From: Arenibacter sp. ARW7G5Y1
Lineage (GTDB): Bacteria; Bacteroidota; Bacteroidia; Flavobacteriales; Flavobacteriaceae
Reading direction: 5' to 3'
DNA: 64,000 nucleotides
NCBI RefSeq assembly: GCF_003201775.1
Contig: NZ_QJJZ01000015.1
Span: 62,001 to 126,000, forward strand
Under the pieces are notes generated by a model. The model was not told where the DNA came from. It did no database searches and was given only the letters and a program-made list of their open reading frames with translations. The first letter of the stretch is position 1. Every line of letters begins with the position of its first letter. Of this stretch, positions 1 to 64,000 are shown in pieces. Position numbers and translations under genes: made by a program.

Positions 1-9
1 TAATGTAAA

Positions 10-1047
10 TTATTTAATAGCAATGCCTGCGCTCGATGGTCCAGCTAAGGGAATTATACTTGTCTTGGTGAACCCAGCTTCCTTGGCAAGTCCATCAAAA
101 TCCGAAGTCGAAAAATCGTACCCTTCCGGAGTTTCGATCAACATGTTGAGGGACATAAGCAATCCAAAAGCATTTTTACGACGATCCTTATCGATAATAT
201 TTTCAATGACGACCAATGCCCCACCTTTCGGTAAAGCATCGTATGCTTTTTTAACAAGCATTTTTTTGTCCTTGGTTCCCCAATCGTGTAATATTTGACC
301 CATGGTAATCACATCGGCTTTTGGGAAATTGTCCGTAAAAAAGTCCCCAGAAACCACCTTCACCTTATCCCCTAGGCCCATGGCATCCAAATTTTCTTGG
401 GCAATGGGCGACACCGGGGGCAAGTCGAACGTGGTACATTGCATATGTGGGTTTTTCATTGTCACATGGGCGGAAAGAGTTCCGGCCGAGCCTCCAATAT
501 CACACAGTGTACTGTAATTGGAAAAATCGAATTCATTGACAAAAGCTATAAAATTGCCCATTTGTACGCCAGTCATAGCACGTATAAATTCCCGCAATTT
601 GTCTGGATTGGCATAGATGATCTCAAATGGAGATTGTCCACCATCCTTGGCTTCATTTTGCGGCAAGCCTGTTTTTAGTCCGTCCTCTAAATTGTTCCAA
701 AAAGGGTACAAACGGTTGTTGCACATTTCCAAAATTCCACCTATGTAGCTAGGTTTGTTCTTGTCCAGGAAGAAATCGGCATCCTCTGAATTGCTGTAAA
801 GGGCACTTTCCTTAATTCCCTTTCTGTTTAGAAATCCCAATGCTACCAAAGCGTCCAAGTAATCATATAGACTACGTGCGTGCAGACCAAGCCTAGATTG
901 AATTTCATTGGCAGATAATTCCCGTTTGGCCAGAATGGTGAAGAGTTCCATATTCACTGCCGTGAGTAAGGTTTTGGTGGCGAAAAATCCAGTACCGACC
1001 TGCATAATTTTTGACGGGTCGATTTGTGTTTGTGCTGTTGTTTCCAT
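10..1047 (-). CDS. SAM-dependent O-methyltransferase (plant-OMT/ASMT-like fold)
   Basis: 345 aa, the usual length of the methyltransferase_2 family. An N-terminal winged-helix dimerisation domain covers about residues 10-100. The SAM site is the glycine-rich LCDIGGSAGT near residues 181-190. The segment ILHDW (His about 254) and a Glu in VIENII (about 282) match the catalytic His/Glu of this family. The enzyme should methylate a hydroxyl of a small aromatic or polyketide-like substrate in the cytoplasm; the substrate cannot be read from sequence. It stands alone, 66 bp downstream of the next gene start on the same strand. Confidence 0.9.
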   Translation of the reverse strand: METTAQTQIDPSKIMQVGTGFFATKTLLTAVNMELFTILAKRELSANEIQSRLGLHARSLYDYLDALVALGFLNRKGIKESALYSNSEDADFFLDKNKPSYIGGILEMCNNRLYPFWNNLEDGLKTGLPQNEAKDGGQSPFEIIYANPDKLREFIRAMTGVQMGNFIAFVNEFDFSNYSTLCDIGGSAGTLSAHVTMKNPHMQCTTFDLPPVSPIAQENLDAMGLGDKVKVVSGDFFTDNFPKADVITMGQILHDWGTKDKKMLVKKAYDALPKGGALVVIENIIDKDRRKNAFGLLMSLNMLIETPEGYDFSTSDFDGLAKEAGFTKTSIIPLAGPSSAGIAIK

Positions 1048-1113
1048 TTTGAAGGTTTGTTTATATTAGGTTCTTGTTTAATAATGAATTGGATTAAATG
1101 TGTTTTTTTGGTT

Positions 1114-1746
1114 TTAAAATAATAGGTTGAAGGTTATTTGGTGTATTACCCAAGTTGATAGAATTAGAAGGTATGGTCGGTAATTCTTTTCATTTCTTTT
1201 GTCGTAAAAAATCAACCCAATAAGAATCAGGTAGATTATTCCGTATTGTAAATTTTGGGTTACATGCTCTGACCATTCCAAAATTTGTGGTCCAATTCTA
1301 CCAATTGTAGGTCCTAGAAAAACAGTGGCCGTACCAAGAATGTATCGCATATGTTTTGAAACAGTCCCCCTATTGTACATTGCCAATGAATAAAATAGGA
1401 TCAATAGAACACTATCGGCCATAGGGAAGAATAGAATCTGTGGTGCGTCTGAATTTATAATCCTTATCATTTGGGGAACAAAGGATAAAATTAGGATTGG
1501 GAATACTATGTAGGATAGTTTGCCAATTTTTCTATGCAGTTGGTTTTTTCTGTATATTATTAGGAGGGGTTGAACAACAAGAAGTAAGATCCAAATGGAG
1601 GCAATAATGGCATGAAGATGTATAAACGTAGTTAGGTTTTCTTTAAAATCTGGAAATTGAACGAAATAAGTTTTGTAAAAACCCAAAAAGGTCAACGGTA
1701 TCAGCAACAAAAAAAAGTATCCCAGATTTTTATACGCTTTTTCCAT
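1114..1746 (-). CDS. Polytopic membrane protein, function unknown
   Basis: 210 aa with about six hydrophobic segments (around residues 8-28, 42-64, 76-98, 104-125, 135-155, 165-185, with a final hydrophobic end). Short charged loops such as RKNQLHRKIGK lie between helices. The pattern of a His-rich first loop (IHLHAIIASIW) followed by HRKIG is reminiscent of haem-type or DUF2306-like membrane proteins, but I do not assign a family. Same strand as the methyltransferase downstream. Confidence 0.75.
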   Translation of the reverse strand: MEKAYKNLGYFFLLLIPLTFLGFYKTYFVQFPDFKENLTTFIHLHAIIASIWILLLVVQPLLIIYRKNQLHRKIGKLSYIVFPILILSFVPQMIRIINSDAPQILFFPMADSVLLILFYSLAMYNRGTVSKHMRYILGTATVFLGPTIGRIGPQILEWSEHVTQNLQYGIIYLILIGLIFYDKRNEKNYRPYLLILSTWVIHQITFNLLF

Positions 1747-1797
1747 AAGATTGACTTTTATTTTACTGAACCAACTGTATTTTTTAAAAGTTGGTAA

Positions 1798-2398
1798 TCA
1801 CATATTAAATATGTCAGGTATTTCAGTAGAAATTTTCGTTTGATCGAGTTTTACCCCGCAATTTTTCATTATCATCCTAGATTCTGAACCTATATGTCTT
1901 TCCAAAAGGTGGCTTTTGTATAACCAATGGCACAGGGGCCGTCCATTCTGTTCAATAATCTGGCTGTGATATACTATTGGTGGTCCCAGCCTTCCAAATC
2001 CAAGATCATCTGGAATGTAGACCACATCTTTAAAGGCTTTTTATAGATTTTTTTTGGGACCTTTAAACGGCGTACATTTCTTTTTTAACGGTATTCTCAA
2101 ATAGTTTTGACCGGAACCTTTTCTCAAACCGAATGAAGTCCAGATAATAAGCATACTTGCCGTTGGACATATACCTAAGGGTGTCACAATCTAAAATACC
2201 AATTCTTCGTTTTCTTGTTTGATTCGAAGTAAGGTCAATTTCTTTCCAAAATAATTTTCAACAGATAAAAATGTACAGCAAATGCAGCCAGTAATACAAC
2301 AAATGCGATTTTCTATTGGTTTTGTTATTTTTTTGGAAAACTGCTTTAATAGCCCATTGGGTTCTGCGCGGGTGCCATTTATAGTAACGTTTAGCTTT
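1798..2398 (-). pseudogene. Remnant of a THEM6/4HBT-like acyl-CoA thioesterase
   Basis: No intact gene, but two coding-looking pieces lie in different frames on the minus strand. The upstream piece (about 2395 to a stop at 2063-2065) has a hydrophobic N-terminal helix and then RIGILDCDTLRYMSNGKYAY, which resembles the D-x-D...HMNNxxY hotdog signature of THEM6-type thioesterases. It has no ATG before that motif. The downstream piece (2025 to 1798; only a GTG could start it) encodes 75 aa with IIEQNGRPLCHWLYKSHLL, similar to the C-terminal strand of the same fold. Frame change and missing middle point to decay. Assignment is by eye. Confidence 0.4.
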
Positions 2399-2662
2399 TA
2401 GGCGGTACTATAAAATAATTTCCTTCTTGTGACGATACCAAATCGGGGGAAGTATAGGGATCTGACAATCGTTTTGATAGTTTACTTTCAGTTGAATTTA
2501 CGTTTCACTGTTCCTTTCCTTTGTTTAAAAAAAACAGGTAGGGGGGTGTAGTAATGGTTTGGTCTATTTTCTTTACGAAATTGCTAATTCAAATTGAAAA
2601 TCTGCAAACTACTTGTTGCCCCAAAGCTCCTGATGAAACCTATGACCTACCTGTTGATAAGT
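2399..2662. other. Gene-free stretch beside the thioesterase remnant
   Basis: No intact ORF. A short open minus-strand frame of about 36 codons without Met (about 2510-2397, ending GNYFIVPPKS then stop) looks like the C-terminal tail of a lost gene, so the decay may extend over 1.8-2.5 kb. No hairpin or promoter was recognised. Confidence 0.3.
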
Positions 2663-3430
2663 TTAATTAGATGGCGTATAGGCCAATTCGGGATGCATTC
2701 GCCCAGTCTCGGTTTCGTATTTTAATACGTACTTGAACACTTCATCGAAAAGTTTTTTCCCTTCTTCACCTAACAAGGCCTCATTTTCCTTAGATTTTTT
2801 AGCATAGTCCTCGGCGTCTACTGCCGAAATTACTGCCAGATAATAATCTCCCATATTACCAAATCCATTGTGGTATATACGATAGTACTCCTTGGATCCC
2901 TTTGAAGTATATAGGGCTTTTAATTCCTTTAGTTTTCCTTTAAGATTTTGAATGTTGCCCGGGGCAACATGTAAGAAATGCCATTTCCTGTAGTTCTGAC
3001 CTTCGGTGATCGGGTTTATTCCTTCGGGCATATAAGTGAGTTCCTTGTTCAGATAAATTATATAATCGCCATGCTTGTCATAACATTCATTAAACCGCTT
3101 AAAAAGATTGACAAAGGCTTCTTCGCCCATTTTTTCAGACAGGGGAGCCATGACGTTCTTGTCCAGTTCCGCCATATTTTCTATAGGGGAAATGTTAAAG
3201 TACCTTCCGGTGTCGGTTGAGGCTACCTGCCAGCTAAGGTCCTGCAGGTTATGTTTTTTACTGGCTTCTGTAAAGTCTTTGGAAACCTGGTCATATTCTT
3301 GGATCATATTTGGTTTTACCTGATCCTCATGTACATAATAAGCTTGGTTCTTTTCCTTCTGTGCGGTAGCTGTGAATGTTATTAGTGTTAATGCCAGTGA
3401 AGTAAAAAGCGTTTTTTTTAGTGTTTTCAT
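2663..3430 (-). CDS. Exported protein of unknown function
   Basis: 255 aa. A Sec signal peptide (MKTLKKTLFTSLALTLITFTATAQ, cleavage after about residue 23) is followed by a soluble region with two similar halves: YYVHEDQVKPNMIQEYDQVSKDF near residue 31 and WHFLHVAPGNIQNLKGKLKE near residue 149. That repeat suggests tandem dimeric alpha/beta-barrel (NIPSNAP/ABM-like) units, an inference from pattern only. It starts just after the SnoaL-like gene in the same direction (58 bp gap) and may be cotranscribed with it. Confidence 0.75.
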   Translation of the reverse strand: MKTLKKTLFTSLALTLITFTATAQKEKNQAYYVHEDQVKPNMIQEYDQVSKDFTEASKKHNLQDLSWQVASTDTGRYFNISPIENMAELDKNVMAPLSEKMGEEAFVNLFKRFNECYDKHGDYIIYLNKELTYMPEGINPITEGQNYRKWHFLHVAPGNIQNLKGKLKELKALYTSKGSKEYYRIYHNGFGNMGDYYLAVISAVDAEDYAKKSKENEALLGEEGKKLFDEVFKYVLKYETETGRMHPELAYTPSN

Positions 3431-3488
3431 AATATTTGTTGATTTATGGTTTAGACATTTAATTTTGTTAAGGATTTTATATGTTGCA

Positions 3489-4037
3489 CTATTTCAGATT
3501 AGGGGCCCGCAGCGAGTACCCCAATTGCTGTAAAAATTCCAATTCATTATAGAAAATATCTTCACGGTATATTTGCCCCTCTTCATTAAAATACAGGTGT
3601 GAAAATCCGTTTATTTTTACTTTCTTACCTGTGGCCATTACTTCGGCAAATTGGCCGGTATTGGTCCCGGTAAACATCCAGTCTACATAGCCTTGATTAT
3701 CACAAACCAGGCAATTGCCCATTGTTATATCATAGTCTGGGAATCCGGTTCCAAAAAGATTAAGTCTTGCTTTTAGCTCTGTTTTATTGGTAACCACTGG
3801 TATTCCGTTCATGTTTCGTACATAATCGTCTGTTACAAGGCTATCAATTTCTTTTTCTCTCCTAAGGTTTAAGTAGACAATTATACTTGTCTCTAGCTTA
3901 TTTTTCTTGGCAACCATTTTATTGTAACCGGACCTTGTCAAGGTTTCATTGCCCTCTAGAATTCTGTTGTTTTTACATGAAACACAACCTATGACCATAA
4001 AAATTAAAAATAACATGGGTGTTTTCATGACTTTCAA
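3489..4037 (-). CDS. SnoaL/NTF2-like lipoprotein
   Basis: 182 aa lipoprotein: signal with lipobox VIGC (Cys18; a second Cys at 21). The mature part has the cone-shaped NTF2-like order: an N-terminal helix region ending DSLVTDDYVRNMNG, then the FPDYDITMGNCLVCDNQGYV and WMFTGTNTGQF strands, then GKKVKINGFSHLYFNEEGQI, which is typical of SnoaL-like ester-cyclase relatives. Ligand or reaction unknown. It is divergent from the kinase gene at 4.2 kb across a 174-bp gap. Confidence 0.75.
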   Translation of the reverse strand: MKVMKTPMLFLIFMVIGCVSCKNNRILEGNETLTRSGYNKMVAKKNKLETSIIVYLNLRREKEIDSLVTDDYVRNMNGIPVVTNKTELKARLNLFGTGFPDYDITMGNCLVCDNQGYVDWMFTGTNTGQFAEVMATGKKVKINGFSHLYFNEEGQIYREDIFYNELEFLQQLGYSLRAPNLK

Positions 4038-4211
4038 ATAACTACCTAATTCTATCTAATTAATTGGTTTTTATGTTGAGTGGCAATTTGTTTGGGACGG
4101 AACCCTTGATTTAATGTCCGAACAACTAGTTTTATTTAGCCTGTGATTTATGTCATTATTATCGTATCTTAATCATCCCCGGATTTTTATGATAAATTAT
4201 TGATTGCAAAA

Positions 4212-6164
4212 ATGGGCAAACATCACTTTATTTCAGTTTTCATAATTATCCTCTGCAGTCCTTTGTTATTTGGGCAACTCATAGATTTTAATAGGGATGC
4301 CCCCTATGAAAAGGTATTTGTGGATACCGATAATTTTGGAGCTTCCTATCTACAACAATTGGAGAATTCCTATTCACAGGCCCCTTCGGATACGCTACAG
4401 TTCGAAATATTGAATGATCTGTCCTATTATTGGCATACTCGCAATTTAACTAAGGCCTTAAATTTTACCGAGGAAGGATTAAAGTGTACTTTGGCAAAAG
4501 GGGATATGCTTTGGCATGGCAGATTTCAAATTACCCAAGGGGCCATACTACTGCGAATGGAAAAACTAACAGAGGCCCAAGAAGTTTTGGAAGAGGCCCA
4601 AGGCAAGGTACCCATCAAAGACCTTCCTTTTTTATATACACAACTGGGCTATGTTTATGAACGTCGAGGGCAGCTCGACAAAGCAGCCGATTTTGCCTTG
4701 GAAGCATTGGAAATAGGGGAGGAATTAAAAGACAAAAAAGCTATAGCACTTGCTTATAGCGACTTAAGTAATATTTTTTGGAAACAGGCAAAATACGATA
4801 AGGGATTAAAATATGGTATTAAGTCCATTGTCATTTTTGAGGAACGGGGAATCATTGATCTGGATTATGATTTTACCCTTTATGTGGTGGCAAATAATTT
4901 CTTAGAACTGAACAGATATGATGAGGCGCTTAAATATTACGAACATTCCTTGGCCATAGGCGAGCGCTACGGGTTTTATAATAATTTAAGTGATGTTTAC
5001 ATTTCCCTTGTAGACCTCTATGCCTATTTAGGTCAATATCAGAAGGCGGAAAGTGCCGGGCTCAATGCGGTTAAATATGCAGACATCTTGGATAATGATT
5101 TTATGTTGATGAGATCTTGGCTATCTATTGGAAAATTGCAGAACCTTCAAGGAAAATATAAAAATGCCATAGAAAGCCTTCAGAAATCCCTGGAGGTTGC
5201 TACCACCGAATTTGGAGATGAATACTATTTGAGCCAGGTTTATGAGGCCCTTGGCAAGGCTTATGCCGGAGATCATGATTATATGGAGGCCTATAAGGCG
5301 TTTTCCAAGTATGATGGGCTAAAAAATGAAATCTTTACAGCGGAATCCGATCAACGTATAGCCTTGCTTCAAACCGAATTTGAAGTTGCACAGAAGGAAG
5401 ATACCATACTTATGCAAAAGGGGACCATCCAAAAGCATAAGAGTAATCAGATCTTAACCTCAATAATCATTGGATTGTTATTGTTTCTTTTGATAGTAGG
5501 TTATGTAGCCATTAGAATTAACCATAGAAAGAATAGCCAACTACAGCAACAAAATAAGGAAAAAGAATTTCTTATAAAGGAAATACATCACCGGGTAAAG
5601 AATAATTTGGAGGTTGTTTCTAGTTTGCTTTCGCTCCAGTCTACCTATATAGAGGACAAAAAAATAAAGGACAATATGCATCAAATTCAAAATCGGATTT
5701 TGAGTATGAGCATGATCCATCAAAATTTGTATCAGGGAAAGAACCTGGCCAGTATTGAAATGAAGCATTATTTCAAAATTTTGGGCGATTATGTGCTGCA
5801 ATCCTATGGTACGGAAAAAAGGATTGATATGGTCTATGACATGGAGGAGTTAGAACTAAATGTGGACATAGCAACCCCTATAGGTTTAATAGTTAACGAG
5901 TTAATTACAAATTCTTTAAAATATGCCTTTCCCAACGATCTAATCGGTACAATTACTATTAGTCTTGTGCAGAAGCCCCAGTTTTTGGAGCTTAGGGTCA
6001 CAGACAACGGCATCGGTTTCCAAAAAGGTAGTAAGGTAAACGGAACAGGGTTTGGCACTCAATTGATATCCCTATTAACCAAACAATTGGATGGCAAAAT
6101 GGTACTTCACCATAAAAAGGGAACTTCGGTCTCCTTTGAATTCCAATATCATAAAGCAGCTTAG
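4212..6164 (+). CDS. TPR sensor histidine kinase (HisKA_2 type)
   Basis: 650 aa from the ATG at 4212; an upstream in-frame TTG at 4200 is less likely. Signal peptide (about 1-22), a periplasmic TPR region (about 45-380), a coiled stretch, one membrane helix near 415-435 (ILTSIIIGLLLFLLIVGYVA), then the HisKA_2 phosphoacceptor box EIHHRVKNNLEVV and a HATPase domain with NELITNSLKYAFPN (N box), DNGIGF (G1) and GTGFGTQL (G2). All kinase motifs are intact. It probably phosphorylates the LytTR regulator encoded 3 bp downstream. The TPR sensor suggests protein or peptide sensing outside the inner membrane, which is inference. Confidence 0.93.
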   Translation: MGKHHFISVFIIILCSPLLFGQLIDFNRDAPYEKVFVDTDNFGASYLQQLENSYSQAPSDTLQFEILNDLSYYWHTRNLTKALNFTEEGLKCTLAKGDMLWHGRFQITQGAILLRMEKLTEAQEVLEEAQGKVPIKDLPFLYTQLGYVYERRGQLDKAADFALEALEIGEELKDKKAIALAYSDLSNIFWKQAKYDKGLKYGIKSIVIFEERGIIDLDYDFTLYVVANNFLELNRYDEALKYYEHSLAIGERYGFYNNLSDVYISLVDLYAYLGQYQKAESAGLNAVKYADILDNDFMLMRSWLSIGKLQNLQGKYKNAIESLQKSLEVATTEFGDEYYLSQVYEALGKAYAGDHDYMEAYKAFSKYDGLKNEIFTAESDQRIALLQTEFEVAQKEDTILMQKGTIQKHKSNQILTSIIIGLLLFLLIVGYVAIRINHRKNSQLQQQNKEKEFLIKEIHHRVKNNLEVVSSLLSLQSTYIEDKKIKDNMHQIQNRILSMSMIHQNLYQGKNLASIEMKHYFKILGDYVLQSYGTEKRIDMVYDMEELELNVDIATPIGLIVNELITNSLKYAFPNDLIGTITISLVQKPQFLELRVTDNGIGFQKGSKVNGTGFGTQLISLLTKQLDGKMVLHHKKGTSVSFEFQYHKAA

Positions 6165-6166
6165 TT

Positions 6167-6901
6167 ATGGAAGAAAAGACCCGTATTTTAATTGTAGAGG
6201 ACGATATGATCATCGCCGCCAATATATCTGTGCAACTCTCTAATTTGGGATATGAGGTAATGGGGATTGAAACTAGGGGGGAAGAGGCAATCTTACATGC
6301 CACCACCAATTGTCCCGATATTATTTTGTTGGATATTAACTTAAGGGGTCATATAAATGGAATTGAAGCTGCTGAGCAAATTCAGAAATACAAAAAAATT
6401 CCCATCATATATCTCACGGCCAATAGTGACGAGGCAACTTTTACAAAGGCCAAAGCTACACGCCCCCATGCTTTTATTTCAAAGCCATTTAATAGTCTAA
6501 GTCTGCATCGGACAATTGCCTTGGTTGTGGACCAAATAGGGGACAAGGATTTTGACACCTTTGAGGAGTCTGAAAATCTGGAGATTCTTTTGGATCGTAT
6601 TTTTGTTAGACATAATGGGAAAATGGTTAAACTCCTTCTCGATGATATTTTGTATATAGAAGCCGATAGAAATTATAGTAATATAGTTACTTCAACAGGA
6701 AATTATTTGGTGAGTACCACCCTTAAGGTAGTGGAAAACAAAATGAAAACCCATATGTTTCTCAGGGTTCACAGATCATATATGGTGAATATTTCCAAAT
6801 TGGATGTGGTTGCGGATAACCATTTGGAAATAAACAGGAAGGTAATTCCACTAAGTAAATCCTTTAAGGAGCATCTGTTGAAACATTTGCACACTATTTA
6901 A
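6167..6901 (+). CDS. Response regulator, REC-LytTR
   Basis: 244 aa. The receiver domain (about 5-120) has the acidic pair EDD near 11-13, the phospho-accepting Asp56 in ILLDINL, a Thr in LTANS and Lys in SKPF. A LytTR DNA-binding domain follows (about 145-244; FLRVHRSYMVNI is the family hallmark). The start lies 3 bp after the kinase stop, so the two form an operon and a cognate pair. A bidirectional terminator follows at 7126. Confidence 0.95.
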   Translation: MEEKTRILIVEDDMIIAANISVQLSNLGYEVMGIETRGEEAILHATTNCPDIILLDINLRGHINGIEAAEQIQKYKKIPIIYLTANSDEATFTKAKATRPHAFISKPFNSLSLHRTIALVVDQIGDKDFDTFEESENLEILLDRIFVRHNGKMVKLLLDDILYIEADRNYSNIVTSTGNYLVSTTLKVVENKMKTHMFLRVHRSYMVNISKLDVVADNHLEINRKVIPLSKSFKEHLLKHLHTI

Positions 6902-7214
6902 AAAGGTCGATTCGGAGCTTGGATAAGTTTAGTCTGTCTACGGCACCAGTGGGCTGTATTCGTTCTGTTTCCATGCCTATTTTGGGATCTATTTATTCAG
7001 TACAAAATATGGTTCAAATTAAACTTATGGCCATATTAGCTTTTGGTAGTATTTTAATGCAGGGTTAATAATCTGGTGGATGATATGGATTTGATAAATC
7101 GACCCCACTTTTTAATAAAAAGAATAAAAGCCTATAACGGTTATTATAGGCTTTTGGTTTTATAAGGATGATGAATCAACATGCATGTGTAAATCCTTAT
7201 CCAATAGGATATAC
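6902..7214. other. Convergent intergenic region with terminator
   Basis: 313 bp between the lytTR-type gene and rpiA, which converge here. No ORF of credible coding quality was seen. The only clear element is the hairpin at 7126-7155. Confidence 0.6.
7126..7155. terminator. Bidirectional terminator
   Basis: Twelve-base-pair stem AAAAGCCTATAA / TTATAGGCTTTT with a six-base loop. The A-rich and T-rich arms let it serve both the regulator gene (plus) and rpiA (minus). Confidence 0.75.
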
Positions 7215-7889
7215 TTACTTTTTTAAGGTAATTGTAGTTTCCCCTTTTCCTATTATTATGATATCGGCCATATCCAAAAATAAGCCGGTCTCTACAACCC
7301 CCGGAATCTGTTTTAGTTCGCTTTCCAATAATTGGATATTTGAAACGTGTACAATATTAAGATCCAAAATAAAATTACCCTCATCGGTGACAAAGTTACT
7401 CCCATCCTTTTCTCTTAATTTCGGCTGTAACCCCATTTTTTTGAGCAACTGCTCAATTTTTTTAGTGGCAAAAGGTATGGTTTCCACGGGTAATTTAAAA
7501 TCGCCCAACCTTTTTACCTCTTTTTGTGAATCGGCAATTATGATGACCAAATCCGAATTGAAGGTTAATATTTTTTCCCTTAACAAGGCACCACCGCCCC
7601 CTTTTATAAGTTGCATATAGGGATCAAATTCATCGGCACCATCAATATAAACATCAATGGTTTTGGTTTTTTCCAAGGTAGTAAGGGGTATCCCTAATTC
7701 CGTTGCCAATTTTTTAGTGTTTTCAGAGGAAGGTACCCCAACAATTTCCAGTCCTGTTTGTACCAGATTACCCAATTCTTTAACCATGTGTGCTGCGGTG
7801 GAACCTGTGCCCAAACCTACGGTCATTCCACTTTTAACATATTTTACGGCTTCTTTGGCTGCAAGCTGCTTTTCTCTATCCAGATTCAT
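7215..7889 (-). CDS. rpiA: Ribose-5-phosphate isomerase A
   Basis: 224 aa, full family length. Catalyses ribose-5-phosphate/ribulose-5-phosphate interconversion in the nonoxidative pentose phosphate pathway. Family motifs are all present: GLGTGSTAAHMV (phosphate loop, about 26-37), DGADEFD (catalytic Asp pair, about 84-90) and KGGGGALLREK (about 97-107). The oxidative-branch genes gnd, zwf and pgl lie 18-22 kb away in the same window. Own terminator at 7126. Confidence 0.97.
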   Translation of the reverse strand: MNLDREKQLAAKEAVKYVKSGMTVGLGTGSTAAHMVKELGNLVQTGLEIVGVPSSENTKKLATELGIPLTTLEKTKTIDVYIDGADEFDPYMQLIKGGGGALLREKILTFNSDLVIIIADSQKEVKRLGDFKLPVETIPFATKKIEQLLKKMGLQPKLREKDGSNFVTDEGNFILDLNIVHVSNIQLLESELKQIPGVVETGLFLDMADIIIIGKGETTITLKK

Positions 7890-7930
7890 TTTCTAATATG
7901 TGTATAAAAATATTAAATACTACTCTGTTG

Positions 7931-8539
7931 TTATTTTTTTTGCTTTATCCTAATGGCAATCCCATGCGAACCTGGATTCTTGGTCTTTAGCAATTCCCCC
8001 ATTATTTTTGGATGGTCCTCAGGCCTTGTCTGTGATAACTTATAGGTTGCTTGAATATCCGATATGTTGATTTGAAATCCAACAATACCCTTAATCTGCC
8101 TCATCGTCTTGTGGGACAAATTATGGATTGAAACCGGATTAGTGGATTCTTTCTCGTATTTGTCCACTAATTTATGAAGGGAGTCCAAGACCGCTCCTTC
8201 ATTCAATATCTGTATTTTACCGTAGACGTGTACCGCTATATAGTTCCATGTGGGTACTTCCTCTTGCTTGTACCAAGAAGAGGAAACGTAGCTATGCGGA
8301 CCATTGAAAATGGCTAAGACTTCTTCATTTTCAACGAATGATTTCCATTGGGGATTGGCCTTGGCGATATGACCCACCAGTATATCCATGCCTTTGTCAT
8401 CTCTATCCAATTCCAATGGGATATGTGTGGCCCAGGGGCGGCCATCGGTTTGGTTGACCAAAATACCAAAGCTGTTTTGCTTCAGGAAATCCCGAACTTC
8501 ATCCAGGTTTTCGTTTTTATAATGGGATGGGGTATACAT
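7931..8539 (-). CDS. PaiB-like FMN-binding protein
   Basis: 202 aa. The start MYTPSHYKNENLDEVRDFL and the later GRPWATHIPL, VLAIFNGPHSYVSSSWY and VPTWNYIAVHVYGKI are the hallmarks of the PaiB/FMN-binding split-barrel family (protease synthase/sporulation negative regulator PAI 2). Members bind FMN and are often annotated as transcriptional regulators, but no DNA-binding domain is visible, so an oxidoreductase or haem-related role is equally possible. Confidence 0.88.
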   Translation of the reverse strand: MYTPSHYKNENLDEVRDFLKQNSFGILVNQTDGRPWATHIPLELDRDDKGMDILVGHIAKANPQWKSFVENEEVLAIFNGPHSYVSSSWYKQEEVPTWNYIAVHVYGKIQILNEGAVLDSLHKLVDKYEKESTNPVSIHNLSHKTMRQIKGIVGFQINISDIQATYKLSQTRPEDHPKIMGELLKTKNPGSHGIAIRIKQKK

Positions 8540-8581
8540 GTTATAAGCGGTGCTTTATGGGTCAAATACTCAGGTCATAAC

Positions 8582-9424
8582 TTAATCCTTCATTGTCATC
8601 AATACGGGTAAATGATCCGATATATGCATATTGTTGGGCATTCTGTCATCAATATGGGTATAGGACAGAACGTCAATTTTGTTAACAAAGATATAGTCTA
8701 TTCTATTCTCCATAATTCTGTCCTGATCAAAACCATTAAAAGAACCAATGGGTCCATAGAAAGGTTTTTGTGAAATTTCCATGGCATCTGTTAGGTTCTT
8801 TTTTAAGAATTGAATAGGCTCGGTGTCAGGGGTTAAATTTAAATCTCCCATTAATATCACAGGTAGGTCGGAGGTATTTATTTCCCTTATATTTTTATAA
8901 ATGAGTTGGGCCGAATTTACTCTGGCCAGCTTACCCCTGTGATCAAAATGCGTGTTAAAGACCCAAAATTGTTTTTTGGTCGTTAAATTTTCAAATAAGG
9001 CATAGGTGCAGATTCTCTCCATAGAGGCATCCCAACCTACCGATACTTTTTCAGGGGTTTCGGACAACCAGAAGGTATTCGTTTTCAGTACTTTAAATTT
9101 GTTGCTATTGTAAAAAATTGCCGAGTATTCACCTTTTTGCTGACCATCGTCCCGTCCCACTCCCACATAGGTATAACCATCGAGGGCATTATTTAGGTAA
9201 TCAACTTGGCGGTGCAGGCCTTCCTGTATACCTAGGATGTCGGCATCATAGTGCTTAATTAATGTTGCCATTGACGCCCTACGTTTGTTCCAACTGTTTA
9301 TGGTATCAGATGTAATGTCATACTTAATATTGAAACTGATAAGGTTGGTGGTTTGGGAAAATGTGTAAGCTGGAATTGAAAATAGGGCCAACCCCACTAA
9401 TAGGGTAGTAAATATGTTTTTCAT
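8582..9424 (-). CDS. Exported endonuclease/exonuclease/phosphatase family protein
   Basis: 280 aa with a Sec signal peptide (cleavage near residue 23, after TFSQ). The metal-dependent EEP fold is shown by NLISFNIKYD (about 27), IQEG with the catalytic Glu, FNTHFDH, the GDLN signature and the C-terminal SDHLPV box with catalytic Asp-His. Likely a periplasmic or secreted phosphodiesterase; nuclease versus sugar/lipid-phosphate specificity cannot be told from sequence. Confidence 0.9.
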   Translation of the reverse strand: MKNIFTTLLVGLALFSIPAYTFSQTTNLISFNIKYDITSDTINSWNKRRASMATLIKHYDADILGIQEGLHRQVDYLNNALDGYTYVGVGRDDGQQKGEYSAIFYNSNKFKVLKTNTFWLSETPEKVSVGWDASMERICTYALFENLTTKKQFWVFNTHFDHRGKLARVNSAQLIYKNIREINTSDLPVILMGDLNLTPDTEPIQFLKKNLTDAMEISQKPFYGPIGSFNGFDQDRIMENRIDYIFVNKIDVLSYTHIDDRMPNNMHISDHLPVLMTMKD

Positions 9425-9532
9425 TGGATAATTATTTTTAGACTTTAAGAGTTGATCTTTTAAAAGAATAAATATCCTGATTTTTTTATATACCTACTAA
9501 TCCTTTCGGGGTAAATATCACATAAATAAAAG

Positions 9533-9569
9533 AAAAGGGGGAACTGATCATTTGAGATCAATCCCTTTT
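9533..9569 (-). terminator. Terminator overlapping the rhlE stop codon
   Basis: Read on the minus strand, AAAAGGG...TGATC, a six-base loop and GATCA...CCCCTTTT form a hairpin followed by TCTTTTATTT. It contains the TGA stop of the helicase gene at 9558-9560, so the 3' untranslated region is essentially the terminator. Confidence 0.5.
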
Positions 9570-10832
9570 TGGTCTATTATTTCTGTTCCTGTTGCGATTG
9601 TTATTTCTGCCTCCCCTGGGATTGGAGTGTCCTGTCCTCTGTTTTTGCCTATTATGGTGATGCTTTTTCTCTTCCAAAGGAATCTCTTCCGATCCATCAT
9701 CCACGAAGGGATGATCGGTTATAACGGGTACCTGCTGGTTTATTAGTTTTTGAATATCCTTTAGATAAGGTCGCTCTTCAGCATCACAAAATGACAATGC
9801 AACCCCACTGGCGCTAGCCCTACCGGTTCTACCTATACGATGCACGTATGTTTCCGGAACATTGGGGAGGTCATAATTAATCACTAGGGAAAGTTCTTCA
9901 ACATCTATTCCCCTAGCCGCAATATCGGTTGCAATAAGGACCTTTAGTTCCCCATCCTTAAAATCGCCCAGGGCTTTTTGACGAGCATTTTGCGATTTAT
10001 TGCCGTGTATGGCATCGGACTTAATATCGGCTTTGGCAAGCTGTTTTACTATTTTGTTGGCACCGTGCTTGGTCCGTGAAAAAACAAGGGCAGAATCATT
10101 TGGTTCCTTTTCCAAAAGATGGATCAGGAGGTTGGGCTTATTTTTTTTGGTGACAAAATAAACTCCCTGTTCTACCTTTTCCGCTGTTGCTTGTTGAGGT
10201 TTTATCGTTACGCGTTCAAAGTCCCCCAATATTTTCTTTGAGAGTTCCACAATGGCGGGTGGCATGGTAGCGGAGAAAAAAAGTGATTGTCTGTTTTCCG
10301 GTAGTTTGGCGATTATCTTTTTAATATCGTGGATAAAGCCCATGTCCAACATTTGATCGGCCTCATCCAATACGGCATATTTAATATCCTTTAAAGAAAT
10401 AAAGCCTTGGTTCATCAAGTCCAATAGCCTTCCCGGAGTAGCTATAAGTACATCCACTCCTTTTCTAAGGGCGTCTGTTTGCCTTCCCTGTTTAATCCCC
10501 CCGAAAATAACGGTGTTTTTTATTCCTGTGAATCGGGAGTAGGAGGTGAAATTTTCCCCTATCTGTATGGCCAATTCCCGCGTTGGTGTTACCACCAAGG
10601 TTCTTATTTTTCTTTGTCGCTGATCGGTTTCCCTGTCCATCACCAATTGTTGAATGATGGGAATGGAGAAGGCCGCTGTTTTGCCGGTACCAGTTTGTGC
10701 GCAACCCAATAGATCCTTTCCTTTTAATAAAATGGGTATGGATTTTTCCTGTATTGGAGTTGGATTTGTGTAGCCTTCAGCCGTCAGGGCTTTTAGGATA
10801 GGCTCTATAATACCTAATTCTTTGAATGTCAT
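9558..10832 (-). CDS. rhlE: DEAD-box RNA helicase, RhlE type
   Basis: 424 aa. Motifs in order: Q motif (YTNPTPIQEKSIP), Walker A AQTGTGKTAAF, PTRELA, TPGR, DEAD (VLDEADQM), SAT, then RecA2 ARGIDV and HRIGRTGRA. A basic Asn/Arg-rich tail (about residues 390-424) gives RNA affinity. Core length and tail fit RhlE, which unwinds RNA duplexes during ribosome or RNA processing. A second DEAD helicase of DeaD type lies at 57-58.8 kb. Confidence 0.93.
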   Translation of the reverse strand: MTFKELGIIEPILKALTAEGYTNPTPIQEKSIPILLKGKDLLGCAQTGTGKTAAFSIPIIQQLVMDRETDQRQRKIRTLVVTPTRELAIQIGENFTSYSRFTGIKNTVIFGGIKQGRQTDALRKGVDVLIATPGRLLDLMNQGFISLKDIKYAVLDEADQMLDMGFIHDIKKIIAKLPENRQSLFFSATMPPAIVELSKKILGDFERVTIKPQQATAEKVEQGVYFVTKKNKPNLLIHLLEKEPNDSALVFSRTKHGANKIVKQLAKADIKSDAIHGNKSQNARQKALGDFKDGELKVLIATDIAARGIDVEELSLVINYDLPNVPETYVHRIGRTGRASASGVALSFCDAEERPYLKDIQKLINQQVPVITDHPFVDDGSEEIPLEEKKHHHNRQKQRTGHSNPRGGRNNNRNRNRNNRPKRD

Positions 10833-10852
10833 GTAGTATGTAAAATAAGCGG

Positions 10853-10860
10853 CAAAGGTA
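10853..10860 (-). promoter_or_regulatory. -7 promoter box of rhlE
   Basis: TACCTTTG on the minus strand is a perfect TAnnTTTG match, 20 bp before the ATG at 10832. No clear TTG -33 element was found. The eleven-base context TACCTTTGCCG recurs before the other DEAD helicase at 58961. Confidence 0.45.
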
Positions 10861-10902
10861 GTGGATTAGTTTGGATAAACCGTTTAATTCAAAAAATAGA
10901 CC

Positions 10903-12459
10903 TTACAATCCAGCAACTGCAGCTTCTGCACAACGCTCCCCATCCATGGCTGCCGACACAATGCCCCCGGCGTAACCACCACCTTCCCCACAAGGAAAGA
11001 GTCCTTTTATTTCCGGATGTTCCAAGTTTTTATTTCGCGGTATATTTACAGGGGAGGAGGTCCGTGATTCAACCCCCACCACATTGGCCTCAGAAGTGTA
11101 ATAGCCTTTCATTTTTTCCCCAAAAGCCGTAAATCCCGAGCGTAGCCTGCTGCCAATTAATTTGGGTAAAAGGGAATGTAGTGGAGCAGATTTCAAACCT
11201 GGCTGATAGGAGGTGGCATTAAGGTCGTTGGATAGTTTGCCTTCAACAAAGTCGGTAAGCCGCTGTGCAGGCGCCGTTTGTGTCCGCCCCCCCGATGTAA
11301 AAGCAAGTCGCTCCAAATCCTTTTGATATTCCAAGCCCTTCAGCGGGCCATAGTGCTCGTATTTGTGAATATCGATATCGACATTTATTTCTACAACAAT
11401 ACCGGAATTGGCAAATAAGTTATTGCGTTTGGAAGGCGACATACCATTTACGACTACTTCTCCCGGCGCGGTAGCTGCGGGTACTATAAATCCACCAGGG
11501 CACATACAGAACGAGTACACCCCCCGGTCCTTTACTTGTTCCACCAGACTATAGGCGGCGGCAGGGAGCAATTCGTTCCTTTGTCCTTTGCAGTGGTATT
11601 GTATGCTATCTATAATATGTTGAGGGTGTTCTACCCGTACCCCCATGGCAAATGACTTGGCCTGTAAGGCTATTTTTTTATTGTTCAGTAAATAATAGAT
11701 ATCCCTGGCCGAATGGCCCGTAGCCAAAATTACCCTTTCTGCCGGCATTTCGGTGCCATCTTGTAGTATAATGGCCTTTATGGTATTCTTGATAATGTTA
11801 AAATCGGCAACCTTTGTTTGAAAGTGTATTTCACCACCATATTTTATAATGGTCTCCCTAATATTTTGCACAAGCTTGGGCAATTTATTGGTGCCGATAT
11901 GTGGGTGGGCATCAATGAGAATTTGCTCTGTGGCCCCGTGATATACCAAATTTTCAAAAATTCGCCTTACATCCCCTCTCTTAAGGCTCCGGGTGTACAA
12001 TTTGCCGTCCGAATAGGTGCCGGCACCTCCTTCGCCAAAACAATAATTGGAGTCTTCATTTACTTGATGGTCCCTATTGATGGCCTTTAGGTCCCGTCTA
12101 CGGTCCTTAACATTTTTTCCTCTTTCCAGGACAACGGGTCTATATCCCAATTCTATACATCGGAGCGCAGCGTACATCCCAGCAGGTCCAAAACCGATAA
12201 TGTGTATTTTTTTGGCTTTGGAAACATCCTTGTAATCAAACTTGTACTCCATGTTTTTAGGAGCAGCTTCATTGATATATACAGAAACCTTGTAATTGAA
12301 ATATATGGTAGGTTTACGGGCATCGATCGATTTACGCAGTACGTTCACCATAGAAATTTCCTCCATGGGAATTCCCAAATATTTCGAAGCTTTCTTTCGT
12401 AGGATATCCTCTACCGATTCTTCCAATAAAGTGGTCCTAAGCTGTATGTTTCTTACCAT
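10903..12459 (-). CDS. FAD-dependent oxidoreductase (HI0933/YdcP-type dehydrogenase family)
   Basis: 518 aa. After a 90-residue N-terminal domain, the dinucleotide fold starts at IIGFGPAGMYAALRC (about 92-106). Further marks are EGGAGTYSDGKLYTR, ILATGHSARDIYYLL and the C-terminal GLFPCGEGGGYAGGIVSAAMDG, typical of the large NAD(P)/FAD-dependent dehydrogenases annotated BFIP or FAD-dependent dehydrogenase. Substrate unknown. The promoter at 12464-12497 sits only 4 bp before the ATG, implying a leaderless mRNA. Confidence 0.88.
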   Translation of the reverse strand: MVRNIQLRTTLLEESVEDILRKKASKYLGIPMEEISMVNVLRKSIDARKPTIYFNYKVSVYINEAAPKNMEYKFDYKDVSKAKKIHIIGFGPAGMYAALRCIELGYRPVVLERGKNVKDRRRDLKAINRDHQVNEDSNYCFGEGGAGTYSDGKLYTRSLKRGDVRRIFENLVYHGATEQILIDAHPHIGTNKLPKLVQNIRETIIKYGGEIHFQTKVADFNIIKNTIKAIILQDGTEMPAERVILATGHSARDIYYLLNNKKIALQAKSFAMGVRVEHPQHIIDSIQYHCKGQRNELLPAAAYSLVEQVKDRGVYSFCMCPGGFIVPAATAPGEVVVNGMSPSKRNNLFANSGIVVEINVDIDIHKYEHYGPLKGLEYQKDLERLAFTSGGRTQTAPAQRLTDFVEGKLSNDLNATSYQPGLKSAPLHSLLPKLIGSRLRSGFTAFGEKMKGYYTSEANVVGVESRTSSPVNIPRNKNLEHPEIKGLFPCGEGGGYAGGIVSAAMDGERCAEAAVAGL

Positions 12460-12463
12460 AGCG

Positions 12464-12497
12464 CAAAATTACTTTAATTAAAGTAATATTTATCCAA
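12464..12497 (-). promoter_or_regulatory. Bacteroidota promoter with internal palindrome, leaderless start
   Basis: Minus strand: TTG (12497-12495), a 23-base spacer, TAATTTTG (12471-12464), then four bases to the ATG at 12459. This fits the flavobacterial consensus TTG-N17-23-TAnnTTTG. The spacer holds the perfect palindrome ACTTTAATTAAAGT (12471-12484), a possible operator. Confidence 0.55.
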
Positions 12498-12530
12498 AAA
12501 AAATGACCGGTCTGTGGCCACCTATTTTGT

Positions 12531-13397
12531 TTATGGGCCATACTCCTTTTTGTAGGCCAATGGGGTCCTTTTGGTAATTGCCTTGAACTGTTTGTTGAAG
12601 TTGGACAGGGTTTGAAAGCCGCTCTCGTAGCAGGCCTGGCCAATATTCATTTTGTTCTCGATAAGTAATTTGCAGGCGTAGCCGATTCTAATTTCACTTA
12701 AAAACTCGGAGAAAGTCTTGTTGGCATGGACCTTAAAGTATCTGCTAAAGGAGGTAGGGGTCATGTTGGCCAAAGAGGCAACCGTACCCAGTTCTATTTT
12801 GCCTTTGAAATTTTTCATAACATAGGCATGTACATTGTTCATTCTTTCGGTATCGGCCTCCTTTAAGGAGTTGGTATATCCCGGGCTGGCCAATGGAATA
12901 GTTTCTGTTGTGTTGGCAATACAGTTTAGGATTTTAAACAATTCCAGAACACTCTCCATACCTTCAAGCTGAATAAGGTTGGTTAACATACTACCGATAG
13001 ATTTGGCGGTTTTCCCAGTCACATCCAACCCCCTTAAACTTCTTTGAAATAATTGTCTCAGTTTAATCATTTCTTCTTTTTGCAATAAGCTATGGCCAAT
13101 GAAATCCTCATGAAAGTAAACTACGATACCCTCAGACCATAAACTTTCCTCAACAACATATCCTTCATTGTCGCTGCGCCACATATGGGGCAAATTTGGC
13201 CCGGTAAAGGTAATATCGCCCTCTTTGAAATGCTTAACGTGGTCACCTATAAATCGGGTACCACTACCTTTTAATACCATAAATAGCTGATATTCGGGGT
13301 GGAAATGCCAAATAGGGTCAAAATTGGGCTGTCTCAACAATTTGGCCACAAAGGCATGGGATTTGGGAATGGGCGATTTTTGTAATGCGGATTTCAC
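12531..13397 (-). CDS. AraC-family transcriptional regulator
   Basis: 288 aa. A cupin sensor domain (about 20-100; WHFHPEYQLFMVLKGSGTRFIGD, GDITFTGPNLPHMW) precedes a C-terminal double helix-turn-helix (about 190-285; ASLANMTPTSFSRYFK, IGQACYESGFQTLSNFNKQF, ending RTPLAYKKEY). It is divergent from the ThuA-epimerase-oxidoreductase operon across 193 bp and is its likely sugar-responsive regulator, which is inference from position. Confidence 0.92.
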   Translation of the reverse strand: MKSALQKSPIPKSHAFVAKLLRQPNFDPIWHFHPEYQLFMVLKGSGTRFIGDHVKHFKEGDITFTGPNLPHMWRSDNEGYVVEESLWSEGIVVYFHEDFIGHSLLQKEEMIKLRQLFQRSLRGLDVTGKTAKSIGSMLTNLIQLEGMESVLELFKILNCIANTTETIPLASPGYTNSLKEADTERMNNVHAYVMKNFKGKIELGTVASLANMTPTSFSRYFKVHANKTFSEFLSEIRIGYACKLLIENKMNIGQACYESGFQTLSNFNKQFKAITKRTPLAYKKEYGP

Positions 13398-13590
13398 GTG
13401 GGGACCAGGATTTATTTACTAAGTTGTAAGCACACCAATCTTAGGTAGATACCTTGATTGTGTAATAATTTATCTATAAATATAGTCAAAATACTTAATG
13501 AATGATATAATACAGTCAATTGTAGATAAGATAGAGTATTCTTAGTGCCCGAATAATCGTTATAATTGTTGAACTTAAATACACTAAATC

Positions 13591-16500
13591 ATGAAAACCA
13601 TACAGGCACGTTTTTTTTGTTTACTTATTATAGTTACAAGTATTATAGGCTGTAATCCCTCTGAAAAGAAAAAGAAAGACGATGAGCCTAGGCGGATAGA
13701 GATGCTGTTCCTTGGACATTCACAGGAACACCATAACTCTAGGTCCTATATGCCAATTTTAGCTTCTGCACTGACCAAAAGCGGTATAAATGTTACCTAT
13801 ACCGAAGCGGTGGAGGACCTTAATCCTGAAAACTTAGAACGCTATGACGGTGTAATAATTTACGCCAATCATGAAGGTAGGTTTCCGGAGCAGGAAAAAG
13901 CCTTGCTGGATTATGTCGCCGCGGGGCATGCATTTGTACCAATTCACTGTGCAAGTTTTTGTTTTAAGGAGTCCGAAGAATATGTAGACTTGGTAGGGGG
14001 GCAATTTAAAACCCACGGCACGGATACTTTCACTGCCAAGATTATTGAAAAATCGCATCCTATCATGCAAAAGTTTGAGGAATTTTCAACATGGGACGAA
14101 ACCTATGTTCATGATAAATTGGCCAGTGATATTACTGTTTTGATGGAAAGGGTGGATGGGGAACATCATGAGCCTTGGACATGGGTAAAACAATTTGGTA
14201 AGGGCAAGGTATTCTACACGGCTTATGGGCATGATGAAAGAACATGGAGTGAACCTGGGTTTCAAAATCTTATTAAGGAGGGTATTCTATGGGCAGTGGC
14301 CGATCAGGTAAAAAAGAATTGGGAAGAATTCGTTAAGGATATTCCAACACTGGAATATAAGGAAATGGCCAATATTCCCAATTATGAGAAAAGGGATCCT
14401 GCCCCTAAATATCAGTTGCCTTTATCGCCGGAAGAATCGGCAAAATTAATTCAAGTCCCTTCGGGCTTTAAGTTGGAACTATTTGCCTCCGAGCCCGATA
14501 TAATTAATCCCATAGCAATGAATTGGGATGAGAAAGGTAGGCTATGGGTAATAGAGACTGTTGACTATCCCAATACGGTACGCGACGATAAAGGCAGTGG
14601 GGACGACCGCATTAAAATTTGTGAAGATACCGATGGGGATGGCAAAGCTGACAAGTTTACGGTATTCGCGGATAAACTAAATATACCAACCAGTTTTACC
14701 TTTGTAAATGGGGGTATTTTGGTTTCCCAAGCCCCATATTTCTTGTTTCTAAAGGATACAGATGGGGATGACAGAGCGGATGTGAAGGAGGTAGCAATCG
14801 ATGGCTGGGGTGTTTATGATACCCATGCAGGGCCTTCCAACCTTCAACGTGGTATTGATAACAATATTTATGGAGTTGTTGGGTATTCAGGATTTAAGGG
14901 TACTATTTCCGGTGAATATTTCGAATTTAGTAAAGGTATATATCGATTCAATAGCGACTTTGGCAATTTTGAATTGTTGACCAATACCAGTAACAATACT
15001 TGGGGGTTGGGGATAACAGAGGATAATTCCATTTTTGCTTCCACGGCCAATAATACCCATAGTGTTTTTATGGGCATACCCAATAAGAGCTTAAAGGATG
15101 TGGCAGGAATTTCCTTGGAAGGAAGTGCAAAAATAGATGGCCATTACGCCATGTTGCCCATTACCCAAAACGTTCGGCAAGTTGATGTTTTTGGTGGTTT
15201 CACGGCTGCGGCCGGACATCATTTTTACACGGCCCGTAGCTTTCCCGAGCAGTATTGGAATAAGTATGCCTTTGTATGCGAACCTACGGGAGGTGTAGTC
15301 CATATTGCTAAAATTGAAAAAGAAGGCGCTGGATATTTGGAAAAGGATGGTGGCAATTTAATGGCCAGCTCTGATGAATGGTTTTCCCCGGTGGAGGCCA
15401 AGGTAGGACCGGAAGGTGCCGTTTGGGTATTGGACTGGTATAATTTTATTATTCAACACAATCCGACTCCCCGGGTAGAAAGAGGTGGGTATGATGCTGT
15501 GAACGGACTGGGGAATGCCTATGAGAATCCTTTACGCGATAAATCCAGGGGGCGTATTTGGCGTATTATGCCCAAAGATGCGGAAGCAAATACAACCATG
15601 ACTTTGGATCGGGAGGATTCAAAGGGCTTGGTAGAGGCCTTATCCAGTGATAATATGTTTTGGCGTATGACCGCCCAGCGTTTATTGGTTGAAAATGGAG
15701 ATAAGGCCGTAGTGCCCGAACTCATATCCTTGGTGAAGAATAGGGAAGTGGACGACTTAGGGCTTAACCCAAGTGCCTTACACGCTTTATGGACACTTAA
15801 TGGATTAGGGGTTATTCCCTCAAATGCCGAAGCTATTCAAGTAGCGAAAGCTGCATTGAATCATCCATCCGGAGCGGTTCGAAGAGCAGCCATACAGATT
15901 TTGCCTAAAAATGAAACTACAGATGCATTGCTTTTGGAGTCCAATTTATTGATGGATAAGGATCCTGAGGTGCAATTGGCGACGCTTATTTATTTTGCGG
16001 ACCGGGAACCTAATGTGGAAATAGGGAAGAAGTTGTTTCTTTTAAGCGAGAACCAGCAAGTGTTGGCCGATGATTGGTTGGCAAAGGCACTTTATGCGGC
16101 GGGAAGTAAACATCATCAGGGATTCATTACGGCATTCCTAGCTGCCAATCCCAATTTTGAAATGGGACAGTTTAACGAAAGTCAAAGAGAAGCGGCAGAC
16201 CTAGATGATTCCAATTGGGAAACCATGCGTCTACCTCAGTTGATAGAAGATGCAGGATTGCAGATAGATGGTATAATTTGGTTTCGTAAAAATGTGGAAG
16301 TGCCGTCCAACGAAGCGGCCAAGTCCGGTACTATTTCCTTGGGGCCTGTAGATGATTCGGACAAGGTGTATGTAAACGGTATTTTGGTGGGTGGTATAGA
16401 AAAGGATTATCAGGCGCAAAGGGTGTACAAAATTCCATCCGGGGTATTGAAAGCAGGAAGTAATTCCATTGCCGTCAGAGTCGAGGATACTGGTGGCGGA

Positions 16501-17097
16501 GGTGGTATCTGGGGCAAAAAGGAGCAGATGTCCCTAAAAGTTGGGCAGTTTAGCGTTTCGTTGGCCGGGAATTGGAAATATGAAGTGGAATCGGACTACT
16601 CCAATACTGTAAAAAACGTTTTTGCAGATAAATCCTTGTCCCAACTTTTGGTCGAAACCTATATGAATGAGGTTGAATTGGCATTGGATGATGACCTGGA
16701 CAGTAATTCCAACGCTTTGGTAATTAATATCAAAACCATTAAAAATGAGATGAAATATGATCTCACCGAGTTTGTCGCAGTGGCTGGGAAACCTGTTGAA
16801 ATTGTATTTGAGAATACCGATTTTATGCAACACAACCTGGTTATAACCAAGGTGGGAGAAAAGGAAAAGGTAGGTATGGCTGCGGATAAATTGGCAATGG
16901 ATCCCGATGGTGCACAAAAAAATTATGTTCCGGAAATGCCAGAAGTGCTTTATGCCACTGCCATTATAAACCCTGAAGAAAAGGTTGTACTAAAGTTTAC
17001 AGCTCCCGAAGAACCAGGTGATTATCCTTTTATCTGCACTTTTCCTGGGCACTGGCGAATTATGCAAGGGGTCATGAAGGTGGTCCAAGGGGATTGA
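13591..17097 (+). CDS. ThuA / PVC-type dehydrogenase / HEAT / cupredoxin lipoprotein
   Basis: 1168 aa lipoprotein (lipobox SIIGC, Cys21). Order: ThuA-like domain (about 35-250; FVPIHCASFCF, THGTDTF, DETYVH), membrane-bound dehydrogenase beta-propeller domain (about 300-670; repeated DTDGDGKAD/DTDGDDRAD calcium-type loops), HEAT-like helices (about 680-830), a jelly-roll binding domain (about 880-1010; DDSDKVYVNGILVGG) and a C-terminal azurin/plastocyanin-like domain (about 1045-1168) with His in MQHNL and CTFPGHW...M copper ligands. Relatives usually carry a CxxCH haem domain; none exists here, so copper is the likely electron acceptor. Probably oxidises sugars outside the inner membrane and feeds the next two genes. 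Confidence 0.88.
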   Translation: MKTIQARFFCLLIIVTSIIGCNPSEKKKKDDEPRRIEMLFLGHSQEHHNSRSYMPILASALTKSGINVTYTEAVEDLNPENLERYDGVIIYANHEGRFPEQEKALLDYVAAGHAFVPIHCASFCFKESEEYVDLVGGQFKTHGTDTFTAKIIEKSHPIMQKFEEFSTWDETYVHDKLASDITVLMERVDGEHHEPWTWVKQFGKGKVFYTAYGHDERTWSEPGFQNLIKEGILWAVADQVKKNWEEFVKDIPTLEYKEMANIPNYEKRDPAPKYQLPLSPEESAKLIQVPSGFKLELFASEPDIINPIAMNWDEKGRLWVIETVDYPNTVRDDKGSGDDRIKICEDTDGDGKADKFTVFADKLNIPTSFTFVNGGILVSQAPYFLFLKDTDGDDRADVKEVAIDGWGVYDTHAGPSNLQRGIDNNIYGVVGYSGFKGTISGEYFEFSKGIYRFNSDFGNFELLTNTSNNTWGLGITEDNSIFASTANNTHSVFMGIPNKSLKDVAGISLEGSAKIDGHYAMLPITQNVRQVDVFGGFTAAAGHHFYTARSFPEQYWNKYAFVCEPTGGVVHIAKIEKEGAGYLEKDGGNLMASSDEWFSPVEAKVGPEGAVWVLDWYNFIIQHNPTPRVERGGYDAVNGLGNAYENPLRDKSRGRIWRIMPKDAEANTTMTLDREDSKGLVEALSSDNMFWRMTAQRLLVENGDKAVVPELISLVKNREVDDLGLNPSALHALWTLNGLGVIPSNAEAIQVAKAALNHPSGAVRRAAIQILPKNETTDALLLESNLLMDKDPEVQLATLIYFADREPNVEIGKKLFLLSENQQVLADDWLAKALYAAGSKHHQGFITAFLAANPNFEMGQFNESQREAADLDDSNWETMRLPQLIEDAGLQIDGIIWFRKNVEVPSNEAAKSGTISLGPVDDSDKVYVNGILVGGIEKDYQAQRVYKIPSGVLKAGSNSIAVRVEDTGGGGGIWGKKEQMSLKVGQFSVSLAGNWKYEVESDYSNTVKNVFADKSLSQLLVETYMNEVELALDDDLDSNSNALVINIKTIKNEMKYDLTEFVAVAGKPVEIVFENTDFMQHNLVITKVGEKEKVGMAADKLAMDPDGAQKNYVPEMPEVLYATAIINPEEKVVLKFTAPEEPGDYPFICTFPGHWRIMQGVMKVVQGD

Positions 17098-17181
17098 GTG
17101 GAAATATAAAATACAATTATTTATAGTAAATAGTTGTAGAATAATTTATTGCAATACTTTGTTTAAAGTAAAACTTGTATA

Positions 17182-18039
17182 ATGATCAGCGATATAAAAT
17201 ACGGTGTAAGTACCTGGCTTTGGGAATCACCTTTTAATACCAAATCCGTAGCCTTGTTTCCAAAAATTAAAAAGATGGGGTTCGATTTGGTGGAAATACC
17301 AGTGGAGGATCCTGAATTGATAGATGGACAGGCTATAAAAAGGGCATTGGATGACAATGGGTTGCAAGCAATCGTTTGTGGTGCCTTTGGCCCAGCAAAA
17401 GATCTGACCCATAAGGATACGGCAGTTCATCAAAACTGCTTCAATTACATAGAACAGTGTTTTCAATTGTGTAATTTGTGGGGGGTGGATTTTTTGGCAG
17501 GTCCTATGTATGCAGCTGTGGGCAAGGCAAGAATGCTTCCTGGGGAAGAACGGAAACAGGAATGGGACCTAGCGGTACGCAATGTATCCAAGGTTTGCAC
17601 AATGGCTCAGGATTACGGGGTCTCCGTTGCCTTGGAACCATTAAACCGTTTTGAGTCCGACTTAGTCAACACTGCGGAGGATGTAATGCGTTTTATTGGA
17701 GATGTTAACCATAAATGTGCTAAAGTTTTACTTGATGGTTTTCACATGACTATTGAGGAAGGTAATATTGCCGAAGCTATAAAGTTGGTAGGCGATAAAT
17801 TGCTTCATGTGCAGGTTTCGGAGAACCATAGGGGAGTTCCTGGGACTGGATTGACCCCTTGGACCGATTTTGCCGAAGGGTTGAAGGCCATCGAGTATAA
17901 AGGGGCAATCGTCATTGAAAGTTTCACCCCGGAGATCAAAGAGTTGGCTGGAGCCGTGTGCATTTGGAAAAATATGGCGAAGAGTCAGGACGAATTCGCC
18001 TCACAGGGAATTGATTTTTTAAAAAGGACATTTAATTAA
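17182..18039 (+). CDS. Sugar phosphate isomerase/epimerase (TIM barrel)
   Basis: 285 aa, xylose-isomerase-like AP endonuclease_2 fold. Metal/catalytic residues typical of ketose 3-epimerases are visible: Glu in VALEPLNRFESD, Asp-His in LLDGFHMTIEE, the HVQVSENHRGVPGTG loop and Glu in VIESFT. This matches D-tagatose/D-psicose 3-epimerase relatives. Cytoplasmic. It lies 84 bp after the dehydrogenase and 12 bp before the Gfo/Idh/MocA gene, so the three act on one sugar route, whose substrate is unknown. Confidence 0.9.
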   Translation: MISDIKYGVSTWLWESPFNTKSVALFPKIKKMGFDLVEIPVEDPELIDGQAIKRALDDNGLQAIVCGAFGPAKDLTHKDTAVHQNCFNYIEQCFQLCNLWGVDFLAGPMYAAVGKARMLPGEERKQEWDLAVRNVSKVCTMAQDYGVSVALEPLNRFESDLVNTAEDVMRFIGDVNHKCAKVLLDGFHMTIEEGNIAEAIKLVGDKLLHVQVSENHRGVPGTGLTPWTDFAEGLKAIEYKGAIVIESFTPEIKELAGAVCIWKNMAKSQDEFASQGIDFLKRTFN

Positions 18040-18051
18040 ATATAACATAAG

Positions 18052-19185
18052 ATGAGTAGTAAGAAAGTAAACATCGCCATAGTAGGTCTAGGGTTTGGTG
18101 CGGAATTTATTCCAATCTATCAAAAGCATCCAAACGCTAATTTGATAGCTATATCGCAACGGAATCCAGATAAGCTAAAAGCACTGGCAGATGCGTTCAA
18201 TATCGAAAAAAGATATACTTCCTATGATGAATTGTTGCTGGATCCGGAAATAGATGCCGTGCATATCAATACGCCTATTCCCGATCATGGAATACAATCC
18301 ATAAAAGCGTTAAGGGCAGGTAAGCATGTAGCATGTACCGTGCCTATGGCAACTACTGTAGAGGAATGTGAGGAAATTGTTCGTCTAACACAGGAAACTG
18401 GCCTCACCTATATGATGATGGAAACCGTAGTCTATGCTAGGGAGTTTCTATTTATGAAGGAATTATTTGACCATGGAGAATTGGGTAAAATACAATTTCT
18501 TAAAGCCAGTCATCAGCAGGATATGGACGGCTGGCCGAACTACTGGCCCGGTTTGCCACCTATGCATTACGCAACGCATTGCGTAGGCCCTGTTCTAGCC
18601 CTTACAAGAGGGGAGGCCGAGTACGTTTCCTGTTTTGGGTCAGGAACCATACGCGAGGAGTTGATACCGCACTACAACTCTCCGTTTGCAGTGGAAACTA
18701 CACATATTAAATTTCGAAATTCGGATTTAAGCGCACAGGTGTATCGTTCATTGTTTGATGTGGCCAGGCAGTACAGGGAAAGCTTTGAGGTCTATGGTTC
18801 AAAAAAATCGGTGGAATGGCCATTGATTGAGGGGAAACCTCTAGTGGTACATACGGCCAAGAAGCCGGAGCCTGAAATTCCGGAAGAAGTGGAAAGTCCG
18901 GATTTCGCAAAATTGTTACCTGAAGAGATACAACATTTTACTACCCAGGGAGTGTATGATTCCGATGAGCACCAACACCTGTCGTTTACACAAGGGGCGG
19001 GTCACGGAGGGTCCCATCCGCACTTGGTGCACGAATTTGTAAATGCACTTGTTCTGGAAAAAGCTCCTTACCCCAATGCCCAGCAGTCTGCCAATATTAC
19101 ATGTGTTGGGATTCTGGCGCATGAGTCGGCACTTAAGGGTGGCGAGATTATTAGACTTCCCGATTTTACCTTTTCTGCTAAATAG
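18052..19185 (+). CDS. Gfo/Idh/MocA-family oxidoreductase
   Basis: 377 aa. Rossmann domain with IVGLGFGAEFIPIY (about 11-24) and the family EKP-like position altered to the unusual CTVPMATT (about 97-104), then the substrate domain with THCVGPVLALTRGEAE. NAD(P)-dependent sugar dehydrogenase or glycoside-related oxidoreductase. Last gene of the operon begun at 13591. The replacement of the usual EKP lysine motif by VPM is odd and may alter cofactor or proton-relay use. Confidence 0.9.
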   Translation: MSSKKVNIAIVGLGFGAEFIPIYQKHPNANLIAISQRNPDKLKALADAFNIEKRYTSYDELLLDPEIDAVHINTPIPDHGIQSIKALRAGKHVACTVPMATTVEECEEIVRLTQETGLTYMMMETVVYAREFLFMKELFDHGELGKIQFLKASHQQDMDGWPNYWPGLPPMHYATHCVGPVLALTRGEAEYVSCFGSGTIREELIPHYNSPFAVETTHIKFRNSDLSAQVYRSLFDVARQYRESFEVYGSKKSVEWPLIEGKPLVVHTAKKPEPEIPEEVESPDFAKLLPEEIQHFTTQGVYDSDEHQHLSFTQGAGHGGSHPHLVHEFVNALVLEKAPYPNAQQSANITCVGILAHESALKGGEIIRLPDFTFSAK

Positions 19186-19334
19186 TTTAATTATAATTTT
19201 TTAAAGGTTATAACGTAAAGTGAAATTTTAAGCCATCCGGAGTGTAGTGTGGAATATGGCTATGAGTGGTTGTAAATATGGACTGAGTCAATATTTTATG
19301 ATAAAAAGCACCCCTCGCATTAAAATATTTGCTA

Positions 19335-19438
19335 AATTTAGTATTCATAAGTAAGACTTAAAGAATAAGTTATTTGGTAAAAAAACCTATTTTTTAACTT
19401 TTAAAAGAGGACGTAGGGGTGCGTCCTCTTTTTATTTG
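19335..19438 (+). ncRNA. Candidate small RNA, copy 1
   Basis: A unit beginning with a -7-like TAAATTTA, then ATTCATAAGTAAGACTT, a second-half stem AAGTTA...TAACTT, and an intrinsic terminator GAGGACG-loop-CGTCCTC followed by TTTTTATTT. Its 3' 30 bases are identical to copy 2 while the middle differs, as expected for paralogous sRNAs under structural selection. It lies 150 bp after the oxidoreductase gene, too far to be just its terminator. Confidence 0.4.
19403..19432 (+). terminator. Intrinsic terminator, copy 1
   Basis: Stem AAAAGAGGACG / CGTCCTCTTTT with loop TAGGGGTG, followed by more T residues. Identical to 19726-19755. Confidence 0.7.
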
Positions 19439-19656
19439 ATAGGATTCCACTTTTGCAGAACAATTCTGAAACAAAAAATTCCAGGCTAAACTCTTCAACT
19501 TTCAAATGGGGTGTATAATTGATGAAATCTTTACCTAAGGTATTTTTGCAAACAAACAGTTTGCATGTGTACTTTGTCAGGGCATGCTTGGAATCGGGTT
19601 TACGATTTGAGTTAATTTTTTTTCAAAAAAGGGTGTTTCGTAGGGGAATAAATGTT

Positions 19657-19762
19657 AATTTTATAATTCATAAGTTAAGACTTGAAAAATACGTTTTGCA
19701 AAACGAAACTATTTTTTAAAACTTCAAAAGAGGACGTAGGGGTGCGTCCTCTTTTATGTTTG
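19657..19762 (+). ncRNA. Candidate small RNA, copy 2
   Basis: Paralogue of 19335-19438. It shares ATTCATAAG-(T)TAAGACTT, the CTATTTTTTAA stretch and the terminator. The middle hairpin is CGTTTTGCAAAACG here, a different sequence in the place of copy 1's stem. A -7-like TAATTTTA opens the unit. It sits about 115 bp before the small ORF at 19878. Confidence 0.4.
19726..19755 (+). terminator. Intrinsic terminator, copy 2
   Basis: Same 30-base hairpin as at 19403-19432, followed by TTTTATGTTT. Confidence 0.7.
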
Positions 19763-19877
19763 TGGTAATACTATCTTCAATCCATCCCGTGAAATCTACA
19801 ATTCGGTAGAACCTATTTTCTATCCACTTTTTTTTAAATCACATTTGTCCAGTGAAAAACTTACGAAAGAATTAGCT

Positions 19878-20180
19878 ATGCATAAAGTCATATTGATAAT
19901 TTTAGCGACCGTCGTCAATGAATTGGTGGCGGCCCATAGTGAAAGTAAATTGGTAGATAACTCTATTTTTTACATTATGGATCAATACAGTAGACAATCT
20001 AAAAAGGTGTCAAAAACATTTGTACCGGCAACTTTGTATTCTGAAAATGGTCTCCTTTATATTCCAGTGGATAATGAACCTTCGTGGGAACTTTTTCCTA
20101 ACTTTAAGCCAAGAGGGATCCATTGTGTCAATAACGCTAAGTTGAATTTACAGGGTTTTAATATGGTGGATTACAAATAA
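19878..20180 (+). CDS. Small protein of unknown function
   Basis: 100 aa from the ATG at 19878 (an in-frame TTG at 19845 would add 11 residues). The start MHKVILIILATVVNELVAA could be a signal peptide or anchor. The rest (VPATLYSENGLLYIPVDNEPSWELFPNF) shows no family I know. The stop is 6 bp before the histidine kinase start, so it probably leads that operon and could be an exported accessory or sensor partner. Confidence 0.5.
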   Translation: MHKVILIILATVVNELVAAHSESKLVDNSIFYIMDQYSRQSKKVSKTFVPATLYSENGLLYIPVDNEPSWELFPNFKPRGIHCVNNAKLNLQGFNMVDYK

Positions 20181-20186
20181 GGCTGG

Positions 20187-21524
20187 ATGATACGATTCAT
20201 TAAACATTTGGGGAATGCACTTTTTGTAGGGACTTTATTATATTTTGTTTTTCTCGCCGTTTTCTTTTTTATGGGGAAATTTAACGAAGGCTTTAATGTA
20301 CAGAGGGCTCTTCAAGAGTACGGCACCAATATGATTTTTACGGTAATCCTTTATTTGGTGAATGCGTATTGGATTCAATTTCTTATAATAAAATATGATC
20401 AGCAAATGTACAGGGGGAGACACTTGTTGATTGGATTCTCTGGTAATATTGCGTTCTCTTTGGCGGGTATATTCGTTTCCCGTGTAATCCTTAAGGTAGT
20501 AATTGGGAAAATGCCTATTTCGGATTTTTTGGTAAATGAGGAGCCTGGGCACTACAAAATATCGTTATTGTTGGCTGTTTTAATTTCCGCATTGTTTTAT
20601 TTGGCTTGGTTTTTTAAACATCGGCAAGAGAACAAGGTTAAGGAGCAGAAAATAATTGCAGGTACGGCCTCTGCCAAGTTTGATGCTCTAAAGAACCAGT
20701 TGGATCCACACTTCCTGTTCAATAGTTTAAATGTGCTTACCAGTTTAATTGAGGAGGATCCCCTACAGGCGCAAAAATTTACAACCTCCCTTTCCAAGGT
20801 GTACCGATATGTTCTGGAGCAGAAGAACAAGGATTTGGTAACCGTAGATGAAGAGCTTGCCTTTGCCGAGACTTATGTGAGGTTGTTGAAAATGAGATTT
20901 GAGGATAGTATAGTGTTTGATATCCCTGGGAAGTGCAGTGATACTGCGGCAAAAATAGTTCCCCTGTCCCTACAGCTCCTATTGGAAAACGCAGTTAAAC
21001 ACAACGTGGTAACGGTTGAAAGGCCCTTGCGGATACGTGTCTATGAGGAGGGTGGAATGCTCTGTATATCTAATAATCTGCAGGAGAAGCAGGTTGTTGG
21101 AAAGAGTAGTGGGGTTGGACTCAGGAATATACGGGAACGGTACCAGATTTTATCCATTAAGAGGGTTCAAATTGAAAAATCTGCTTCGGAATTTACGGTC
21201 AAGCTCCCGATACTTATGGAAAGAATAGGGGTTAAGGAAATGCATGAATCTTTTTTGGAGGATAAACGCTATCTGAAAGCCAAGGAACAAGTAGAAGCTA
21301 TAAAGGGCTTTTACGGTAATCTAATATCCTATTGCTTGGTACTGCCCATCTTGATTATAGTCAATTATAGCACCACAAGTTTTCCGTGGGTGCTCTTTCC
21401 TGCGGTAGGGTGGGGATTTGGGGTGGTGGTCCATGGTATGGAGGTCTTTGGTTATAATCCGCTATTGGGGAAAGGCTGGGAGGAAAGGAAAATTAAAAAG
21501 TATATGGAGGATGAAAATTTTTAG
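20187..21524 (+). CDS. LytS-type histidine kinase fused to a C-terminal 2TM domain
   Basis: 445 aa. Four membrane helices (about 10-150), a His_kinase region with the phosphoacceptor box LDPHFLFNSLNVL (about 172-184), then a HATPase with LLLENAVKHN and GVGLRNIRERYQ. Unusually, after residue 355 a full 2TM domain follows (YLKAKEQVEAIKGFYGNLISY, two hydrophobic helices, WEERKIKKYM), the same module as the stand-alone proteins encoded next. Probable partner: the LytTR regulator at 22814. The fusion suggests the 2TM module is part of the signalling unit. Confidence 0.92.
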   Translation: MIRFIKHLGNALFVGTLLYFVFLAVFFFMGKFNEGFNVQRALQEYGTNMIFTVILYLVNAYWIQFLIIKYDQQMYRGRHLLIGFSGNIAFSLAGIFVSRVILKVVIGKMPISDFLVNEEPGHYKISLLLAVLISALFYLAWFFKHRQENKVKEQKIIAGTASAKFDALKNQLDPHFLFNSLNVLTSLIEEDPLQAQKFTTSLSKVYRYVLEQKNKDLVTVDEELAFAETYVRLLKMRFEDSIVFDIPGKCSDTAAKIVPLSLQLLLENAVKHNVVTVERPLRIRVYEEGGMLCISNNLQEKQVVGKSSGVGLRNIRERYQILSIKRVQIEKSASEFTVKLPILMERIGVKEMHESFLEDKRYLKAKEQVEAIKGFYGNLISYCLVLPILIIVNYSTTSFPWVLFPAVGWGFGVVVHGMEVFGYNPLLGKGWEERKIKKYMEDENF

Positions 21525-21614
21525 GGTTACGGTCCATCCTATAAAATCAACATTTCATTAGTTTGTTTTTGAAAAAACAAGGGCGGGCCGCTAATTTTGA
21601 ATTAAAAATAAATC

Positions 21615-21917
21615 ATGGAAAATTTAGAAAAAGAGAACAAGTATTTCAGGGCCAAAGAAAGGGTTGGGGCAATTAAAAAGTTCTATATGAGTCTAATGTC
21701 CTATTCTGTTTTTATAGGGTTTCTAGCGGCCCTTAACTACTGGGTCGATCAATGGCGGCACCCTTGGTTTCTGTGGGCGGCATTTGGCTGGGGGATTGGG
21801 TTGGTATTTCATGCAATAAAAGTATTTGGTCTGGACTCTTTCTTCGGAAAGAATTGGGAGGAAAGGAAAATTAAGGAGTATATGAAGGAGGATGATAGGA
21901 AAAACAGATGGGAATAA
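21615..21917 (+). CDS. 2TM domain protein 1
   Basis: 100 aa: amphipathic start FRAKERVGAIKKFY, two membrane helices (about 25-45 and 55-78), and the closing GKNWEERKIKEYMKEDD motif. Close to the C-terminal domain of the kinase at 20187. Its stop TAA overlaps the next ATG as TAATG, implying coupled translation. Role unknown; position points to signal input or kinase control at the membrane. Confidence 0.88.
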   Translation: MENLEKENKYFRAKERVGAIKKFYMSLMSYSVFIGFLAALNYWVDQWRHPWFLWAAFGWGIGLVFHAIKVFGLDSFFGKNWEERKIKEYMKEDDRKNRWE

Positions 21918-22246
21918 TGGATTTTGATAGGGAGAATAAATTGGAGCGCGCCAAAAAACAGGTGGCAGAATTGAAGGGGTTTTATGTTCACCTTGTGGTG
22001 TATCTCGCTGTAAACGTATTTATTACAACAGCCAAGATTATTGGTGATAAAAACAATGGCGATACCATGCTGGAGGCGTTTTGGGATTTTGGAACTTTTG
22101 CGGTTTGGTTGTTTTGGGGGGTAGGCTTATTGTTTCATGGTTTAAATGTCTTTTCGTATAATCCATTTTTCAACAAAGAGTGGGAAGAAAGGCAGATCCA
22201 AAGGTATATGGAGAAAGAGAAACAGGAATCCAAAAAATACAGGTAA
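21917..22246 (+). CDS. 2TM domain protein 2
   Basis: 109 aa from the ATG at 21917, chosen over an ATG three codons upstream because it gives the same TAATG junction seen at 22244-22248. ERAKKQVAELKGFYVHLVVY, two helices, then FNKEWEERQIQRYME. Paralogue of its neighbours. Translationally coupled on both sides. Confidence 0.85.
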   Translation: MDFDRENKLERAKKQVAELKGFYVHLVVYLAVNVFITTAKIIGDKNNGDTMLEAFWDFGTFAVWLFWGVGLLFHGLNVFSYNPFFNKEWEERQIQRYMEKEKQESKKYR

Positions 22247-22551
22247 TGGAGGGTTTTCGTAGTGCCAAGGAATTATATGCTAGGAAAAAAGTGAAATTGA
22301 TTAAAGAGTTTTATTGGTTTGTAGGGACGGTTTGCCTTATTACTTTGGGGAGTCTGGGTGTTGTCTATTTTTTATCCAGTAAAAATGCTTCAAGCACAGT
22401 TATCTGGATTTTTGCTGTGGTACCTGTTGCCACCTGGATCATTGTGTTTGTGGAGTACCTTAGAATCTTTGGTGCTGGGTTGGATTTCGTAAAAAGATGG
22501 GAAGGGAAGCAGATAAAAAAAATCATGCAAAAAACTGGGAGGGAAACTTAA
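22246..22551 (+). CDS. 2TM-like protein 3 (divergent)
   Basis: 101 aa from the ATG overlapping the previous stop (TAATG). It keeps the layout AKELYARKKVKLIKEFY, two helices, RWEGKQIKKIMQK, but WEERKI has become WEGKQI and the helices differ, so it is a diverged paralogue. Confidence 0.75.
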   Translation: MEGFRSAKELYARKKVKLIKEFYWFVGTVCLITLGSLGVVYFLSSKNASSTVIWIFAVVPVATWIIVFVEYLRIFGAGLDFVKRWEGKQIKKIMQKTGRET

Positions 22552-22578
22552 AAGTGCAACCAATGGAAATGGATAAAC

Positions 22579-22704
22579 ATGCGCTGGAAGGGTGTATTAA
22601 GTGCGGAAAGTAAGCGGATGTTCTTTGGCCATTATATACAAATAGTGATTTATCCGGTTCTTTGGGGGGTAGTCCCCTTGGTGGCCGGAATTTTACTTTC
22701 TTAA
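22579..22704 (+). CDS. Possible 41-aa single-helix protein
   Basis: 41 codons starting MRWKGVLSAESKRMFFGHYI, then a hydrophobic helix IVIYPVLWGVVPLVAGILL and stop. It lies in the 2TM cluster in the same direction, 27 bp after the third member. It is followed in another frame by a basic stretch (KLHRRIRGFRGRRIKTKQAIK) that ends at the LytTR start, so this could also be the ruin of a fourth membrane protein. Confidence 0.35.
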   Translation: MRWKGVLSAESKRMFFGHYIQIVIYPVLWGVVPLVAGILLS

Positions 22705-22813
22705 ATTGGAACCTGAATTTTCCCAAGACATTGGTAAGAGTGGCCAAGTGGAAATTACATAGAAGGATAAGGGGATTTCGGGGGCGTCGAATAAAAACCA
22801 AGCAAGCCATAAA

Positions 22814-23569
22814 ATGAATGCAATCATTATTGAAGATGAAAAACCTGCCGCCAGAAGGTTGGGGCGATTATTGACCAATTTAAAGGTAGGGGTGTCCACT
22901 ATGCTCTATTCTGTAGAGGAAGCCATTGTATGGTTTCGGGAAAATGAACATCCCGATTTGATCTTTTTGGATATCCAGCTTTCGGATGGATTGTCCTTTG
23001 AGATTTTCGAAGCTGTTGATATACGAAGTTCGGTAATTTTTACTACGGCATATGATGAATATGCGCTACAGGCATTTAAGTTGAATAGCATTGATTATTT
23101 GTTGAAACCCATAGATGATGAAGAGCTGGAAATGGCCGTAAAAAAGTACCTCACTTTTAGGCCTGAAAAACAAAAAATGTCACTCGATTTTGAAGATGTA
23201 AAAAAATTGTTGGTAAATCCTGTGGAGCGGGAATACAAAAAGAGGTTTACGGTTAGTGTGGGGCAACATCTTAAAATTATCAATGCGGAGGATATCGAAT
23301 GTTTTTACAGCGAAAACAAAGGTACCTATGCATCCACAATTGAGGGGAGAAATTATCTACTGGACCATACCTTGGAAAACTTGGAATCGGAACTTCATCC
23401 CAAATACTTTTTTCGGGTAAGTAGAAAATTCTACGTGAATATAAATCATATCAAAGACATTGTTTATTATACCAATTCCAGGTTGGAAATTAAATTAAAC
23501 CGCTTCAATGGGGCCGAAATCATAGTAAGTAGGGAGAGGGTAAAAGACTTTAAGTTATGGTTGGAGTAA
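22814..23569 (+). CDS. Response regulator, REC-LytTR
   Basis: 251 aa. Receiver domain with ED pair (EDE, 7-9), phospho-Asp53 in IFLDIQL, Thr-Thr in IFTTAYDEYALQAF and Lys in LLKPID. LytTR domain about 145-250 with KYFFRVSRKFYVNINHI. Last gene of the operon led by the 2TM-fused kinase, which is its likely phosphodonor. Confidence 0.95.
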   Translation: MNAIIIEDEKPAARRLGRLLTNLKVGVSTMLYSVEEAIVWFRENEHPDLIFLDIQLSDGLSFEIFEAVDIRSSVIFTTAYDEYALQAFKLNSIDYLLKPIDDEELEMAVKKYLTFRPEKQKMSLDFEDVKKLLVNPVEREYKKRFTVSVGQHLKIINAEDIECFYSENKGTYASTIEGRNYLLDHTLENLESELHPKYFFRVSRKFYVNINHIKDIVYYTNSRLEIKLNRFNGAEIIVSRERVKDFKLWLE

Positions 23570-23660
23570 TGGTATATAATATATTGATTTTATTATAGTT
23601 ATATTGTTAAAATATATGCTATAGGTTTTTCTTATAGTAGTGGTTTTGGGTAATTTTGGG

Positions 23661-24848
23661 CTATTCTTCAACTCTGTTGTCGTCAAAAGAGGAAGGTAGT
23701 AATTTTGGAATTAATTTAATGAATATAGGTAATAAAACTGCTCCACCAGGAAGTATGAAAATCGCTAGCGAAGGAATGCTTTTAAAAATATCCAGGAGTT
23801 GATTTTGCACTTTTTTCTTCTCTTCAGGACTAAGGTCCTTCACTGTTGATTTGGATAATAAGGTAACCAGTTCCTTGCTTTCCGAAAGTTCCTTTTGTAG
23901 ACGTTTGCTGTTTCTGAGAATAAGTTTGTTTACAATTTTGGACATGCTATCGTAAAATTGGACAGCCAAATTGTGATCTTTTAGATGGGGTATTTTGTCG
24001 GTATTTAATTGAAAAAATCCAGTAACATCCTGCAGCGATTTTCCTATTTCATTTTGGTCAAAACCAAGGTCCCTTCCCAGGCCAAAAATAAAGTCGGATT
24101 CGGTGTAATCCAATGACTGGTCTTCCCATACCGTTAAGCAGGCAACATCCAGAAAATACCTATTTTCCGAACGGGAATATTTGTTGACCAATTCATTTCT
24201 ATAAGAGCCGTCAAAGTCCTGTTTTGCGCTTTCAATAAAAGTTAGGGAGGAGGCAAAAAGTTGCGCTAGTTTTTCATCATTTTTATTTTTCTCCTTGGAG
24301 TTTAGGGTGTGATATGTAATATTTATGGTGATATGTTCCAGACCCTGGGCATATTCTTTTATTGCGGTTTCACCTTCTAGATATCTTTTAAAGCTAAGAA
24401 CGTCTATAAAAAGCAGCGAATTGGTTATGATGTTATTAAAGGTCTTGCTTATTACATTGTCCTCCAAGTAGATTCTCGAGTTTAAGAGGTTTTCCAGTTT
24501 GGAGGATGTTTTCTTTCCAGTAAGAAATTTGTTCAAAAATGAAATTCTGTTAATTCCCAAATCTTTATAGAACATAAAGATATGACCCAGGAAAGCCTCA
24601 AAATTGGGGTCGTTGTTTTTGAGCTTATAGGTAAAATAGAGCGCGGTTATTAAATTGATCTTGGCCTTTTCATCCTCGGACAGGGGAACCTCTTTAATGA
24701 TAAAAGGAGGTATATCCAGATTGATCCCATAGACAAATCCAGTACTTTTTAGTAGGGAGTATAATTCTTCAAAAGAGTGGATATAGTCGTTGTTGTCCTT
24801 TACCAGATACCCAAACTTATCTATCCAACCAGTGGCAGAAGGATTCAT
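23661..24848 (-). CDS. LETM1-related biofilm-associated-type protein
   Basis: 395 aa. Mostly helical; the C-terminal 60 residues (LLDIFKSIPSLAIFILPGGA, then LLPIFIKLIPKLLPSSFDDN) carry the Pro-rich hydrophobic LETM1 signature. Flavobacterial relatives are annotated as LETM1-related biofilm-associated proteins. In mitochondria LETM1 is a cation/proton transporter; here a single C-terminal hydrophobic hairpin suggests membrane attachment, function unproven. Monocistronic. Confidence 0.8.
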   Translation of the reverse strand: MNPSATGWIDKFGYLVKDNNDYIHSFEELYSLLKSTGFVYGINLDIPPFIIKEVPLSEDEKAKINLITALYFTYKLKNNDPNFEAFLGHIFMFYKDLGINRISFLNKFLTGKKTSSKLENLLNSRIYLEDNVISKTFNNIITNSLLFIDVLSFKRYLEGETAIKEYAQGLEHITINITYHTLNSKEKNKNDEKLAQLFASSLTFIESAKQDFDGSYRNELVNKYSRSENRYFLDVACLTVWEDQSLDYTESDFIFGLGRDLGFDQNEIGKSLQDVTGFFQLNTDKIPHLKDHNLAVQFYDSMSKIVNKLILRNSKRLQKELSESKELVTLLSKSTVKDLSPEEKKKVQNQLLDIFKSIPSLAIFILPGGAVLLPIFIKLIPKLLPSSFDDNRVEE

Positions 24849-25260
24849 AGATCCAAATTTTAATGGGTAAAATTAAATTAAAATATGGGACTTCATTCTT
24901 ATTGCCACCGTTTTTTCGGTAAATGGTATTTTTAGGAATCAATATAAAACCCTCTTAGTATGTATTATTATTTTTTGCGGCCTTCTTGATTTGAGATTCT
25001 AAAAATATACCTTACGGCTTCGATAAAAATAAAAGCACGAATAACAGTTGTAAATGTCAGCAGGGGAAATATCAATTTAAAAGCCTCCTTCTTTTTGACG
25101 TTGAAAGTTGTGTCACCAAAATTTGGTGCTTACGGAAATTTTCTTTGGATTTTGAGTGGTGTTGGGTAATGGAAGGTAATTGAAAAAGGGATATGACCAT
25201 TTCAGGGGAAATATAGGAAGCAGTCCTAGGCTGGGAAAGGTCACTTAAGCCTGTGCGTGT
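24849..25260. other. Intergenic region with a membrane-protein fragment
   Basis: 412 bp without an intact gene. Minus-strand codons from about 25129 to the stop at 24968 read APNFGDTTFNVKKKEAFKLI, then a hydrophobic segment and EAVRYIFRISNQEGRKK: coding-like, but with no start codon and a stop directly upstream. A 15-base palindrome CACCAAAATTTGGTG lies at 25114-25128, at the very beginning of that open stretch. Confidence 0.35.
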
Positions 25261-25542
25261 TTATTGGAAGAGAACAATAAGGGTTGCCACTAGTGTTAGG
25301 GCTACCATAAGAAAAATAAACATTTCCCTGTTGCGATCTTTTAGGGCCCGGTTTTTTATCCTATCCTTTATTTTTTTTAATTCTATTTCGGATACTTGCT
25401 TAAAGTTCAGTTTTGTAAGGGCAGGCGTGGAATCGGAATATATATTGTCCCTATTGCTTTCCTTAAACCGTGCCCGATTGGAAGGTTTAAGAGAGCGATT
25501 CTGATTCACTCTATTGTTCATGTCCTGAATACTTCCACTCAT
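25261..25542 (-). CDS. Small C-terminally anchored membrane protein
   Basis: 93 aa: a basic, Asn/Arg-rich N-terminus (NNRVNQNRSLKPSNRARFKE), a charged helix (SEIELKKIKDRIKNRALKDRNRE) and one terminal membrane helix (MFIFLMVALTLVATLIVLF). No known domain. It follows gnd on the same strand with a hairpin (25549-25592) immediately before its ATG. Confidence 0.65.
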   Translation of the reverse strand: MSGSIQDMNNRVNQNRSLKPSNRARFKESNRDNIYSDSTPALTKLNFKQVSEIELKKIKDRIKNRALKDRNREMFIFLMVALTLVATLIVLFQ

Positions 25543-25548
25543 CTTAAA

Positions 25549-25592
25549 TTTTTTGGGCTACTTTTAATTTGTATTAAAAATAGCCCAAAAAA
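25549..25592 (-). terminator. Hairpin between gnd and the 93-aa gene
   Basis: TTTTTTGGGCTA pairs with TAGCCCAAAAAA, with an inner TTTTAAT/ATTAAAA. It lies 30 bp after the gnd stop; its end is 6 bp before the ATG at 25542, so it could terminate gnd or tune the small gene. Confidence 0.55.
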
Positions 25593-25621
25593 ATGTAAAA
25601 GCAAAGAATTATTTTATCAGG

Positions 25622-27028
25622 TTACTCCCATTCGGTATGGAAGATACCTTCCATATCTGTTCTTTCATATGTGTGCGATCCAAAGTGATCCCGTTGCGCC
25701 TGAATAAGGTTTAAGGGCAATCTTCCAGAGGTGTAGGCATCAAAATACGTCAGAGAGTTGGAAAGACCTGGTAATGGGATACCATTTTTTGCTCCATATG
25801 CAACAAGATTTCTCGTGGCCCCCACGGTAGACTGAACCTTGGGAACAAACTGGGGAGACAATAGTAGGTTGGGCAATTGTTTGTCCTTGGTAAAGGCCGC
25901 GGATATGTCTTCCAGCAAGCCAGCACGGATAATACATCCCGCTCTCCAAATTTTGGCTATTACGGAAAGATCCAGATCATAACCATATTCCTTGGAGGCG
26001 TCTGCGAGTTGATGGAGTCCCTGTGCGTATGTGGTTATAAAGGAAAAGTAAAGTGCTTCCTCTGCCCATTTTGCCATTTCATTTTTTTCCATGATAGCTG
26101 GCTCTGGCCTATTGTATAACTTATCGGCCAATACCCTTTCTTCTTTCAGGGCCGATATTTCCCTCATACTCACGGCTATATCTATGCTTGGGATGGGAAT
26201 ACCCAGGTCCATGGCATTTTGGGATGTCCATTTGCCAGTGCCCTTTTGTTTGGCCTTGTCCAAGATTTTGTCTACCAATCTGCCATCGCCCTTGTCATCA
26301 TCCTGTTTAAAGATCTCGGCGGATATTTCTATTAAAAAGGATTGTAACCTTCCCTTGTTCCAGGAATCGAAAATGGCATGTAGTTCATCATTATTGTACT
26401 TACCTGCCTTTTTTAGAAGGTCGTAAATTTCGGAGGTAAGTTGCATTAGGCCGTACTCAATGCCATTATGCACCATTTTTACATAGTTACCGGCAGATTT
26501 AGGGCCCAGATAGGCAACGCAGGGTTCTCCTTTAAATTTGGCCGAAACCGCCTCGAAAATTGGTTGTACTTCCTTGTAGGCTTCTTTGTTTCCACCTGGC
26601 ATTATGCTGGGACCTCGCCTAGCACCCTTAGCTCCTCCGGAAACGCCGGAACCAAAAAAGTGAATTCCTTTGCTCTGTAAATACGTCTCCCTGCGATCTG
26701 TATCGGTAAAAAAAGAATTTCCACCATCTATGATAAGGTCGTTTTTATCCAAATAAGGCAGTAGGCTCTCAATTACGGAGTCCACTATTTTACCAGCAGG
26801 CACTAAAAGCATTATTTTTCTAGGCTGTGATAAGGATTGTACGAAATGTTCGATATTTGTGGAGGCATTCACTCTTTTAGTGTCCTGTCCTTCCTCGATC
26901 AGTGCATTTACTTTTTCATCATCCAGATCGTATCCCATGGCCGAAAAGTTATTGTCCGCAACATTTAAAATAAAATTACGTCCCATTACGCCTAGGCCGA
27001 TCAATCCAAAATCATATGTGTTTTCCAT
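25622..27028 (-). CDS. gnd: 6-phosphogluconate dehydrogenase, decarboxylating
   Basis: 468 aa, full length. Oxidises 6-phosphogluconate to ribulose-5-phosphate plus CO2. Marks: GLGVMGRNFILN (9-20, dinucleotide loop), VSGGAKGARRGPSIMPGG (substrate loop), KMVHNGIEYGLMQ with catalytic Lys and the C-terminal RDHFGSHTYER / FHTEW typical of the dimeric NADP type. Divergent from zwf-pgl across about 190 bp. Confidence 0.98.
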   Translation of the reverse strand: MENTYDFGLIGLGVMGRNFILNVADNNFSAMGYDLDDEKVNALIEEGQDTKRVNASTNIEHFVQSLSQPRKIMLLVPAGKIVDSVIESLLPYLDKNDLIIDGGNSFFTDTDRRETYLQSKGIHFFGSGVSGGAKGARRGPSIMPGGNKEAYKEVQPIFEAVSAKFKGEPCVAYLGPKSAGNYVKMVHNGIEYGLMQLTSEIYDLLKKAGKYNNDELHAIFDSWNKGRLQSFLIEISAEIFKQDDDKGDGRLVDKILDKAKQKGTGKWTSQNAMDLGIPIPSIDIAVSMREISALKEERVLADKLYNRPEPAIMEKNEMAKWAEEALYFSFITTYAQGLHQLADASKEYGYDLDLSVIAKIWRAGCIIRAGLLEDISAAFTKDKQLPNLLLSPQFVPKVQSTVGATRNLVAYGAKNGIPLPGLSNSLTYFDAYTSGRLPLNLIQAQRDHFGSHTYERTDMEGIFHTEWE

Positions 27029-27217
27029 GTTTTTTCCTTAAAGTTATTTAACAAAATAAAGTGGCTTTTGTTAAGTGTCCTTGTTTATAAATGAATAAGC
27101 TAAATTAGTTTTATCTTCGCATGATAATTTAAAAATCAAAAATAATCAATTAAACGGTTTTTAGAACCAAAGTTTTAAATTCCCAACAAATTGAACAAAA
27201 CTTCCAATAATTATAAT

Positions 27218-28750
27218 ATGAACAAAACAGCAAATCAAATGCTTGTTATTTTTGGGGCATCAGGAGATTTAACTGCTAGAAAGCTGGTTCCGGCTTTATT
27301 TAACTTGTACAAGGCAAAACAACTCCCTGAGAATTTTGTGGTATTGGGAGTAAGTAGGAGCAACATGACCGATGGTGAGTTTAGGAGGAAGGTCGTCCAG
27401 GAAAGCACTTACCTGAAGGAAAAGGTAAAGGATGCCTCCACAGATTTTATAGACACCTTTGCAGATAAGTTTTTTTATGAGGATCTTGGGGATGATTACG
27501 GTAAGGTATACAGTAAGTTGTCAACTAGAATATCGGACTTGGATGATAAATTCAGTACCGGGGGCAATTATATATTTTATCTGTCGACCCCACCCAGTCT
27601 TTATGAGCTAATTGCAAAAAATCTTTCCGAGCAAGGTTTAAATGACGAAACCAACGGCTGGAAGCGAATTATTGTTGAGAAGCCATTTGGTTATAGTTTG
27701 GAGACGGCCAAAGAACTAAATATTGGTTTGCAGACCTATTTCAAGGAATCCCAGATCTATAGAATTGACCATTATTTGGGTAAGGAAACGGTACAGAATT
27801 TATTGGTAACCCGTTTCTCCAATAGTATTTTTGAACCACTTTGGAACAGAAACTATATACACCATATAGAAATCACCAATGCCGAAAGTGTTGGTGTGGA
27901 AAAAAGGGGCGGGTATTATGATAAATCCGGTGCGCTTCGCGATATGTTCCAGAACCATTTATTGCAAATTGTCTCTTTAATAGTAATGGAACCACCAATA
28001 GATGCCAGTGCGCAGGAAATAAGGAACGAAAAAGTCAAGGCATTAAAATCATTGCGGATTATGCGCGATGAGGAAACCTTGTATAATAATACGGTAAGGG
28101 CACAATACTTGTCATCCGTAATAGACGGTAAAAAAGTAAAGGGGTATAGGGAAGAGGAAGGTGTTGATCCCAACTCCAAAACGGAGACCTATGCCGCCAT
28201 TAAATTTTTCGTGGATAATTGGAGGTGGAAAGATGTCCCCTTCTATGTGCGCACCGCCAAAAGAATGCCTACCAAGGTAACAGAAGTGGTAATTCATTTT
28301 AAATCACCGCACCACCAAGTGTTCAAAAATTCTGATATGAACAACAAGGACAACCAGTTGATCATAAGGATTCAACCGGATGAAGGCATCCTTATTAAGT
28401 TTGGGGTGAAAGTTCCCGGGCAGGGCTTTACCGTAGAACGGGCCAATCTGGACTTTTACTATTCCAATCTGGCAGATAATAATGTAATGGATGCTTATGA
28501 AAGATTGTTGTTGGATGCCATGCAGGGAGATGCAACCCTTTACGCCAGAGCGGATGAAGTGGAAGCTGCATGGGAGTTTGTAGATCCCATATTGGACTAC
28601 TGGAAGAATGGTTCGGATGTAAACATATATGGCTATTCTTCGGGAGTTTGGGGTCCAACCAATTCGGACCGTTTATTGGAAGGGGACCTAAAGTGGAGGA
28701 ATCCGGGTGAAAACTTGGCCGATGACCCCGGTTTCTGTGTTATTAAGTAA
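27218..28750 (+). CDS. zwf: Glucose-6-phosphate 1-dehydrogenase
   Basis: 510 aa from the ATG at 27218; a TTG nine codons upstream is less likely. First step of the oxidative pentose phosphate pathway. IFGASGDLTARKLVPALF (NADP loop, about 9-26) and the active-site signature RIDHYLGKETVQN are intact. A TATCTTCG box at 27112-27119 (one mismatch to the -7 consensus) may be its promoter. Followed after 25 bp by pgl. Confidence 0.97.
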   Translation: MNKTANQMLVIFGASGDLTARKLVPALFNLYKAKQLPENFVVLGVSRSNMTDGEFRRKVVQESTYLKEKVKDASTDFIDTFADKFFYEDLGDDYGKVYSKLSTRISDLDDKFSTGGNYIFYLSTPPSLYELIAKNLSEQGLNDETNGWKRIIVEKPFGYSLETAKELNIGLQTYFKESQIYRIDHYLGKETVQNLLVTRFSNSIFEPLWNRNYIHHIEITNAESVGVEKRGGYYDKSGALRDMFQNHLLQIVSLIVMEPPIDASAQEIRNEKVKALKSLRIMRDEETLYNNTVRAQYLSSVIDGKKVKGYREEEGVDPNSKTETYAAIKFFVDNWRWKDVPFYVRTAKRMPTKVTEVVIHFKSPHHQVFKNSDMNNKDNQLIIRIQPDEGILIKFGVKVPGQGFTVERANLDFYYSNLADNNVMDAYERLLLDAMQGDATLYARADEVEAAWEFVDPILDYWKNGSDVNIYGYSSGVWGPTNSDRLLEGDLKWRNPGENLADDPGFCVIK

Positions 28751-28775
28751 TTTTTAATCAAACAAAATATAATAG

Positions 28776-29486
28776 ATGCATATTAATATATCCCCCACGA
28801 AAACGGAAGTTGCCAAAAACTTCTCCGATTATTTGGAAGCACTTATCACAGAGAATATTACAACCCATATCGCCTTGTCCGGGGGTAGTACGCCTAAGGT
28901 GGTCTTTGATTATATGGCAGAGCATTATAAGGAGGTGGATTGGTCTACGGTTCATTTGTATTGGGGAGATGAACGATGTGTTCCTCCTACCGATCCGGAA
29001 AGTAACTATAAAATGACGGTAGACCACTTGTTATCCAAGATCAATATTCCCAAAGATAATATTCACCGAGTGCATGGGGAAGATCTGCCGGAATTGGAGG
29101 CAGGAAGATATGGAAAGGTCTTGGAGGAGGAATTGCCCATAGTGGACAACATGCCTCAATTTGATTTGGTTATTCTCGGTATGGGCGATGACGGACATAC
29201 AGCTTCTATTTTTCCACATGAAATAGGCCTTTGGGACTCCAAGAATAACTGCGAGGTAGCAATTCATCCAGATTCGGGACAAAGACGTATTACCATTACC
29301 GGGAAGCTAATAAACAATGCGAAGACGGTAGCATTTTTGGTGACGGGCAGCAGTAAGGCAGAAAAAGTTAGGGCCATAATTGCGAGGGAGGAAGGCCATG
29401 AGAGCTATCCCGCTTCTTTGGTAGCGCCTTCATCCGGGGAGTTAATTTGGTTCTTGGACGAGGAGGCCGCGGCCCAAATAAATTAG
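28776..29486 (+). CDS. pgl: 6-phosphogluconolactonase
   Basis: 236 aa of the NagB/DevB family. Hydrolyses 6-phosphogluconolactone between the zwf and gnd steps. ALSGGSTPKVVFDYMAE (about 34-50), WGDERCVPPTDPESNY and GMGDDGHTASIFP are the family boxes. It ends in a four-base overlap with the convergent thioesterase gene. Confidence 0.96.
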   Translation: MHINISPTKTEVAKNFSDYLEALITENITTHIALSGGSTPKVVFDYMAEHYKEVDWSTVHLYWGDERCVPPTDPESNYKMTVDHLLSKINIPKDNIHRVHGEDLPELEAGRYGKVLEEELPIVDNMPQFDLVILGMGDDGHTASIFPHEIGLWDSKNNCEVAIHPDSGQRRITITGKLINNAKTVAFLVTGSSKAEKVRAIIAREEGHESYPASLVAPSSGELIWFLDEEAAAQIN

Positions 29487-30034
29487 GAGGGGTCTAGATT
29501 TATTTTGACATTTTCATGGTCCAAATCCTTCAAGTAGTCATTCATTTTAAATTGGGACGATTCAAATTGACTGCTTCGAGACATTGATTGTTTTTTCCGT
29601 TGAATACTACGTGCAAACCTGCGAACGCCCTGTTCGTCTTCAATGATCAGACCGGGCACAGGAGTGCTTCGGCCCTCCGAATCCTTCGCTACCATAGTGA
29701 AATAGGAGGAATTACAATGTTTTCTTTTCCCAGTGGTTACGTTTTCGGATTCTACCCGGACACCTATGACCATGGAGGTACGTCCTGTATAATTTACGGA
29801 GGCCTTTAACGTAACTAATTCCCCAACTTCAATGGGGTTTAAAAAATCTACCTTGTTCACCGATGCTGTAACGCAATACTTTCTTGAGTGTTTTGAGGCA
29901 CAGGCAAAGGCTATTTGATCCATTAGGTTTAATATGTGGCCACCGTGTACTTTTCCCCCAAAATTGGAATGGGACGGCAGCATTAATTGGGTTATGGAGA
30001 CTCTGGATTGTCTGGCACTTTTAAATTCGTCCAT
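29483..30034 (-). CDS. Acyl-CoA thioesterase (hotdog, BFIT/YciA type)
   Basis: 183 aa from the ATG at 30034 (MDEFKSARQSR), chosen over an upstream start because it matches family length. The hotdog core GGKVHGGHILNLMDQIAFACAS holds the catalytic-type Asp, and VDFLNPIEVGELV and TGRTSMVIGVRV are further family segments. The C-terminal Ser/Gln-rich tail (about 150-183) is an extra. Cytoplasmic acyl-CoA hydrolysis, chain length unknown. Confidence 0.9.
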   Translation of the reverse strand: MDEFKSARQSRVSITQLMLPSHSNFGGKVHGGHILNLMDQIAFACASKHSRKYCVTASVNKVDFLNPIEVGELVTLKASVNYTGRTSMVIGVRVESENVTTGKRKHCNSSYFTMVAKDSEGRSTPVPGLIIEDEQGVRRFARSIQRKKQSMSRSSQFESSQFKMNDYLKDLDHENVKINLDPS

Positions 30035-30039
30035 GGTTT

Positions 30040-30396
30040 TTAATTTAAGTGGGGGGAGTTTTCCTTTTCTACGGAAGTGACAAAATATTTGGTATCTCCC
30101 AACCAAAAGAAGGTCCTGTAGCGCTCTATATAGGTTACTTTAACATAAGAACCTTGATATTCCTTCAGTTTGGCAATTACATCGTCCTTTAAAACCGAAA
30201 AGGAGAAAATCTGTGCTCCGGATATTCCTTGACTTATTTCACCCTCCCATGTTTTTATAAGCACTCCTTTACGGCTTATTTTGATAAGTTCTCCCGAGCG
30301 GATTCCTTCACTATAGGGAACAAAATATACAAATAAAAAATAGGCAGTCATAATTAGGACCAGGCCTAGCAAGGTAAATCCGAGTATTTTTTTCAT
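30040..30396 (-). CDS. Small membrane-anchored protein, conserved type
   Basis: 118 aa: N-terminal helix (about 4-26), then YSEGIRSGELIKISRKGVLI, KTWEGEISQGI and a C-terminal beta-rich part. It resembles a flavobacterial protein sometimes labelled 6-phosphogluconate dehydrogenase, a label with no support in its sequence. The stop lies 5 bp before the thioesterase ATG, so they are cotranscribed. Confidence 0.7.
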   Translation of the reverse strand: MKKILGFTLLGLVLIMTAYFLFVYFVPYSEGIRSGELIKISRKGVLIKTWEGEISQGISGAQIFSFSVLKDDVIAKLKEYQGSYVKVTYIERYRTFFWLGDTKYFVTSVEKENSPHLN

Positions 30397-30414
30397 ACTT
30401 AATGTTTAAGTTAG

Positions 30415-31764
30415 CTAAAGTAAGGTTAAAGGTTCTTCATTCCCGTCATCATCATCCTCGGCTCTTTTCAGGAGAGAATCGGGAATGGATTTTTTTGCTT
30501 TGGCGCCCATTTTTTTTAATTTCTCTATACTGGTAATTATATTTCCCCTACCGTCGACCAATTTGTTCATAGCTCCCTTATATTCGGATTTTGCTTCATC
30601 CATTTTTTTGCCAACCTTCATCAAATCGCCAACAAAACCTTCAAACTTATCATATAAGGCTCCCGCCTGACGGGCAATTTCAATGGCATTGCGTTGCTGT
30701 TTTTCATTGTTCCACATGGTATCTATAGTCCGTAGGGTAGCCAATAGGGTGGAAGGGGTTACTATGATAATGTTCTGCTCAAAAGCTTTGTTGTACAGGT
30801 TGTTATCGTTGTTTATTGCAATGGCAAATGCAGGTTCTATGGGAACGAACATAAGTACAAAATCCGGACTCTCCATTTCATAAAGGTCCTCATATTTTTT
30901 TGCTGATAGCTGGTCCACATGCCTCCTGAGGGAATTGATATGATCTTTAAGGAATTTATCCTTTAGCTCATCCTCGGCATTTACATAACGTTCATAATCC
31001 GTAAGGGAGACCTTGGAATCTACGATCATCTTTTTGCCGTCGGGCAGGTTTATGATCACATCGGGTAGCACCCGACTTCCATCTTCTCGGGTAAAACTTT
31101 GTTGTACCGTATATTCACGATCCTTTTCCAAGCCCGACTTTTCCAGAACGCGTTCCAATACCAATTCGCCCCAATTGCCCTGCATCTTACTGTCCCCTTT
31201 TAGGGCCTTGGTAAGGTTTTCCGCCTCTTGGGTTATTTTAAGGTTTTGTGTTTGAAGATTGGCCAATTGTTCCTTGAGGGCGGAATGCATGCCTACACTT
31301 TCTTTTTGGCTGTCCTCCACCTTTTTCTCAAAAAGAATTATCTTCTCTTGTAGGGGGGTCAATATATTTTTAATGTTCTCCCTGTTCTGTTCCGTGAATT
31401 TGGTGCTCTTCTCGTCCAAAATTTTATTGGCCAGATTCTCGAATTCCTTGGTAAATTTTTCCTGTAATTTCTCTACCTCCCCTTTTTGTTCCCGATTTTT
31501 GAGGTCCAAATTTTCCATTTCTGCCTGATAACGGACTATTTTATTCCCCAATTGCTCCTTTTCGGATTGTAATTGCGCTTTCTGCTCCTCGGCATCGATA
31601 AGCCTCTGCTCCAAGGTGCTGAGGTTTGCTCTCAATTGTTGTTCGCGTTCCAAAAGGGCGCTTTGACTGGATTTTGTTTTTAGATTTTGGATATAATTCC
31701 CTAAGAAATATCCAATTGCCAGGCCAACTATGGCAAGGACTGCATATACTAGCAATTCATTCAT
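30415..31764 (-). CDS. rmuC: RmuC-family DNA recombination protein
   Basis: 449 aa. N-terminal membrane helix (about 4-22), a long coiled coil (about 30-170), and the nuclease-like RmuC domain (about 190-400; GNWGELVLERVLEKSGLEKD, PDVIINLPDGKKMIVDSKV, FVLMFVPIEPAF). RmuC limits inversions at short repeats. Directly upstream of the two-gene thioesterase operon and next to the reverse transcriptase island. Confidence 0.95.
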   Translation of the reverse strand: MNELLVYAVLAIVGLAIGYFLGNYIQNLKTKSSQSALLEREQQLRANLSTLEQRLIDAEEQKAQLQSEKEQLGNKIVRYQAEMENLDLKNREQKGEVEKLQEKFTKEFENLANKILDEKSTKFTEQNRENIKNILTPLQEKIILFEKKVEDSQKESVGMHSALKEQLANLQTQNLKITQEAENLTKALKGDSKMQGNWGELVLERVLEKSGLEKDREYTVQQSFTREDGSRVLPDVIINLPDGKKMIVDSKVSLTDYERYVNAEDELKDKFLKDHINSLRRHVDQLSAKKYEDLYEMESPDFVLMFVPIEPAFAIAINNDNNLYNKAFEQNIIIVTPSTLLATLRTIDTMWNNEKQQRNAIEIARQAGALYDKFEGFVGDLMKVGKKMDEAKSEYKGAMNKLVDGRGNIITSIEKLKKMGAKAKKSIPDSLLKRAEDDDDGNEEPLTLL

Positions 31765-31812
31765 GTTAATGATTTAATATAATATGTTAAAAGTAAATAA
31801 ATAATAAGGAAT

Positions 31813-33330
31813 TTATTCAGATAAAGTTTGGTTTGAGTTAGAGAAATCATATTTCAGTATGGTCTTTTGTAGAATTTTCCAATGATTTTTTACTTGTCTT
31901 TTTATCTCAGGTGCTTCTAGTTCTTCAGATGCCTTGTAGGCATATTTTAGGTAATTACCTCTGAATTTTCTCCAAAATGATTTAGTTATCGGTTGGCCAT
32001 TTTTATATATTGTTCTTTTCGCAGGCAATTGTCTTGCTTTAACCCCCTTAAAAGTGAATAATCTATATAACTTTCTTTTATAAAGTGGAGCTTCATCTAA
32101 AAGATATTTTTCCTTGATACTTTCAACCCTTTTATGCTTTCGTTTAACAGTTTGCTTCATTTCCCTGTAAAAATTAGCCAGGTTCTTAGATTTGATTAAA
32201 GTTTGATAGCCATAGAATTCAAATCCTAAATAGTTTAGTGGTAAATTTTCTCGTAAAGCACCAGAATTAGTAATTCTAAAGGATTGCAGTCTATTTTTGT
32301 GGATTTTAAAAAGTGTTTTTTCAGTTTTTTCTAAGGATATTTTTAGTTCAAGTTTCTCAATTTCTTTTATTATATAATCTTTAACTAGTTTTATTTGATT
32401 CTCTTTACATAGAACGATAATATCATCTGAATATCTTCTGTAAAAAACATCATTTTTAATAGAAAGTACATTGATAATAGCCTCATCAAAGGATAACATA
32501 TAAATGTTTGCAAGTAGGGCGCTAATGGGCAGGCCTTGCGGAATTCCGATAAGCTGTTTTCTGTTATTTTTATTTTGATTTTTATATATGGTAATGGAAG
32601 AATCTAAAAGATGTTCTATTTTTTCAAAGAAAGTATGCGTACCTGTCTTTTTATGTTTTGATAATTCTTTTTCATCAAAATGGCCTTTTTTAGTCTTTAG
32701 ATCGTTCAGTTTTACATAAGAAAAACGTGTGGCAGATTTAAAAACATTAAAATGGTCTTTTGGTAAGGTTTTCTTTTTTAAAATTTTAGCCCAAGCTAAT
32801 TTTAGCATTTGATGATTAAGAGTAGGGAAAAAGTTTTCAATGTCCAAAACCAATGAAACACAGTTTTCTCTTCGTCTTATTTCTTCAAAAACATCTTTGG
32901 CAAAATGGACGTTATTTTTAAATTTTAGATTATCATCTGACCTAATTTGTCGATAAGCGGTAATAGCCCCTGATAGCAATGGGCTTTTGTTAATATATTC
33001 TTCATACTTAGGGGTTAATATTTCCTGCGCATAATAAGAATAAATATGTGCATCGATATGTGTAGCATATAAAATTTTTCGAATTTTGACATTTGAAATT
33101 ATTCTACCGTCTTTTAATTTTTTATGCGAGCGCTTTATTTCATTTTCGAAGTTAGATTCTTTGTATCGTCTTTGTTTAATTTCCTTAAAAATGAGAGGTA
33201 AGAAAGAATGTCTCGATACTTTATTCTGGTCCGAAACATAATGTTTGATTCTTATTCTTTTTGATCGCGGGGTCTTATTAGAAAAGTGAGGATACCCCCT
33301 GTCTTTAAACCAATCTTTTGTTTTCTTCAT
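31813..33330 (-). CDS. Reverse transcriptase, unassigned group (candidate defence RT)
   Basis: 505 aa. RT motifs in order: LVLDIENFFPTLNH (motif A, catalytic Asp about 163), GIPQGLPISALLANIYM (motif B, 262-278), YRRYSDDIIVLC (motif C, YSDD 300-303), then LEKTEKTLF and LNYLGFEFYG (366-375). All three catalytic Asp are intact. N-terminal extension of about 85 residues starts KDWFKDRGYPHFS; a basic C-terminal region of about 130 residues (KRKHKRVESIKEKY, RKFRGNYLKYAYKA) has no maturase X or endonuclease signature. Codons are strikingly AT-rich versus rmuC, pointing to transfer. Single RT genes with an adjacent noncoding RNA include defence systems DRT2 and DRT9; I cannot assign it to either. Confidence 0.9.
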   Translation of the reverse strand: MKKTKDWFKDRGYPHFSNKTPRSKRIRIKHYVSDQNKVSRHSFLPLIFKEIKQRRYKESNFENEIKRSHKKLKDGRIISNVKIRKILYATHIDAHIYSYYAQEILTPKYEEYINKSPLLSGAITAYRQIRSDDNLKFKNNVHFAKDVFEEIRRRENCVSLVLDIENFFPTLNHQMLKLAWAKILKKKTLPKDHFNVFKSATRFSYVKLNDLKTKKGHFDEKELSKHKKTGTHTFFEKIEHLLDSSITIYKNQNKNNRKQLIGIPQGLPISALLANIYMLSFDEAIINVLSIKNDVFYRRYSDDIIVLCKENQIKLVKDYIIKEIEKLELKISLEKTEKTLFKIHKNRLQSFRITNSGALRENLPLNYLGFEFYGYQTLIKSKNLANFYREMKQTVKRKHKRVESIKEKYLLDEAPLYKRKLYRLFTFKGVKARQLPAKRTIYKNGQPITKSFWRKFRGNYLKYAYKASEELEAPEIKRQVKNHWKILQKTILKYDFSNSNQTLSE

Positions 33331-33344
33331 AATAAAAAAAGTAA

Positions 33345-33660
33345 GGGAAGTTCTCGCGCGTATTTATAACAAAATACAACGTAACGTCTCCAAAGACTGA
33401 ACCATTAGCCGAATTCTCGACTCACGCTGAATCTGTACGTACCTTTGCCTTTAAATCTGGCGCAGGTGATAAATATAATCCTAACAGTTGTCCATATGAT
33501 TGTAATAATCACATTAGCTTGGGGTAAGCCCCGAATGCTTATTAAACTTGTAGAAATAATACTTATGTTTCTTTCATTAAGCCTAGACCCAACGTTGGGG
33601 ATTTGGTTAATGAAAGAAATTTACAACTTTCCTAATCTCCGTATTTATTATCCCTTTTAA
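33345..33660 (-). ncRNA. Candidate structured RNA upstream of the reverse transcriptase
   Basis: On the RT strand the 468 bp before its ATG has no credible ORF but strong secondary structure. A perfect 13-bp stem TTTCTTTCATTAA / TTAATGAAAGAAA (33619-33607 with 33580-33568) encloses a 26-base loop that itself contains the palindrome CCCAACGTTGGG (33588-33599). A second hairpin GGGG-CTTA-CCCC flanked by CATT/AATG lies near 33505-33540. The boundaries are a guess. By analogy with RT systems it could be a template or guide RNA, or a regulatory leader. Confidence 0.4.
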
Positions 33661-33682
33661 ATAGAAAAGGTCGGATTAAGCG

Positions 33683-33700
33683 ATTAATCAATTGATTAAT
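33683..33700. promoter_or_regulatory. 18-bp palindrome in the divergent promoter region
   Basis: ATTAATCAATTGATTAAT is a perfect palindrome between the RT/RNA unit (minus) and the 224-aa gene (plus), about 100 bp before the latter. Suitable as an operator for a dimeric regulator; no regulator is encoded in the island. Confidence 0.35.
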
Positions 33701-33798
33701 ACGATAGCTCAACAAATGTTATATTTCTTTAACTAAAGAACTTCCTTACTTATTCGTAAATGTAAGATTTTATTCTATTTTTATAAAAAAAATCTAAT

Positions 33799-34473
33799 AT
33801 GTCAGCATTGTCAAATTTTGAGATTGGAGATATTGTAACATTAAAGACCCATCCTTTATTGAATAATGATGCAAAAAAAATTATAGAATTTCCAGCTCAA
33901 GTTCCTCCATTAATGTTGGTAAAGGAAGTTCTAATTGAAAGAAAAGAAAAGAAAAAGATATACAGTGATGAGATTGAAAATGCAAGGATATCTGACCTAG
34001 TGAAATATCTTTGCATATATTTTAATGGTAATAAAGGGGAGTTTGTAGAAGTAACACTTTATCATTCTTTATTAGAAAGTTACAAAAAGTTAAAATATTA
34101 TAGAGAATTTGAAAAAGATAAAAAGGTAACAATTGAACTAGACGATCAGTTAATTCCTGAAGTTTTGAGGTACAGTTTAATTTCTGAATATGAATATGGA
34201 AAAGTAGTTCAGTTAAAGACTAAGAAACTGGAACAAAGAAAATCATATAGTGGAGCTGGTGAAAGAATCCCTGGCGCAACCTTTCAAACTCCGGATTTTT
34301 TGCTGACGGGAGTAAAAAATGAATCACAAACGGATTTATATTATCCGGATGGTAAGACAAAAAGAAAAATCACTAAACAACTGTATAAAATAATGTGGTT
34401 TAATAGCATTCAACAAAAATTTAGTGAATACTTCTTACCGAAGGAATTTTTAGTAGAAGGTTTAGAGATGTGA
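33799..34473 (+). CDS. Unknown protein of the reverse transcriptase island
   Basis: 224 aa, AT-rich like the RT. It begins with a possible small beta-barrel segment (FEIGDIVTLKTHPLL ... PPLMLVKEVLIE ... YLCIYFNGNKGEFVEVTLYHSLL) that recalls GDVV-x-LKS-type YodC-like domains, but the match is weak. A basic stretch with KTKKLEQRKSYSGAGERIPG, then a C-terminal part FNSIQQKFSEYFLPKEF. No signal peptide or membrane helix. Divergent from the RT; convergent with btuD, whose stop lies 3 bp away. Could be an RT partner or unrelated cargo. Confidence 0.7.
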   Translation: MSALSNFEIGDIVTLKTHPLLNNDAKKIIEFPAQVPPLMLVKEVLIERKEKKKIYSDEIENARISDLVKYLCIYFNGNKGEFVEVTLYHSLLESYKKLKYYREFEKDKKVTIELDDQLIPEVLRYSLISEYEYGKVVQLKTKKLEQRKSYSGAGERIPGATFQTPDFLLTGVKNESQTDLYYPDGKTKRKITKQLYKIMWFNSIQQKFSEYFLPKEFLVEGLEM

Positions 34474-34476
34474 TAT

Positions 34477-35271
34477 TTACTTATTAACTCTAAAAGAACC
34501 CGTTTGTGCATCGAAAGTAATGGTGTCTATAGGGAACAGATTTTCAAAACTTTTCTTTTGTATCAATTCGCATGGAGATCCAAAGCTACTCTGGTTTTCT
34601 TTTAGTATCAATATTTTATCGCACAACTGAATCGCAATTTCAATTTCATGGGTAGTAAAGAGGATAGTCTTGTTGGTTTCGTGGGCAATGGTTTTGAGTA
34701 ATTTTAGTATTTGTACCTTATGGTATAGGTCCAGATGCGTCGTAGGCTCATCCAGTAAAATTAGCTGGGTGTCCTGGGCTATGGCCCTGGCGATCATTAC
34801 ACGCTGCAATTGTCCGTCACTGAGTTCATAGCATTTTTTGGACTTTAATGCTGAAATACGGACCATGTCCAGGGCCATGGATATTTTGTCATTATCTTTT
34901 TTGGTAAGTGTTCCCAGCCAATTGGTGTATGGTTGTCTACCTAGACTGACCAGCTCCAACACCGTTAGGTTTTTGGAGGCGATGGGTTCTGTTAGTACCA
35001 CACTAATTTCCGATGCCAGCTCTTGAATGGAATGATGTTCCAAGGACTCTTTGTTCAAAGTAATCTTGCCGGACAATTTGGGCTGTACATTGCCAAGTGT
35101 GCGCAATAAGGTTGATTTTCCAATCCCATTAACGCCAACTATGGAGGCGAGTTCTCCTTTAAATAGGGTAAAATTAATATCCCGGGCAATGCAGGATTGT
35201 TGCTTGCCGTTGGAATAACCTATGCTTAGGTTTTCCGTTTTAAGGGCAATATGTGGAGTAAAATTATCTAT
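34477..35271 (-). CDS. btuD: Vitamin B12-type ABC transporter ATPase, no ordinary start codon
   Basis: 264 aa as written. Walker A GVNGIGKST, Q-loop near LTEPIASKNLTVLELVSLGRQPY, signature YELSDGQLQRVMIARAIAQD (LSDGQ), Walker B LILLDEPTTHLD and the switch His in LFTTHE are intact, so the ATPase should work. The open frame runs to a stop at 35293-35295 but holds no ATG, GTG or TTG before Walker A; I place the start at the ATA at 35271 (an ATT at 35283 is the alternative), where a mutated ATG would fit family length. An internal TTG at 35106 would lose Walker A. Works with the permease at 35372. Confidence 0.85.
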   Translation of the reverse strand: MDNFTPHIALKTENLSIGYSNGKQQSCIARDINFTLFKGELASIVGVNGIGKSTLLRTLGNVQPKLSGKITLNKESLEHHSIQELASEISVVLTEPIASKNLTVLELVSLGRQPYTNWLGTLTKKDNDKISMALDMVRISALKSKKCYELSDGQLQRVMIARAIAQDTQLILLDEPTTHLDLYHKVQILKLLKTIAHETNKTILFTTHEIEIAIQLCDKILILKENQSSFGSPCELIQKKSFENLFPIDTITFDAQTGSFRVNK

Positions 35272-35371
35272 TTTTAGGTAAATTTTAGGTTGCTAAGTTA
35301 TTGGTTTTTGCTGTTCTTTACGCTACTATTTTATTGAAGGTACTTTAGTACTGCCCAATATTGTCAAGAGA

Positions 35372-36403
35372 TTAAAAAATCATTTTCCTTTTCCTTATTA
35401 ACAGCCAAATAACGACAGGTGCACCAATAATGGATGTTATGGCGTTAATGGGTAAAACACTGGCCGAATTGGGCATTTGGGCAATGGTATCGCAGATGAG
35501 CATTAATATGGCACCGTAGACCAATACCGCCGGAACCAAAATTTTATGATCGGTGGTGTTGAAAATTTGTCGCGTCAAATGAGGCACGGCCAGGCCTATG
35601 AAGGCAATGGGCCCTGCGAAAGCAGTTACACCACCTGCCAAAAGACCCGTGGCTACAATTATGGAATACCGGGACCGCTTCATATTAACCCCCAAACTTT
35701 TGGCATAGCTTTCTCCCAGTAATAGGGCGTTCAAGGGTTTTATGGAAAAAATACTGATCAAAACACCGATCATTACAATCAACAACAGCAGTATCAGTTG
35801 GTTCCAGGATAAATCCCCGATACTTCCAAAAGACCAATATACATATTGCTGTAATTTTTCGGCGGTGGAGAAATAGGAGAGCACGCTCACCACGGCAGTA
35901 GTAATACTGCCGAACATGAGACCTATGATCAGTAAGGCCATGGTGTCCTTTACCCTTACGGCAACTACCATGACCGCCAATAGAACCATAAAGCTACCGA
36001 TACTGGATGCCAAGGCCAAGGAAATGTCATTTACCATCCCCAGGGAAAATATTCCGGTGAATAGGGAGGATCCCAATATTAAGAGGGCCGCTCCTAAACT
36101 TGCTCCGGAGCTTATGCCCAGTACAAAGGGGCCGGCCAAGGGGTTTCTAAACAAGGTCTGCATCAATAACCCGCTCAAAGCCAAGCCACTCCCCACCAAT
36201 ATGGCGGTAAACGCTTTGGGAATTCGGTAGTTCCAAATAATATAGCTCCAAGAATCTACTTGGGTAGTTTTGCCAATTATTGATCTCAATGTTTCTTGAA
36301 AGGGAATGGAAACGGAGCCTAGGCTGATGTTCACTAAAAAACATACCACCATAACCAAAAACAGTAGGATAAAATAGATTCTATATGATTTTAGTTGCCG
36401 CAC
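35372..36403 (-). CDS. btuC: ABC transporter permease, FecCD/BtuC family
   Basis: 343 aa with about ten membrane helices. Family segments RIPKAFTAILVGSGLALSG, QTLFRNPLAGPFVLGISSGA, GPIAFIGLAVPHLTRQIF and the terminal PVVIWLLIRK are present. Inner-membrane channel for cobalamin or a siderophore; the riboswitch-BtuB-BtuG unit next door favours cobalamin. The 3' end lies about 100 bp from the ATPase gene; its start abuts the binding-protein stop. Confidence 0.93.
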   Translation of the reverse strand: MRQLKSYRIYFILLFLVMVVCFLVNISLGSVSIPFQETLRSIIGKTTQVDSWSYIIWNYRIPKAFTAILVGSGLALSGLLMQTLFRNPLAGPFVLGISSGASLGAALLILGSSLFTGIFSLGMVNDISLALASSIGSFMVLLAVMVVAVRVKDTMALLIIGLMFGSITTAVVSVLSYFSTAEKLQQYVYWSFGSIGDLSWNQLILLLLIVMIGVLISIFSIKPLNALLLGESYAKSLGVNMKRSRYSIIVATGLLAGGVTAFAGPIAFIGLAVPHLTRQIFNTTDHKILVPAVLVYGAILMLICDTIAQMPNSASVLPINAITSIIGAPVVIWLLIRKRKMIF

Positions 36404-37549
36404 TTAATCCAGGGGTTTATAAAAGGTCGGAATATAGTTGGGAAGCAGCTCGGGGTGAAAAATATGGATTAGGTCTTTTAGTACCAAATCCGGTCTGTTG
36501 GGTGCCAGTTCAAAAAAGAGCAATCCCCCAGTTTCCCCTTTGGAATTGGCATAGGTGTACACCTTCTTATTGCTGAATGCATCAAACTGTGTATAATGAA
36601 GGTTGGCCTCCTTTAGTTCGGAATAACTGCCAAATTGTGAGGGGGAAATCCAGAAATCGGCATCCTTGGCCCGCTCTATTACGCTTTCCAAACTAAGGGA
36701 AAGGCTTCCGTTTGAATCGGTATTCTTCCATAAATATTCCGCATTGGCATCTTCTATAAATTTGGAGGCCCAACTCTTTCCACCAGGCAAATACCATATA
36801 TCCTTATATAAGGCTCCGCTTAATACCTTAGGCTTATCGGCTGTATTTTTAGCCATGGCCTTGGCATTGTTGTAATTATTCTCTATGGTTTTGAAAATAC
36901 TATCGGCCTTTTGTTCCTTTTGAAAGAAGGGGGCAAAAAACTTTATCCATTCCGCTTTTCCCAATGGTGTTTCTTCGGTCCAATCGCCATTATAAACAAC
37001 GGGAATATTAGACCTTTGAATGGTCTCATAAGCTTTATTTGTACGGTTAATGCTAAAACCAATCACTACTTCGGGATTTAAGGCAATCACCATTTCGGAA
37101 TTTAAGGATTCATTGTTGCCCAATTCCTGCACCAATCCCTCATTTATACGTTTTCTGGTTTTCGAGGAAGATACGTATTCCGTATCTGGAAACCCTGTCA
37201 ATTTATCAGCTTCTTCCAATGCCTCCAGAGCCGGTATATGTGTAGTGGAGGTAACTACCATTTTTTTTATCGGCACCCCTATTATGGCGCTATATTCATC
37301 CCTGTTCAGTGTTATTGTCGGTAATTTTTCCTTAGGCACCAGGGCATAGGTGAAACTATCTTCAGATTCGGGCCAAGGAGAACTTACTGTAATAATAGTT
37401 ACCCCGGACGATGTTCTTTCAATGGTAAAACCTTGGGCATAATCTATGTTTGTGGACTGTGATAAAACAGAGCTGGAAACAGCCTCCTTTTTAGACTGTT
37501 TGCAAGAACAAATGCATATAAAAAGTAGAAAAAAAATGGCTTTTCTCAA
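36404..37549 (-). CDS. btuF: ABC transporter substrate-binding lipoprotein, BtuF-like
   Basis: 381 aa beginning with TTG at 37549 (no ATG in reach). Lipoprotein signal MRKAIFFLLFICICSCKQ. Two-lobe class III binding-protein pattern: VVTSTTHIPALEALEEADKLTGFPD, ALNPEVVIGFS, a long backbone helix, then YLPGGKSWASKFIEDANAEYLW and FWISPSQFG. Directly abuts the permease gene and has a textbook promoter at 37575-37602. Substrate inferred as cobalamin from the neighbourhood. Confidence 0.9.
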   Translation of the reverse strand: MRKAIFFLLFICICSCKQSKKEAVSSSVLSQSTNIDYAQGFTIERTSSGVTIITVSSPWPESEDSFTYALVPKEKLPTITLNRDEYSAIIGVPIKKMVVTSTTHIPALEALEEADKLTGFPDTEYVSSSKTRKRINEGLVQELGNNESLNSEMVIALNPEVVIGFSINRTNKAYETIQRSNIPVVYNGDWTEETPLGKAEWIKFFAPFFQKEQKADSIFKTIENNYNNAKAMAKNTADKPKVLSGALYKDIWYLPGGKSWASKFIEDANAEYLWKNTDSNGSLSLSLESVIERAKDADFWISPSQFGSYSELKEANLHYTQFDAFSNKKVYTYANSKGETGGLLFFELAPNRPDLVLKDLIHIFHPELLPNYIPTFYKPLD

Positions 37550-37574
37550 AAGTCTAAGGGTTTGTTTAAGAATT

Positions 37575-37602
37575 CAAAAGTAGTATTAATTTCTTGAATC
37601 AA
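37575..37602 (-). promoter_or_regulatory. Promoter of the btuFCD-like operon
   Basis: Minus strand TTG (37602-37600), 17-base spacer, TACTTTTG (37582-37575): exact match to TTG-N17-23-TAnnTTTG. The TTG start codon of the binding protein is 25 bp downstream, leaving no room for a riboswitch on this side. Confidence 0.65.
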
Positions 37603-37651
37603 AATTTCTTAAAGGCTAACAATGGTCATAATTTATTGTTGCCAGAGTATT

Positions 37652-37659
37652 TATTTTTG
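37652..37659 (+). promoter_or_regulatory. -7 box before the small membrane gene
   Basis: TATTTTTG matches TAnnTTTG, 14 bp before the ATG at 37674. No TTG at the right distance. It could also give a transcript running into the riboswitch. Confidence 0.35.
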
Positions 37660-37673
37660 GGCAAATAAAAATT

Positions 37674-37805
37674 ATGAGAGGAGAGTCCAACACCTTAATA
37701 TATATTATTGCCGCCGTCATAGTCTTGCATTTTATTGTAGGTTTCATTTGGTTGGCCTATAAATTAAACAAAAAAAAGGACGGTGGTACATCCAAAAAAA
37801 AGTAG
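37674..37805 (+). CDS. 43-aa membrane protein of the B12 locus
   Basis: ATG at 37674 to TAG at 37805. MRGESNTLIYIIAAVIVLHF then VGFIWLAYKL, one membrane helix, and a lysine-rich cytoplasmic tail (NKKKDGGTSKKK). Codon use and the clean helix-plus-basic-tail design argue for a real small protein. It sits between the btuF promoter and the cobalamin riboswitch; role unknown, perhaps an accessory of the ABC or TonB system. Confidence 0.55.
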   Translation: MRGESNTLIYIIAAVIVLHFIVGFIWLAYKLNKKKDGGTSKKK

Positions 37806-37821
37806 TAGTTTCGCAATGAAT

Positions 37822-38010
37822 TTTGGTTTCTATTCCCAAATGTATAGGGGATAGGATTAAAAGGGAATTCGGTGAAACTCCGGAACTGTTCCCGCAACTG
37901 TGAGCTTAATCCATATTGTATGGATGGCTATCATTTCTTCAAATACCACTGCCCTATAATACGGGTGGGAAGGTAAATGATAGTACGCAAGTCAGGAGAC
38001 CTGCCATATT
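37822..38010 (+). promoter_or_regulatory. Cobalamin riboswitch
   Basis: Recognised by order of conserved pieces: GGGAATTCGGTGAAACTCCG (37863-37882), the CCCGCAACTGTGAGC core, GCCACTG-equivalent ACCACTGCCC, GGGTGGGAAGG, and the B12 box AAGTCAGGAGACCTGCC (37989-38005). It ends about 50 bp before the receptor ATG. Binding of adenosyl- or methylcobalamin should lower expression of the receptor and the BtuG-like gene. Confidence 0.93.
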
Positions 38011-38056
38011 CATCACTAAAATAGAATAGATCTTCGGGCAAAGGGTCTTCTTGGGT

Positions 38057-39901
38057 ATGGAAAAAAAACAAATATTATTATTTTTTATAGGACTGTTGTC
38101 CATTGGGCAGATTTTTGGGCAAAAGGACAATGTAATTGTTTTGGACGAGGTGATTTTGAGCGATGCCAAACTGCTTCATTTTTCAAAAGGTACAAAAGTT
38201 AGCGTTGTAAGGGATTCCGTTCAGCAAAAAAGCGGAGCGACCTTAACGGATTTATTGCGGTATAATTCCAATATATATTTTAAGGAAAATGGCTATGGTA
38301 TGGTCTCTTCAGCTTCATTTAGGGGCACCAATGCCCAACAAACTGCTGTTGTTTGGAACGGTATAAATATAAACTCCCAACTTACAGGTCAGACAGATTT
38401 CAATACCTTGATTCCAGGGAATTACGGGGATGTTGTGGTAAGAAGTGGAGGAGGTTCTGTCCAATACGGGAGTGGAGCGGTAGGGGGAACGATACTATTA
38501 AATGATAGCTTTAAGTTTAATGACGGTTGGAAAAATAGTCTTAGGACAAGTTATGGCAGTTTTAATACCAGTCTGCTCGCTTTTAATACTTCCCTCGGTA
38601 AAGAAAAGACATCTTTTCAAATCGGAGTTAACCACATAGCTTCGGACAACGATTATAAGTTTTTGGGGACAGACAGAAGAAACGGGAATGGTGCGTACGA
38701 TCAGCTGAACCTAAATGCCAATGTTGGCTTTATTTTGTCCGATCAACAAATTGTAAAAGTGTACCATAATACCTTTATTGGGGACCGGGATTTTTCTGGA
38801 ACATTGACTGCCCCGGCCGATGAAAATTACAGGGATTTAAACCATAGGTCACTTGTAGAGCTGGGCAGCTTTAACGAAAAGAGGATAGCACGGTTAAAAG
38901 TAGGGCATTTATATGAGCGCTATCGCTATTTTCCCAATAAGGAACGAAAGGAGTTTAGCTATGGACAAGCCAATACCTTTCTTGCCAATTACGATTATAA
39001 ATATCAGTTAAATAGGATTACGTTAAATGGCTTGATCGATCTCTCTACGATCAGGGCCAAAGGGACTTCCATTGAAAATGCCAATAGAGATTTTGTAGCC
39101 GGAACTTTTTTGTTGTCCCATGACCTTACGGATAGGTTCAACTATGGTGTAAACCTAAGAAAGGAAGTGGTAAGTGACTTTAAAAGTCCATTTCTTTTTT
39201 CTTTGAACAGTGGTTATGAAGTGTCTAAAAACTACCGCTTGACCATTAATATGTCTAAAAACCATAGAATACCCACCTTCAATGACCTTTATTGGACAGG
39301 CGCCGGGGCCAGTGGTAATTTAGAGGTCCTGCCGGAAGCCTCTTGGCAGTTGGAACTTGGGCAGAAACTTAGGTTGAAGAACATAACCTTATTATTAAAT
39401 GCCTACAGTATAACAACCGATAATTTAATTCAATGGCGACCCAATGAACAAGGTATTTGGATGGCGATGAATGTCCAGGATGTGTCCCAATACGGATTGG
39501 AACTTGGTCTTGATTGGAAAAAAAAATGGGGAAACAATAATGTGGTCTGGGAGAGCGAATATTCCTTCACCAAATCTATCGATAATTCCACCGACCATCA
39601 ATTGTTATATGTCCCAGAGCATATGTTGAGGTCAAATTTGGCCTATCAATACAAGAAGGTGGTAGCCTTTTGTCAGCTCTTGTACAACGGATCGGTTTAT
39701 ACAACTACAGACAATAGCGATAGTCTACCTTCATATACCCTTGGCAACCTAGGATTGGATTACCATGGACCGGATATTTCGGGAATCAAATTTATATTAG
39801 GAGTAAAGGTGAACAACATATTTAATAAAAGTTATCAGAACGTAGCCTATAGACCTATGCCCAATAGAAATTTTCAAATACAATTAATTACTAAATTTTA
39901 A
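38057..39901 (+). CDS. btuB: TonB-dependent outer-membrane cobalamin receptor
   Basis: 614 aa from the ATG at 38057 (an in-frame TTG at 38051 is rejected). Signal peptide about 1-18 (ends FGQ). Plug domain about 25-150 (DEVILSDAK TonB-box region, GATLTDLLRYNSNIYFKENG, SFRGTNAQQTAVVWNGI), then a 22-strand barrel with AEYSFTK-like strands and a C-terminal aromatic (LITKF). Short for a TonB receptor but right for BtuB. Under the riboswitch just upstream; BtuG-like gene 14 bp downstream. Confidence 0.95.
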   Translation: MEKKQILLFFIGLLSIGQIFGQKDNVIVLDEVILSDAKLLHFSKGTKVSVVRDSVQQKSGATLTDLLRYNSNIYFKENGYGMVSSASFRGTNAQQTAVVWNGININSQLTGQTDFNTLIPGNYGDVVVRSGGGSVQYGSGAVGGTILLNDSFKFNDGWKNSLRTSYGSFNTSLLAFNTSLGKEKTSFQIGVNHIASDNDYKFLGTDRRNGNGAYDQLNLNANVGFILSDQQIVKVYHNTFIGDRDFSGTLTAPADENYRDLNHRSLVELGSFNEKRIARLKVGHLYERYRYFPNKERKEFSYGQANTFLANYDYKYQLNRITLNGLIDLSTIRAKGTSIENANRDFVAGTFLLSHDLTDRFNYGVNLRKEVVSDFKSPFLFSLNSGYEVSKNYRLTINMSKNHRIPTFNDLYWTGAGASGNLEVLPEASWQLELGQKLRLKNITLLLNAYSITTDNLIQWRPNEQGIWMAMNVQDVSQYGLELGLDWKKKWGNNNVVWESEYSFTKSIDNSTDHQLLYVPEHMLRSNLAYQYKKVVAFCQLLYNGSVYTTTDNSDSLPSYTLGNLGLDYHGPDISGIKFILGVKVNNIFNKSYQNVAYRPMPNRNFQIQLITKF

Positions 39902-39915
39902 AACAGTTTAAACCA

Positions 39916-40971
39916 ATGAAGATTAGAAAAGTAGTTTTACCCCTATTGATTATCGGCCTTACCTGGTCATGCTCCAACGATGATGATGGGATTCAAGTGC
40001 CTATGGGCGATTACGCAGATGGAATTTTGATTTCCAACGAAGGCCCCTTTAGCAATGGAACCGGAACGGTCACTTTTATTTCCGAGGATCTGTCCGTAGT
40101 GAATCACGGAATTTATAATACAACGAATGATGAAGATCTGGGCAATGTTGTTCAGTCGATAGGGTTCACGGAGGATGAGGCGTTTATAGTGGCCAATGTT
40201 TCCAATAAAATAAATGTAGTAAATAGATTTACTTTTGAAAAAATAGCAAGTATTACCAACGGCTTGAACAACCCAAGGTATTTTATTGAGGCAAACGGCA
40301 AGGGGTATGTTACCAATTGGGGAGATACTGCAGATGAAACAGATGATTTCGTAGCCATTATCAATCTTCAAAATTACACTGTGGAAGGTACCATACCCGT
40401 AGTTTTGGGTCCTGAAGCTATTTTGGCAAAAGACAATACGGTGTATGTGGCCCATCAAGGTGCTTGGGGCCAGAATAATAAGATTTCGGTTATCAACACC
40501 ACTTCCAATGAGGTGATAAAAACACTTACAGTAGGGGATGTGCCCAACTCTATGCAATTGGACACCTCTGGGAACTTATGGGTATTGGCTTCGGGTAAAC
40601 CTGCCTATACGGAGGATGAAACTGAGGGGGTGCTATCAAAGATCAATACGGTCACCAATGAAGTGGAGGGCAATTTACCGTTTGAATCCACCCAACATCC
40701 CAATAGTTTGAATTTGGATGGAGGGGATCTGTACTATCATTTGGGGGATACCGTGTTTAAACAAAGTTTAACTTCAACCTCCTTGGGCATGGAAATGGTC
40801 TTGGAAGGCGTTAGTTTTTATAATATGGTCGTACATAATGGTAGGTTATATGGCACCGATGCAGGCGATTATGCCAGTAATGGTACACTAACAGTTTATG
40901 ATGTAAGCACCACATTGGCTATAAAATCCATCACGGTGGGTATTGTTCCTGGGGGAATCTATTTCAATTAG
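39916..40971 (+). CDS. btuG: BtuG-like surface lipoprotein (beta-propeller)
   Basis: 351 aa. Lipobox WSC (Cys20) followed by the acidic run SNDDDG, a surface-export-like signal. About seven propeller blades with recurring patterns (NKINVVNRFTFEKIASI, DDFVAIINLQNYTVEGTIPV, NKISVINTTSNEVIKTLTVG, GTLTVYDVSTTLAIKSITVG) match DUF5074/YncE-type proteins. In Bacteroides BtuG captures B12 and sits on BtuB; gene order riboswitch-receptor-propeller is the same here. Function by homology of architecture, not tested. Confidence 0.85.
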   Translation: MKIRKVVLPLLIIGLTWSCSNDDDGIQVPMGDYADGILISNEGPFSNGTGTVTFISEDLSVVNHGIYNTTNDEDLGNVVQSIGFTEDEAFIVANVSNKINVVNRFTFEKIASITNGLNNPRYFIEANGKGYVTNWGDTADETDDFVAIINLQNYTVEGTIPVVLGPEAILAKDNTVYVAHQGAWGQNNKISVINTTSNEVIKTLTVGDVPNSMQLDTSGNLWVLASGKPAYTEDETEGVLSKINTVTNEVEGNLPFESTQHPNSLNLDGGDLYYHLGDTVFKQSLTSTSLGMEMVLEGVSFYNMVVHNGRLYGTDAGDYASNGTLTVYDVSTTLAIKSITVGIVPGGIYFN

Positions 40972-41000
40972 GTGGTTTGGACCGATTTCCTATGGTAATG

Positions 41001-41045
41001 AAAACCCCTCTTTTATTTGGTATATGCCAAGTAAAAGAGGGGTTT
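41001..41045. terminator. Strong terminator after the BtuG-like gene
   Basis: AAACCCCTCTTTTA pairs with TAAAAGAGGGGTTT, with inner TTGG/CCAA. Convergent with the S41 protease gene at 41086 and can serve both strands. Confidence 0.8.
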
Positions 41046-41085
41046 CCGCTTTATGGTTGTTATGTGGAATAACTAGGTGAAAGGC

Positions 41086-42558
41086 CTATTGAAAGGAAAT
41101 TTCAATAGGTTTGTCCAAATACATATTGTCCTTTATAGCTGTAAACATTTTGGAGTTGGAGATTTCATTTACCGGCATTTTTACGGTAAAATCCCTCTTG
41201 GCACTTGCACCGGTAATTTCTTGGATAGCCCTTGCAAAAAGAGGTTCATTTATATCCCCTAAAACGCCTAGGTCCGCAAGATCTTCCTTTAAAACAACGT
41301 CGGGGACCAAGCCTGAGGTATAGTCCGAAAACCCCTCGGAATTCTCGTTTCTCCCCATAAGGGGCTGCATGGCCCATCTATTGCCAGGGTTTATTTTATT
41401 TTCCCTGTCGGATCTGTAGATATAATCATTGTCTATATCATCTACCATGGTAACGGAAAATTCGTTCTTACCCCTCGTGGTTTCACCAATGTGAAAAACA
41501 TCCACATAGGGTGCCAGTCCGTTCATGACCAATTCACTGGCCGATGCGGAACTTCCTGTGGCAAGAACATATACTTTGTTAAGGTTAAGACTGTTCAAGT
41601 CCGATCCCGAGTCTGTTTTATTGGCAAAATAGTCTTCCAATTGCTCTTGTTTAAGAAGGCCTTGTATTTTATCGTTCCATCTTTGTCTTACATATAATTC
41701 CTTCGTATTGGTGCCATAAACCATACTGGCCAATAATCTGGAGCTGTTTACCGAACCTCCGGGGTTGTACCGAAGGTCTAGCACCAATTCCGTAGCCCCT
41801 GCATTTTTAAACTCTCCGAAGACCGTATTTAGTTGTTCATCATAGCCACTGGTAAAACCGTTGTACATTAGGTAGGCAATTTTGGTTCCGTTGACCTCTA
41901 CTGTCTTTGCTATTAGGATCGGGTTTTCTTGCAATCCTTCAGATTTGGTCAATGTTACTTCCCTGTCATTATCCGTAACGACAGTTCCGGAAATATCGGC
42001 CATACCAAGGGTGTAGCTATCGGAATTTCCAAAAAGAAGGCTTATGTAATTGGCATCGGTAAGTTGCACCCCATTCACCCGAGTAAATATATCCCCTCTG
42101 GCTATATCTTTGGTGGAGGCATTGGAGTTCGGAATTATGTACCTTACGTATCCAAAAAGATCGGTACTGCCCTCATTCCGCGCCAGTCCAAATTCAAGTC
42201 CATTACTTTTTGAAACACCACTCAGTGTATTTACAAGTGTTTCGTAATCATCTTCAACAAAGCTGAAACGATCAATAGCGGAACTACTGCCAACTACATT
42301 TGAGTGATTGTAACAGGTTTGGTAGAAGAATTCCTCTGGATCGGTATAGGATTCAAGATAGACCACATAGTCGTCATTGGTAGTGAATCTGTCATCACCT
42401 AAATTAGGAGCGTCCGCCTGCCAAAAATACCATTGATTTAAACCTTGCCACATAAAGTTCTGTACAGTTGACTCCTTTGGATAGACGAATGTATCATCAT
42501 CCTTGTCCGAACAGGAAAAAACTATTGTAATTAAAAGTAGGCTGAAGATTTTTTTCAT
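41086..42558 (-). CDS. S41-family peptidase lipoprotein, copy A
   Basis: 490 aa from MKKIFSLLL at 42558 (the longer reading is rejected because it precedes the signal peptide). Lipobox VFSC. N-terminal VQNFMWQGLNQWYFWQ domain, PDZ-like region (IARGDIFTRVNGVQLTDANY), then the C-terminal-processing-protease core: VLDLRYNPGGSVNSS, GSSASASELV with catalytic Ser and TRGKNEFSVT with catalytic Lys. Periplasmic or surface. Paralogue of the next gene, same strand, 91 bp between. Confidence 0.92.
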   Translation of the reverse strand: MKKIFSLLLITIVFSCSDKDDDTFVYPKESTVQNFMWQGLNQWYFWQADAPNLGDDRFTTNDDYVVYLESYTDPEEFFYQTCYNHSNVVGSSSAIDRFSFVEDDYETLVNTLSGVSKSNGLEFGLARNEGSTDLFGYVRYIIPNSNASTKDIARGDIFTRVNGVQLTDANYISLLFGNSDSYTLGMADISGTVVTDNDREVTLTKSEGLQENPILIAKTVEVNGTKIAYLMYNGFTSGYDEQLNTVFGEFKNAGATELVLDLRYNPGGSVNSSRLLASMVYGTNTKELYVRQRWNDKIQGLLKQEQLEDYFANKTDSGSDLNSLNLNKVYVLATGSSASASELVMNGLAPYVDVFHIGETTRGKNEFSVTMVDDIDNDYIYRSDRENKINPGNRWAMQPLMGRNENSEGFSDYTSGLVPDVVLKEDLADLGVLGDINEPLFARAIQEITGASAKRDFTVKMPVNEISNSKMFTAIKDNMYLDKPIEISFQ

Positions 42559-42649
42559 AGTATTAGTAATATTAATTCTGCCGCACATTATATTTATTGG
42601 CCTAGGTTAATCTTTATAAGCTAGGGCGACACCTCAAACAGAGTACTGG

Positions 42650-44143
42650 CTACTGTTTTTTTATCCAGTTTAGGGGTTTTTTGATATCCATAAACATATT
42701 GTCCTTGATCTTTGTGAACATCTTGGAACTACTTACCAATTCAACCGGCATATCTACCGTAAAATCCATTTTTGCAGTGGTTCCTGTAATCTCTGCAATG
42801 GCCTTGGCCAAAAGGGGTTCGTCCATATTGCCCAATATACCCATAATGGATAGATCCTCCCTCAATAATATATCAGGGGCAAGGCCGTCCGTATACTCCG
42901 AAAAGCCATTGGCATTTTCATTTCGTCCTATCAATGGTTGAATGGCCCAATGATTTTCAGGATTTATATTGTCCTCCCTATTTGGGTCGTACACATTGCC
43001 ATTCTCAAAATCGTCCACAAAGGTAACGGAAAATTCATTCTTCCCAGTCGTTGTTGTCCCTATATGGATAACATTTATGTAAGGGTCCAATCCGTTCATT
43101 ACCAATTCACTTGCCGATGCGCTACTCCCGGTGGCAATGACATAAACCTTGCTTAAGCCTAACGTGTTTATAGGAGTATTGTTGTCCGTTGCATCGGCAA
43201 AATACTCAATAAGATCGGTGTCCTTAAACTCAGATTGCAGCTTGTCATTATACCTGGCTTTCAGGAAAACACTATTGGTATAGGTGCCATAAACCATACT
43301 GGATAATAATCGGGCCGAATTAACCGATCCCCCTGGATTGTACCTAAGGTCCAAAACTAGATCTGTAACGCCGGCGGATTTGAATTCGCCAAAGGCATCG
43401 TTTAACTCTTCGTCAAATTCATTCGTAAAGCTATTGTACATTAAATAGCCAATTTTTTGTCCGGCAGTTTCCAATACCTTGGTAATAAATATCGGATTTT
43501 CGGTTAGGTTGGCTTCTTTTGTCAATGTAACCTCCCTATCCGTAGTGGAAATAATATTATCGGAGATTTCTGCCATATTTAAGGTATAGGTGTCGCTATC
43601 TCCAAATAAAAGGTCTATATAGTTATCCAGATTAAGGTTAGTGCCATTTACTCCCGTAAAAATATCCCCTCTTCGGATATCTTTGGTAGCGGCATTGGAG
43701 TTGGGCACAATGTAGCGTACATATCCGTAGACATCATCACTATCCACAAATAAACCCAAACCAAACTCCAAGCCATTGCTTTTGGAAATTCCGGCGAAAG
43801 ATTGTGTCAATTCTTTATAATCATCGGAATAAAAACTAAAGCGGTCTTCCGTATAAAGTAATTTTTCGTCAAAAAATGTTCCAGGGTCTTCCTCTGTTTC
43901 CAAAAACGATACGTAATCCTCAAAGGAATTAAAGCGGTTATCTCCCAAGTCAGATACATCACTTTGCCAAAAGTAATAAGTATTCATGGTCTGCCACATA
44001 AAGTTTTGGACCGTTACATCTATTTCTGCTTCCGGGTTGGGGGTTATCCCTTCAAATGCATCGGTAACTTGGGGGTCATCATTCTTATTGCAACCCGTGA
44101 GGATCAATCCCAATCCTAAAAAAATCAATAAATACTTCTTCAT
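42650..44143 (-). CDS. S41-family peptidase lipoprotein, copy B
   Basis: 497 aa from MKKYLLIFLGLGLILTGC at 44143 (lipobox LTGC). Same architecture as copy A, with VQNFMWQTMNTYYFWQ, RGDIFTGVNGTNLNLDNY, LVLDLRYNPGGSVNSARLL, GSSASASELV (Ser) and TTGKNEFSVT (Lys). Similarity to copy A along the whole length indicates tandem duplication. Divergent from the ECF sigma operon. Confidence 0.92.
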   Translation of the reverse strand: MKKYLLIFLGLGLILTGCNKNDDPQVTDAFEGITPNPEAEIDVTVQNFMWQTMNTYYFWQSDVSDLGDNRFNSFEDYVSFLETEEDPGTFFDEKLLYTEDRFSFYSDDYKELTQSFAGISKSNGLEFGLGLFVDSDDVYGYVRYIVPNSNAATKDIRRGDIFTGVNGTNLNLDNYIDLLFGDSDTYTLNMAEISDNIISTTDREVTLTKEANLTENPIFITKVLETAGQKIGYLMYNSFTNEFDEELNDAFGEFKSAGVTDLVLDLRYNPGGSVNSARLLSSMVYGTYTNSVFLKARYNDKLQSEFKDTDLIEYFADATDNNTPINTLGLSKVYVIATGSSASASELVMNGLDPYINVIHIGTTTTGKNEFSVTFVDDFENGNVYDPNREDNINPENHWAIQPLIGRNENANGFSEYTDGLAPDILLREDLSIMGILGNMDEPLLAKAIAEITGTTAKMDFTVDMPVELVSSSKMFTKIKDNMFMDIKKPLNWIKKQ

Positions 44144-44312
44144 AATTTTTAAAATAACGGCCAAACCATAATGGTTAGTGACGTACAAATATCATTCCAT
44201 TAAAAAAGTATGAATTAGCTTTGGGGAACGATTTAAACTATATACGGTAATATTGCCAATTTGGTTTCCGTTGCGCTAATTTACTTACATTGTAATGAAT
44301 TGGAAACTAATT

Positions 44313-44337
44313 GTAACAAAATTCGATGTACGTCGTC
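44313..44337 (+). promoter_or_regulatory. Candidate ECF-type promoter of the sigma gene
   Basis: GTAAC (44313-44317), 16 bases, CGTC (44334-44337). The AAC/CGT pair at this spacing is typical of ECF sigma promoters and unlike the TTG/TAnnTTTG housekeeping type, so the sigma gene 49 bp downstream may control itself. Confidence 0.45.
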
Positions 44338-44385
44338 TTGCTATTGTAAGCCTGTTGATCAGGATTATAAAACAACTAAACCAAA

Positions 44386-44895
44386 ATGCAACAAACGGAG
44401 TTTTTAAATGTGGTTTTGCCATTTAAGGATAAGCTTTATAGATTGGCCAAGCGTTTATTGGTCTCTAAGGAAGAAGCAGAGGATGCCACACAAGAAATCC
44501 TAATGAAGCTATGGTCCAAAAATAGTATGATGGAGGGTTATAACAATGTGGAGGCCTATGCCATGATGATGACAAAGAATTTTTGTTTGGACCGACTCAA
44601 ATCCAAACAGGCCGGGAACTTAAAACTGGTGCATAGCAATTACAGGGATGAAAATGTTTCATTGCAGAACCAGGTTGAGGTAAGCGATAGTCTAGGTTGG
44701 GTAGAAAGAATCATGGAGGAATTGCCGGAACAGCAAAAAATGGTACTACAGCTAAGGGATGTGGAGCAGTATGAATTTGAGGAAATAGCCGAACTATTGG
44801 GTTTGAGTGCAACGGCAGTTAGGGTCACTTTATCCAGAGCGCGAAAAACAGTGAGGGAAAAATTAGTTCAAAAGCACAATTATGGAATTAAATAA
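44386..44895 (+). CDS. ECF-type RNA polymerase sigma factor
   Basis: 169 aa. Sigma region 2 (about 10-75; LVSKEEAEDATQEILMKLW) and region 4 (about 105-160; LPEQQKMVLQLRDVEQYEFEEIAELLGLSATAVRVTLSRARKTV, split here for reading as two helices of the HTH). No other domains, as in ECF factors. The stop overlaps the next start by 14 bp, the usual layout with an anti-sigma partner. Confidence 0.95.
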   Translation: MQQTEFLNVVLPFKDKLYRLAKRLLVSKEEAEDATQEILMKLWSKNSMMEGYNNVEAYAMMMTKNFCLDRLKSKQAGNLKLVHSNYRDENVSLQNQVEVSDSLGWVERIMEELPEQQKMVLQLRDVEQYEFEEIAELLGLSATAVRVTLSRARKTVREKLVQKHNYGIK

Positions 44896-45304
44896 TATAG
44901 AAAAATTATTGGAAAGATATTTTGACGCAACTGCTACGGTTGCTGAAGAAGAAATGTTGAGGGAGTATTTTACAAAGGAAGAAGTTCCGTTGCACTTAAA
45001 AAAATATGCCCCAATGTTTCAGTATTTTTCAATAGCCAAAGAAGAGAAGTTTACTAGACAGGTTCCACTAAAACCTAGAAAAAAAAGTTATATGAAGTGG
45101 ATTTCCGTTGCGGCTGTAGGCATTTTGATATTTGGTATTTATTTTGGAAGAAGCTATCAAGAACAGCGAGAAGCCGAATACGCCTATCAGGAAACCAAAA
45201 AGGCATTGAGCCTTTTGGCCGCCAATCTTGGTAAGGGAACCGAGAAAGTAGCATATTTAAGGGAATTTGAAGAAACAAAACAAAAAATTTACAACAAAAA
45301 TTAA
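44882..45304 (+). CDS. Putative membrane anti-sigma partner
   Basis: 140 aa: cytosolic N-terminal helical domain (ELNNIEKLLERYFDATATVAEEE), basic junction RKKSYMKW, one membrane helix (ISVAAVGILIFGIYFG) and a periplasmic coil. Size, single helix and 14-bp overlap with the sigma gene fit an anti-sigma factor, although no zinc-binding HxxxCxxC motif is present. The N-terminal helix start LLERYFDATATVAEEE is common to flavobacterial anti-sigma-like proteins. Confidence 0.7.
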   Translation: MELNNIEKLLERYFDATATVAEEEMLREYFTKEEVPLHLKKYAPMFQYFSIAKEEKFTRQVPLKPRKKSYMKWISVAAVGILIFGIYFGRSYQEQREAEYAYQETKKALSLLAANLGKGTEKVAYLREFEETKQKIYNKN

Positions 45305-45314
45305 ATCAAAAAAA

Positions 45315-45863
45315 ATGAAAAAGATTATCATAATAGCATTAGTTACCGTTTTGCCCCTAATAGGTTTTTCACAGTCCATGTTCGATAAATTTGAAGATCT
45401 GGACAATGTGAGCGCTGTAGTGGTCAATGAAAGCATGTTCAAATTGTTGAGCAAGATAAACGTAGAGGTCGATGACAAAGAGGCTCAGGATTTTATGGAT
45501 ATTGCCCAAAACCTGAAAAATCTGAAGGTTTTTATTACCGAGGATAAAAAGATTTCTGCGGACATGCAGGTTACCATGGAAAAATATCTGAAATCGTCGT
45601 CATTACAGGAACTTATGAGGGTTAAGGATAAGGATGCCAACGTAAAGTTTTATATCAAGAGCGGGAAGGATGAGGATCATGTAAGTGAGTTGCTCATGTT
45701 TGTCACCGGGATTAATAATACGGACCTGGAAATTAATAATAGAAAATTTGAAACGGTATTGCTATCGCTGACCGGGGATATCGATCTAAACAAGATTGGA
45801 TCTTTGACCCAAAAGATGAATTTGCCTACCGAGCTAAATAAGGCTGGTAAGAACAAGAAATAG
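45315..45863 (+). CDS. DUF4252 protein, exported
   Basis: 182 aa from MKKIIIIALVTVLPLIGFSQ (45315); a longer in-frame start is rejected. Signal peptide, then DUF4252 segments (MFDKFEDLDNVSAVVVNESMF, LKNLKVFITEDKKI, VSELLMFVTGINN). Function unknown. Fixed companion of the ECF sigma operon, 10 bp after the anti-sigma-like gene. Confidence 0.85.
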   Translation: MKKIIIIALVTVLPLIGFSQSMFDKFEDLDNVSAVVVNESMFKLLSKINVEVDDKEAQDFMDIAQNLKNLKVFITEDKKISADMQVTMEKYLKSSSLQELMRVKDKDANVKFYIKSGKDEDHVSELLMFVTGINNTDLEINNRKFETVLLSLTGDIDLNKIGSLTQKMNLPTELNKAGKNKK

Positions 45864-45930
45864 TGGTTGGGGGCAATGATCCATTTATTGGACCATTGCC
45901 CTTACCGATCAACACTTAATCATACAGAAA

Positions 45931-46476
45931 ATGAAAACAAAAGTTGGGAAATTCACCGGGGCAATGTTGCTGATCTTCACATTGTCTGCATGTTCGTCCA
46001 CACAAAGTCTTCAGGAATATTATGTGGACAATGCGGATAATCCAAATTTTTTATCGGTAGATCTACCGGTAAGCTTGTTGAATATGGAGAAAACCGATTT
46101 AACGGAAGACCAAAGGGAAGCTCTTGCGTCATTAAAAAAATTAAATATTCTGGCGTTTAAAATAACCAAGGATAACCTTATTGAGTTTCAAAAAGAGAAA
46201 GCCAATATTACGGCCATTCTAAAGAATGGCAAATTTACAGAGCTAATGAAAATGAACACCAAATACGGGAAAGCTTCGGTAAGATATTTGGGTGATGATG
46301 ATGCCATTGATGAGGTTATCATCTATGGAGACAGCGAGGATAAGGGTTTTATGCTGGTACGGGTATTGGGCAAAAATATGAACCCTGCCAAATTGGTCCA
46401 ATTTATGAAAGCTGTGGAAAAATCGGATTATAAAGGGGAAGGATTGGGAGAAATAGGAAATTTTTTGAAGGGGTAA
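45931..46476 (+). CDS. DUF4252 lipoprotein
   Basis: 181 aa with lipobox LSAC (Cys21). Mature part similar in layout to the preceding gene (PNFLSVDLPVSLLNMEK, LKKLNILAFKITK, VDEVIIYGDSEDKGFMLVRVLG-like strand). Second DUF4252 product of the sigma operon; the pair may form a heteromer at the outer membrane, which is inference. Confidence 0.82.
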   Translation: MKTKVGKFTGAMLLIFTLSACSSTQSLQEYYVDNADNPNFLSVDLPVSLLNMEKTDLTEDQREALASLKKLNILAFKITKDNLIEFQKEKANITAILKNGKFTELMKMNTKYGKASVRYLGDDDAIDEVIIYGDSEDKGFMLVRVLGKNMNPAKLVQFMKAVEKSDYKGEGLGEIGNFLKG

Positions 46477-46583
46477 AGCAGTGCCTAGCGGAATGCTATG
46501 TATGGAATGGGTTAAACATTCTCTGTTTAGAAATAATGTCTTGTAACGAGATTAGGGATATTTGTGTTAAATCAGCCTTTGCT

Positions 46584-46625
46584 CAGGAACTTTAATAATC
46601 AGCTGATTTATTATAAAAGTTCCTG
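46584..46625. repeat. Long hairpin before the GH3-like gene
   Basis: CAGGAACTTT pairs with AAAGTTCCTG around an inner palindrome AATCAGCTGATT (46597-46608). It is not followed by a T-run, so it is more likely a regulatory or processing structure in the leader of the gene at 46657, or an operator, than a terminator of the DUF4252 gene. Confidence 0.45.
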
Positions 46626-46656
46626 CCGAAGACATTAAAAATCCAATATATCCCCT

Positions 46657-48198
46657 ATGGCAATCCTAGGCAACATTATTAAAAATACAATTCACCTAAA
46701 GGAAACGTTCTCTTCTGAAAGGGATCATTGGGAAGAACAACAAGAGGTCCTTCAAAATATTTTGAATATTGCCCGAAATACCGACTTCGGGAATTATTAT
46801 GATTTTGGGACCATCCTGGATTCTCGGGACCTTCCCAGAAAATTTGCCGAAAAAATACCTTATTTCGATTATTCAAAAATAAATAGGGAATGGTGGCATA
46901 AATTACAAGAAGGCCATGAGAATGTTACCTGGCCTGGCAAGCCATCTTATTTTGCCCTAAGTTCCGGAACAACCGGAAAAAAGAGCAAGCGGATACCTGT
47001 TACGGACGATATGATCGAGTCCATAAGGGCCGCGGGACTTAAGCAAGTCTTTGCTTTGAGTAATTTTGATTTACCTGCCGATTTTTTCGAAAAGGAAATT
47101 ATGATGTTGGGCAGTTCTACCAATTTGGAGGAAAGAAATGAACATTTGGAAGGAGAAATAAGTGGTATAAGTGCAGGAAACATTCCTGACTGGTTCAGAA
47201 GTTACTATAAACCAGGGGAGGAAATCGCAAAAATTGAAGACTGGGACAAAAGGGTGGAGCGTATCGCTGAACGCGCCGGTGATTGGGATATTGGTGCTTT
47301 GAGCGGGATACCTTCATGGATAGAATTAATGCTCCAAAAAGTTATTGCACACCATGGCCTAAAAAACATCCATGAAATTTGGCCCAACCTGATGGTGTAT
47401 ACTTCGGGTGGGGTAGCCTTTAAACCCTATAAAAAAAGTTTCAATTCTCTTTTGGGGCACCCTATTACAGTCATAGATACCTATTTGGCTTCCGAAGGAT
47501 TTATTGCCTGCCAGACAAGGCCAGAAACCACGGCCATGCAGTTGATAACCAATAATGGGATCTATTTCGAGTTTGTTCCCTTTAAACCGGAATATATTCA
47601 GGAAGATGGGTCCCTGACGGGGAATGCCCCTTCCATTACCTTAAACGAAGTGGAATTGGATAAGGATTATGTTCTGGTTATAAGCACGGTTAGCGGGGCA
47701 TGGCGTTATTTAATTGGTGATACCATTAGGTTTACAAATTTGGAGAAAGCCGAAATACAAATTACTGGACGGACAAAATTTTTCTTAAATACGGTTGGAT
47801 CGCAGCTCACCGTTAACAAAATGGATGATGCTATGGGACATTTGGAAGATGCGTATTCTACCAAGATACCTGAATATACCATTTGTGCCAAACGTTTTGA
47901 TGATGGCGAGTTCTACCATTGTTGGTATTTGGGTTCCGATATGGAAAATCCTGATTGCGAATCTCTGTCCAAGTCATTGGATAAGTTTTTGATGGGGGCC
48001 AACAAAAATTATAAGGTAGCTAGGGGCAAATCCCTAAGAGGGGTGAAGGTTAAGGTAGTTTCTCCTGATTTTTTTTACGACTGGAATGGGAAGAACAAAA
48101 AGAAAGGTGGTCAGGTCAAAATGGAGCGGGTAATGAAGGAAGAAAAATTTGCCGACTGGGAACAATTTGTGCGCACCAAAGTCTCCCATGGGATCTAG
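46657..48198 (+). CDS. GH3-family (acyl-adenylate ligase-like) protein
   Basis: 513 aa, GH3 auxin-responsive-promoter family fold. YFALSSGTTGKKSKRIPVT is the ATP/AMP loop, YTSGGVAFKPYKKSF, DTYLASEGFIACQ and YLIGDTIRF are the further ANL-type motifs, and ITGRTKFFLNTVGSQL begins the C-terminal domain. Plant GH3 enzymes conjugate amino acids to acids; the bacterial substrate is unknown. Its stop overlaps that of the convergent metallopeptidase-like gene by 4 bp. Confidence 0.9.
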   Translation: MAILGNIIKNTIHLKETFSSERDHWEEQQEVLQNILNIARNTDFGNYYDFGTILDSRDLPRKFAEKIPYFDYSKINREWWHKLQEGHENVTWPGKPSYFALSSGTTGKKSKRIPVTDDMIESIRAAGLKQVFALSNFDLPADFFEKEIMMLGSSTNLEERNEHLEGEISGISAGNIPDWFRSYYKPGEEIAKIEDWDKRVERIAERAGDWDIGALSGIPSWIELMLQKVIAHHGLKNIHEIWPNLMVYTSGGVAFKPYKKSFNSLLGHPITVIDTYLASEGFIACQTRPETTAMQLITNNGIYFEFVPFKPEYIQEDGSLTGNAPSITLNEVELDKDYVLVISTVSGAWRYLIGDTIRFTNLEKAEIQITGRTKFFLNTVGSQLTVNKMDDAMGHLEDAYSTKIPEYTICAKRFDDGEFYHCWYLGSDMENPDCESLSKSLDKFLMGANKNYKVARGKSLRGVKVKVVSPDFFYDWNGKNKKKGGQVKMERVMKEEKFADWEQFVRTKVSHGI

Positions 48199-48803
48199 CG
48201 GCTACGTTCTTCTGCCAAAATCATGATCTCTTCCGGGGATAGGTAATACTTTTTAATTCGATCCTTATAGGAGACGGCTATATCTGAGTGGTTCAAAATA
48301 AAATTCTTGGTTGCTAGTATATATTTCTCCATACCGTGGGCAACAGCATAGGTGTCCGCCGCACGTTCGGCCTCTATTATAAATCGATCGGAAAAGAGGT
48401 ATTTTACCCCAAATGAAACCAAATTGGTCTTAGTCCTATTTTGATAGTCCATAATGTGTCCCAATTCATGGCCGATCCAACCAATTAGAATATTGGACGG
48501 GATATCCTTTGTTGTAAATTCTTTATCCGAAATCTTAAAAGTTTCACTGATCAATATTACATAGTTCCTTTTGCTCCGTTTCTTGAAGAAACTTTGAAAG
48601 GTGGGTCTGGCCTGCATGGTCGATTTCTTGATATTTCTTTTAAAACGAATTTCAATATTACATTCTGATAGTTCCGGATAAAAAGACAGTGCCTTTAAGG
48701 CTTCATTTTCAATCGAATTTGGAATTTTATGTTGTGCATTCATAAACAAGGAGGCTGAAATAGCCATAATGTAGATTACCGATTTTCTATTAAATATATT
48801 CAT
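48195..48803 (-). CDS. Exported zinc metallopeptidase-like protein
   Basis: 202 aa from MNIFNRKSVIYIMAISASLF (48803). Signal peptide ends near FMNAQ. The zincin motif is GWIGHELGHIMDYQNR with HELGH, and FIIEAERAADTYAVAHGM supplies the third-ligand type Glu seen in M48-like enzymes. The rest is unassigned. Overlaps the GH3-like gene end to end. Confidence 0.75.
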   Translation of the reverse strand: MNIFNRKSVIYIMAISASLFMNAQHKIPNSIENEALKALSFYPELSECNIEIRFKRNIKKSTMQARPTFQSFFKKRSKRNYVILISETFKISDKEFTTKDIPSNILIGWIGHELGHIMDYQNRTKTNLVSFGVKYLFSDRFIIEAERAADTYAVAHGMEKYILATKNFILNHSDIAVSYKDRIKKYYLSPEEIMILAEERSR

Positions 48804-48990
48804 GTTATAGTATAACATAAATATTGACAAATAGCATTCCATGTATAAAATTTAACCTAAAATTTAATACTTCTACAATTTTAGAAGAACCATTCCCTTT
48901 TATAATGGCTTGTCTTGGGGTGGGAGCCTGGATCTAATTGATTAAAAGTTCCAAATCCTTGGTGCAGTTAACCTATTATAAAACTTATGT

Positions 48991-48998
48991 TATCTTCG
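48991..48998 (+). promoter_or_regulatory. -7-like box of the MscS gene
   Basis: TATCTTCG, one mismatch to TAnnTTTG, 31 bp before the ATG at 49029. Confidence 0.3.
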
Positions 48999-49028
48999 TG
49001 ATATTATGAACACTAACAATATACAATC

Positions 49029-49844
49029 ATGGAAAAGGCAGAAGAATGGCTTAATTACGGAATAGAATTGGCAAAAGAGTTTGGACCTAAGGTGCTCACG
49101 GCATTCTTAATCTTCATTATCGGATTATGGGTTATTAAAAGGATTATCGGAGGTACTAGAAAGGTCATGTACAAGAGTAAATACGATGAATCCCTACAGC
49201 GTTTTTTACTTAGTATGGTGTCATGGATCCTGAAAATATTTTTAATCTTAGTGGTTATTGGTCAGTTAGGGATAAACATAACTACTTTCGCCGCTGTGAT
49301 CGCTGCAGCCGGTTTGGCAGTTGGCCTTGCCCTACAGGGCTCATTGTCCAATTTTGCTGGTGGGGTTTTGATCATGATATTCAAACCTTATAAGATTGGG
49401 GATTTGATAGAGGCACAGGGCGTATTAGGTGCAGTAAAGGAGATTGAAATCTTCACCACGAAACTTATAACACCTCAAAATAAACTTGCCATTGTGCCCA
49501 ATGGAGCCATGGCCAATGGCAATATCATCAATTACACGGCCGAAGGTAAGATGAGGGTGGATACTACCATTGGTATTGGATATGATGAGGATATTAAGAA
49601 GGCCAAGGAGGTACTATTGGCCGTATTGGAATCCAATCCCAAGGTGTTGAAAGACCCGGCGCCATCGGTTAACGTTTCCGAGTTGGCGGATAGCTCCGTG
49701 AATTTTGCCGTACGTCCCTTTTGTCTACCAGAAGATTATTGGTCGGTGTATTTTGGAACCTTGGAATCCTGCAAATTGGCCCTTGATAAGGCAGGTATCG
49801 AAATACCATATCCCCATCAGGTAGAAATACAAAAGAAGGGGTAG
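49029..49844 (+). CDS. mscS: Small-conductance mechanosensitive channel
   Basis: 271 aa, length of E. coli MscS. Three membrane helices (about 18-38, 58-80, 85-115); the pore helix AAAGLAVGLALQGSLSNFAG with alternating Ala/Gly is diagnostic, followed by the beta domain FKPYKIGDLIEAQG and the alpha/beta vestibule. Releases solutes on hypo-osmotic shock. Followed by a terminator. Confidence 0.95.
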   Translation: MEKAEEWLNYGIELAKEFGPKVLTAFLIFIIGLWVIKRIIGGTRKVMYKSKYDESLQRFLLSMVSWILKIFLILVVIGQLGINITTFAAVIAAAGLAVGLALQGSLSNFAGGVLIMIFKPYKIGDLIEAQGVLGAVKEIEIFTTKLITPQNKLAIVPNGAMANGNIINYTAEGKMRVDTTIGIGYDEDIKKAKEVLLAVLESNPKVLKDPAPSVNVSELADSSVNFAVRPFCLPEDYWSVYFGTLESCKLALDKAGIEIPYPHQVEIQKKG

Positions 49845-49876
49845 GGTCTGTTCCTTTGAAGTATGGATAAAAAAGT

Positions 49877-49907
49877 AATCCAGGGCATAATGATCATACC
49901 CTGGATT
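49877..49907. terminator. Terminator between mscS and purB
   Basis: AATCCAGGG / CCCTGGATT with a 13-base loop; convergent genes on both sides. No long T-run, so moderately sure. Confidence 0.6.
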
Positions 49908-49941
49908 GCTTCATGTAAGCCTATTATAATTGAGTGCTTTT

Positions 49942-51285
49942 TTAAATACCCGTATAATTACTCGGGGTAATTTGCTTCAATTCAGATTTTATTGCTTCCG
50001 TCGTTTCCAAAGTATCTATAAAATTTGAAATGGATTTTTGTGTAATTTTCTCATTGGTCCTGGTTAATCCTTTCAAGGCTTCATAAGGATTGGGGTAGGC
50101 CTCTCGCCTAAGGATGGTTTGAATGGCTTCTGCGACTACCGCCCAATTATTTTCAAGGTCCTGCTCAAATTTCTCCTTATTCAATAGTAGTTTATCCAAT
50201 CCCTTTAAAGTGGATTGAAAGGCTATAAGTGTATGGCCAAAAGGTACGCCAACGTTTCTGAGTACCGTACTGTCCGTTAAATCCCTTTGCAACCTGGAAA
50301 CAGGAAGTTTGGCGGATAAATGCTCAAAAATGGCATTGGCAATTCCCAAATTGCCTTCGGAGTTTTCAAAATCGATAGGGTTTACCTTATGGGGCATAGC
50401 GGACGACCCCACTTCGCCAGCTTTTATTTTCTGTTTAAAATAGTCCATGGAAACATAGGTCCAAAAATCCCGGTCCAAATCTATTATAATTGTATTGATC
50501 CTCTTTAGGCAGTCGAACAGGGCAGCCATATGGTCGTAATGTTCTATCTGTGTAGTAGGGAAGGAGTGGTGCAGACCGAGCTTTTCTTGCACAAATTTTT
50601 GTCCAAAACTTCTCCAATCAATTTGTGGGTAGGCAACCTTGTGGGCATTATAGTTCCCTGTTGCTCCCCCAAATTTGGCAGCACTTGGTATATCGTTGAG
50701 CAGATTGAATTGTTCTTCCAAACGCACGGTAAATACCTCTATCTCTTTTCCTAAACGGGTTGGGGATGCTGGCTGGCCGTGTGTCCTTGCCAACATTGGA
50801 ACGGCCTCCCATTCCTTGACCAGGGCCGTTAACTTGTTCAATACCTCCAAATACTGGGGAACATAAACCTCGTTCATGGCTTCTTTAATGGAAAGAGGAA
50901 TAGCAGTGTTGTTTATGTCCTGCGAGGTAAGTCCAAAGTGGATGAATTCCTTATGTGACTCCAAGCCCAATTTGTCGAACTCCTTTTTTATAAAGTATTC
51001 AACAGCCTTTACATCGTGGTTGGTTACCTTTTCAATCTCCTTTATGGCAATGGCATCCTCCGAACTAAAATCGTTATAAATTTTACGTAAATCATTAAAT
51101 TTTGATTTGTCAAAATTTGAAAGCTGGGGAAGGGGAATTTCGCAAAGTGATATAAAATATTCAATTTCTACGCGCACCCTATATTTTATTAGAGCCTCCT
51201 CTGAAAAATATGAGGCAAGGGAATCTATTTTGTTTCTGTATCTGCCATCAATAGGGGATATGGCGTTTAATTTGTTTAATGACAT
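49942..51285 (-). CDS. purB: Adenylosuccinate lyase
   Basis: 447 aa, fumarase/aspartase superfamily. Cleaves adenylosuccinate and SAICAR in purine synthesis. Signature GSSAMPHKVNPIDFENSEG (catalytic Ser loop, about 255), HFGLTSQDINNTAIP and LARTHGQPASPT with the catalytic His are all present. The -7 box at 51317 precedes it. Confidence 0.97.
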   Translation of the reverse strand: MSLNKLNAISPIDGRYRNKIDSLASYFSEEALIKYRVRVEIEYFISLCEIPLPQLSNFDKSKFNDLRKIYNDFSSEDAIAIKEIEKVTNHDVKAVEYFIKKEFDKLGLESHKEFIHFGLTSQDINNTAIPLSIKEAMNEVYVPQYLEVLNKLTALVKEWEAVPMLARTHGQPASPTRLGKEIEVFTVRLEEQFNLLNDIPSAAKFGGATGNYNAHKVAYPQIDWRSFGQKFVQEKLGLHHSFPTTQIEHYDHMAALFDCLKRINTIIIDLDRDFWTYVSMDYFKQKIKAGEVGSSAMPHKVNPIDFENSEGNLGIANAIFEHLSAKLPVSRLQRDLTDSTVLRNVGVPFGHTLIAFQSTLKGLDKLLLNKEKFEQDLENNWAVVAEAIQTILRREAYPNPYEALKGLTRTNEKITQKSISNFIDTLETTEAIKSELKQITPSNYTGI

Positions 51286-51316
51286 CTCGTGCTATTTGAT
51301 TGATTTTGGAAAAGGG

Positions 51317-51324
51317 CAAAGATA
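51317..51324 (-). promoter_or_regulatory. -7 promoter box of purB
   Basis: TATCTTTG on the minus strand, a perfect TAnnTTTG match 31 bp before the ATG at 51285. No TTG found at -33. Confidence 0.4.
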
Positions 51325-51390
51325 GCTATAAGTTAAGGAGTTTAAAAGTTAAGCGGAAGATTGTTCTGTTATTTGTACCAAGGTTCTTAC

Positions 51391-51951
51391 TTACTTCAGT
51401 TTCGCCAAGGTCAGCCTAGCCCTTGCCTTATAAGCCGCACTGCCATTTTGATAGTTCTGTTCCAGTATCATTCGCAATTCCGGATGGATCCAGTTGAACT
51501 TTCTGCCCAATAACAATAAGCTGGTCATGGAATATGCCTGGGCCGCCACTTTATGGTCCCCTATAAGCCAGTCGAAACAAGCGGAAGTTATATTTTCCAA
51601 GTGTTCTTCATTAAGTGCGTTACGGGTTGTGTGGTCCTTTGATTGAAAGTAGGATTTCATTAAGATCTCGCAGATTTTGGCAATGGGCCTAACTGCCGGA
51701 TCCAAATGCACCGAACCAATATTACGGACAAAAGTATCCATGCTCGGAAGGAGGTAAGCCAAGTGTTCCTTGGCGGTAAATTCCAAAATCCAGCAGGCTT
51801 TACAGGAAACGGGATCATCTACTTGAAAGGCAACTTTCATAAGGGTTGCAATGTTGGAAGGTTGGCTCACTACAAGGTTGGACATATCCCTTCTTTTGGT
51901 CCTGGAATGATCAACGTAGTTGAGGGCGTTATAGAGTTCTAAATAGGTCAC
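51391..51951 (-). CDS. Helical protein of unknown function linked to purB
   Basis: 186 aa, almost wholly helical with HEAT-like spacing (VAFQVDDPVSCKACWILEF, CFDWLIGDHKVAAQAYSMTS, LEQNYQNGSAAYKARARLTL). No catalytic motif or signal. Lies directly upstream of purB on the same strand; relatives are sometimes called adenylosuccinate lyase because of that position, without sequence basis. Confidence 0.7.
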   Translation of the reverse strand: MTYLELYNALNYVDHSRTKRRDMSNLVVSQPSNIATLMKVAFQVDDPVSCKACWILEFTAKEHLAYLLPSMDTFVRNIGSVHLDPAVRPIAKICEILMKSYFQSKDHTTRNALNEEHLENITSACFDWLIGDHKVAAQAYSMTSLLLLGRKFNWIHPELRMILEQNYQNGSAAYKARARLTLAKLK

Positions 51952-52026
51952 GGATACACTTTGATATTAACAGATTCCAAATTTTGTATAAGGGAATAAA
52001 TATAAATAAATCATGGGTCAATTCGC

Positions 52027-52048
52027 AGCCTACTTATTTTATTAGGCT
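52027..52048. terminator. Weak hairpin downstream of the sirtuin gene
   Basis: AGCCTA / TAGGCT with a ten-base AT loop, followed by CTTTTAG on the plus strand. Between the sirtuin stop (52214) and the purB-linked gene; direction uncertain. Confidence 0.3.
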
Positions 52049-52213
52049 CTTTTAGAAAGCTATCCCCTTGGAAATGCTTGTGATGGGGCATGGATTGAAG
52101 TAGATCCTTTGCTGGGCACCTTGCCAGGTTTAATTGGGGAAGCTAAATGGAAAAAAGAAGTTGCCGTTGACTACATAGTCCAAGTTTTATGTACCTGGGA
52201 TAACAAAGGAAGT

Positions 52214-52906
52214 TCAATGCTTTTCGCCGATCAAATCCGATACCAATTGGGGTACTCCGGTTACGGCACTGGCCTGTATTATAGTGAGTTGTTTAAAATC
52301 GGTCCGACTAATATTGGGTTTTGGGTCTATAAAATAAATGGGGGTGTCCCTGGTTACATAATGGATTAAACTAGCTGCTGGATATACTTGCATGGAGGTA
52401 CCGATGATGATTAAAATATGGGCAGATTGGGTGATATTGGCCGCTTTTCCCAATAGTGGCACTTCCTCTCCAAACCACACGATATGGGGGCGCAACTGTT
52501 TTCCATTTTCTGAAAGATCGCCAAGTTGGATATCGGTTTTCCAGTCAATTATGTGATTGGGATTATGGCTGCACCTAGCCTTTAATAACTCTCCGTGCAA
52601 ATGAATGACCTTGGAGCTTCCAGCTCGTTCGTGTAGGTCATCCACATTTTGGGTAATTATGCTTACGTCAAAATGGTCTTCCAGGCGCGCCAAAGCTTTA
52701 TGGGCCATATTGGGGGCGACTTTGAGCAACTGTCTTCTTCTCTCGTTGTAAAAATTGAGGACCAATTCGGGATTATCCCCAAAACCTTGGGGTGTTGCCA
52801 CTTCCATTACATCATGACCTTCCCACAATCCATCGGAATCCCTAAAAGTGTTAATGCCACTTTCCGCACTGACCCCTGCACCTGTTAACACCACTATTTT
52901 TTTCAT
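52214..52906 (-). CDS. cobB: SIR2-family NAD-dependent protein deacylase, no zinc cysteines
   Basis: 230 aa. NAD site VLTGAGVSAESGINTFRD (5-22), TQNVDDLHERAGS, catalytic His in VIHLHGEL, WFGEEVPL and IIGTSMQVYPAA are intact. FYNERRR carries the Tyr/Arg pair found in desuccinylase-type (SIRT5/CobB) enzymes. Only one Cys exists in the whole protein (LKARCSHNPNH), so the usual four-cysteine zinc site is missing, as in a minority of bacterial sirtuins. Divergent from trmH. Confidence 0.92.
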   Translation of the reverse strand: MKKIVVLTGAGVSAESGINTFRDSDGLWEGHDVMEVATPQGFGDNPELVLNFYNERRRQLLKVAPNMAHKALARLEDHFDVSIITQNVDDLHERAGSSKVIHLHGELLKARCSHNPNHIIDWKTDIQLGDLSENGKQLRPHIVWFGEEVPLLGKAANITQSAHILIIIGTSMQVYPAASLIHYVTRDTPIYFIDPKPNISRTDFKQLTIIQASAVTGVPQLVSDLIGEKH

Positions 52907-52967
52907 TGTGCTAGAATATAGTAATATTTGTAAAATTAAACGTTTTCTTTTTTAATACCCTAGAATT

Positions 52968-53624
52968 ATGGTCGATTACCAGTTGCTTCATTATTTGGAA
53001 GGTTTTATAACCCCTGAGCGGAAAGCCCGTTTCCTGAAAATTTTGGAAGATCGTACAAATTATATAACCGTAGCAATAGAGGATGTTTTCCAGATGCACA
53101 ACACCAGTGCCGTTGTGAGGAGCTGTGATATTTTTGGGGTGCAGCAGGCCCATCTCATTGAAAGTAGGTTCGGTAAACGACTTGATAAGGATATTGCCAT
53201 GGGGGCCCAGCAATGGGTGGATTTAAGAAGATACAATAGCACGACGGATTGTATTGACACCTTGAGGCGTCAAGGGTATAAAATTGTAGCTACTACCCCC
53301 CACAGGGATGATTGTTCACTTACGAATTTTAATTTGGATGGAAAGACAGCATTATTTTTTGGAACAGAACGGGATGGCTTGAGTGAGGAGGTATTGCAAA
53401 AAGCTGATTCTTTCCTAAAAATACCCATGGTAGGGTTTACCGAAAGTTTAAATATCTCTGTTTCTGCCGCAATAATTTTACACACCCTAACAAGTCAATT
53501 GCGCAAAGGGAACATAGATTGGAAGTTGACCGAAGAAGAGAAACTGGAAAAAAGATTGGATTGGACCAAGAAATCAGTTCGGAGTTTGGATGATGTTTTG
53601 GCCAGATTTCATGGGACAAAATGA
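52968..53624 (+). CDS. trmH: tRNA (guanosine-2'-O-)-methyltransferase, SpoU/TrmH
   Basis: 218 aa. Trefoil-knot SPOUT fold: NTSAVVRSCDIFGVQQAHLI (motif 1), LFFGTERDGLSEEVLQKAD (motif 2), IPMVGFTESLNISVSAAI (motif 3), the three TrmH boxes. The ending KKSVRSLDDVLARFHG is the C-terminal extension of TrmH proper. Methylates G18 in tRNAs by homology. Confidence 0.93.
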   Translation: MVDYQLLHYLEGFITPERKARFLKILEDRTNYITVAIEDVFQMHNTSAVVRSCDIFGVQQAHLIESRFGKRLDKDIAMGAQQWVDLRRYNSTTDCIDTLRRQGYKIVATTPHRDDCSLTNFNLDGKTALFFGTERDGLSEEVLQKADSFLKIPMVGFTESLNISVSAAIILHTLTSQLRKGNIDWKLTEEEKLEKRLDWTKKSVRSLDDVLARFHGTK

Positions 53625-53669
53625 TATTTTTAGTATATTTAAACAGCACTAACCAATAAATAAAAGCTC

Positions 53670-54197
53670 ATGGCAATATTGCTTTATATAATCATAGGGG
53701 TGGTTATTTTGATTACCGTTCTTGCATTACTGGCTCCTAAAAGTTATGATGTTTCCAGATCTATAGAAATTTCAAAACCTAAGGCCCAAGTTTTTGATAA
53801 TGTTAAATATTTGAAAAAACAGCAGGAATGGTCCCCTTGGGCCAAAAAAGACCCTAATATGGAAAAAAAATTCACCGGTATTGATGGCGAGGTAGGGGCG
53901 GTAAGTTATTGGAACGGCAACAAGGAGGTAGGTGAAGGTGAACAGGAAATCAAAAAGATAATTGAGGGCGAAAGAGTCGAAGGGGAGCTTCGATTTATGA
54001 AACCTTTTAGGTCTACCTCCATTAGTTATTTGGATCTAACGGAATCGGGAGATGGAAAAACCAAGGTTACCTGGGGCTTTAAGGGAGAGAACAAGTTTCC
54101 CATGTCTATCATGATGTTGTTTATGAGTATGGACAAGGCTGTTGGTAAGGATTTTGAGGAGGGACTTCGTAACTTAAAATCCATTATGGAAAAATAA
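53670..54197 (+). CDS. Membrane-anchored SRPBCC (START-like) protein
   Basis: 175 aa: N-terminal membrane helix (LLYIIIGVVILITVLALLAP), then a polyketide-cyclase/START-like domain (SRSIEISKPKAQVFDNVKYL, EWSPWAKKDPNM, KVTWGFKGENKFP). Ligand unknown. Followed after 7 bp by the VOC protein, so probably cotranscribed. Confidence 0.85.
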   Translation: MAILLYIIIGVVILITVLALLAPKSYDVSRSIEISKPKAQVFDNVKYLKKQQEWSPWAKKDPNMEKKFTGIDGEVGAVSYWNGNKEVGEGEQEIKKIIEGERVEGELRFMKPFRSTSISYLDLTESGDGKTKVTWGFKGENKFPMSIMMLFMSMDKAVGKDFEEGLRNLKSIMEK

Positions 54198-54204
54198 CCC
54201 GGTT

Positions 54205-54582
54205 ATGGAAAGTAATATGGTTGGCTGGTTTGAAGTTCCGGTAATTGACATGGAGCGTGCCAAAAAGTTTTATGAAGCGGTATTTGATATTGCTATTTCT
54301 GTCCACGACTTGGACGGGTTAAGAATGGGCTGGTTTCCGTCTGCACCCGGAAAATCTGGAGCTATGGGTTCCTTGGTACAGCATGGTTCGTATATCCCAA
54401 GTGACACCAAGGGTCCCGTATTGTATTTTTCATGTAAAGATTTATCCCTTGAGTTGGGTAGAGTGGAGGGCGCTGGGGGGACTGTTTTGCAGGCTAAGAA
54501 AGAAATAGGGGATGGCCATGGGTTTATGGCCCTGTTAAAGGATACTGAAGGCAACAGAATTGCGCTACATTCGCAACTTTAG
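54205..54582 (+). CDS. VOC-family (glyoxalase/bleomycin-resistance fold) protein
   Basis: 125 aa. MVGWFEVPVIDMERAKKFYE opens the fold, and the closing GHGFMALLKDTEGNRIALHS has the Glu position of metal-binding VOC proteins. The metal His/Glu set is only partly recognisable, so enzyme activity is uncertain. Convergent with the phosphoesterase gene, 3 bp apart. Confidence 0.87.
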   Translation: MESNMVGWFEVPVIDMERAKKFYEAVFDIAISVHDLDGLRMGWFPSAPGKSGAMGSLVQHGSYIPSDTKGPVLYFSCKDLSLELGRVEGAGGTVLQAKKEIGDGHGFMALLKDTEGNRIALHSQL

Positions 54583-54585
54583 TAA

Positions 54586-55401
54586 TTAGATGTAAAAAAT
54601 ACTTGCCTCTGCCCGGGCTCCAAATCGCAGTGGAATTACAGTGGTGCCGATTCCTTTGGAAACGTACATATTAGAAATTCCGTTATTGTACCATCCCTTA
54701 ACATAGTCCCCGCTACCGTAGGGTGTAATGAGTGGTATTCCAAAAAAGGTTACTTGCCCCCCATGTGTGTGTCCTGAAAGTATTAGTTTCGGATTAATTT
54801 TATGTTCTATACTAATGAGGTCTATTTGCTCCCTATAAGCGGGACAATGATTAAGGACTATAACGGGCAATGATTTGTCTATTTTTTCTATGGATTTTCT
54901 AAAATCCGGATTGCCATGGACCAAATCGTCCAATCCGATAATGTTAATTTCCCTTTTTTTGGTTTTGAGTACGTATGGTTCGTTGATCAGCAAAATACCA
55001 TTGTGATCCCTAAATAGGTCCTTTAGTTTTTGTATGTCGATTCTTCCTGAAGATTCCTTATTGCCTAAAATGGCTATTTTTGGAATATCGGCATTCAATA
55101 AGCCTAAAAAATCCTCTAAAATCGCCATATATTTGTCCCGCTCTATGGAATCACCTGTAAAGAATATGACGTCTGGCCGTTCCTTGTTGATTCGCCTGGC
55201 AATGGTTTTATGAACCCATTTTATATCGTGTAAATGAAGGTCGGTTAGATGAATGGCTTTGATTTTGTTGGATTCCGTTTCAGAAATATCGTGCTCCGTC
55301 CACTCTATAAAATTGGTTTCCAGCCAGTAAGAATCAATTGTAGCAAAACCAACGGACCCTAAAATCAATTTTAGGATAAAATGTCTTCTATTCAATTTCA
55401 T
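54586..55401 (-). CDS. Metallophosphoesterase, YkuE/YaeI type, Tat-exported
   Basis: 271 aa. N-terminus NRRHFILKLILGSVGF has a twin-arginine signal. Two-metal site motifs: HLTDLHLHD (Asp, His), FFTGDSIE (Asp), ILGNKE (Asn), LNHCP (His) and GHTHGGQ. The Tat signal implies periplasmic or membrane-attached action. Likely hydrolyses lipid- or nucleotide-phosphoesters. Confidence 0.92.
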   Translation of the reverse strand: MKLNRRHFILKLILGSVGFATIDSYWLETNFIEWTEHDISETESNKIKAIHLTDLHLHDIKWVHKTIARRINKERPDVIFFTGDSIERDKYMAILEDFLGLLNADIPKIAILGNKESSGRIDIQKLKDLFRDHNGILLINEPYVLKTKKREINIIGLDDLVHGNPDFRKSIEKIDKSLPVIVLNHCPAYREQIDLISIEHKINPKLILSGHTHGGQVTFFGIPLITPYGSGDYVKGWYNNGISNMYVSKGIGTTVIPLRFGARAEASIFYI

Positions 55402-56199
55402 TTAATATCTGTTGGATACACATTTTGGCATTAAAAAGGAAGTGTACGAAATTAGGAAACATTTTTAGAAATTGTCTTGTAAAAAAGTTAATTGGGCATA
55501 ATTTATAGGTTGGGAGAAGAAATGTGTTATTAATCTTGTCTCTTCATTCCTAGCCAATTCCAACCTTAAAACGATCGGCAAGTAGAAAATAAATGTTGGC
55601 GGCTTTTCATAAAAAGGCGATTTCAATTGACTTTTGTGGGGCAGGTCCATATCGGGGCCGGCTTCTTTGTCCTCTTTAATTTTATTCTCGTTAAAGTAGA
55701 AGGGAAAAATCAAAAGCACAGCAAGGTGCATCCCCTTTTTAATTAGCAGCTATTTTGCTTATAGCTAAAATCTCTGGATTTTAAGGATCGATGCCATGGC
55801 CTAAATTATTTCCAAGGCTTCAATAATTCTTAATGGCCATGCCATCTCCACGACGGAAGAAGAACGACCAAACCATAGACCTTGAGGGCAATGCCAAAGG
55901 TTGTTAATAACGGAAAATGACTTATCCCCACATGAAGGTTGACGCAACCTAAGGACCGGCCTATTTTCAATTTACTTAAGTGGTTATTATTGCCTGCCTT
56001 CGGCAGACAGGCCTGCCTTTGTCGGCAGACAGGTTTTTTATAGGTTTTCGTGAATCTTCGATTTCGTATTAAATCAAGTAGTTTCCACATTGGTTTCAGG
56101 TAGGCGTCCATAGAGCATTTCACCCAAGTGAAAGCGGCCTGGACGGCGGAGCCGTGGAAAGTGCGTAGATTTAAAGAAATTCCAAGGGTCAAGCAAGGC
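55402..56199. other. Gene-poor region with a palindromic repeat
   Basis: 798 bp without a gene I would defend. Minus-strand ORFs of 88 codons (55465-55731) and 120 codons (55830-56192) are open but have mixed codon use and cross the repeat at 55992, so I treat them as noncoding; the first (MHLAVLLIFPFYFNENKIKE) could be a small relic. No hairpin with T-run was found. Confidence 0.45.
55992..56032. repeat. REP-like tandem palindrome
   Basis: Two side-by-side units, GCCTGCCTTCGGCAGACAG (55992-56010) and GCCTGCCTTTGTCGGCAGAC with AG (56011-56032). Each can fold (CTGCC...GGCAG), and they are GC-rich against an AT-rich background. Resembles short interspersed palindromes found in many flavobacterial genomes. 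Confidence 0.6.
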
Positions 56200-56979
56200 T
56201 TACCTTTTCCTGTTTAGGACCTTATATTCTTCGTAGCAGCTGCTTATGGCGTCCAATATTTGCAGGTCATTGGCCGTAGTAATAAAGGATTTGGAGTAAT
56301 TGCAATTATTAAGTATGTCCTCAATATCCACCTTTTCCAATTGCAACAGCTCTGTCAAGGTTTCCCTATCGAATTTCGAGGCCAAAAGATCCCTAATTTG
56401 ATCGTCCTCCTTCATTTGTCGTAATTTGCGCATTTGGTTGGGTTTCTTCCCGAATAAATTTCTCAACAAATCCGCGGGGTTCAGTATGGCTCCCAACACT
56501 TTGGTAACGGCACTTGGATTCTTGCTTCCGGCCTCATAGCCAACGGACAAACCAGAAATACTATATTGAAAGGCGTTGTTCAGGGGTAAGTTCTTTACGT
56601 CTATTTCCAAATAACCTGTAAGGGAGTAGGGCCTAACTATAACCTCTTCCAAGGCGTATGCCAATTCGGTAAGGGAAATTTTAGTCTCTTTAAATTTGAA
56701 CATATCATTGGTAACCCTCACTTTTTGGGATTTAAACCCTAAAAAAGTAATATAAAGGGTGTCATTGACCTTGGCAGGAATATTGAATTCTCCTTTTTCA
56801 TTGGTAATTGTACCCACCACTTCGTTAAGGTTTACGACATGGACACTTTCCATTGGTTGGTCGGTTTGGGCATTTAGAACCACCGCTTTTAATTGTTTTA
56901 CACCTTCATCCTTTTGGTCGTCCTGGGAATATCCAAAAGAGACAATTAGGAGGAGTAGGGGCAAGAAATAATTTTTCAT
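56200..56979 (-). CDS. Carboxypeptidase-like regulatory domain protein, exported
   Basis: 259 aa. Signal peptide (ends SFGYSQ), then a CarboxypepD_reg-like beta sandwich (about 30-110; LKAVVLNAQTDQPMESVHVV, GTITNEKGEFNIPAKVNDTLY, ITFLGFKSQKVRV), the plug-preceding domain usual in TonB receptors, here without a barrel. The rest is helical (LRNLFGKKPNQMRKLRQMKE). Possibly an accessory of a surface complex; function unknown. Confidence 0.85.
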   Translation of the reverse strand: MKNYFLPLLLLIVSFGYSQDDQKDEGVKQLKAVVLNAQTDQPMESVHVVNLNEVVGTITNEKGEFNIPAKVNDTLYITFLGFKSQKVRVTNDMFKFKETKISLTELAYALEEVIVRPYSLTGYLEIDVKNLPLNNAFQYSISGLSVGYEAGSKNPSAVTKVLGAILNPADLLRNLFGKKPNQMRKLRQMKEDDQIRDLLASKFDRETLTELLQLEKVDIEDILNNCNYSKSFITTANDLQILDAISSCYEEYKVLNRKR

Positions 56980-57015
56980 TAAATAAAATCCATGTTTATA
57001 ATTGGTAAACTAACT

Positions 57016-57043
57016 AAAAAAATACGCCGAAGCGTATTTTTTT
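57016..57043. terminator. Terminator after the DeaD helicase gene
   Basis: AAAAAAATACGC-CGAA-GCGTATTTTTTT, a GNRA-like tetraloop hairpin with T-run on both strands. It serves the helicase on the minus strand and lies just upstream of the 56979 start. Confidence 0.8.
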
Positions 57044-57056
57044 AATATACAATTAA

Positions 57057-58850
57057 CTAAAAGAAATCACTTTTTCTCTTAGTTCTTCTTTTTCCAGAAC
57101 TACTAGAGGGGCTTCCTTTGGCCGCACTTCTGTCTCTTCTTCTTCCCTTGTTGCGATCATTATCCCTAGAATCACGGCCTCCGCCACTTCTACTCCTGTC
57201 CCGTCTTCCGCGACCTCCGCCTCCACCTGGGTTTTTTGATACTTCAACATTGACAAATCTGCCATCGACCTTAAATTCCGTGAAGGTTTTTAAAATAGCT
57301 TCGGTAGCGGCTGCATCGGTATTGAAGAAAGAGAAACTATCCTTTACATCAACTTTAAAAATATCGTCCTTGCCCAAATTAACGGTATCTCTTAGGAAAT
57401 CCTTTAAAGACATCCAGTCATAACCATCCTTTTCGCCAACATTGATGAAATATCTAACGTTTCCGTCAGCTGGGACACGGCTATCACCATCCCTAGATCT
57501 TCCTCTTTCTGCACGATCACCAGAATCTGAGGTATTCAGGTCCTTGGTTTTGTTGTAATAATTAAAGAAACGCGTAAATTCTACCGAAATTATCTTTTTT
57601 ATAAGTTCTTCACGGTCTATACCTTGTAGTACATCATTTATCGCAGGCAAATAATTGTCTACTTCCTCGTTAACCTTGGTGTCCTTTATTTTATTGGCCA
57701 AATGGTAAAGCTGTATTTCACAAATTTCCATTCCTGTAGGGATTTTTTTGGAAATAAAATCCTGTTGAATTTTATTTTCGATGGCCTTGATTTTCCTAAG
57801 TTCGCTTCTGGTAACAATAACCATGGAAATCCCTGATTTACCAGCCCTTCCAGTACGTCCACTTCGGTGTGTATAGGTCTCTATTTCATCTGGTAATTGA
57901 TAGTTGATAACGTGGGTAATATCATCAACGTCTATACCACGTGCCGCTACGTCCGTAGCAACCAACATTTGTATTTGTTTCTTACGGAAGGAGTTCATTA
58001 CCAAATCTCTCTGGTTCTGACTTAGATCCCCGTGCAGTGCACCGGCATTGTACCCATCCTCGATCAACTTTTCAGCCACCTTTTGTGTGTCCCTTTTTGT
58101 TCTACAAAATATGACCGAGAATATATCCGGGTTGGTATCGGCAAGCCTTTTTAGTGCAGGATAACGATCTCGACCACCTACTACATAGTACTCATGTTGT
58201 ACGGTAGTTGCTCCTGAATTTTTTGTTCCTACCGTGATTTCTTGAGGACTGTGCATGAATTTTTTGGCAATCACAGATACCTCTCTGGGCATGGTTGCGG
58301 AAAACAACCAAGTGGATTTTTCCTTCGGAGTGTTGGAAAGAATATCTTTGATATCCTCCATAAAGCCCATATTCAACATTTCATCGGCTTCATCCAGAAC
58401 GCAGTAATCGATTTTGGAGATATCCACCAAACCACGACCAATCATGTCCTTCATTCTACCTGGGGTAGCTACCACAATCTGGGCACCCCTTTTTATTTGT
58501 CTGGCCTGGTCCGTAATACTGGCACCGCCATATATGGCTACAACATTAACCCCTTTTTCATACTTGGAGTAAAGCTGTAGTTCATTGGTGATCTGCAAGC
58601 AAAGTTCCCTTGTCGGGGAAAGGATCAAACCCTGTGTAGTCCTACTATCGCTATGTATTTTCTGAATTAGTGGGAATCCAAATGCTGCAGTTTTACCTGT
58701 GCCTGTTTGGGCTAGGGCAACCAAATCGGTTTCACTCTCCAATAAGATGGGAATTGCTTTTTCTTGTACTTCTGAGGGTGATTCAAATCCCAAATCAGAA
58801 ATAGCATTTAATAGGGACTGTTTTAGCCCCAATGCTTCAAATTTTGTCAT
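57057..58850 (-). CDS. deaD: DEAD-box RNA helicase, DeaD/CsdA type with RNA-binding domain
   Basis: 597 aa. Complete helicase core: AQTGTGKTAAFGFPL, SPTRELC, TPGRMKD, VLDEADEM, SATMP, ARGIDVDD and HRSGRTGRAG. A DbpA-type RNA-recognition domain follows (about 465-545; VRYFINVGEKDGYDWMSLKDF) and then a Gly/Arg-rich tail (GGGGGRGRRDRSRSGGG). This layout is that of DeaD/CsdA, used in ribosome assembly and cold adaptation. The long leader (TSS near 58955, about 105 nt) fits cold-type regulation. Confidence 0.94.
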   Translation of the reverse strand: MTKFEALGLKQSLLNAISDLGFESPSEVQEKAIPILLESETDLVALAQTGTGKTAAFGFPLIQKIHSDSRTTQGLILSPTRELCLQITNELQLYSKYEKGVNVVAIYGGASITDQARQIKRGAQIVVATPGRMKDMIGRGLVDISKIDYCVLDEADEMLNMGFMEDIKDILSNTPKEKSTWLFSATMPREVSVIAKKFMHSPQEITVGTKNSGATTVQHEYYVVGGRDRYPALKRLADTNPDIFSVIFCRTKRDTQKVAEKLIEDGYNAGALHGDLSQNQRDLVMNSFRKKQIQMLVATDVAARGIDVDDITHVINYQLPDEIETYTHRSGRTGRAGKSGISMVIVTRSELRKIKAIENKIQQDFISKKIPTGMEICEIQLYHLANKIKDTKVNEEVDNYLPAINDVLQGIDREELIKKIISVEFTRFFNYYNKTKDLNTSDSGDRAERGRSRDGDSRVPADGNVRYFINVGEKDGYDWMSLKDFLRDTVNLGKDDIFKVDVKDSFSFFNTDAAATEAILKTFTEFKVDGRFVNVEVSKNPGGGGGRGRRDRSRSGGGRDSRDNDRNKGRRRDRSAAKGSPSSSSGKRRTKRKSDFF

Positions 58851-58960
58851 AATATGTTTTAAATAATCGCAAATATGTATGTTGCATAGAGCGATTATTC
58901 TTTATAACCTATTTAGACTCAGCGCAACACATGCTATACTAGCGGCGTTAATTGAAGCGG

Positions 58961-58968
58961 CAAAGGTA
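58961..58968 (-). promoter_or_regulatory. -7 promoter box of the deaD gene, long leader
   Basis: TACCTTTG (minus), perfect TAnnTTTG. The ATG is at 58850, so the predicted 5' leader is about 100 nt. Same TACCTTTGCCG context as before rhlE at 10853. Confidence 0.45.
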
Positions 58969-59010
58969 CTGCTTATTTTTTAATTAAAATATTTTATTTT
59001 GAAAGCGGTT

Positions 59011-59655
59011 TTATGGGGCAAGGATAAAACCGTATACCGAAATTAGAATTCCAATGGTGCCAAATACCATCATAAGCAGGATGAAGTTTTTCTGTAGTTT
59101 TTTGTTATCGCGAATTATTATGCAAACTGCACCCAGTACGATGCAAATTTGAAACAACAATTTTCCCAAGTCGAATTTTTTGGTCGCGGTTTCGTAATCC
59201 TGGGTAAGTTTTTCCCATTCGTTTATTCCTATAATTTTGCCCATTTCCCCATCAAGGTCTTGTGCCCAATATTCTCTTGGTACATTGGATGATCCTACCA
59301 GAATTTCAGTTTTTTCCGCTTCGTATTTTAGTACCATGCTTTTGGTCTGGGCTACTTTGGACTTAATATTTTTTATTTTATCATCGGGTATTATCCCTGT
59401 TTCCGTCAAGGCATTTAAATAATCCAGCTCACCTTCCTTTAAACTTTGTTTTATACTTTTGGATTGGTACCAATTGGAATAGTTTACGAATTGGCTGTGG
59501 GCAATCATCATCTCCTCTTCCAGGTTATTGTTAACAAGTTCCGCTATGGCCAATAAGGCAGCAAATACCGCAATCATTATTCCTCCAACGGTCTCGGTAC
59601 GCTCCAATAATCTAGGGGTTGTTGTGGGTGTTTCTTCAATTTTATTTGTTGACAT
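59011..59655 (-). CDS. Membrane protein with C-terminal helices, unknown
   Basis: 214 aa: a helix near 28-48 (VGGIMIAVFAALLAIAELV), a charged middle, and two C-terminal helices (LLFQICIVLGAVCIIIRD, FILLMMVFGTIGILISVYGF). The fold suggests a DUF4337-type membrane protein: VGGIMIAVFAALLAIAELVN is its hallmark start. Function unknown. Its start overlaps the rdgB stop by 14 bp, so it is coupled to rdgB. Confidence 0.75.
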   Translation of the reverse strand: MSTNKIEETPTTTPRLLERTETVGGIMIAVFAALLAIAELVNNNLEEEMMIAHSQFVNYSNWYQSKSIKQSLKEGELDYLNALTETGIIPDDKIKNIKSKVAQTKSMVLKYEAEKTEILVGSSNVPREYWAQDLDGEMGKIIGINEWEKLTQDYETATKKFDLGKLLFQICIVLGAVCIIIRDNKKLQKNFILLMMVFGTIGILISVYGFILAP

Positions 59656-60232
59656 GGGGTTGGTTTTTGAAAAATGCTAATAATTGTTCTATTGCTTTGG
59701 CTCTGTGGCTTATTGTGTTTTTGACCGAAATTGGTAATTCGGCAAAAGTTTTGTTATATCCGTTGGGTCTAAAAATGGGGTCGTATCCAAAACCTTTTTC
59801 GCCTTTTTTTTCGGTTGTTATTTCCCCTTGGACAATTCCTTTGAAAAGCAGTTGCTCATTGTTAAGGTTAAGGGCAATAACGGTTTTAAAATGCGCAGAT
59901 CTGTTGGGGTGTTTATGCAATTGGAGCAATAATTTGTCCATATTATCATCAGCATTCTTTTGTTCGCCGGCATACCTTGCGGAATATACCCCTGGCGCCC
60001 CATCCAAAGCGTCCACCAAAAGTCCGGTATCGTCTGCGAAACAGGGGTAACCGTAATTGTCTGTGACAAAATTGGCCTTAATGGTTGCATTGCCCTCCAA
60101 ATCGTTTGCGGTTTCGGGAATCTCATCCATGCAGCCAATATCCTTTAAAGAGAGGAGCTGTATTTCCTTGGGAAATAAGATTTGCACTTCTTTTAGTTTG
60201 TTGGGGTTGTGTGTGGCAAATACCAATTGCAT
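59642..60232 (-). CDS. rdgB: RdgB/HAM1 non-canonical purine NTP pyrophosphatase
   Basis: 196 aa. Hydrolyses ITP, XTP and dITP to keep them out of nucleic acids. N-terminal FATHNPNKLKEVQIL, FADDTGLLVDALDGAPGVYSARYAG and GKGEKGFGYDPIFRPNGYNKT-type loop are the family boxes. Divergent from the methyltransferase gene at 60343. Confidence 0.95.
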   Translation of the reverse strand: MQLVFATHNPNKLKEVQILFPKEIQLLSLKDIGCMDEIPETANDLEGNATIKANFVTDNYGYPCFADDTGLLVDALDGAPGVYSARYAGEQKNADDNMDKLLLQLHKHPNRSAHFKTVIALNLNNEQLLFKGIVQGEITTEKKGEKGFGYDPIFRPNGYNKTFAELPISVKNTISHRAKAIEQLLAFFKNQPHVNK

Positions 60233-60342
60233 TGTTCTAGGTCTTATTATTTTTCTGTTCGGGTTTGATAATCTTAAGGGGCAAATTAATTTTAAATGTT
60301 TAAAAGTAGTAATTTTATTTTCTTATCATTTTATTATATGCT

Positions 60343-60795
60343 ATGAAGTTAAAAATTCCGCCCCTTGTCATCACTATTGTGTTTGGGTTGTTTATGTACC
60401 TGTTGGCAGCCTTTTTACCTGTTGGTTATTTTGAATTTTTTGGTAGAAATTATTTAATGTATTTACTTTTTTTTCTTGCATTCTTGATTGGAGCGATTTC
60501 ATTGTGGCAGTTTTTTAGTTCAAATACCAGCATTGACCCCCGTACTCCTTCCAAAGTAACCAAATTGGTTAGCAGTGGTCTCTATCAATATTCAAGGAAC
60601 CCTATGTATTTGGCACTATTGCTGCTGCTTTTGGCTTGGGGACTGTATCTAGGGAATGCTTTTAACACACTATTGGCAGCCGGATTTGTCTACTATATGA
60701 ATTCCTTTCAGATCATACCGGAGGAGGAGGCCTTGACGAACATGTTCGGGAAGGAGTATCAAAAGTATTGTGTAATGGTTCGTCGTTGGTTTTAA
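60343..60795 (+). CDS. Isoprenylcysteine carboxyl methyltransferase-like membrane protein
   Basis: 150 aa with four hydrophobic helices. YQYSRNPMYLALLLLLLAWG and EEEALTNMFGKEYQKYCVMVRRWF are the signature of the ICMT/PEMT phospholipid-methyltransferase-like family (SAM-binding C-terminal part). Substrate unknown in bacteria. Confidence 0.87.
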   Translation: MKLKIPPLVITIVFGLFMYLLAAFLPVGYFEFFGRNYLMYLLFFLAFLIGAISLWQFFSSNTSIDPRTPSKVTKLVSSGLYQYSRNPMYLALLLLLLAWGLYLGNAFNTLLAAGFVYYMNSFQIIPEEEALTNMFGKEYQKYCVMVRRWF

Positions 60796-60815
60796 TCTTT
60801 TTATAATCTATTTAA

Positions 60816-60877
60816 CTTATAAGTATAAATATTAGTTAATTAGCTTATATTTTAATATATTAGCATTTTAACTTATA
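60816..60877 (+). promoter_or_regulatory. Three CTTATA boxes at exact 28-bp spacing
   Basis: CTTATA at 60816, 60844 and 60872 in the promoter region of the SatD-like gene. The first two repeats also align at ATATTAG fourteen bases later. The first is part of the palindrome ACTTATAAGT (60815-60824). The last box ends 1 bp before the ATG at 60879. Looks like tandem operators on the same helical face spacing class (28 bp, about 2.7 turns). Confidence 0.4.
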
Positions 60878-60878
60878 T

Positions 60879-61490
60879 ATGGTAGCTATAATTACAGGGG
60901 ATATCATTAATTCTGACCGTTATGCGGCTTCGGAATGGATGGATATTTTAAAGTCATACCTTGGTCTTCAGGGGAAAACGCCCAGCGATTGGGAGATTTA
61001 TAGGGGCGATGAATTTCAAATAAGAACAACGCCGGAAAGAGCCTTGTCCATGGCCATTCAGATCAAGGCCCTCATTAAATCGATCAAGAATTTGGATGTA
61101 AGAATGGGGATAGGACTGGGGTCCGAAACGTTTGTGGGCAGCAGTGTAAGTCAGTCCAACGGAACGGCCTACCAACGCTCCGGTAGGATTTTTGAAACCT
61201 TAAAGGAACAAAAGCTTAATTTGGCCATTGTAACAGGCCAAGCCGATAAGGACGATACTTTGAACCTTATGTTGAAACTAGCATTGAACTTTATGGATGA
61301 TTGGTCTACCGTTTCGGCACAAATGGTAAGTTTAACCCTGGCAAAACCTGAGGCGTCCCAACAAGAGGTTGCGGATCAATTGAAGATAAAACAATCAGCC
61401 GTAAGCCAGCGATTAAAACGGGCAAGGATGGATTTGGTGTTGGATTTACTGGCGTATTACAATGATAATTTAAAGCATATTAAGGCATGA
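60879..61490 (+). CDS. SatD-family protein with GGDEF-like core and C-terminal HTH
   Basis: 203 aa. The N-terminal part (TGDIINSDRY, WEIYRGDEFQIRT, VRMGIGLGSE) has the RGDEF and strand layout of nucleotidyl-cyclase palm folds. The C-terminal part is a helix-turn-helix (ASQQEVADQLKIKQSAVSQRLKRARMDLV). SatD relatives are usually paired with a DUF3307 membrane protein, as here with an ATGA overlap at 61487. Likely a regulator sensing a small ligand; activity of the palm part is unproven. Confidence 0.85.
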   Translation: MVAIITGDIINSDRYAASEWMDILKSYLGLQGKTPSDWEIYRGDEFQIRTTPERALSMAIQIKALIKSIKNLDVRMGIGLGSETFVGSSVSQSNGTAYQRSGRIFETLKEQKLNLAIVTGQADKDDTLNLMLKLALNFMDDWSTVSAQMVSLTLAKPEASQQEVADQLKIKQSAVSQRLKRARMDLVLDLLAYYNDNLKHIKA

Positions 61491-62188
61491 TATTTTTTAC
61501 TAAACTTTTGTTGGCCCACCTTCTGGGCGATTTTTTGTTTCAACCCACTAAATGGGTGGTGCACAAAGAGGCGAATAAGATAGCATCCAAATATCTATAC
61601 CTCCATATATTGGTACATGTTATGATCACCATGTTGTTATTGTGGGATTTAAAATTATGGAGGTGGGTTTTGGTAATAGGCATATCTCATTATTTTATAG
61701 ACCTTTCAAAAATATATGCCAACCCTTATTTTAAGAATAAATCCATTCCTTTTTTTATAGATCAGGTATTGCATTTGATTGTTTTGTACTGCTGTGCGTA
61801 TAATTCTGATTTAATGGGGCACACCTTGGGTCTTATAAAGGAATTAAATTGGCAGTTGGTTACCGCGGTTGTATTTGTAACTTATCCCTCTTCCATTATT
61901 ATGGCCAAATTGTTGGAAGGTATGTCGCACAGGATAGAATTGGATCATAAGTCGCTTCCAAATGCGGGTAAGTATATTGGAATTATAGAACGAATGTTTG
62001 TATTGATCTTTATAATTGTAGGTAGATGGGAGGCAATTGGTTTATTGATTACCGCCAAATCTGTTTTTAGATTCAACGACCTTAAGGAAAGCAACTCAAG
62101 GAAGCTCACGGAATATATATTGATCGGTACCTTGATGAGTTTTGGATTGGCCATATTGGCCGGATTAATTTTTCTCGGGGTTCGCTGA
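61487..62188 (+). CDS. DUF3307 membrane protein
   Basis: 233 aa with about seven helices. Start LLLAHLLGDFLFQPTKWV is the family signature and includes a conserved His/Asp; HILVHVMITMLLLWD, FIDQVLHLIVLY follow. Translationally coupled to the SatD-like gene (ATGA), the fixed two-gene unit in Bacteroidota. Function unknown; an Asp/His-bearing membrane site suggests a transporter or membrane enzyme. Confidence 0.85.
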   Translation: MIFFTKLLLAHLLGDFLFQPTKWVVHKEANKIASKYLYLHILVHVMITMLLLWDLKLWRWVLVIGISHYFIDLSKIYANPYFKNKSIPFFIDQVLHLIVLYCCAYNSDLMGHTLGLIKELNWQLVTAVVFVTYPSSIIMAKLLEGMSHRIELDHKSLPNAGKYIGIIERMFVLIFIIVGRWEAIGLLITAKSVFRFNDLKESNSRKLTEYILIGTLMSFGLAILAGLIFLGVR

Positions 62189-62390
62189 AGGTAGATTTGA
62201 TCAACGGATGGATATTGATAGACCCTTTAATTTCAAGAAGGATAATTGACGGATTCTAAAATTGTCCACGGGCATAGGTGCAGGGAGATTTTTATCAATT
62301 TCTTAATTTTATAGGGGTAAAAAAATCAATTTCCCATATATGGAGGTGAATATTCAAGTCTCGATTACTTTTCTAGACAAGAATAGGAAG

Positions 62391-62416
62391 TTGGACAAAA
62401 TTTATTCATACTTTTG
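62391..62416 (+). promoter_or_regulatory. Promoter of the serB-serA fusion gene
   Basis: TTG (62391-62393), 15-base spacer, TACTTTTG (62409-62416), a perfect -7 box. The spacer is shorter than the usual 17-23. ATG follows at 62437. Confidence 0.45.
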
Positions 62417-62436
62417 CCCCTTAAAATTCAGATTCA

Positions 62437-64000
62437 ATGGTTGCGGTAGGCAGAAAATATGTGTTTGATTTTGATAGTACGCTGACAAGAGTGGAGGCGT
62501 TGGATGTTTTGGCGGAAATTACGCTAAATGGAAGATCGGATAAGGACGATATTATTCGGGAAATCCAAAAAATAACCAATTTGGGGATTGATGGGGATAT
62601 TTCTTTTACCCAATCCTTGGAAAAAAGAATTAATCTACTGAATGCGCACAAGGACGATTTGGAGAATTTGGTACAATTGCTTCGCCAAAAGATATCCAAG
62701 TCCATTGAATCCAACAAGGAATTTTTTCAGAATTATGCCGATGATATTTATGTAATTTCCTGTGGTTTTAAAGAGTTTATAGATCCCATAGTCGCCGAAT
62801 ACAACATTCCTGCGGATAGGGTGTATGCCAACACATTTCGATTTGACGACAATGGGAGGATAATTGGATTTGACGAGAACAATGTATTGGCCTCCCACAA
62901 CGGAAAAATTGCCTGTTTGAAAAACTTGGATTTACAAGGGGAAGTACAGGTGATTGGAGATGGTTACAGTGACTATGTAATGCGCGAAGCCGGTATAGCG
63001 GATAAATTTTTTGCCTATACCGAGAATGTGCATAGAGAAAAGGCTGCGAGAAACGCAGACTATATTACACCTAATTTAGATGAATTTTTATTTGTGAACA
63101 AGTTGCCAAGAAAGATATCCTACCCGAAGAATAGAATAAAGATCCTATTGTTGGAAAATATCCATCAAAATGCTTTCAATACCCTTTCTGAGGAGGGGTT
63201 TTCCGTGGAGCTGTTAAAGCATAGTTTAACGGAAGAAGAGCTGATCGAAAAAATAAAAGGAGTACACGTTCTAGGAATACGTTCCAAGACACAAGTCACC
63301 AAAAATGTGTTGGCTGCGGCAGACAAATTAATGGTGGTGGGTGCCTTTTGTATAGGTACTACCCAAATAGACTTGGAGGCCTGCAAGAAAAAGGGAGTTG
63401 TGGCATTCAATGCCCCATATAGCAATACACGGTCCGTTGTGGAACTGGCTATTGGTGAGATCATTATGCTAATGAGGAGTATTTTTCCTCGTAGTACTGA
63501 AATCCACGCCGGGCAATGGAATAAAACTGCAGCCAATTCAAAAGAGGTACGTGGTAAAAATATCGGTATTGTAGGTTATGGCAATATTGGAAAACAACTT
63601 TCGGTATTGGCCGAGGCCTTGGGAATGCGTGTTTACTATTACGATGTGGGGGATCAGTTGGCACTGGGCAATGCCACCAAGTGCAATACCTTGGAGGATT
63701 TGTTAAATGTTTCCGATGTAGTAACCTTGCACATAGACGATAACAAGGCCAATAAGAATTTTATAGGGGAAAGGGAAATTAACCAAATGAAAGATGGTGC
63801 CCTTTTTATAAATCTATCCAGAGGTTTTGTGGTGGACATTGAAGCACTGGCCAATGCCCTGAAAAGTGGAAAGATCGCAGGAGCTGCCATAGATGTTTTT
63901 CCAGAGGAACCCAGAAGTAACGGGGAGTTTTTAACGGAGCTGAAAGGTTTGGAGAACGTTATTTTAACTCCACATATTGGTGGTAGTACAGAGGAAGCAC
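62437..64000 (+). CDS. serA: SerB-SerA fusion: phosphoserine phosphatase plus phosphoglycerate dehydrogenase (partial)
   Basis: Open from the ATG at 62437 to the window edge (521 codons shown, C-terminus missing). Residues 1-210 are a complete HAD phosphatase of SerB type: VFDFDSTLT (motif I), ISCGF (II), HNGKIACLK (III) and VIGDGYSDYVM (IV). From about 230 a D-3-phosphoglycerate dehydrogenase starts: VLGIRSKTQVTKNVL, the NAD loop GIVGYGNIGKQL, NLSRGFVVD and the catalytic Glu/His end (AIDVFPEEP, TPHIGGSTEEA). One polypeptide would hold the first and third steps of serine synthesis. The dehydrogenase His is within the last residues seen. Confidence 0.93.
   Translation, partial: MVAVGRKYVFDFDSTLTRVEALDVLAEITLNGRSDKDDIIREIQKITNLGIDGDISFTQSLEKRINLLNAHKDDLENLVQLLRQKISKSIESNKEFFQNYADDIYVISCGFKEFIDPIVAEYNIPADRVYANTFRFDDNGRIIGFDENNVLASHNGKIACLKNLDLQGEVQVIGDGYSDYVMREAGIADKFFAYTENVHREKAARNADYITPNLDEFLFVNKLPRKISYPKNRIKILLLENIHQNAFNTLSEEGFSVELLKHSLTEEELIEKIKGVHVLGIRSKTQVTKNVLAAADKLMVVGAFCIGTTQIDLEACKKKGVVAFNAPYSNTRSVVELAIGEIIMLMRSIFPRSTEIHAGQWNKTAANSKEVRGKNIGIVGYGNIGKQLSVLAEALGMRVYYYDVGDQLALGNATKCNTLEDLLNVSDVVTLHIDDNKANKNFIGEREINQMKDGALFINLSRGFVVDIEALANALKSGKIAGAAIDVFPEEPRSNGEFLTELKGLENVILTPHIGGSTEEA

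Follow-up and report, generated by a model that had tools for sequence, protein, structure and literature searches.

A divergent DRT2 reverse transcriptase locus in Arenibacter with a predicted antisense neo template and a YodC-family partner

Layout of the locus

The window, that is, the whole 64,000-nucleotide stretch of Arenibacter DNA that was analysed, carries a reverse transcriptase (RT) gene and a divergently oriented partner gene between rmuC and a btuD-like gene:

30415..31764, minus strand: rmuC, left flank, outside the system (gene name as in the earlier note)
31813..33330, minus strand: RT gene (DRT2/UG2) for a protein of 505 aa; Asp163, YSDD at residues 300-303
33799..34473, plus strand: YodC-family partner (RTasYodC), 224 aa, PADLOC 8e-78; possible regulator
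34477..35106, minus strand: btuD-like ABC ATPase, right flank, outside the system (ORF call)

The start of the btuD-like gene probably lies upstream of the annotated ORF. Inspection of the ORF and its residues bore out the earlier description of an intact RT with Asp163 and a YSDD motif. The 468-bp non-coding gap on the RT strand (33331-33798) was likewise as described, with no ORF of at least 50 aa on that strand in the ORF list, and inside it lies a structured RNA, conserved and about 409 nt long. The G+C content of the island is 26-34%, versus about 37-47% in most flanking segments. The earlier note had proposed that the island is an insertion, and comparison of the rmuC-btuD junction in relatives supports this, since all nine same-genus loci were empty, with 67-68 nt between the rmuC start and the btuD end. 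Among the 15 loci of the close clade, the system is adjacent to rmuC in 10.

Family and distribution of the reverse transcriptase

The best PADLOC model for the RT is Drt2 (446.8 bits, E 2.9e-134), followed by RT_UG17 at 88.9 bits. Its best NCBIfam match is the Drt2 equivalog NF041746 (364.8 bits), which is below the curated cut-off of 390, and the RT is therefore not filed under that equivalog. It also matches three RT sequences in the PDB (9lje, 9c0i, and 9lv7; E 1.4e-50 to 3.5e-48), two of which, 9c0i and 9lv7, are named Drt2, and Pfam found no second domain in it. Judged by these sequence matches, the RT is a divergent member of DRT2/UG2, a known class, and the earlier idea of an undescribed RT subtype has to be given up; DRT2 was one of the two comparison systems in that note. 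Its statement that the RT resembles neither group II intron nor retron RTs stands, as both NCBIfam candidates were rejected on score: the group II intron RT model gave 67.6 bits (cut-off 300), and St85, the sole retron model among the NCBIfam matches listed, gave 55.9 bits (cut-off 235).

RT matches at E<=1e-20 were present in 27 of 397 family genomes, and identities between L001 and L014 were discordant (56% for RT versus 84% for RmuC). No relative was found in viral contigs with the RT as query, whilst 25 plasmid and 3 phage records yielded only RTs of <60% identity, and no YodC was found on the plasmids. A housekeeping or domesticated RT without a defence role, or a mobile RT derived from a group II intron, would fit the constant rmuC-adjacent place in 10 of the 15 loci; however, we regard either as extremely improbable, given the patchy presence, the discordant identities, the low group II score, and the lack of a second Pfam domain.

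A structured RNA directly upstream of the RT gene

The gap contains the following elements:

33343..33751, minus strand: ncRNA of ~409 nt (alignment of 15 relatives plus covariation; ends inferred from conservation)
33736..33745, minus strand: 5' arm of helix 1, which closes the ncRNA (94.7% of cells paired)
33346..33355, minus strand: helix 1 3' arm (covariation analysis and letters)
33674..33680, minus strand: helix 4 5' arm (100% of cells paired; two-sided changes in 5/7 pairs)
33757..33764, minus strand: TACATTTA, candidate -7 element, similar to TAnnTTTG, in the promoter for the ncRNA and RT (conservation)

An RNA of ~400 nt, in which covarying helices flank a hypervariable template, is common to 15 relatives. 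In the 15-sequence alignment, 94.0% of helix cells were paired, and two-sided changes occurred in 28 of 45 pairs, compared with 15.0 (sd 2.0) in shuffles, none of 500 shuffles being as high. The partner of the helix 4 5' arm is the GATTAG side that immediately precedes the template. The earlier suggestion that the RT is cellular, of a defence type, and next to an ncRNA resembling a template holds up. A search of the island against Rfam returned four matches (E 2.8-4.6), all below gathering scores.

TAnnTTTG is the -7 element of the Bacteroidota promoter consensus. When read by eye, 14 of the 15 relatives have TAnnTTT(A/G) immediately before the ncRNA, the exception being L017, with TAAATTAG at this position; in the window, TACATTTA is likely to be the -7 element of the ncRNA/RT promoter.

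Template length and the antisense frame

Within the ncRNA we delimited a predicted template unit:

33439..33624, minus strand: predicted 186-nt template/repeat unit, beginning with GTA-1 and ending ahead of GTA-2 (precise ends inferred; hypervariable between conserved flanks)
33622..33624, minus strand: GTA-1, predicted template-jump motif (ACA-1 analogue)
33436..33438, minus strand: GTA-2, predicted re-priming motif (ACA-2 analogue; conservation and letters)
33439..33624, plus strand: predicted neo frame on the strand opposite the ncRNA, with 62 codons in each repeat (frame tests; first in-frame ATG at 33496)

A stop-free, multiple-of-three template antisense to the leader was absent from the earlier note. 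GTA-1 and GTA-2 are the same triplet in 12 of the 15 relatives and differ in three; the L007 pair is GTT/GTT. Template length was divisible by 3 in 14 of the 15 close-clade loci, with units of 171-189 nt. The exception, L002, has a unit of 181 nt and therefore a frame that is broken at the junction. In the same RNAs, the scaffold lengths fell over the three residue classes as 7/4/4 for the 5' segment and 8/4/3 for the 3' segment.

When the units were concatenated, exactly one antisense frame was free of stops in 14/14 multiple-of-3 units. Each of the 13 in-frame units that were known first had one open antisense frame, with a shuffle chance of 0.004-0.044 per unit (chances that are non-independent, as the loci are related), and the sense strand was open in two of them. 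The template ends are non-unique, in that many nearby choices likewise give 13/13 open frames. The fixed offsets also held for L066, a later find, whose unit of 186 nt is open in one antisense frame and in no frame of the sense strand. Multiple-of-three length combined with a single open antisense frame is the hallmark of neo, the repeat gene of DRT2 systems.

When the 420-nt upstream regions were tested as linear sequence, the longest antisense run beat shuffles (P<0.05) in all 15 close-clade loci, with the sense run doing so in three. Among loci without YodC, the corresponding counts were 8/16 and 2/16. The template counts above refer to the 15 close-clade loci; the five WYL-YodC loci, which have no delimited template, gave linear antisense-run P values of 0.000, 0.017, 0.283, 0.060, and 0.050. 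In a positive-control scan of two proteobacterial DRT2 loci, one ACA..ACA unit of 105 nt with an open antisense frame was obtained among all pairs scanned in Psychrobacter L069 and none in Photobacterium L068; a search for the L069 gene in E. coli gave no match.

A predicted promoter across the repeat junction

Concatenation of the unit would bring together two elements:

33602..33605, plus strand: TTTG, -33 half of the predicted junction promoter (promoter scan)
33440..33447, plus strand: TACCTTTG, -7 half of the predicted junction promoter (promoter scan; 20-nt spacer after concatenation)

Together, these would re-form a perfect Bacteroidota-type promoter across the predicted repeat junction (10/10 match to TTTG-N17..21-TAnnTTTG). 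The best match to this pattern crosses the junction in 10 of 15 units (3.92 expected, P 6.6e-4) and lies away from it in the other five. Restricting the test to a single unit from each similarity group gave 4/7 (P=0.037).

The predicted Neo product

The window's neo repeat has a GRAVY of 1.35, within a range of 0.48-1.35 over 13 units, and is predicted to fold as three helices (mean pLDDT 79.0; a single hydrophobic sequence, modelled without a shuffled control). For Klebsiella pneumoniae Neo, the available portions of the two reports describe low-confidence strand or helix arrays (Wilkinson et al.) and helices (Tang et al.). Changes at the three codon positions of the neo frame numbered 107/100/130 over seven pairs; the third-position excess is weak, and there is therefore no clear purifying selection on Neo residues.

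Such weak residue-level conservation would be expected if DRT2 made repeat cDNA without a protein, an arms race drove the variation of the template, and the effector was the cDNA, as in DRT9 (homopolymer DNA) and DRT10 (tandem-repeat DNA), according to the available text of PMC12632851. We nevertheless consider this improbable, as multiple-of-3 lengths are limited to the template, one antisense frame is stop-free in every such unit, and a junction promoter is present. Furthermore, in eight loci from two further DRT2 clades of Bacteroidota (groups A and C), template lengths are equal modulo 3 and the antisense frame is open; these lengths are anchor-to-anchor, with anchors hand-picked for clades A, B, and C, and the measurement leaves out L005, L024, L027, L028, L034, L064, and L065.

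The YodC-family partner

The divergent AT-rich gene of the earlier note was present as described, but its family is not unknown: residues 5-221 align with positions 4-215 of the 219 in the PADLOC RTasYodC profile (E 8e-78). It is divergent from the RT gene and starts 47 nt from the ncRNA start. YodC adjoins the RT in 15/15 close-clade loci, and in a sister clade its place is taken by a longer WYL-YodC (5/5 matching PADLOC RTasWYL-YodC at E<=1.2e-90). In a tree of 40 DRT2-type RTs, two of them non-Bacteroidota, one or other partner thus adjoins the RT in 20/20 loci of a single clade (support 100/99), and neither was found beside the RT in the other DRT2 loci tested. The PADLOC model carries the label DRT with no function given, and as we read its name, it implies only RT association. 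An AlphaFold model of YodC from a two-row alignment had a mean pLDDT of 29.7.

Most likely, YodC keeps the system in check or senses its trigger. Alternatively, it could be an effector, or an antitoxin to Neo, with the RT product triggering or relieving it; the partner accompanies the RT in 20/20 loci of its clade and is located where Neo is predicted. We think this unlikely, since no toxin or enzyme domain was detected above cut-off in the window protein (which has no Pfam or NCBIfam match at cut-off) or, by Pfam, in four sister-clade proteins. In addition, the sister proteins match RTasWYL-YodC, one of them with a sub-threshold Pfam WYL match, and WYL proteins are reported, in the excerpts available, as regulators of defence systems.

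Proposed mechanism

We think it probable that the locus is a divergent Bacteroidota DRT2 abortive-infection system with GTA-jump repeat cDNA, a junction promoter, an antisense Neo, and control by YodC. The sequence itself shows the family of the RT, a structured ncRNA, the geometry of the template, an antisense frame free of stops, a partner present throughout the clade, and empty sites, and from these we infer synthesis of the cDNA, the junction, expression and toxicity of Neo, defence, and the role of YodC. The RT would bind the ncRNA transcribed directly upstream of its gene and copy the ~186-nt template repeatedly, with a predicted jump from GTA-1 to GTA-2 in each round, which renewed pairing of the nascent TAC end with GTA-2 would allow. 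Upon infection, the tandem cDNA would become double-stranded, and at every repeat junction the -33 TTTG and the -7 TACCTTTG, widely separated in genomic DNA, would be brought together as a promoter. An endless, hydrophobic, helical Neo that halts growth of the infected cell would be encoded on the strand opposite the ncRNA, and YodC (in the sister clade, WYL-YodC) would restrain the system or sense its trigger.

To us it is an evenly balanced question whether this Bacteroidota DRT2 lineage makes a Neo gene of its own, using a different jump code (GTA) and a Bacteroidota promoter, and has evolved a dedicated YodC/WYL-YodC sensor or brake that decides when this gene, missing from the linear genome, is made. 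The DRT2 RT and the RTasYodC family were already known; what is new is the ncRNA of the gap with its predicted neo template. It offers a concrete, testable Neo candidate in a divergent DRT2 clade and a simple search rule for others (a multiple-of-3 template with one antisense frame). It also hints that the junction promoter obeys the promoter grammar of the host, and the partner specific to this clade may explain how so toxic a gene is kept under control.

Comparison with known systems

DRT9 and DRT10, as far as described in the available text of PMC12632851, resemble the window system in pairing an RT with a template ncRNA, but differ in making homopolymer or tandem-repeat DNA by protein priming; UG17, which is DRT10 in that source, scored 88.9 bits with the window RT versus 446.8 for Drt2. 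Among the other Bacteroidota DRT2 clades (L025/26/30/31/32, L003/23/29, and L006/21/22), groups A and C share the modulo-3 lengths and the open antisense frame, whereas no YodC was found in the loci examined, the anchor-to-anchor length is 119-146 nt, and the flank motifs are different. In the available part of the Tang preprint, Neo is harder to annotate in divergent DRT2 clades, where alternative mechanisms are possible (PMC11100668).

The closest parallel is with DRT2 of K. pneumoniae (KpnDRT2, UG2). As KpnDRT2 is described in the available portions of PMC12039810 and PMC11100668, the two differ in the ncRNA (~409 nt here versus ~280 nt), the repeat (171-189 versus 111-129 nt), the RT (505 versus 425 aa), the jump motif (GTA versus ACA), the promoter (Bacteroidota TTTG/TAnnTTTG versus TTGACA/TATAAT), and the YodC partner found here. 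With GTA (or GTT) at the ACA-1 and ACA-2 positions, the locus therefore falls outside the KpnDRT2-like subset. On the same descriptions, they share the RT family, an ncRNA directly upstream on the same strand, a variable template within a conserved scaffold, and a multiple-of-3 antisense frame, as well as a short repeat at both template ends, a promoter re-formed at the junction, and a hydrophobic product, all of which are predicted here (PMC12039810, PMC11100668).

The reverse transcriptase and its upstream RNA

The island has a G+C content of 26-34% and lies between rmuC and a btuD-like gene. Its features are:

31813-33330, minus strand: reverse transcriptase (RT) gene, intact, 505 aa (Asp163; YSDD at 300-303)
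about 33343-33751, minus strand: noncoding RNA (ncRNA), placed by upstream alignments and covariation, its 3′ end separated from the RT start codon by 12 nt
33757-33764, minus strand: TACATTTA, preceding the ncRNA
33799-34473, plus strand, divergent from the RT: YodC-family gene, 224 aa

Judged by sequence comparison, the RT is a DRT2. Drt2 was its top PADLOC family (2.9e-134, 446.8 bits; next family, 88.9 bits) and its best NCBIfam match, although at 364.8 bits this fell below the cut-off of 390. Three PDB sequences matched at E 1e-5 or better, all of them RTs and two named Drt2. The NCBIfam models for group II intron RTs and for the St85 retron RT each scored far under their own cut-offs.

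On the 5′ side of the RT gene is a gap of 468 bp. Alignments of RT-upstream regions have conserved ends and a hypervariable middle, and, with the middle kept unpaired, gave seven helices (45 pairs) that are paired in 94.0% of cells, a figure biased upwards by deriving the structure from the alignment on which it was tested; slid versions drop to 35-52%. The telling part of the test is the two-sided changes, which occur in 28 pairs vs 15.0 (sd 2.0) in shuffles, with 0 of 500 shuffles as high.

Relatives were drawn from 397 family-level genomes (RT match at E≤1e-20 in 27) and from 395 order-level genomes (E≤1e-40 in 13), two overlapping draws that each count the window's own genome, and five loci were taken from the genome collection. 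The close clade comprises 15 loci: L001 (the window), L002, L007-L018 and L066. A maximum-likelihood tree built from 40 RTs places all 20 with YodC or its longer version, WYL-YodC, in one group (support 100/99), which splits into two supported subgroups; the RT of L005, a locus without YodC, sits beside this group on a long branch (88/79).

One contig (C2 of genome G054) carries two DRT2-type RTs of different clades about 47 kb apart (L015 and L034), one with YodC and one without. Immediately upstream of another DRT2 without YodC is an ORF with a YADD-type motif (L026:3562-4113, minus strand), which by eye looks like a retron-like second RT. Two proteobacterial plasmid DRT2 genes (L068, L069) lie near restriction-modification genes.

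A predicted template with an open antisense frame

Passages in PMC12039810 and PMC11100668 describe how KpnDRT2 copies, in tandem, a template between two ACA motifs, whose length is divisible by 3 and whose antisense strand is open across the junction. By analogy, we set the predicted template ends from conserved anchors. GTA-1 was placed at a constant distance of 13 nt past the point where the GATTAG side of helix 4 begins, and GTA-2 within the 3′ scaffold. The predicted templates measure 171-189 nt and are divisible by 3 in 14 of the 15 close-clade loci; scaffold lengths of the same RNAs spread over the residue classes mod 3 (5′, 7/4/4; 3′, 8/4/3). In each of the 13 first-known multiple-of-3 units, one and only one antisense frame is open (probability in shuffles 0.004-0.044 per unit), and the sense strand is open in two. 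L066, discovered later, gave the same result with offsets fixed beforehand. The sole exception is L002 (L002:4580-4985), whose template is 181 nt long; this could stem from an indel, a fault in the assembly, a system that is no longer active or nucleotides added without a template at the jump. Since the 15 units form seven groups between which no similarity was found at E 1e-3, the template evidence amounts to several replicates that are not entirely independent. Many nearby boundary choices likewise give 13/13 open frames, and the exact ends are predicted ones.

The Bacteroidota promoter consensus is TTTG, about 20 nt, then TAnnTTTG. In the window's concatemer, the single best match (10/10 letters) crosses the junction: TTTG-N20-TACCTTTG. 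The best match does so in 10 of the 15 units vs 3.92 expected (P 6.6e-4), and in 4/7 with one unit per similarity group (P 0.037); in the five units of L008-L012 it does not.

A YodC partner confined to one clade

The window partner matched PADLOC RTasYodC at 8e-78, with no Pfam or NCBIfam match above cut-off. YodC adjoins the RT in all 15 close-clade loci, divergently in 11 and upstream and co-oriented in L015-L018. In the sister clade (L059-L063), a longer partner of 377-459 aa (L063: 399 aa from a TTG start) starts next to the RT in divergent orientation; all five are RTasWYL-YodC matches (E≤1.2e-90). No YodC was found at E≤0.01 in the other 21 loci of the genome-collection and family-level searches, which include several duplicates or short-flanked loci, nor in L064 and L065. 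Across 395 phylum genomes RTasYodC is present in five (the window's own, G320, G719, G594 and G598), each time adjoining a DRT2-type RT.

YodC is clade-bound, and it lies near the ncRNA promoter, 47 nt separating its start codon from the ncRNA start in the window. One sister protein has sub-threshold Pfam matches to WYL (0.00075) and DUF2158 (0.0012); the Pfam scan found neither in three others. Excerpts of the literature report defence-system regulators among WYL proteins. On these grounds, and with modest confidence, we favour a regulatory or sensing role for YodC.

Open-licence PMC papers yielded none on DRT2 with YodC or with Flavobacteriaceae, and the titles and abstract starts of those on DRT2/Neo and YodC/RT/UG2 mention no Bacteroidota Neo or YodC with an RT.

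A recurrent site beside rmuC

rmuC is present in 18/18 genus genomes, and 67-68 nt separate its start from the btuD end in all nine of these loci compared besides the window's; no RT was found in two same-genus genomes searched (G212, G373). In the family, rmuC was found in 48 of 60 genomes searched. Among 29 rmuC loci besides the window's, btuD lies 41-140 nt away in 19, 848-1215 nt away in three and out of reach in seven, two of which carry DRT2. Within the close clade, rmuC flanks the RT in 10/15 loci and btuD fragments occur in 8/15 (limited flanks), both under several genus labels.

RT and RmuC identities disagree (L001-L014, RT 0.56 vs RmuC 0.84; L001-L007, 0.74 vs 0.62), so transfer of the DRT2-YodC module between genomes is probable, even though it recurs in one gap. 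The island holds no integrase, its only two long ORFs being the RT and YodC; recombination in the conserved flanks was perhaps the delivery route.

The module is seen beside rmuC in several genera (window 31765-34476; L002, L007-L014). In three other genomes (L075, L082, L096) the gap carries other single genes, by eye lipoprotein-like, unknown and nuclease/phosphatase-like, and for this reason the site may tolerate varied cargo.

Predicted Neo in other clades and its properties

Neo, the predicted repeat protein antisense to the ncRNA, would be readable only in tandem cDNA copies. Bacteroidota DRT2 systems that lack YodC probably have it too, as clade lengths are equal mod 3 and antisense frames are open. 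Clade A (five loci), measured between hand-picked anchors, gave 119, 131, 119, 119 and 122 nt, all equal mod 3, with all five antisense-open at 1285/1400 boundary choices and sense at 0; clade C (three loci) gave 146, 143 and 146 nt, with 1302/1400 and 0. The three clade B loci are all 137 nt, which makes length uninformative there, with 1249 antisense-open choices vs 645 sense. In a linear test, a long antisense run reached P<0.05 in 8/16 YodC-less loci (sense, 2/16) and in two of the five WYL-YodC loci (sense, 0).

Codon-position conservation is weak (107/100/130, 7 pairs), and so the residues of Neo are preserved less well than the open frame and its length. The window repeat is hydrophobic (GRAVY 1.35; range 0.48-1.35 over 13 units), and a single repeat is predicted as three helices (mean pLDDT 79.0, pTM 0.46). 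For comparison, a passage in Tang et al. describes Kpn-type Neo as helical, and one in Wilkinson et al. gives low-confidence strand or helix arrays for Kpn Neo.
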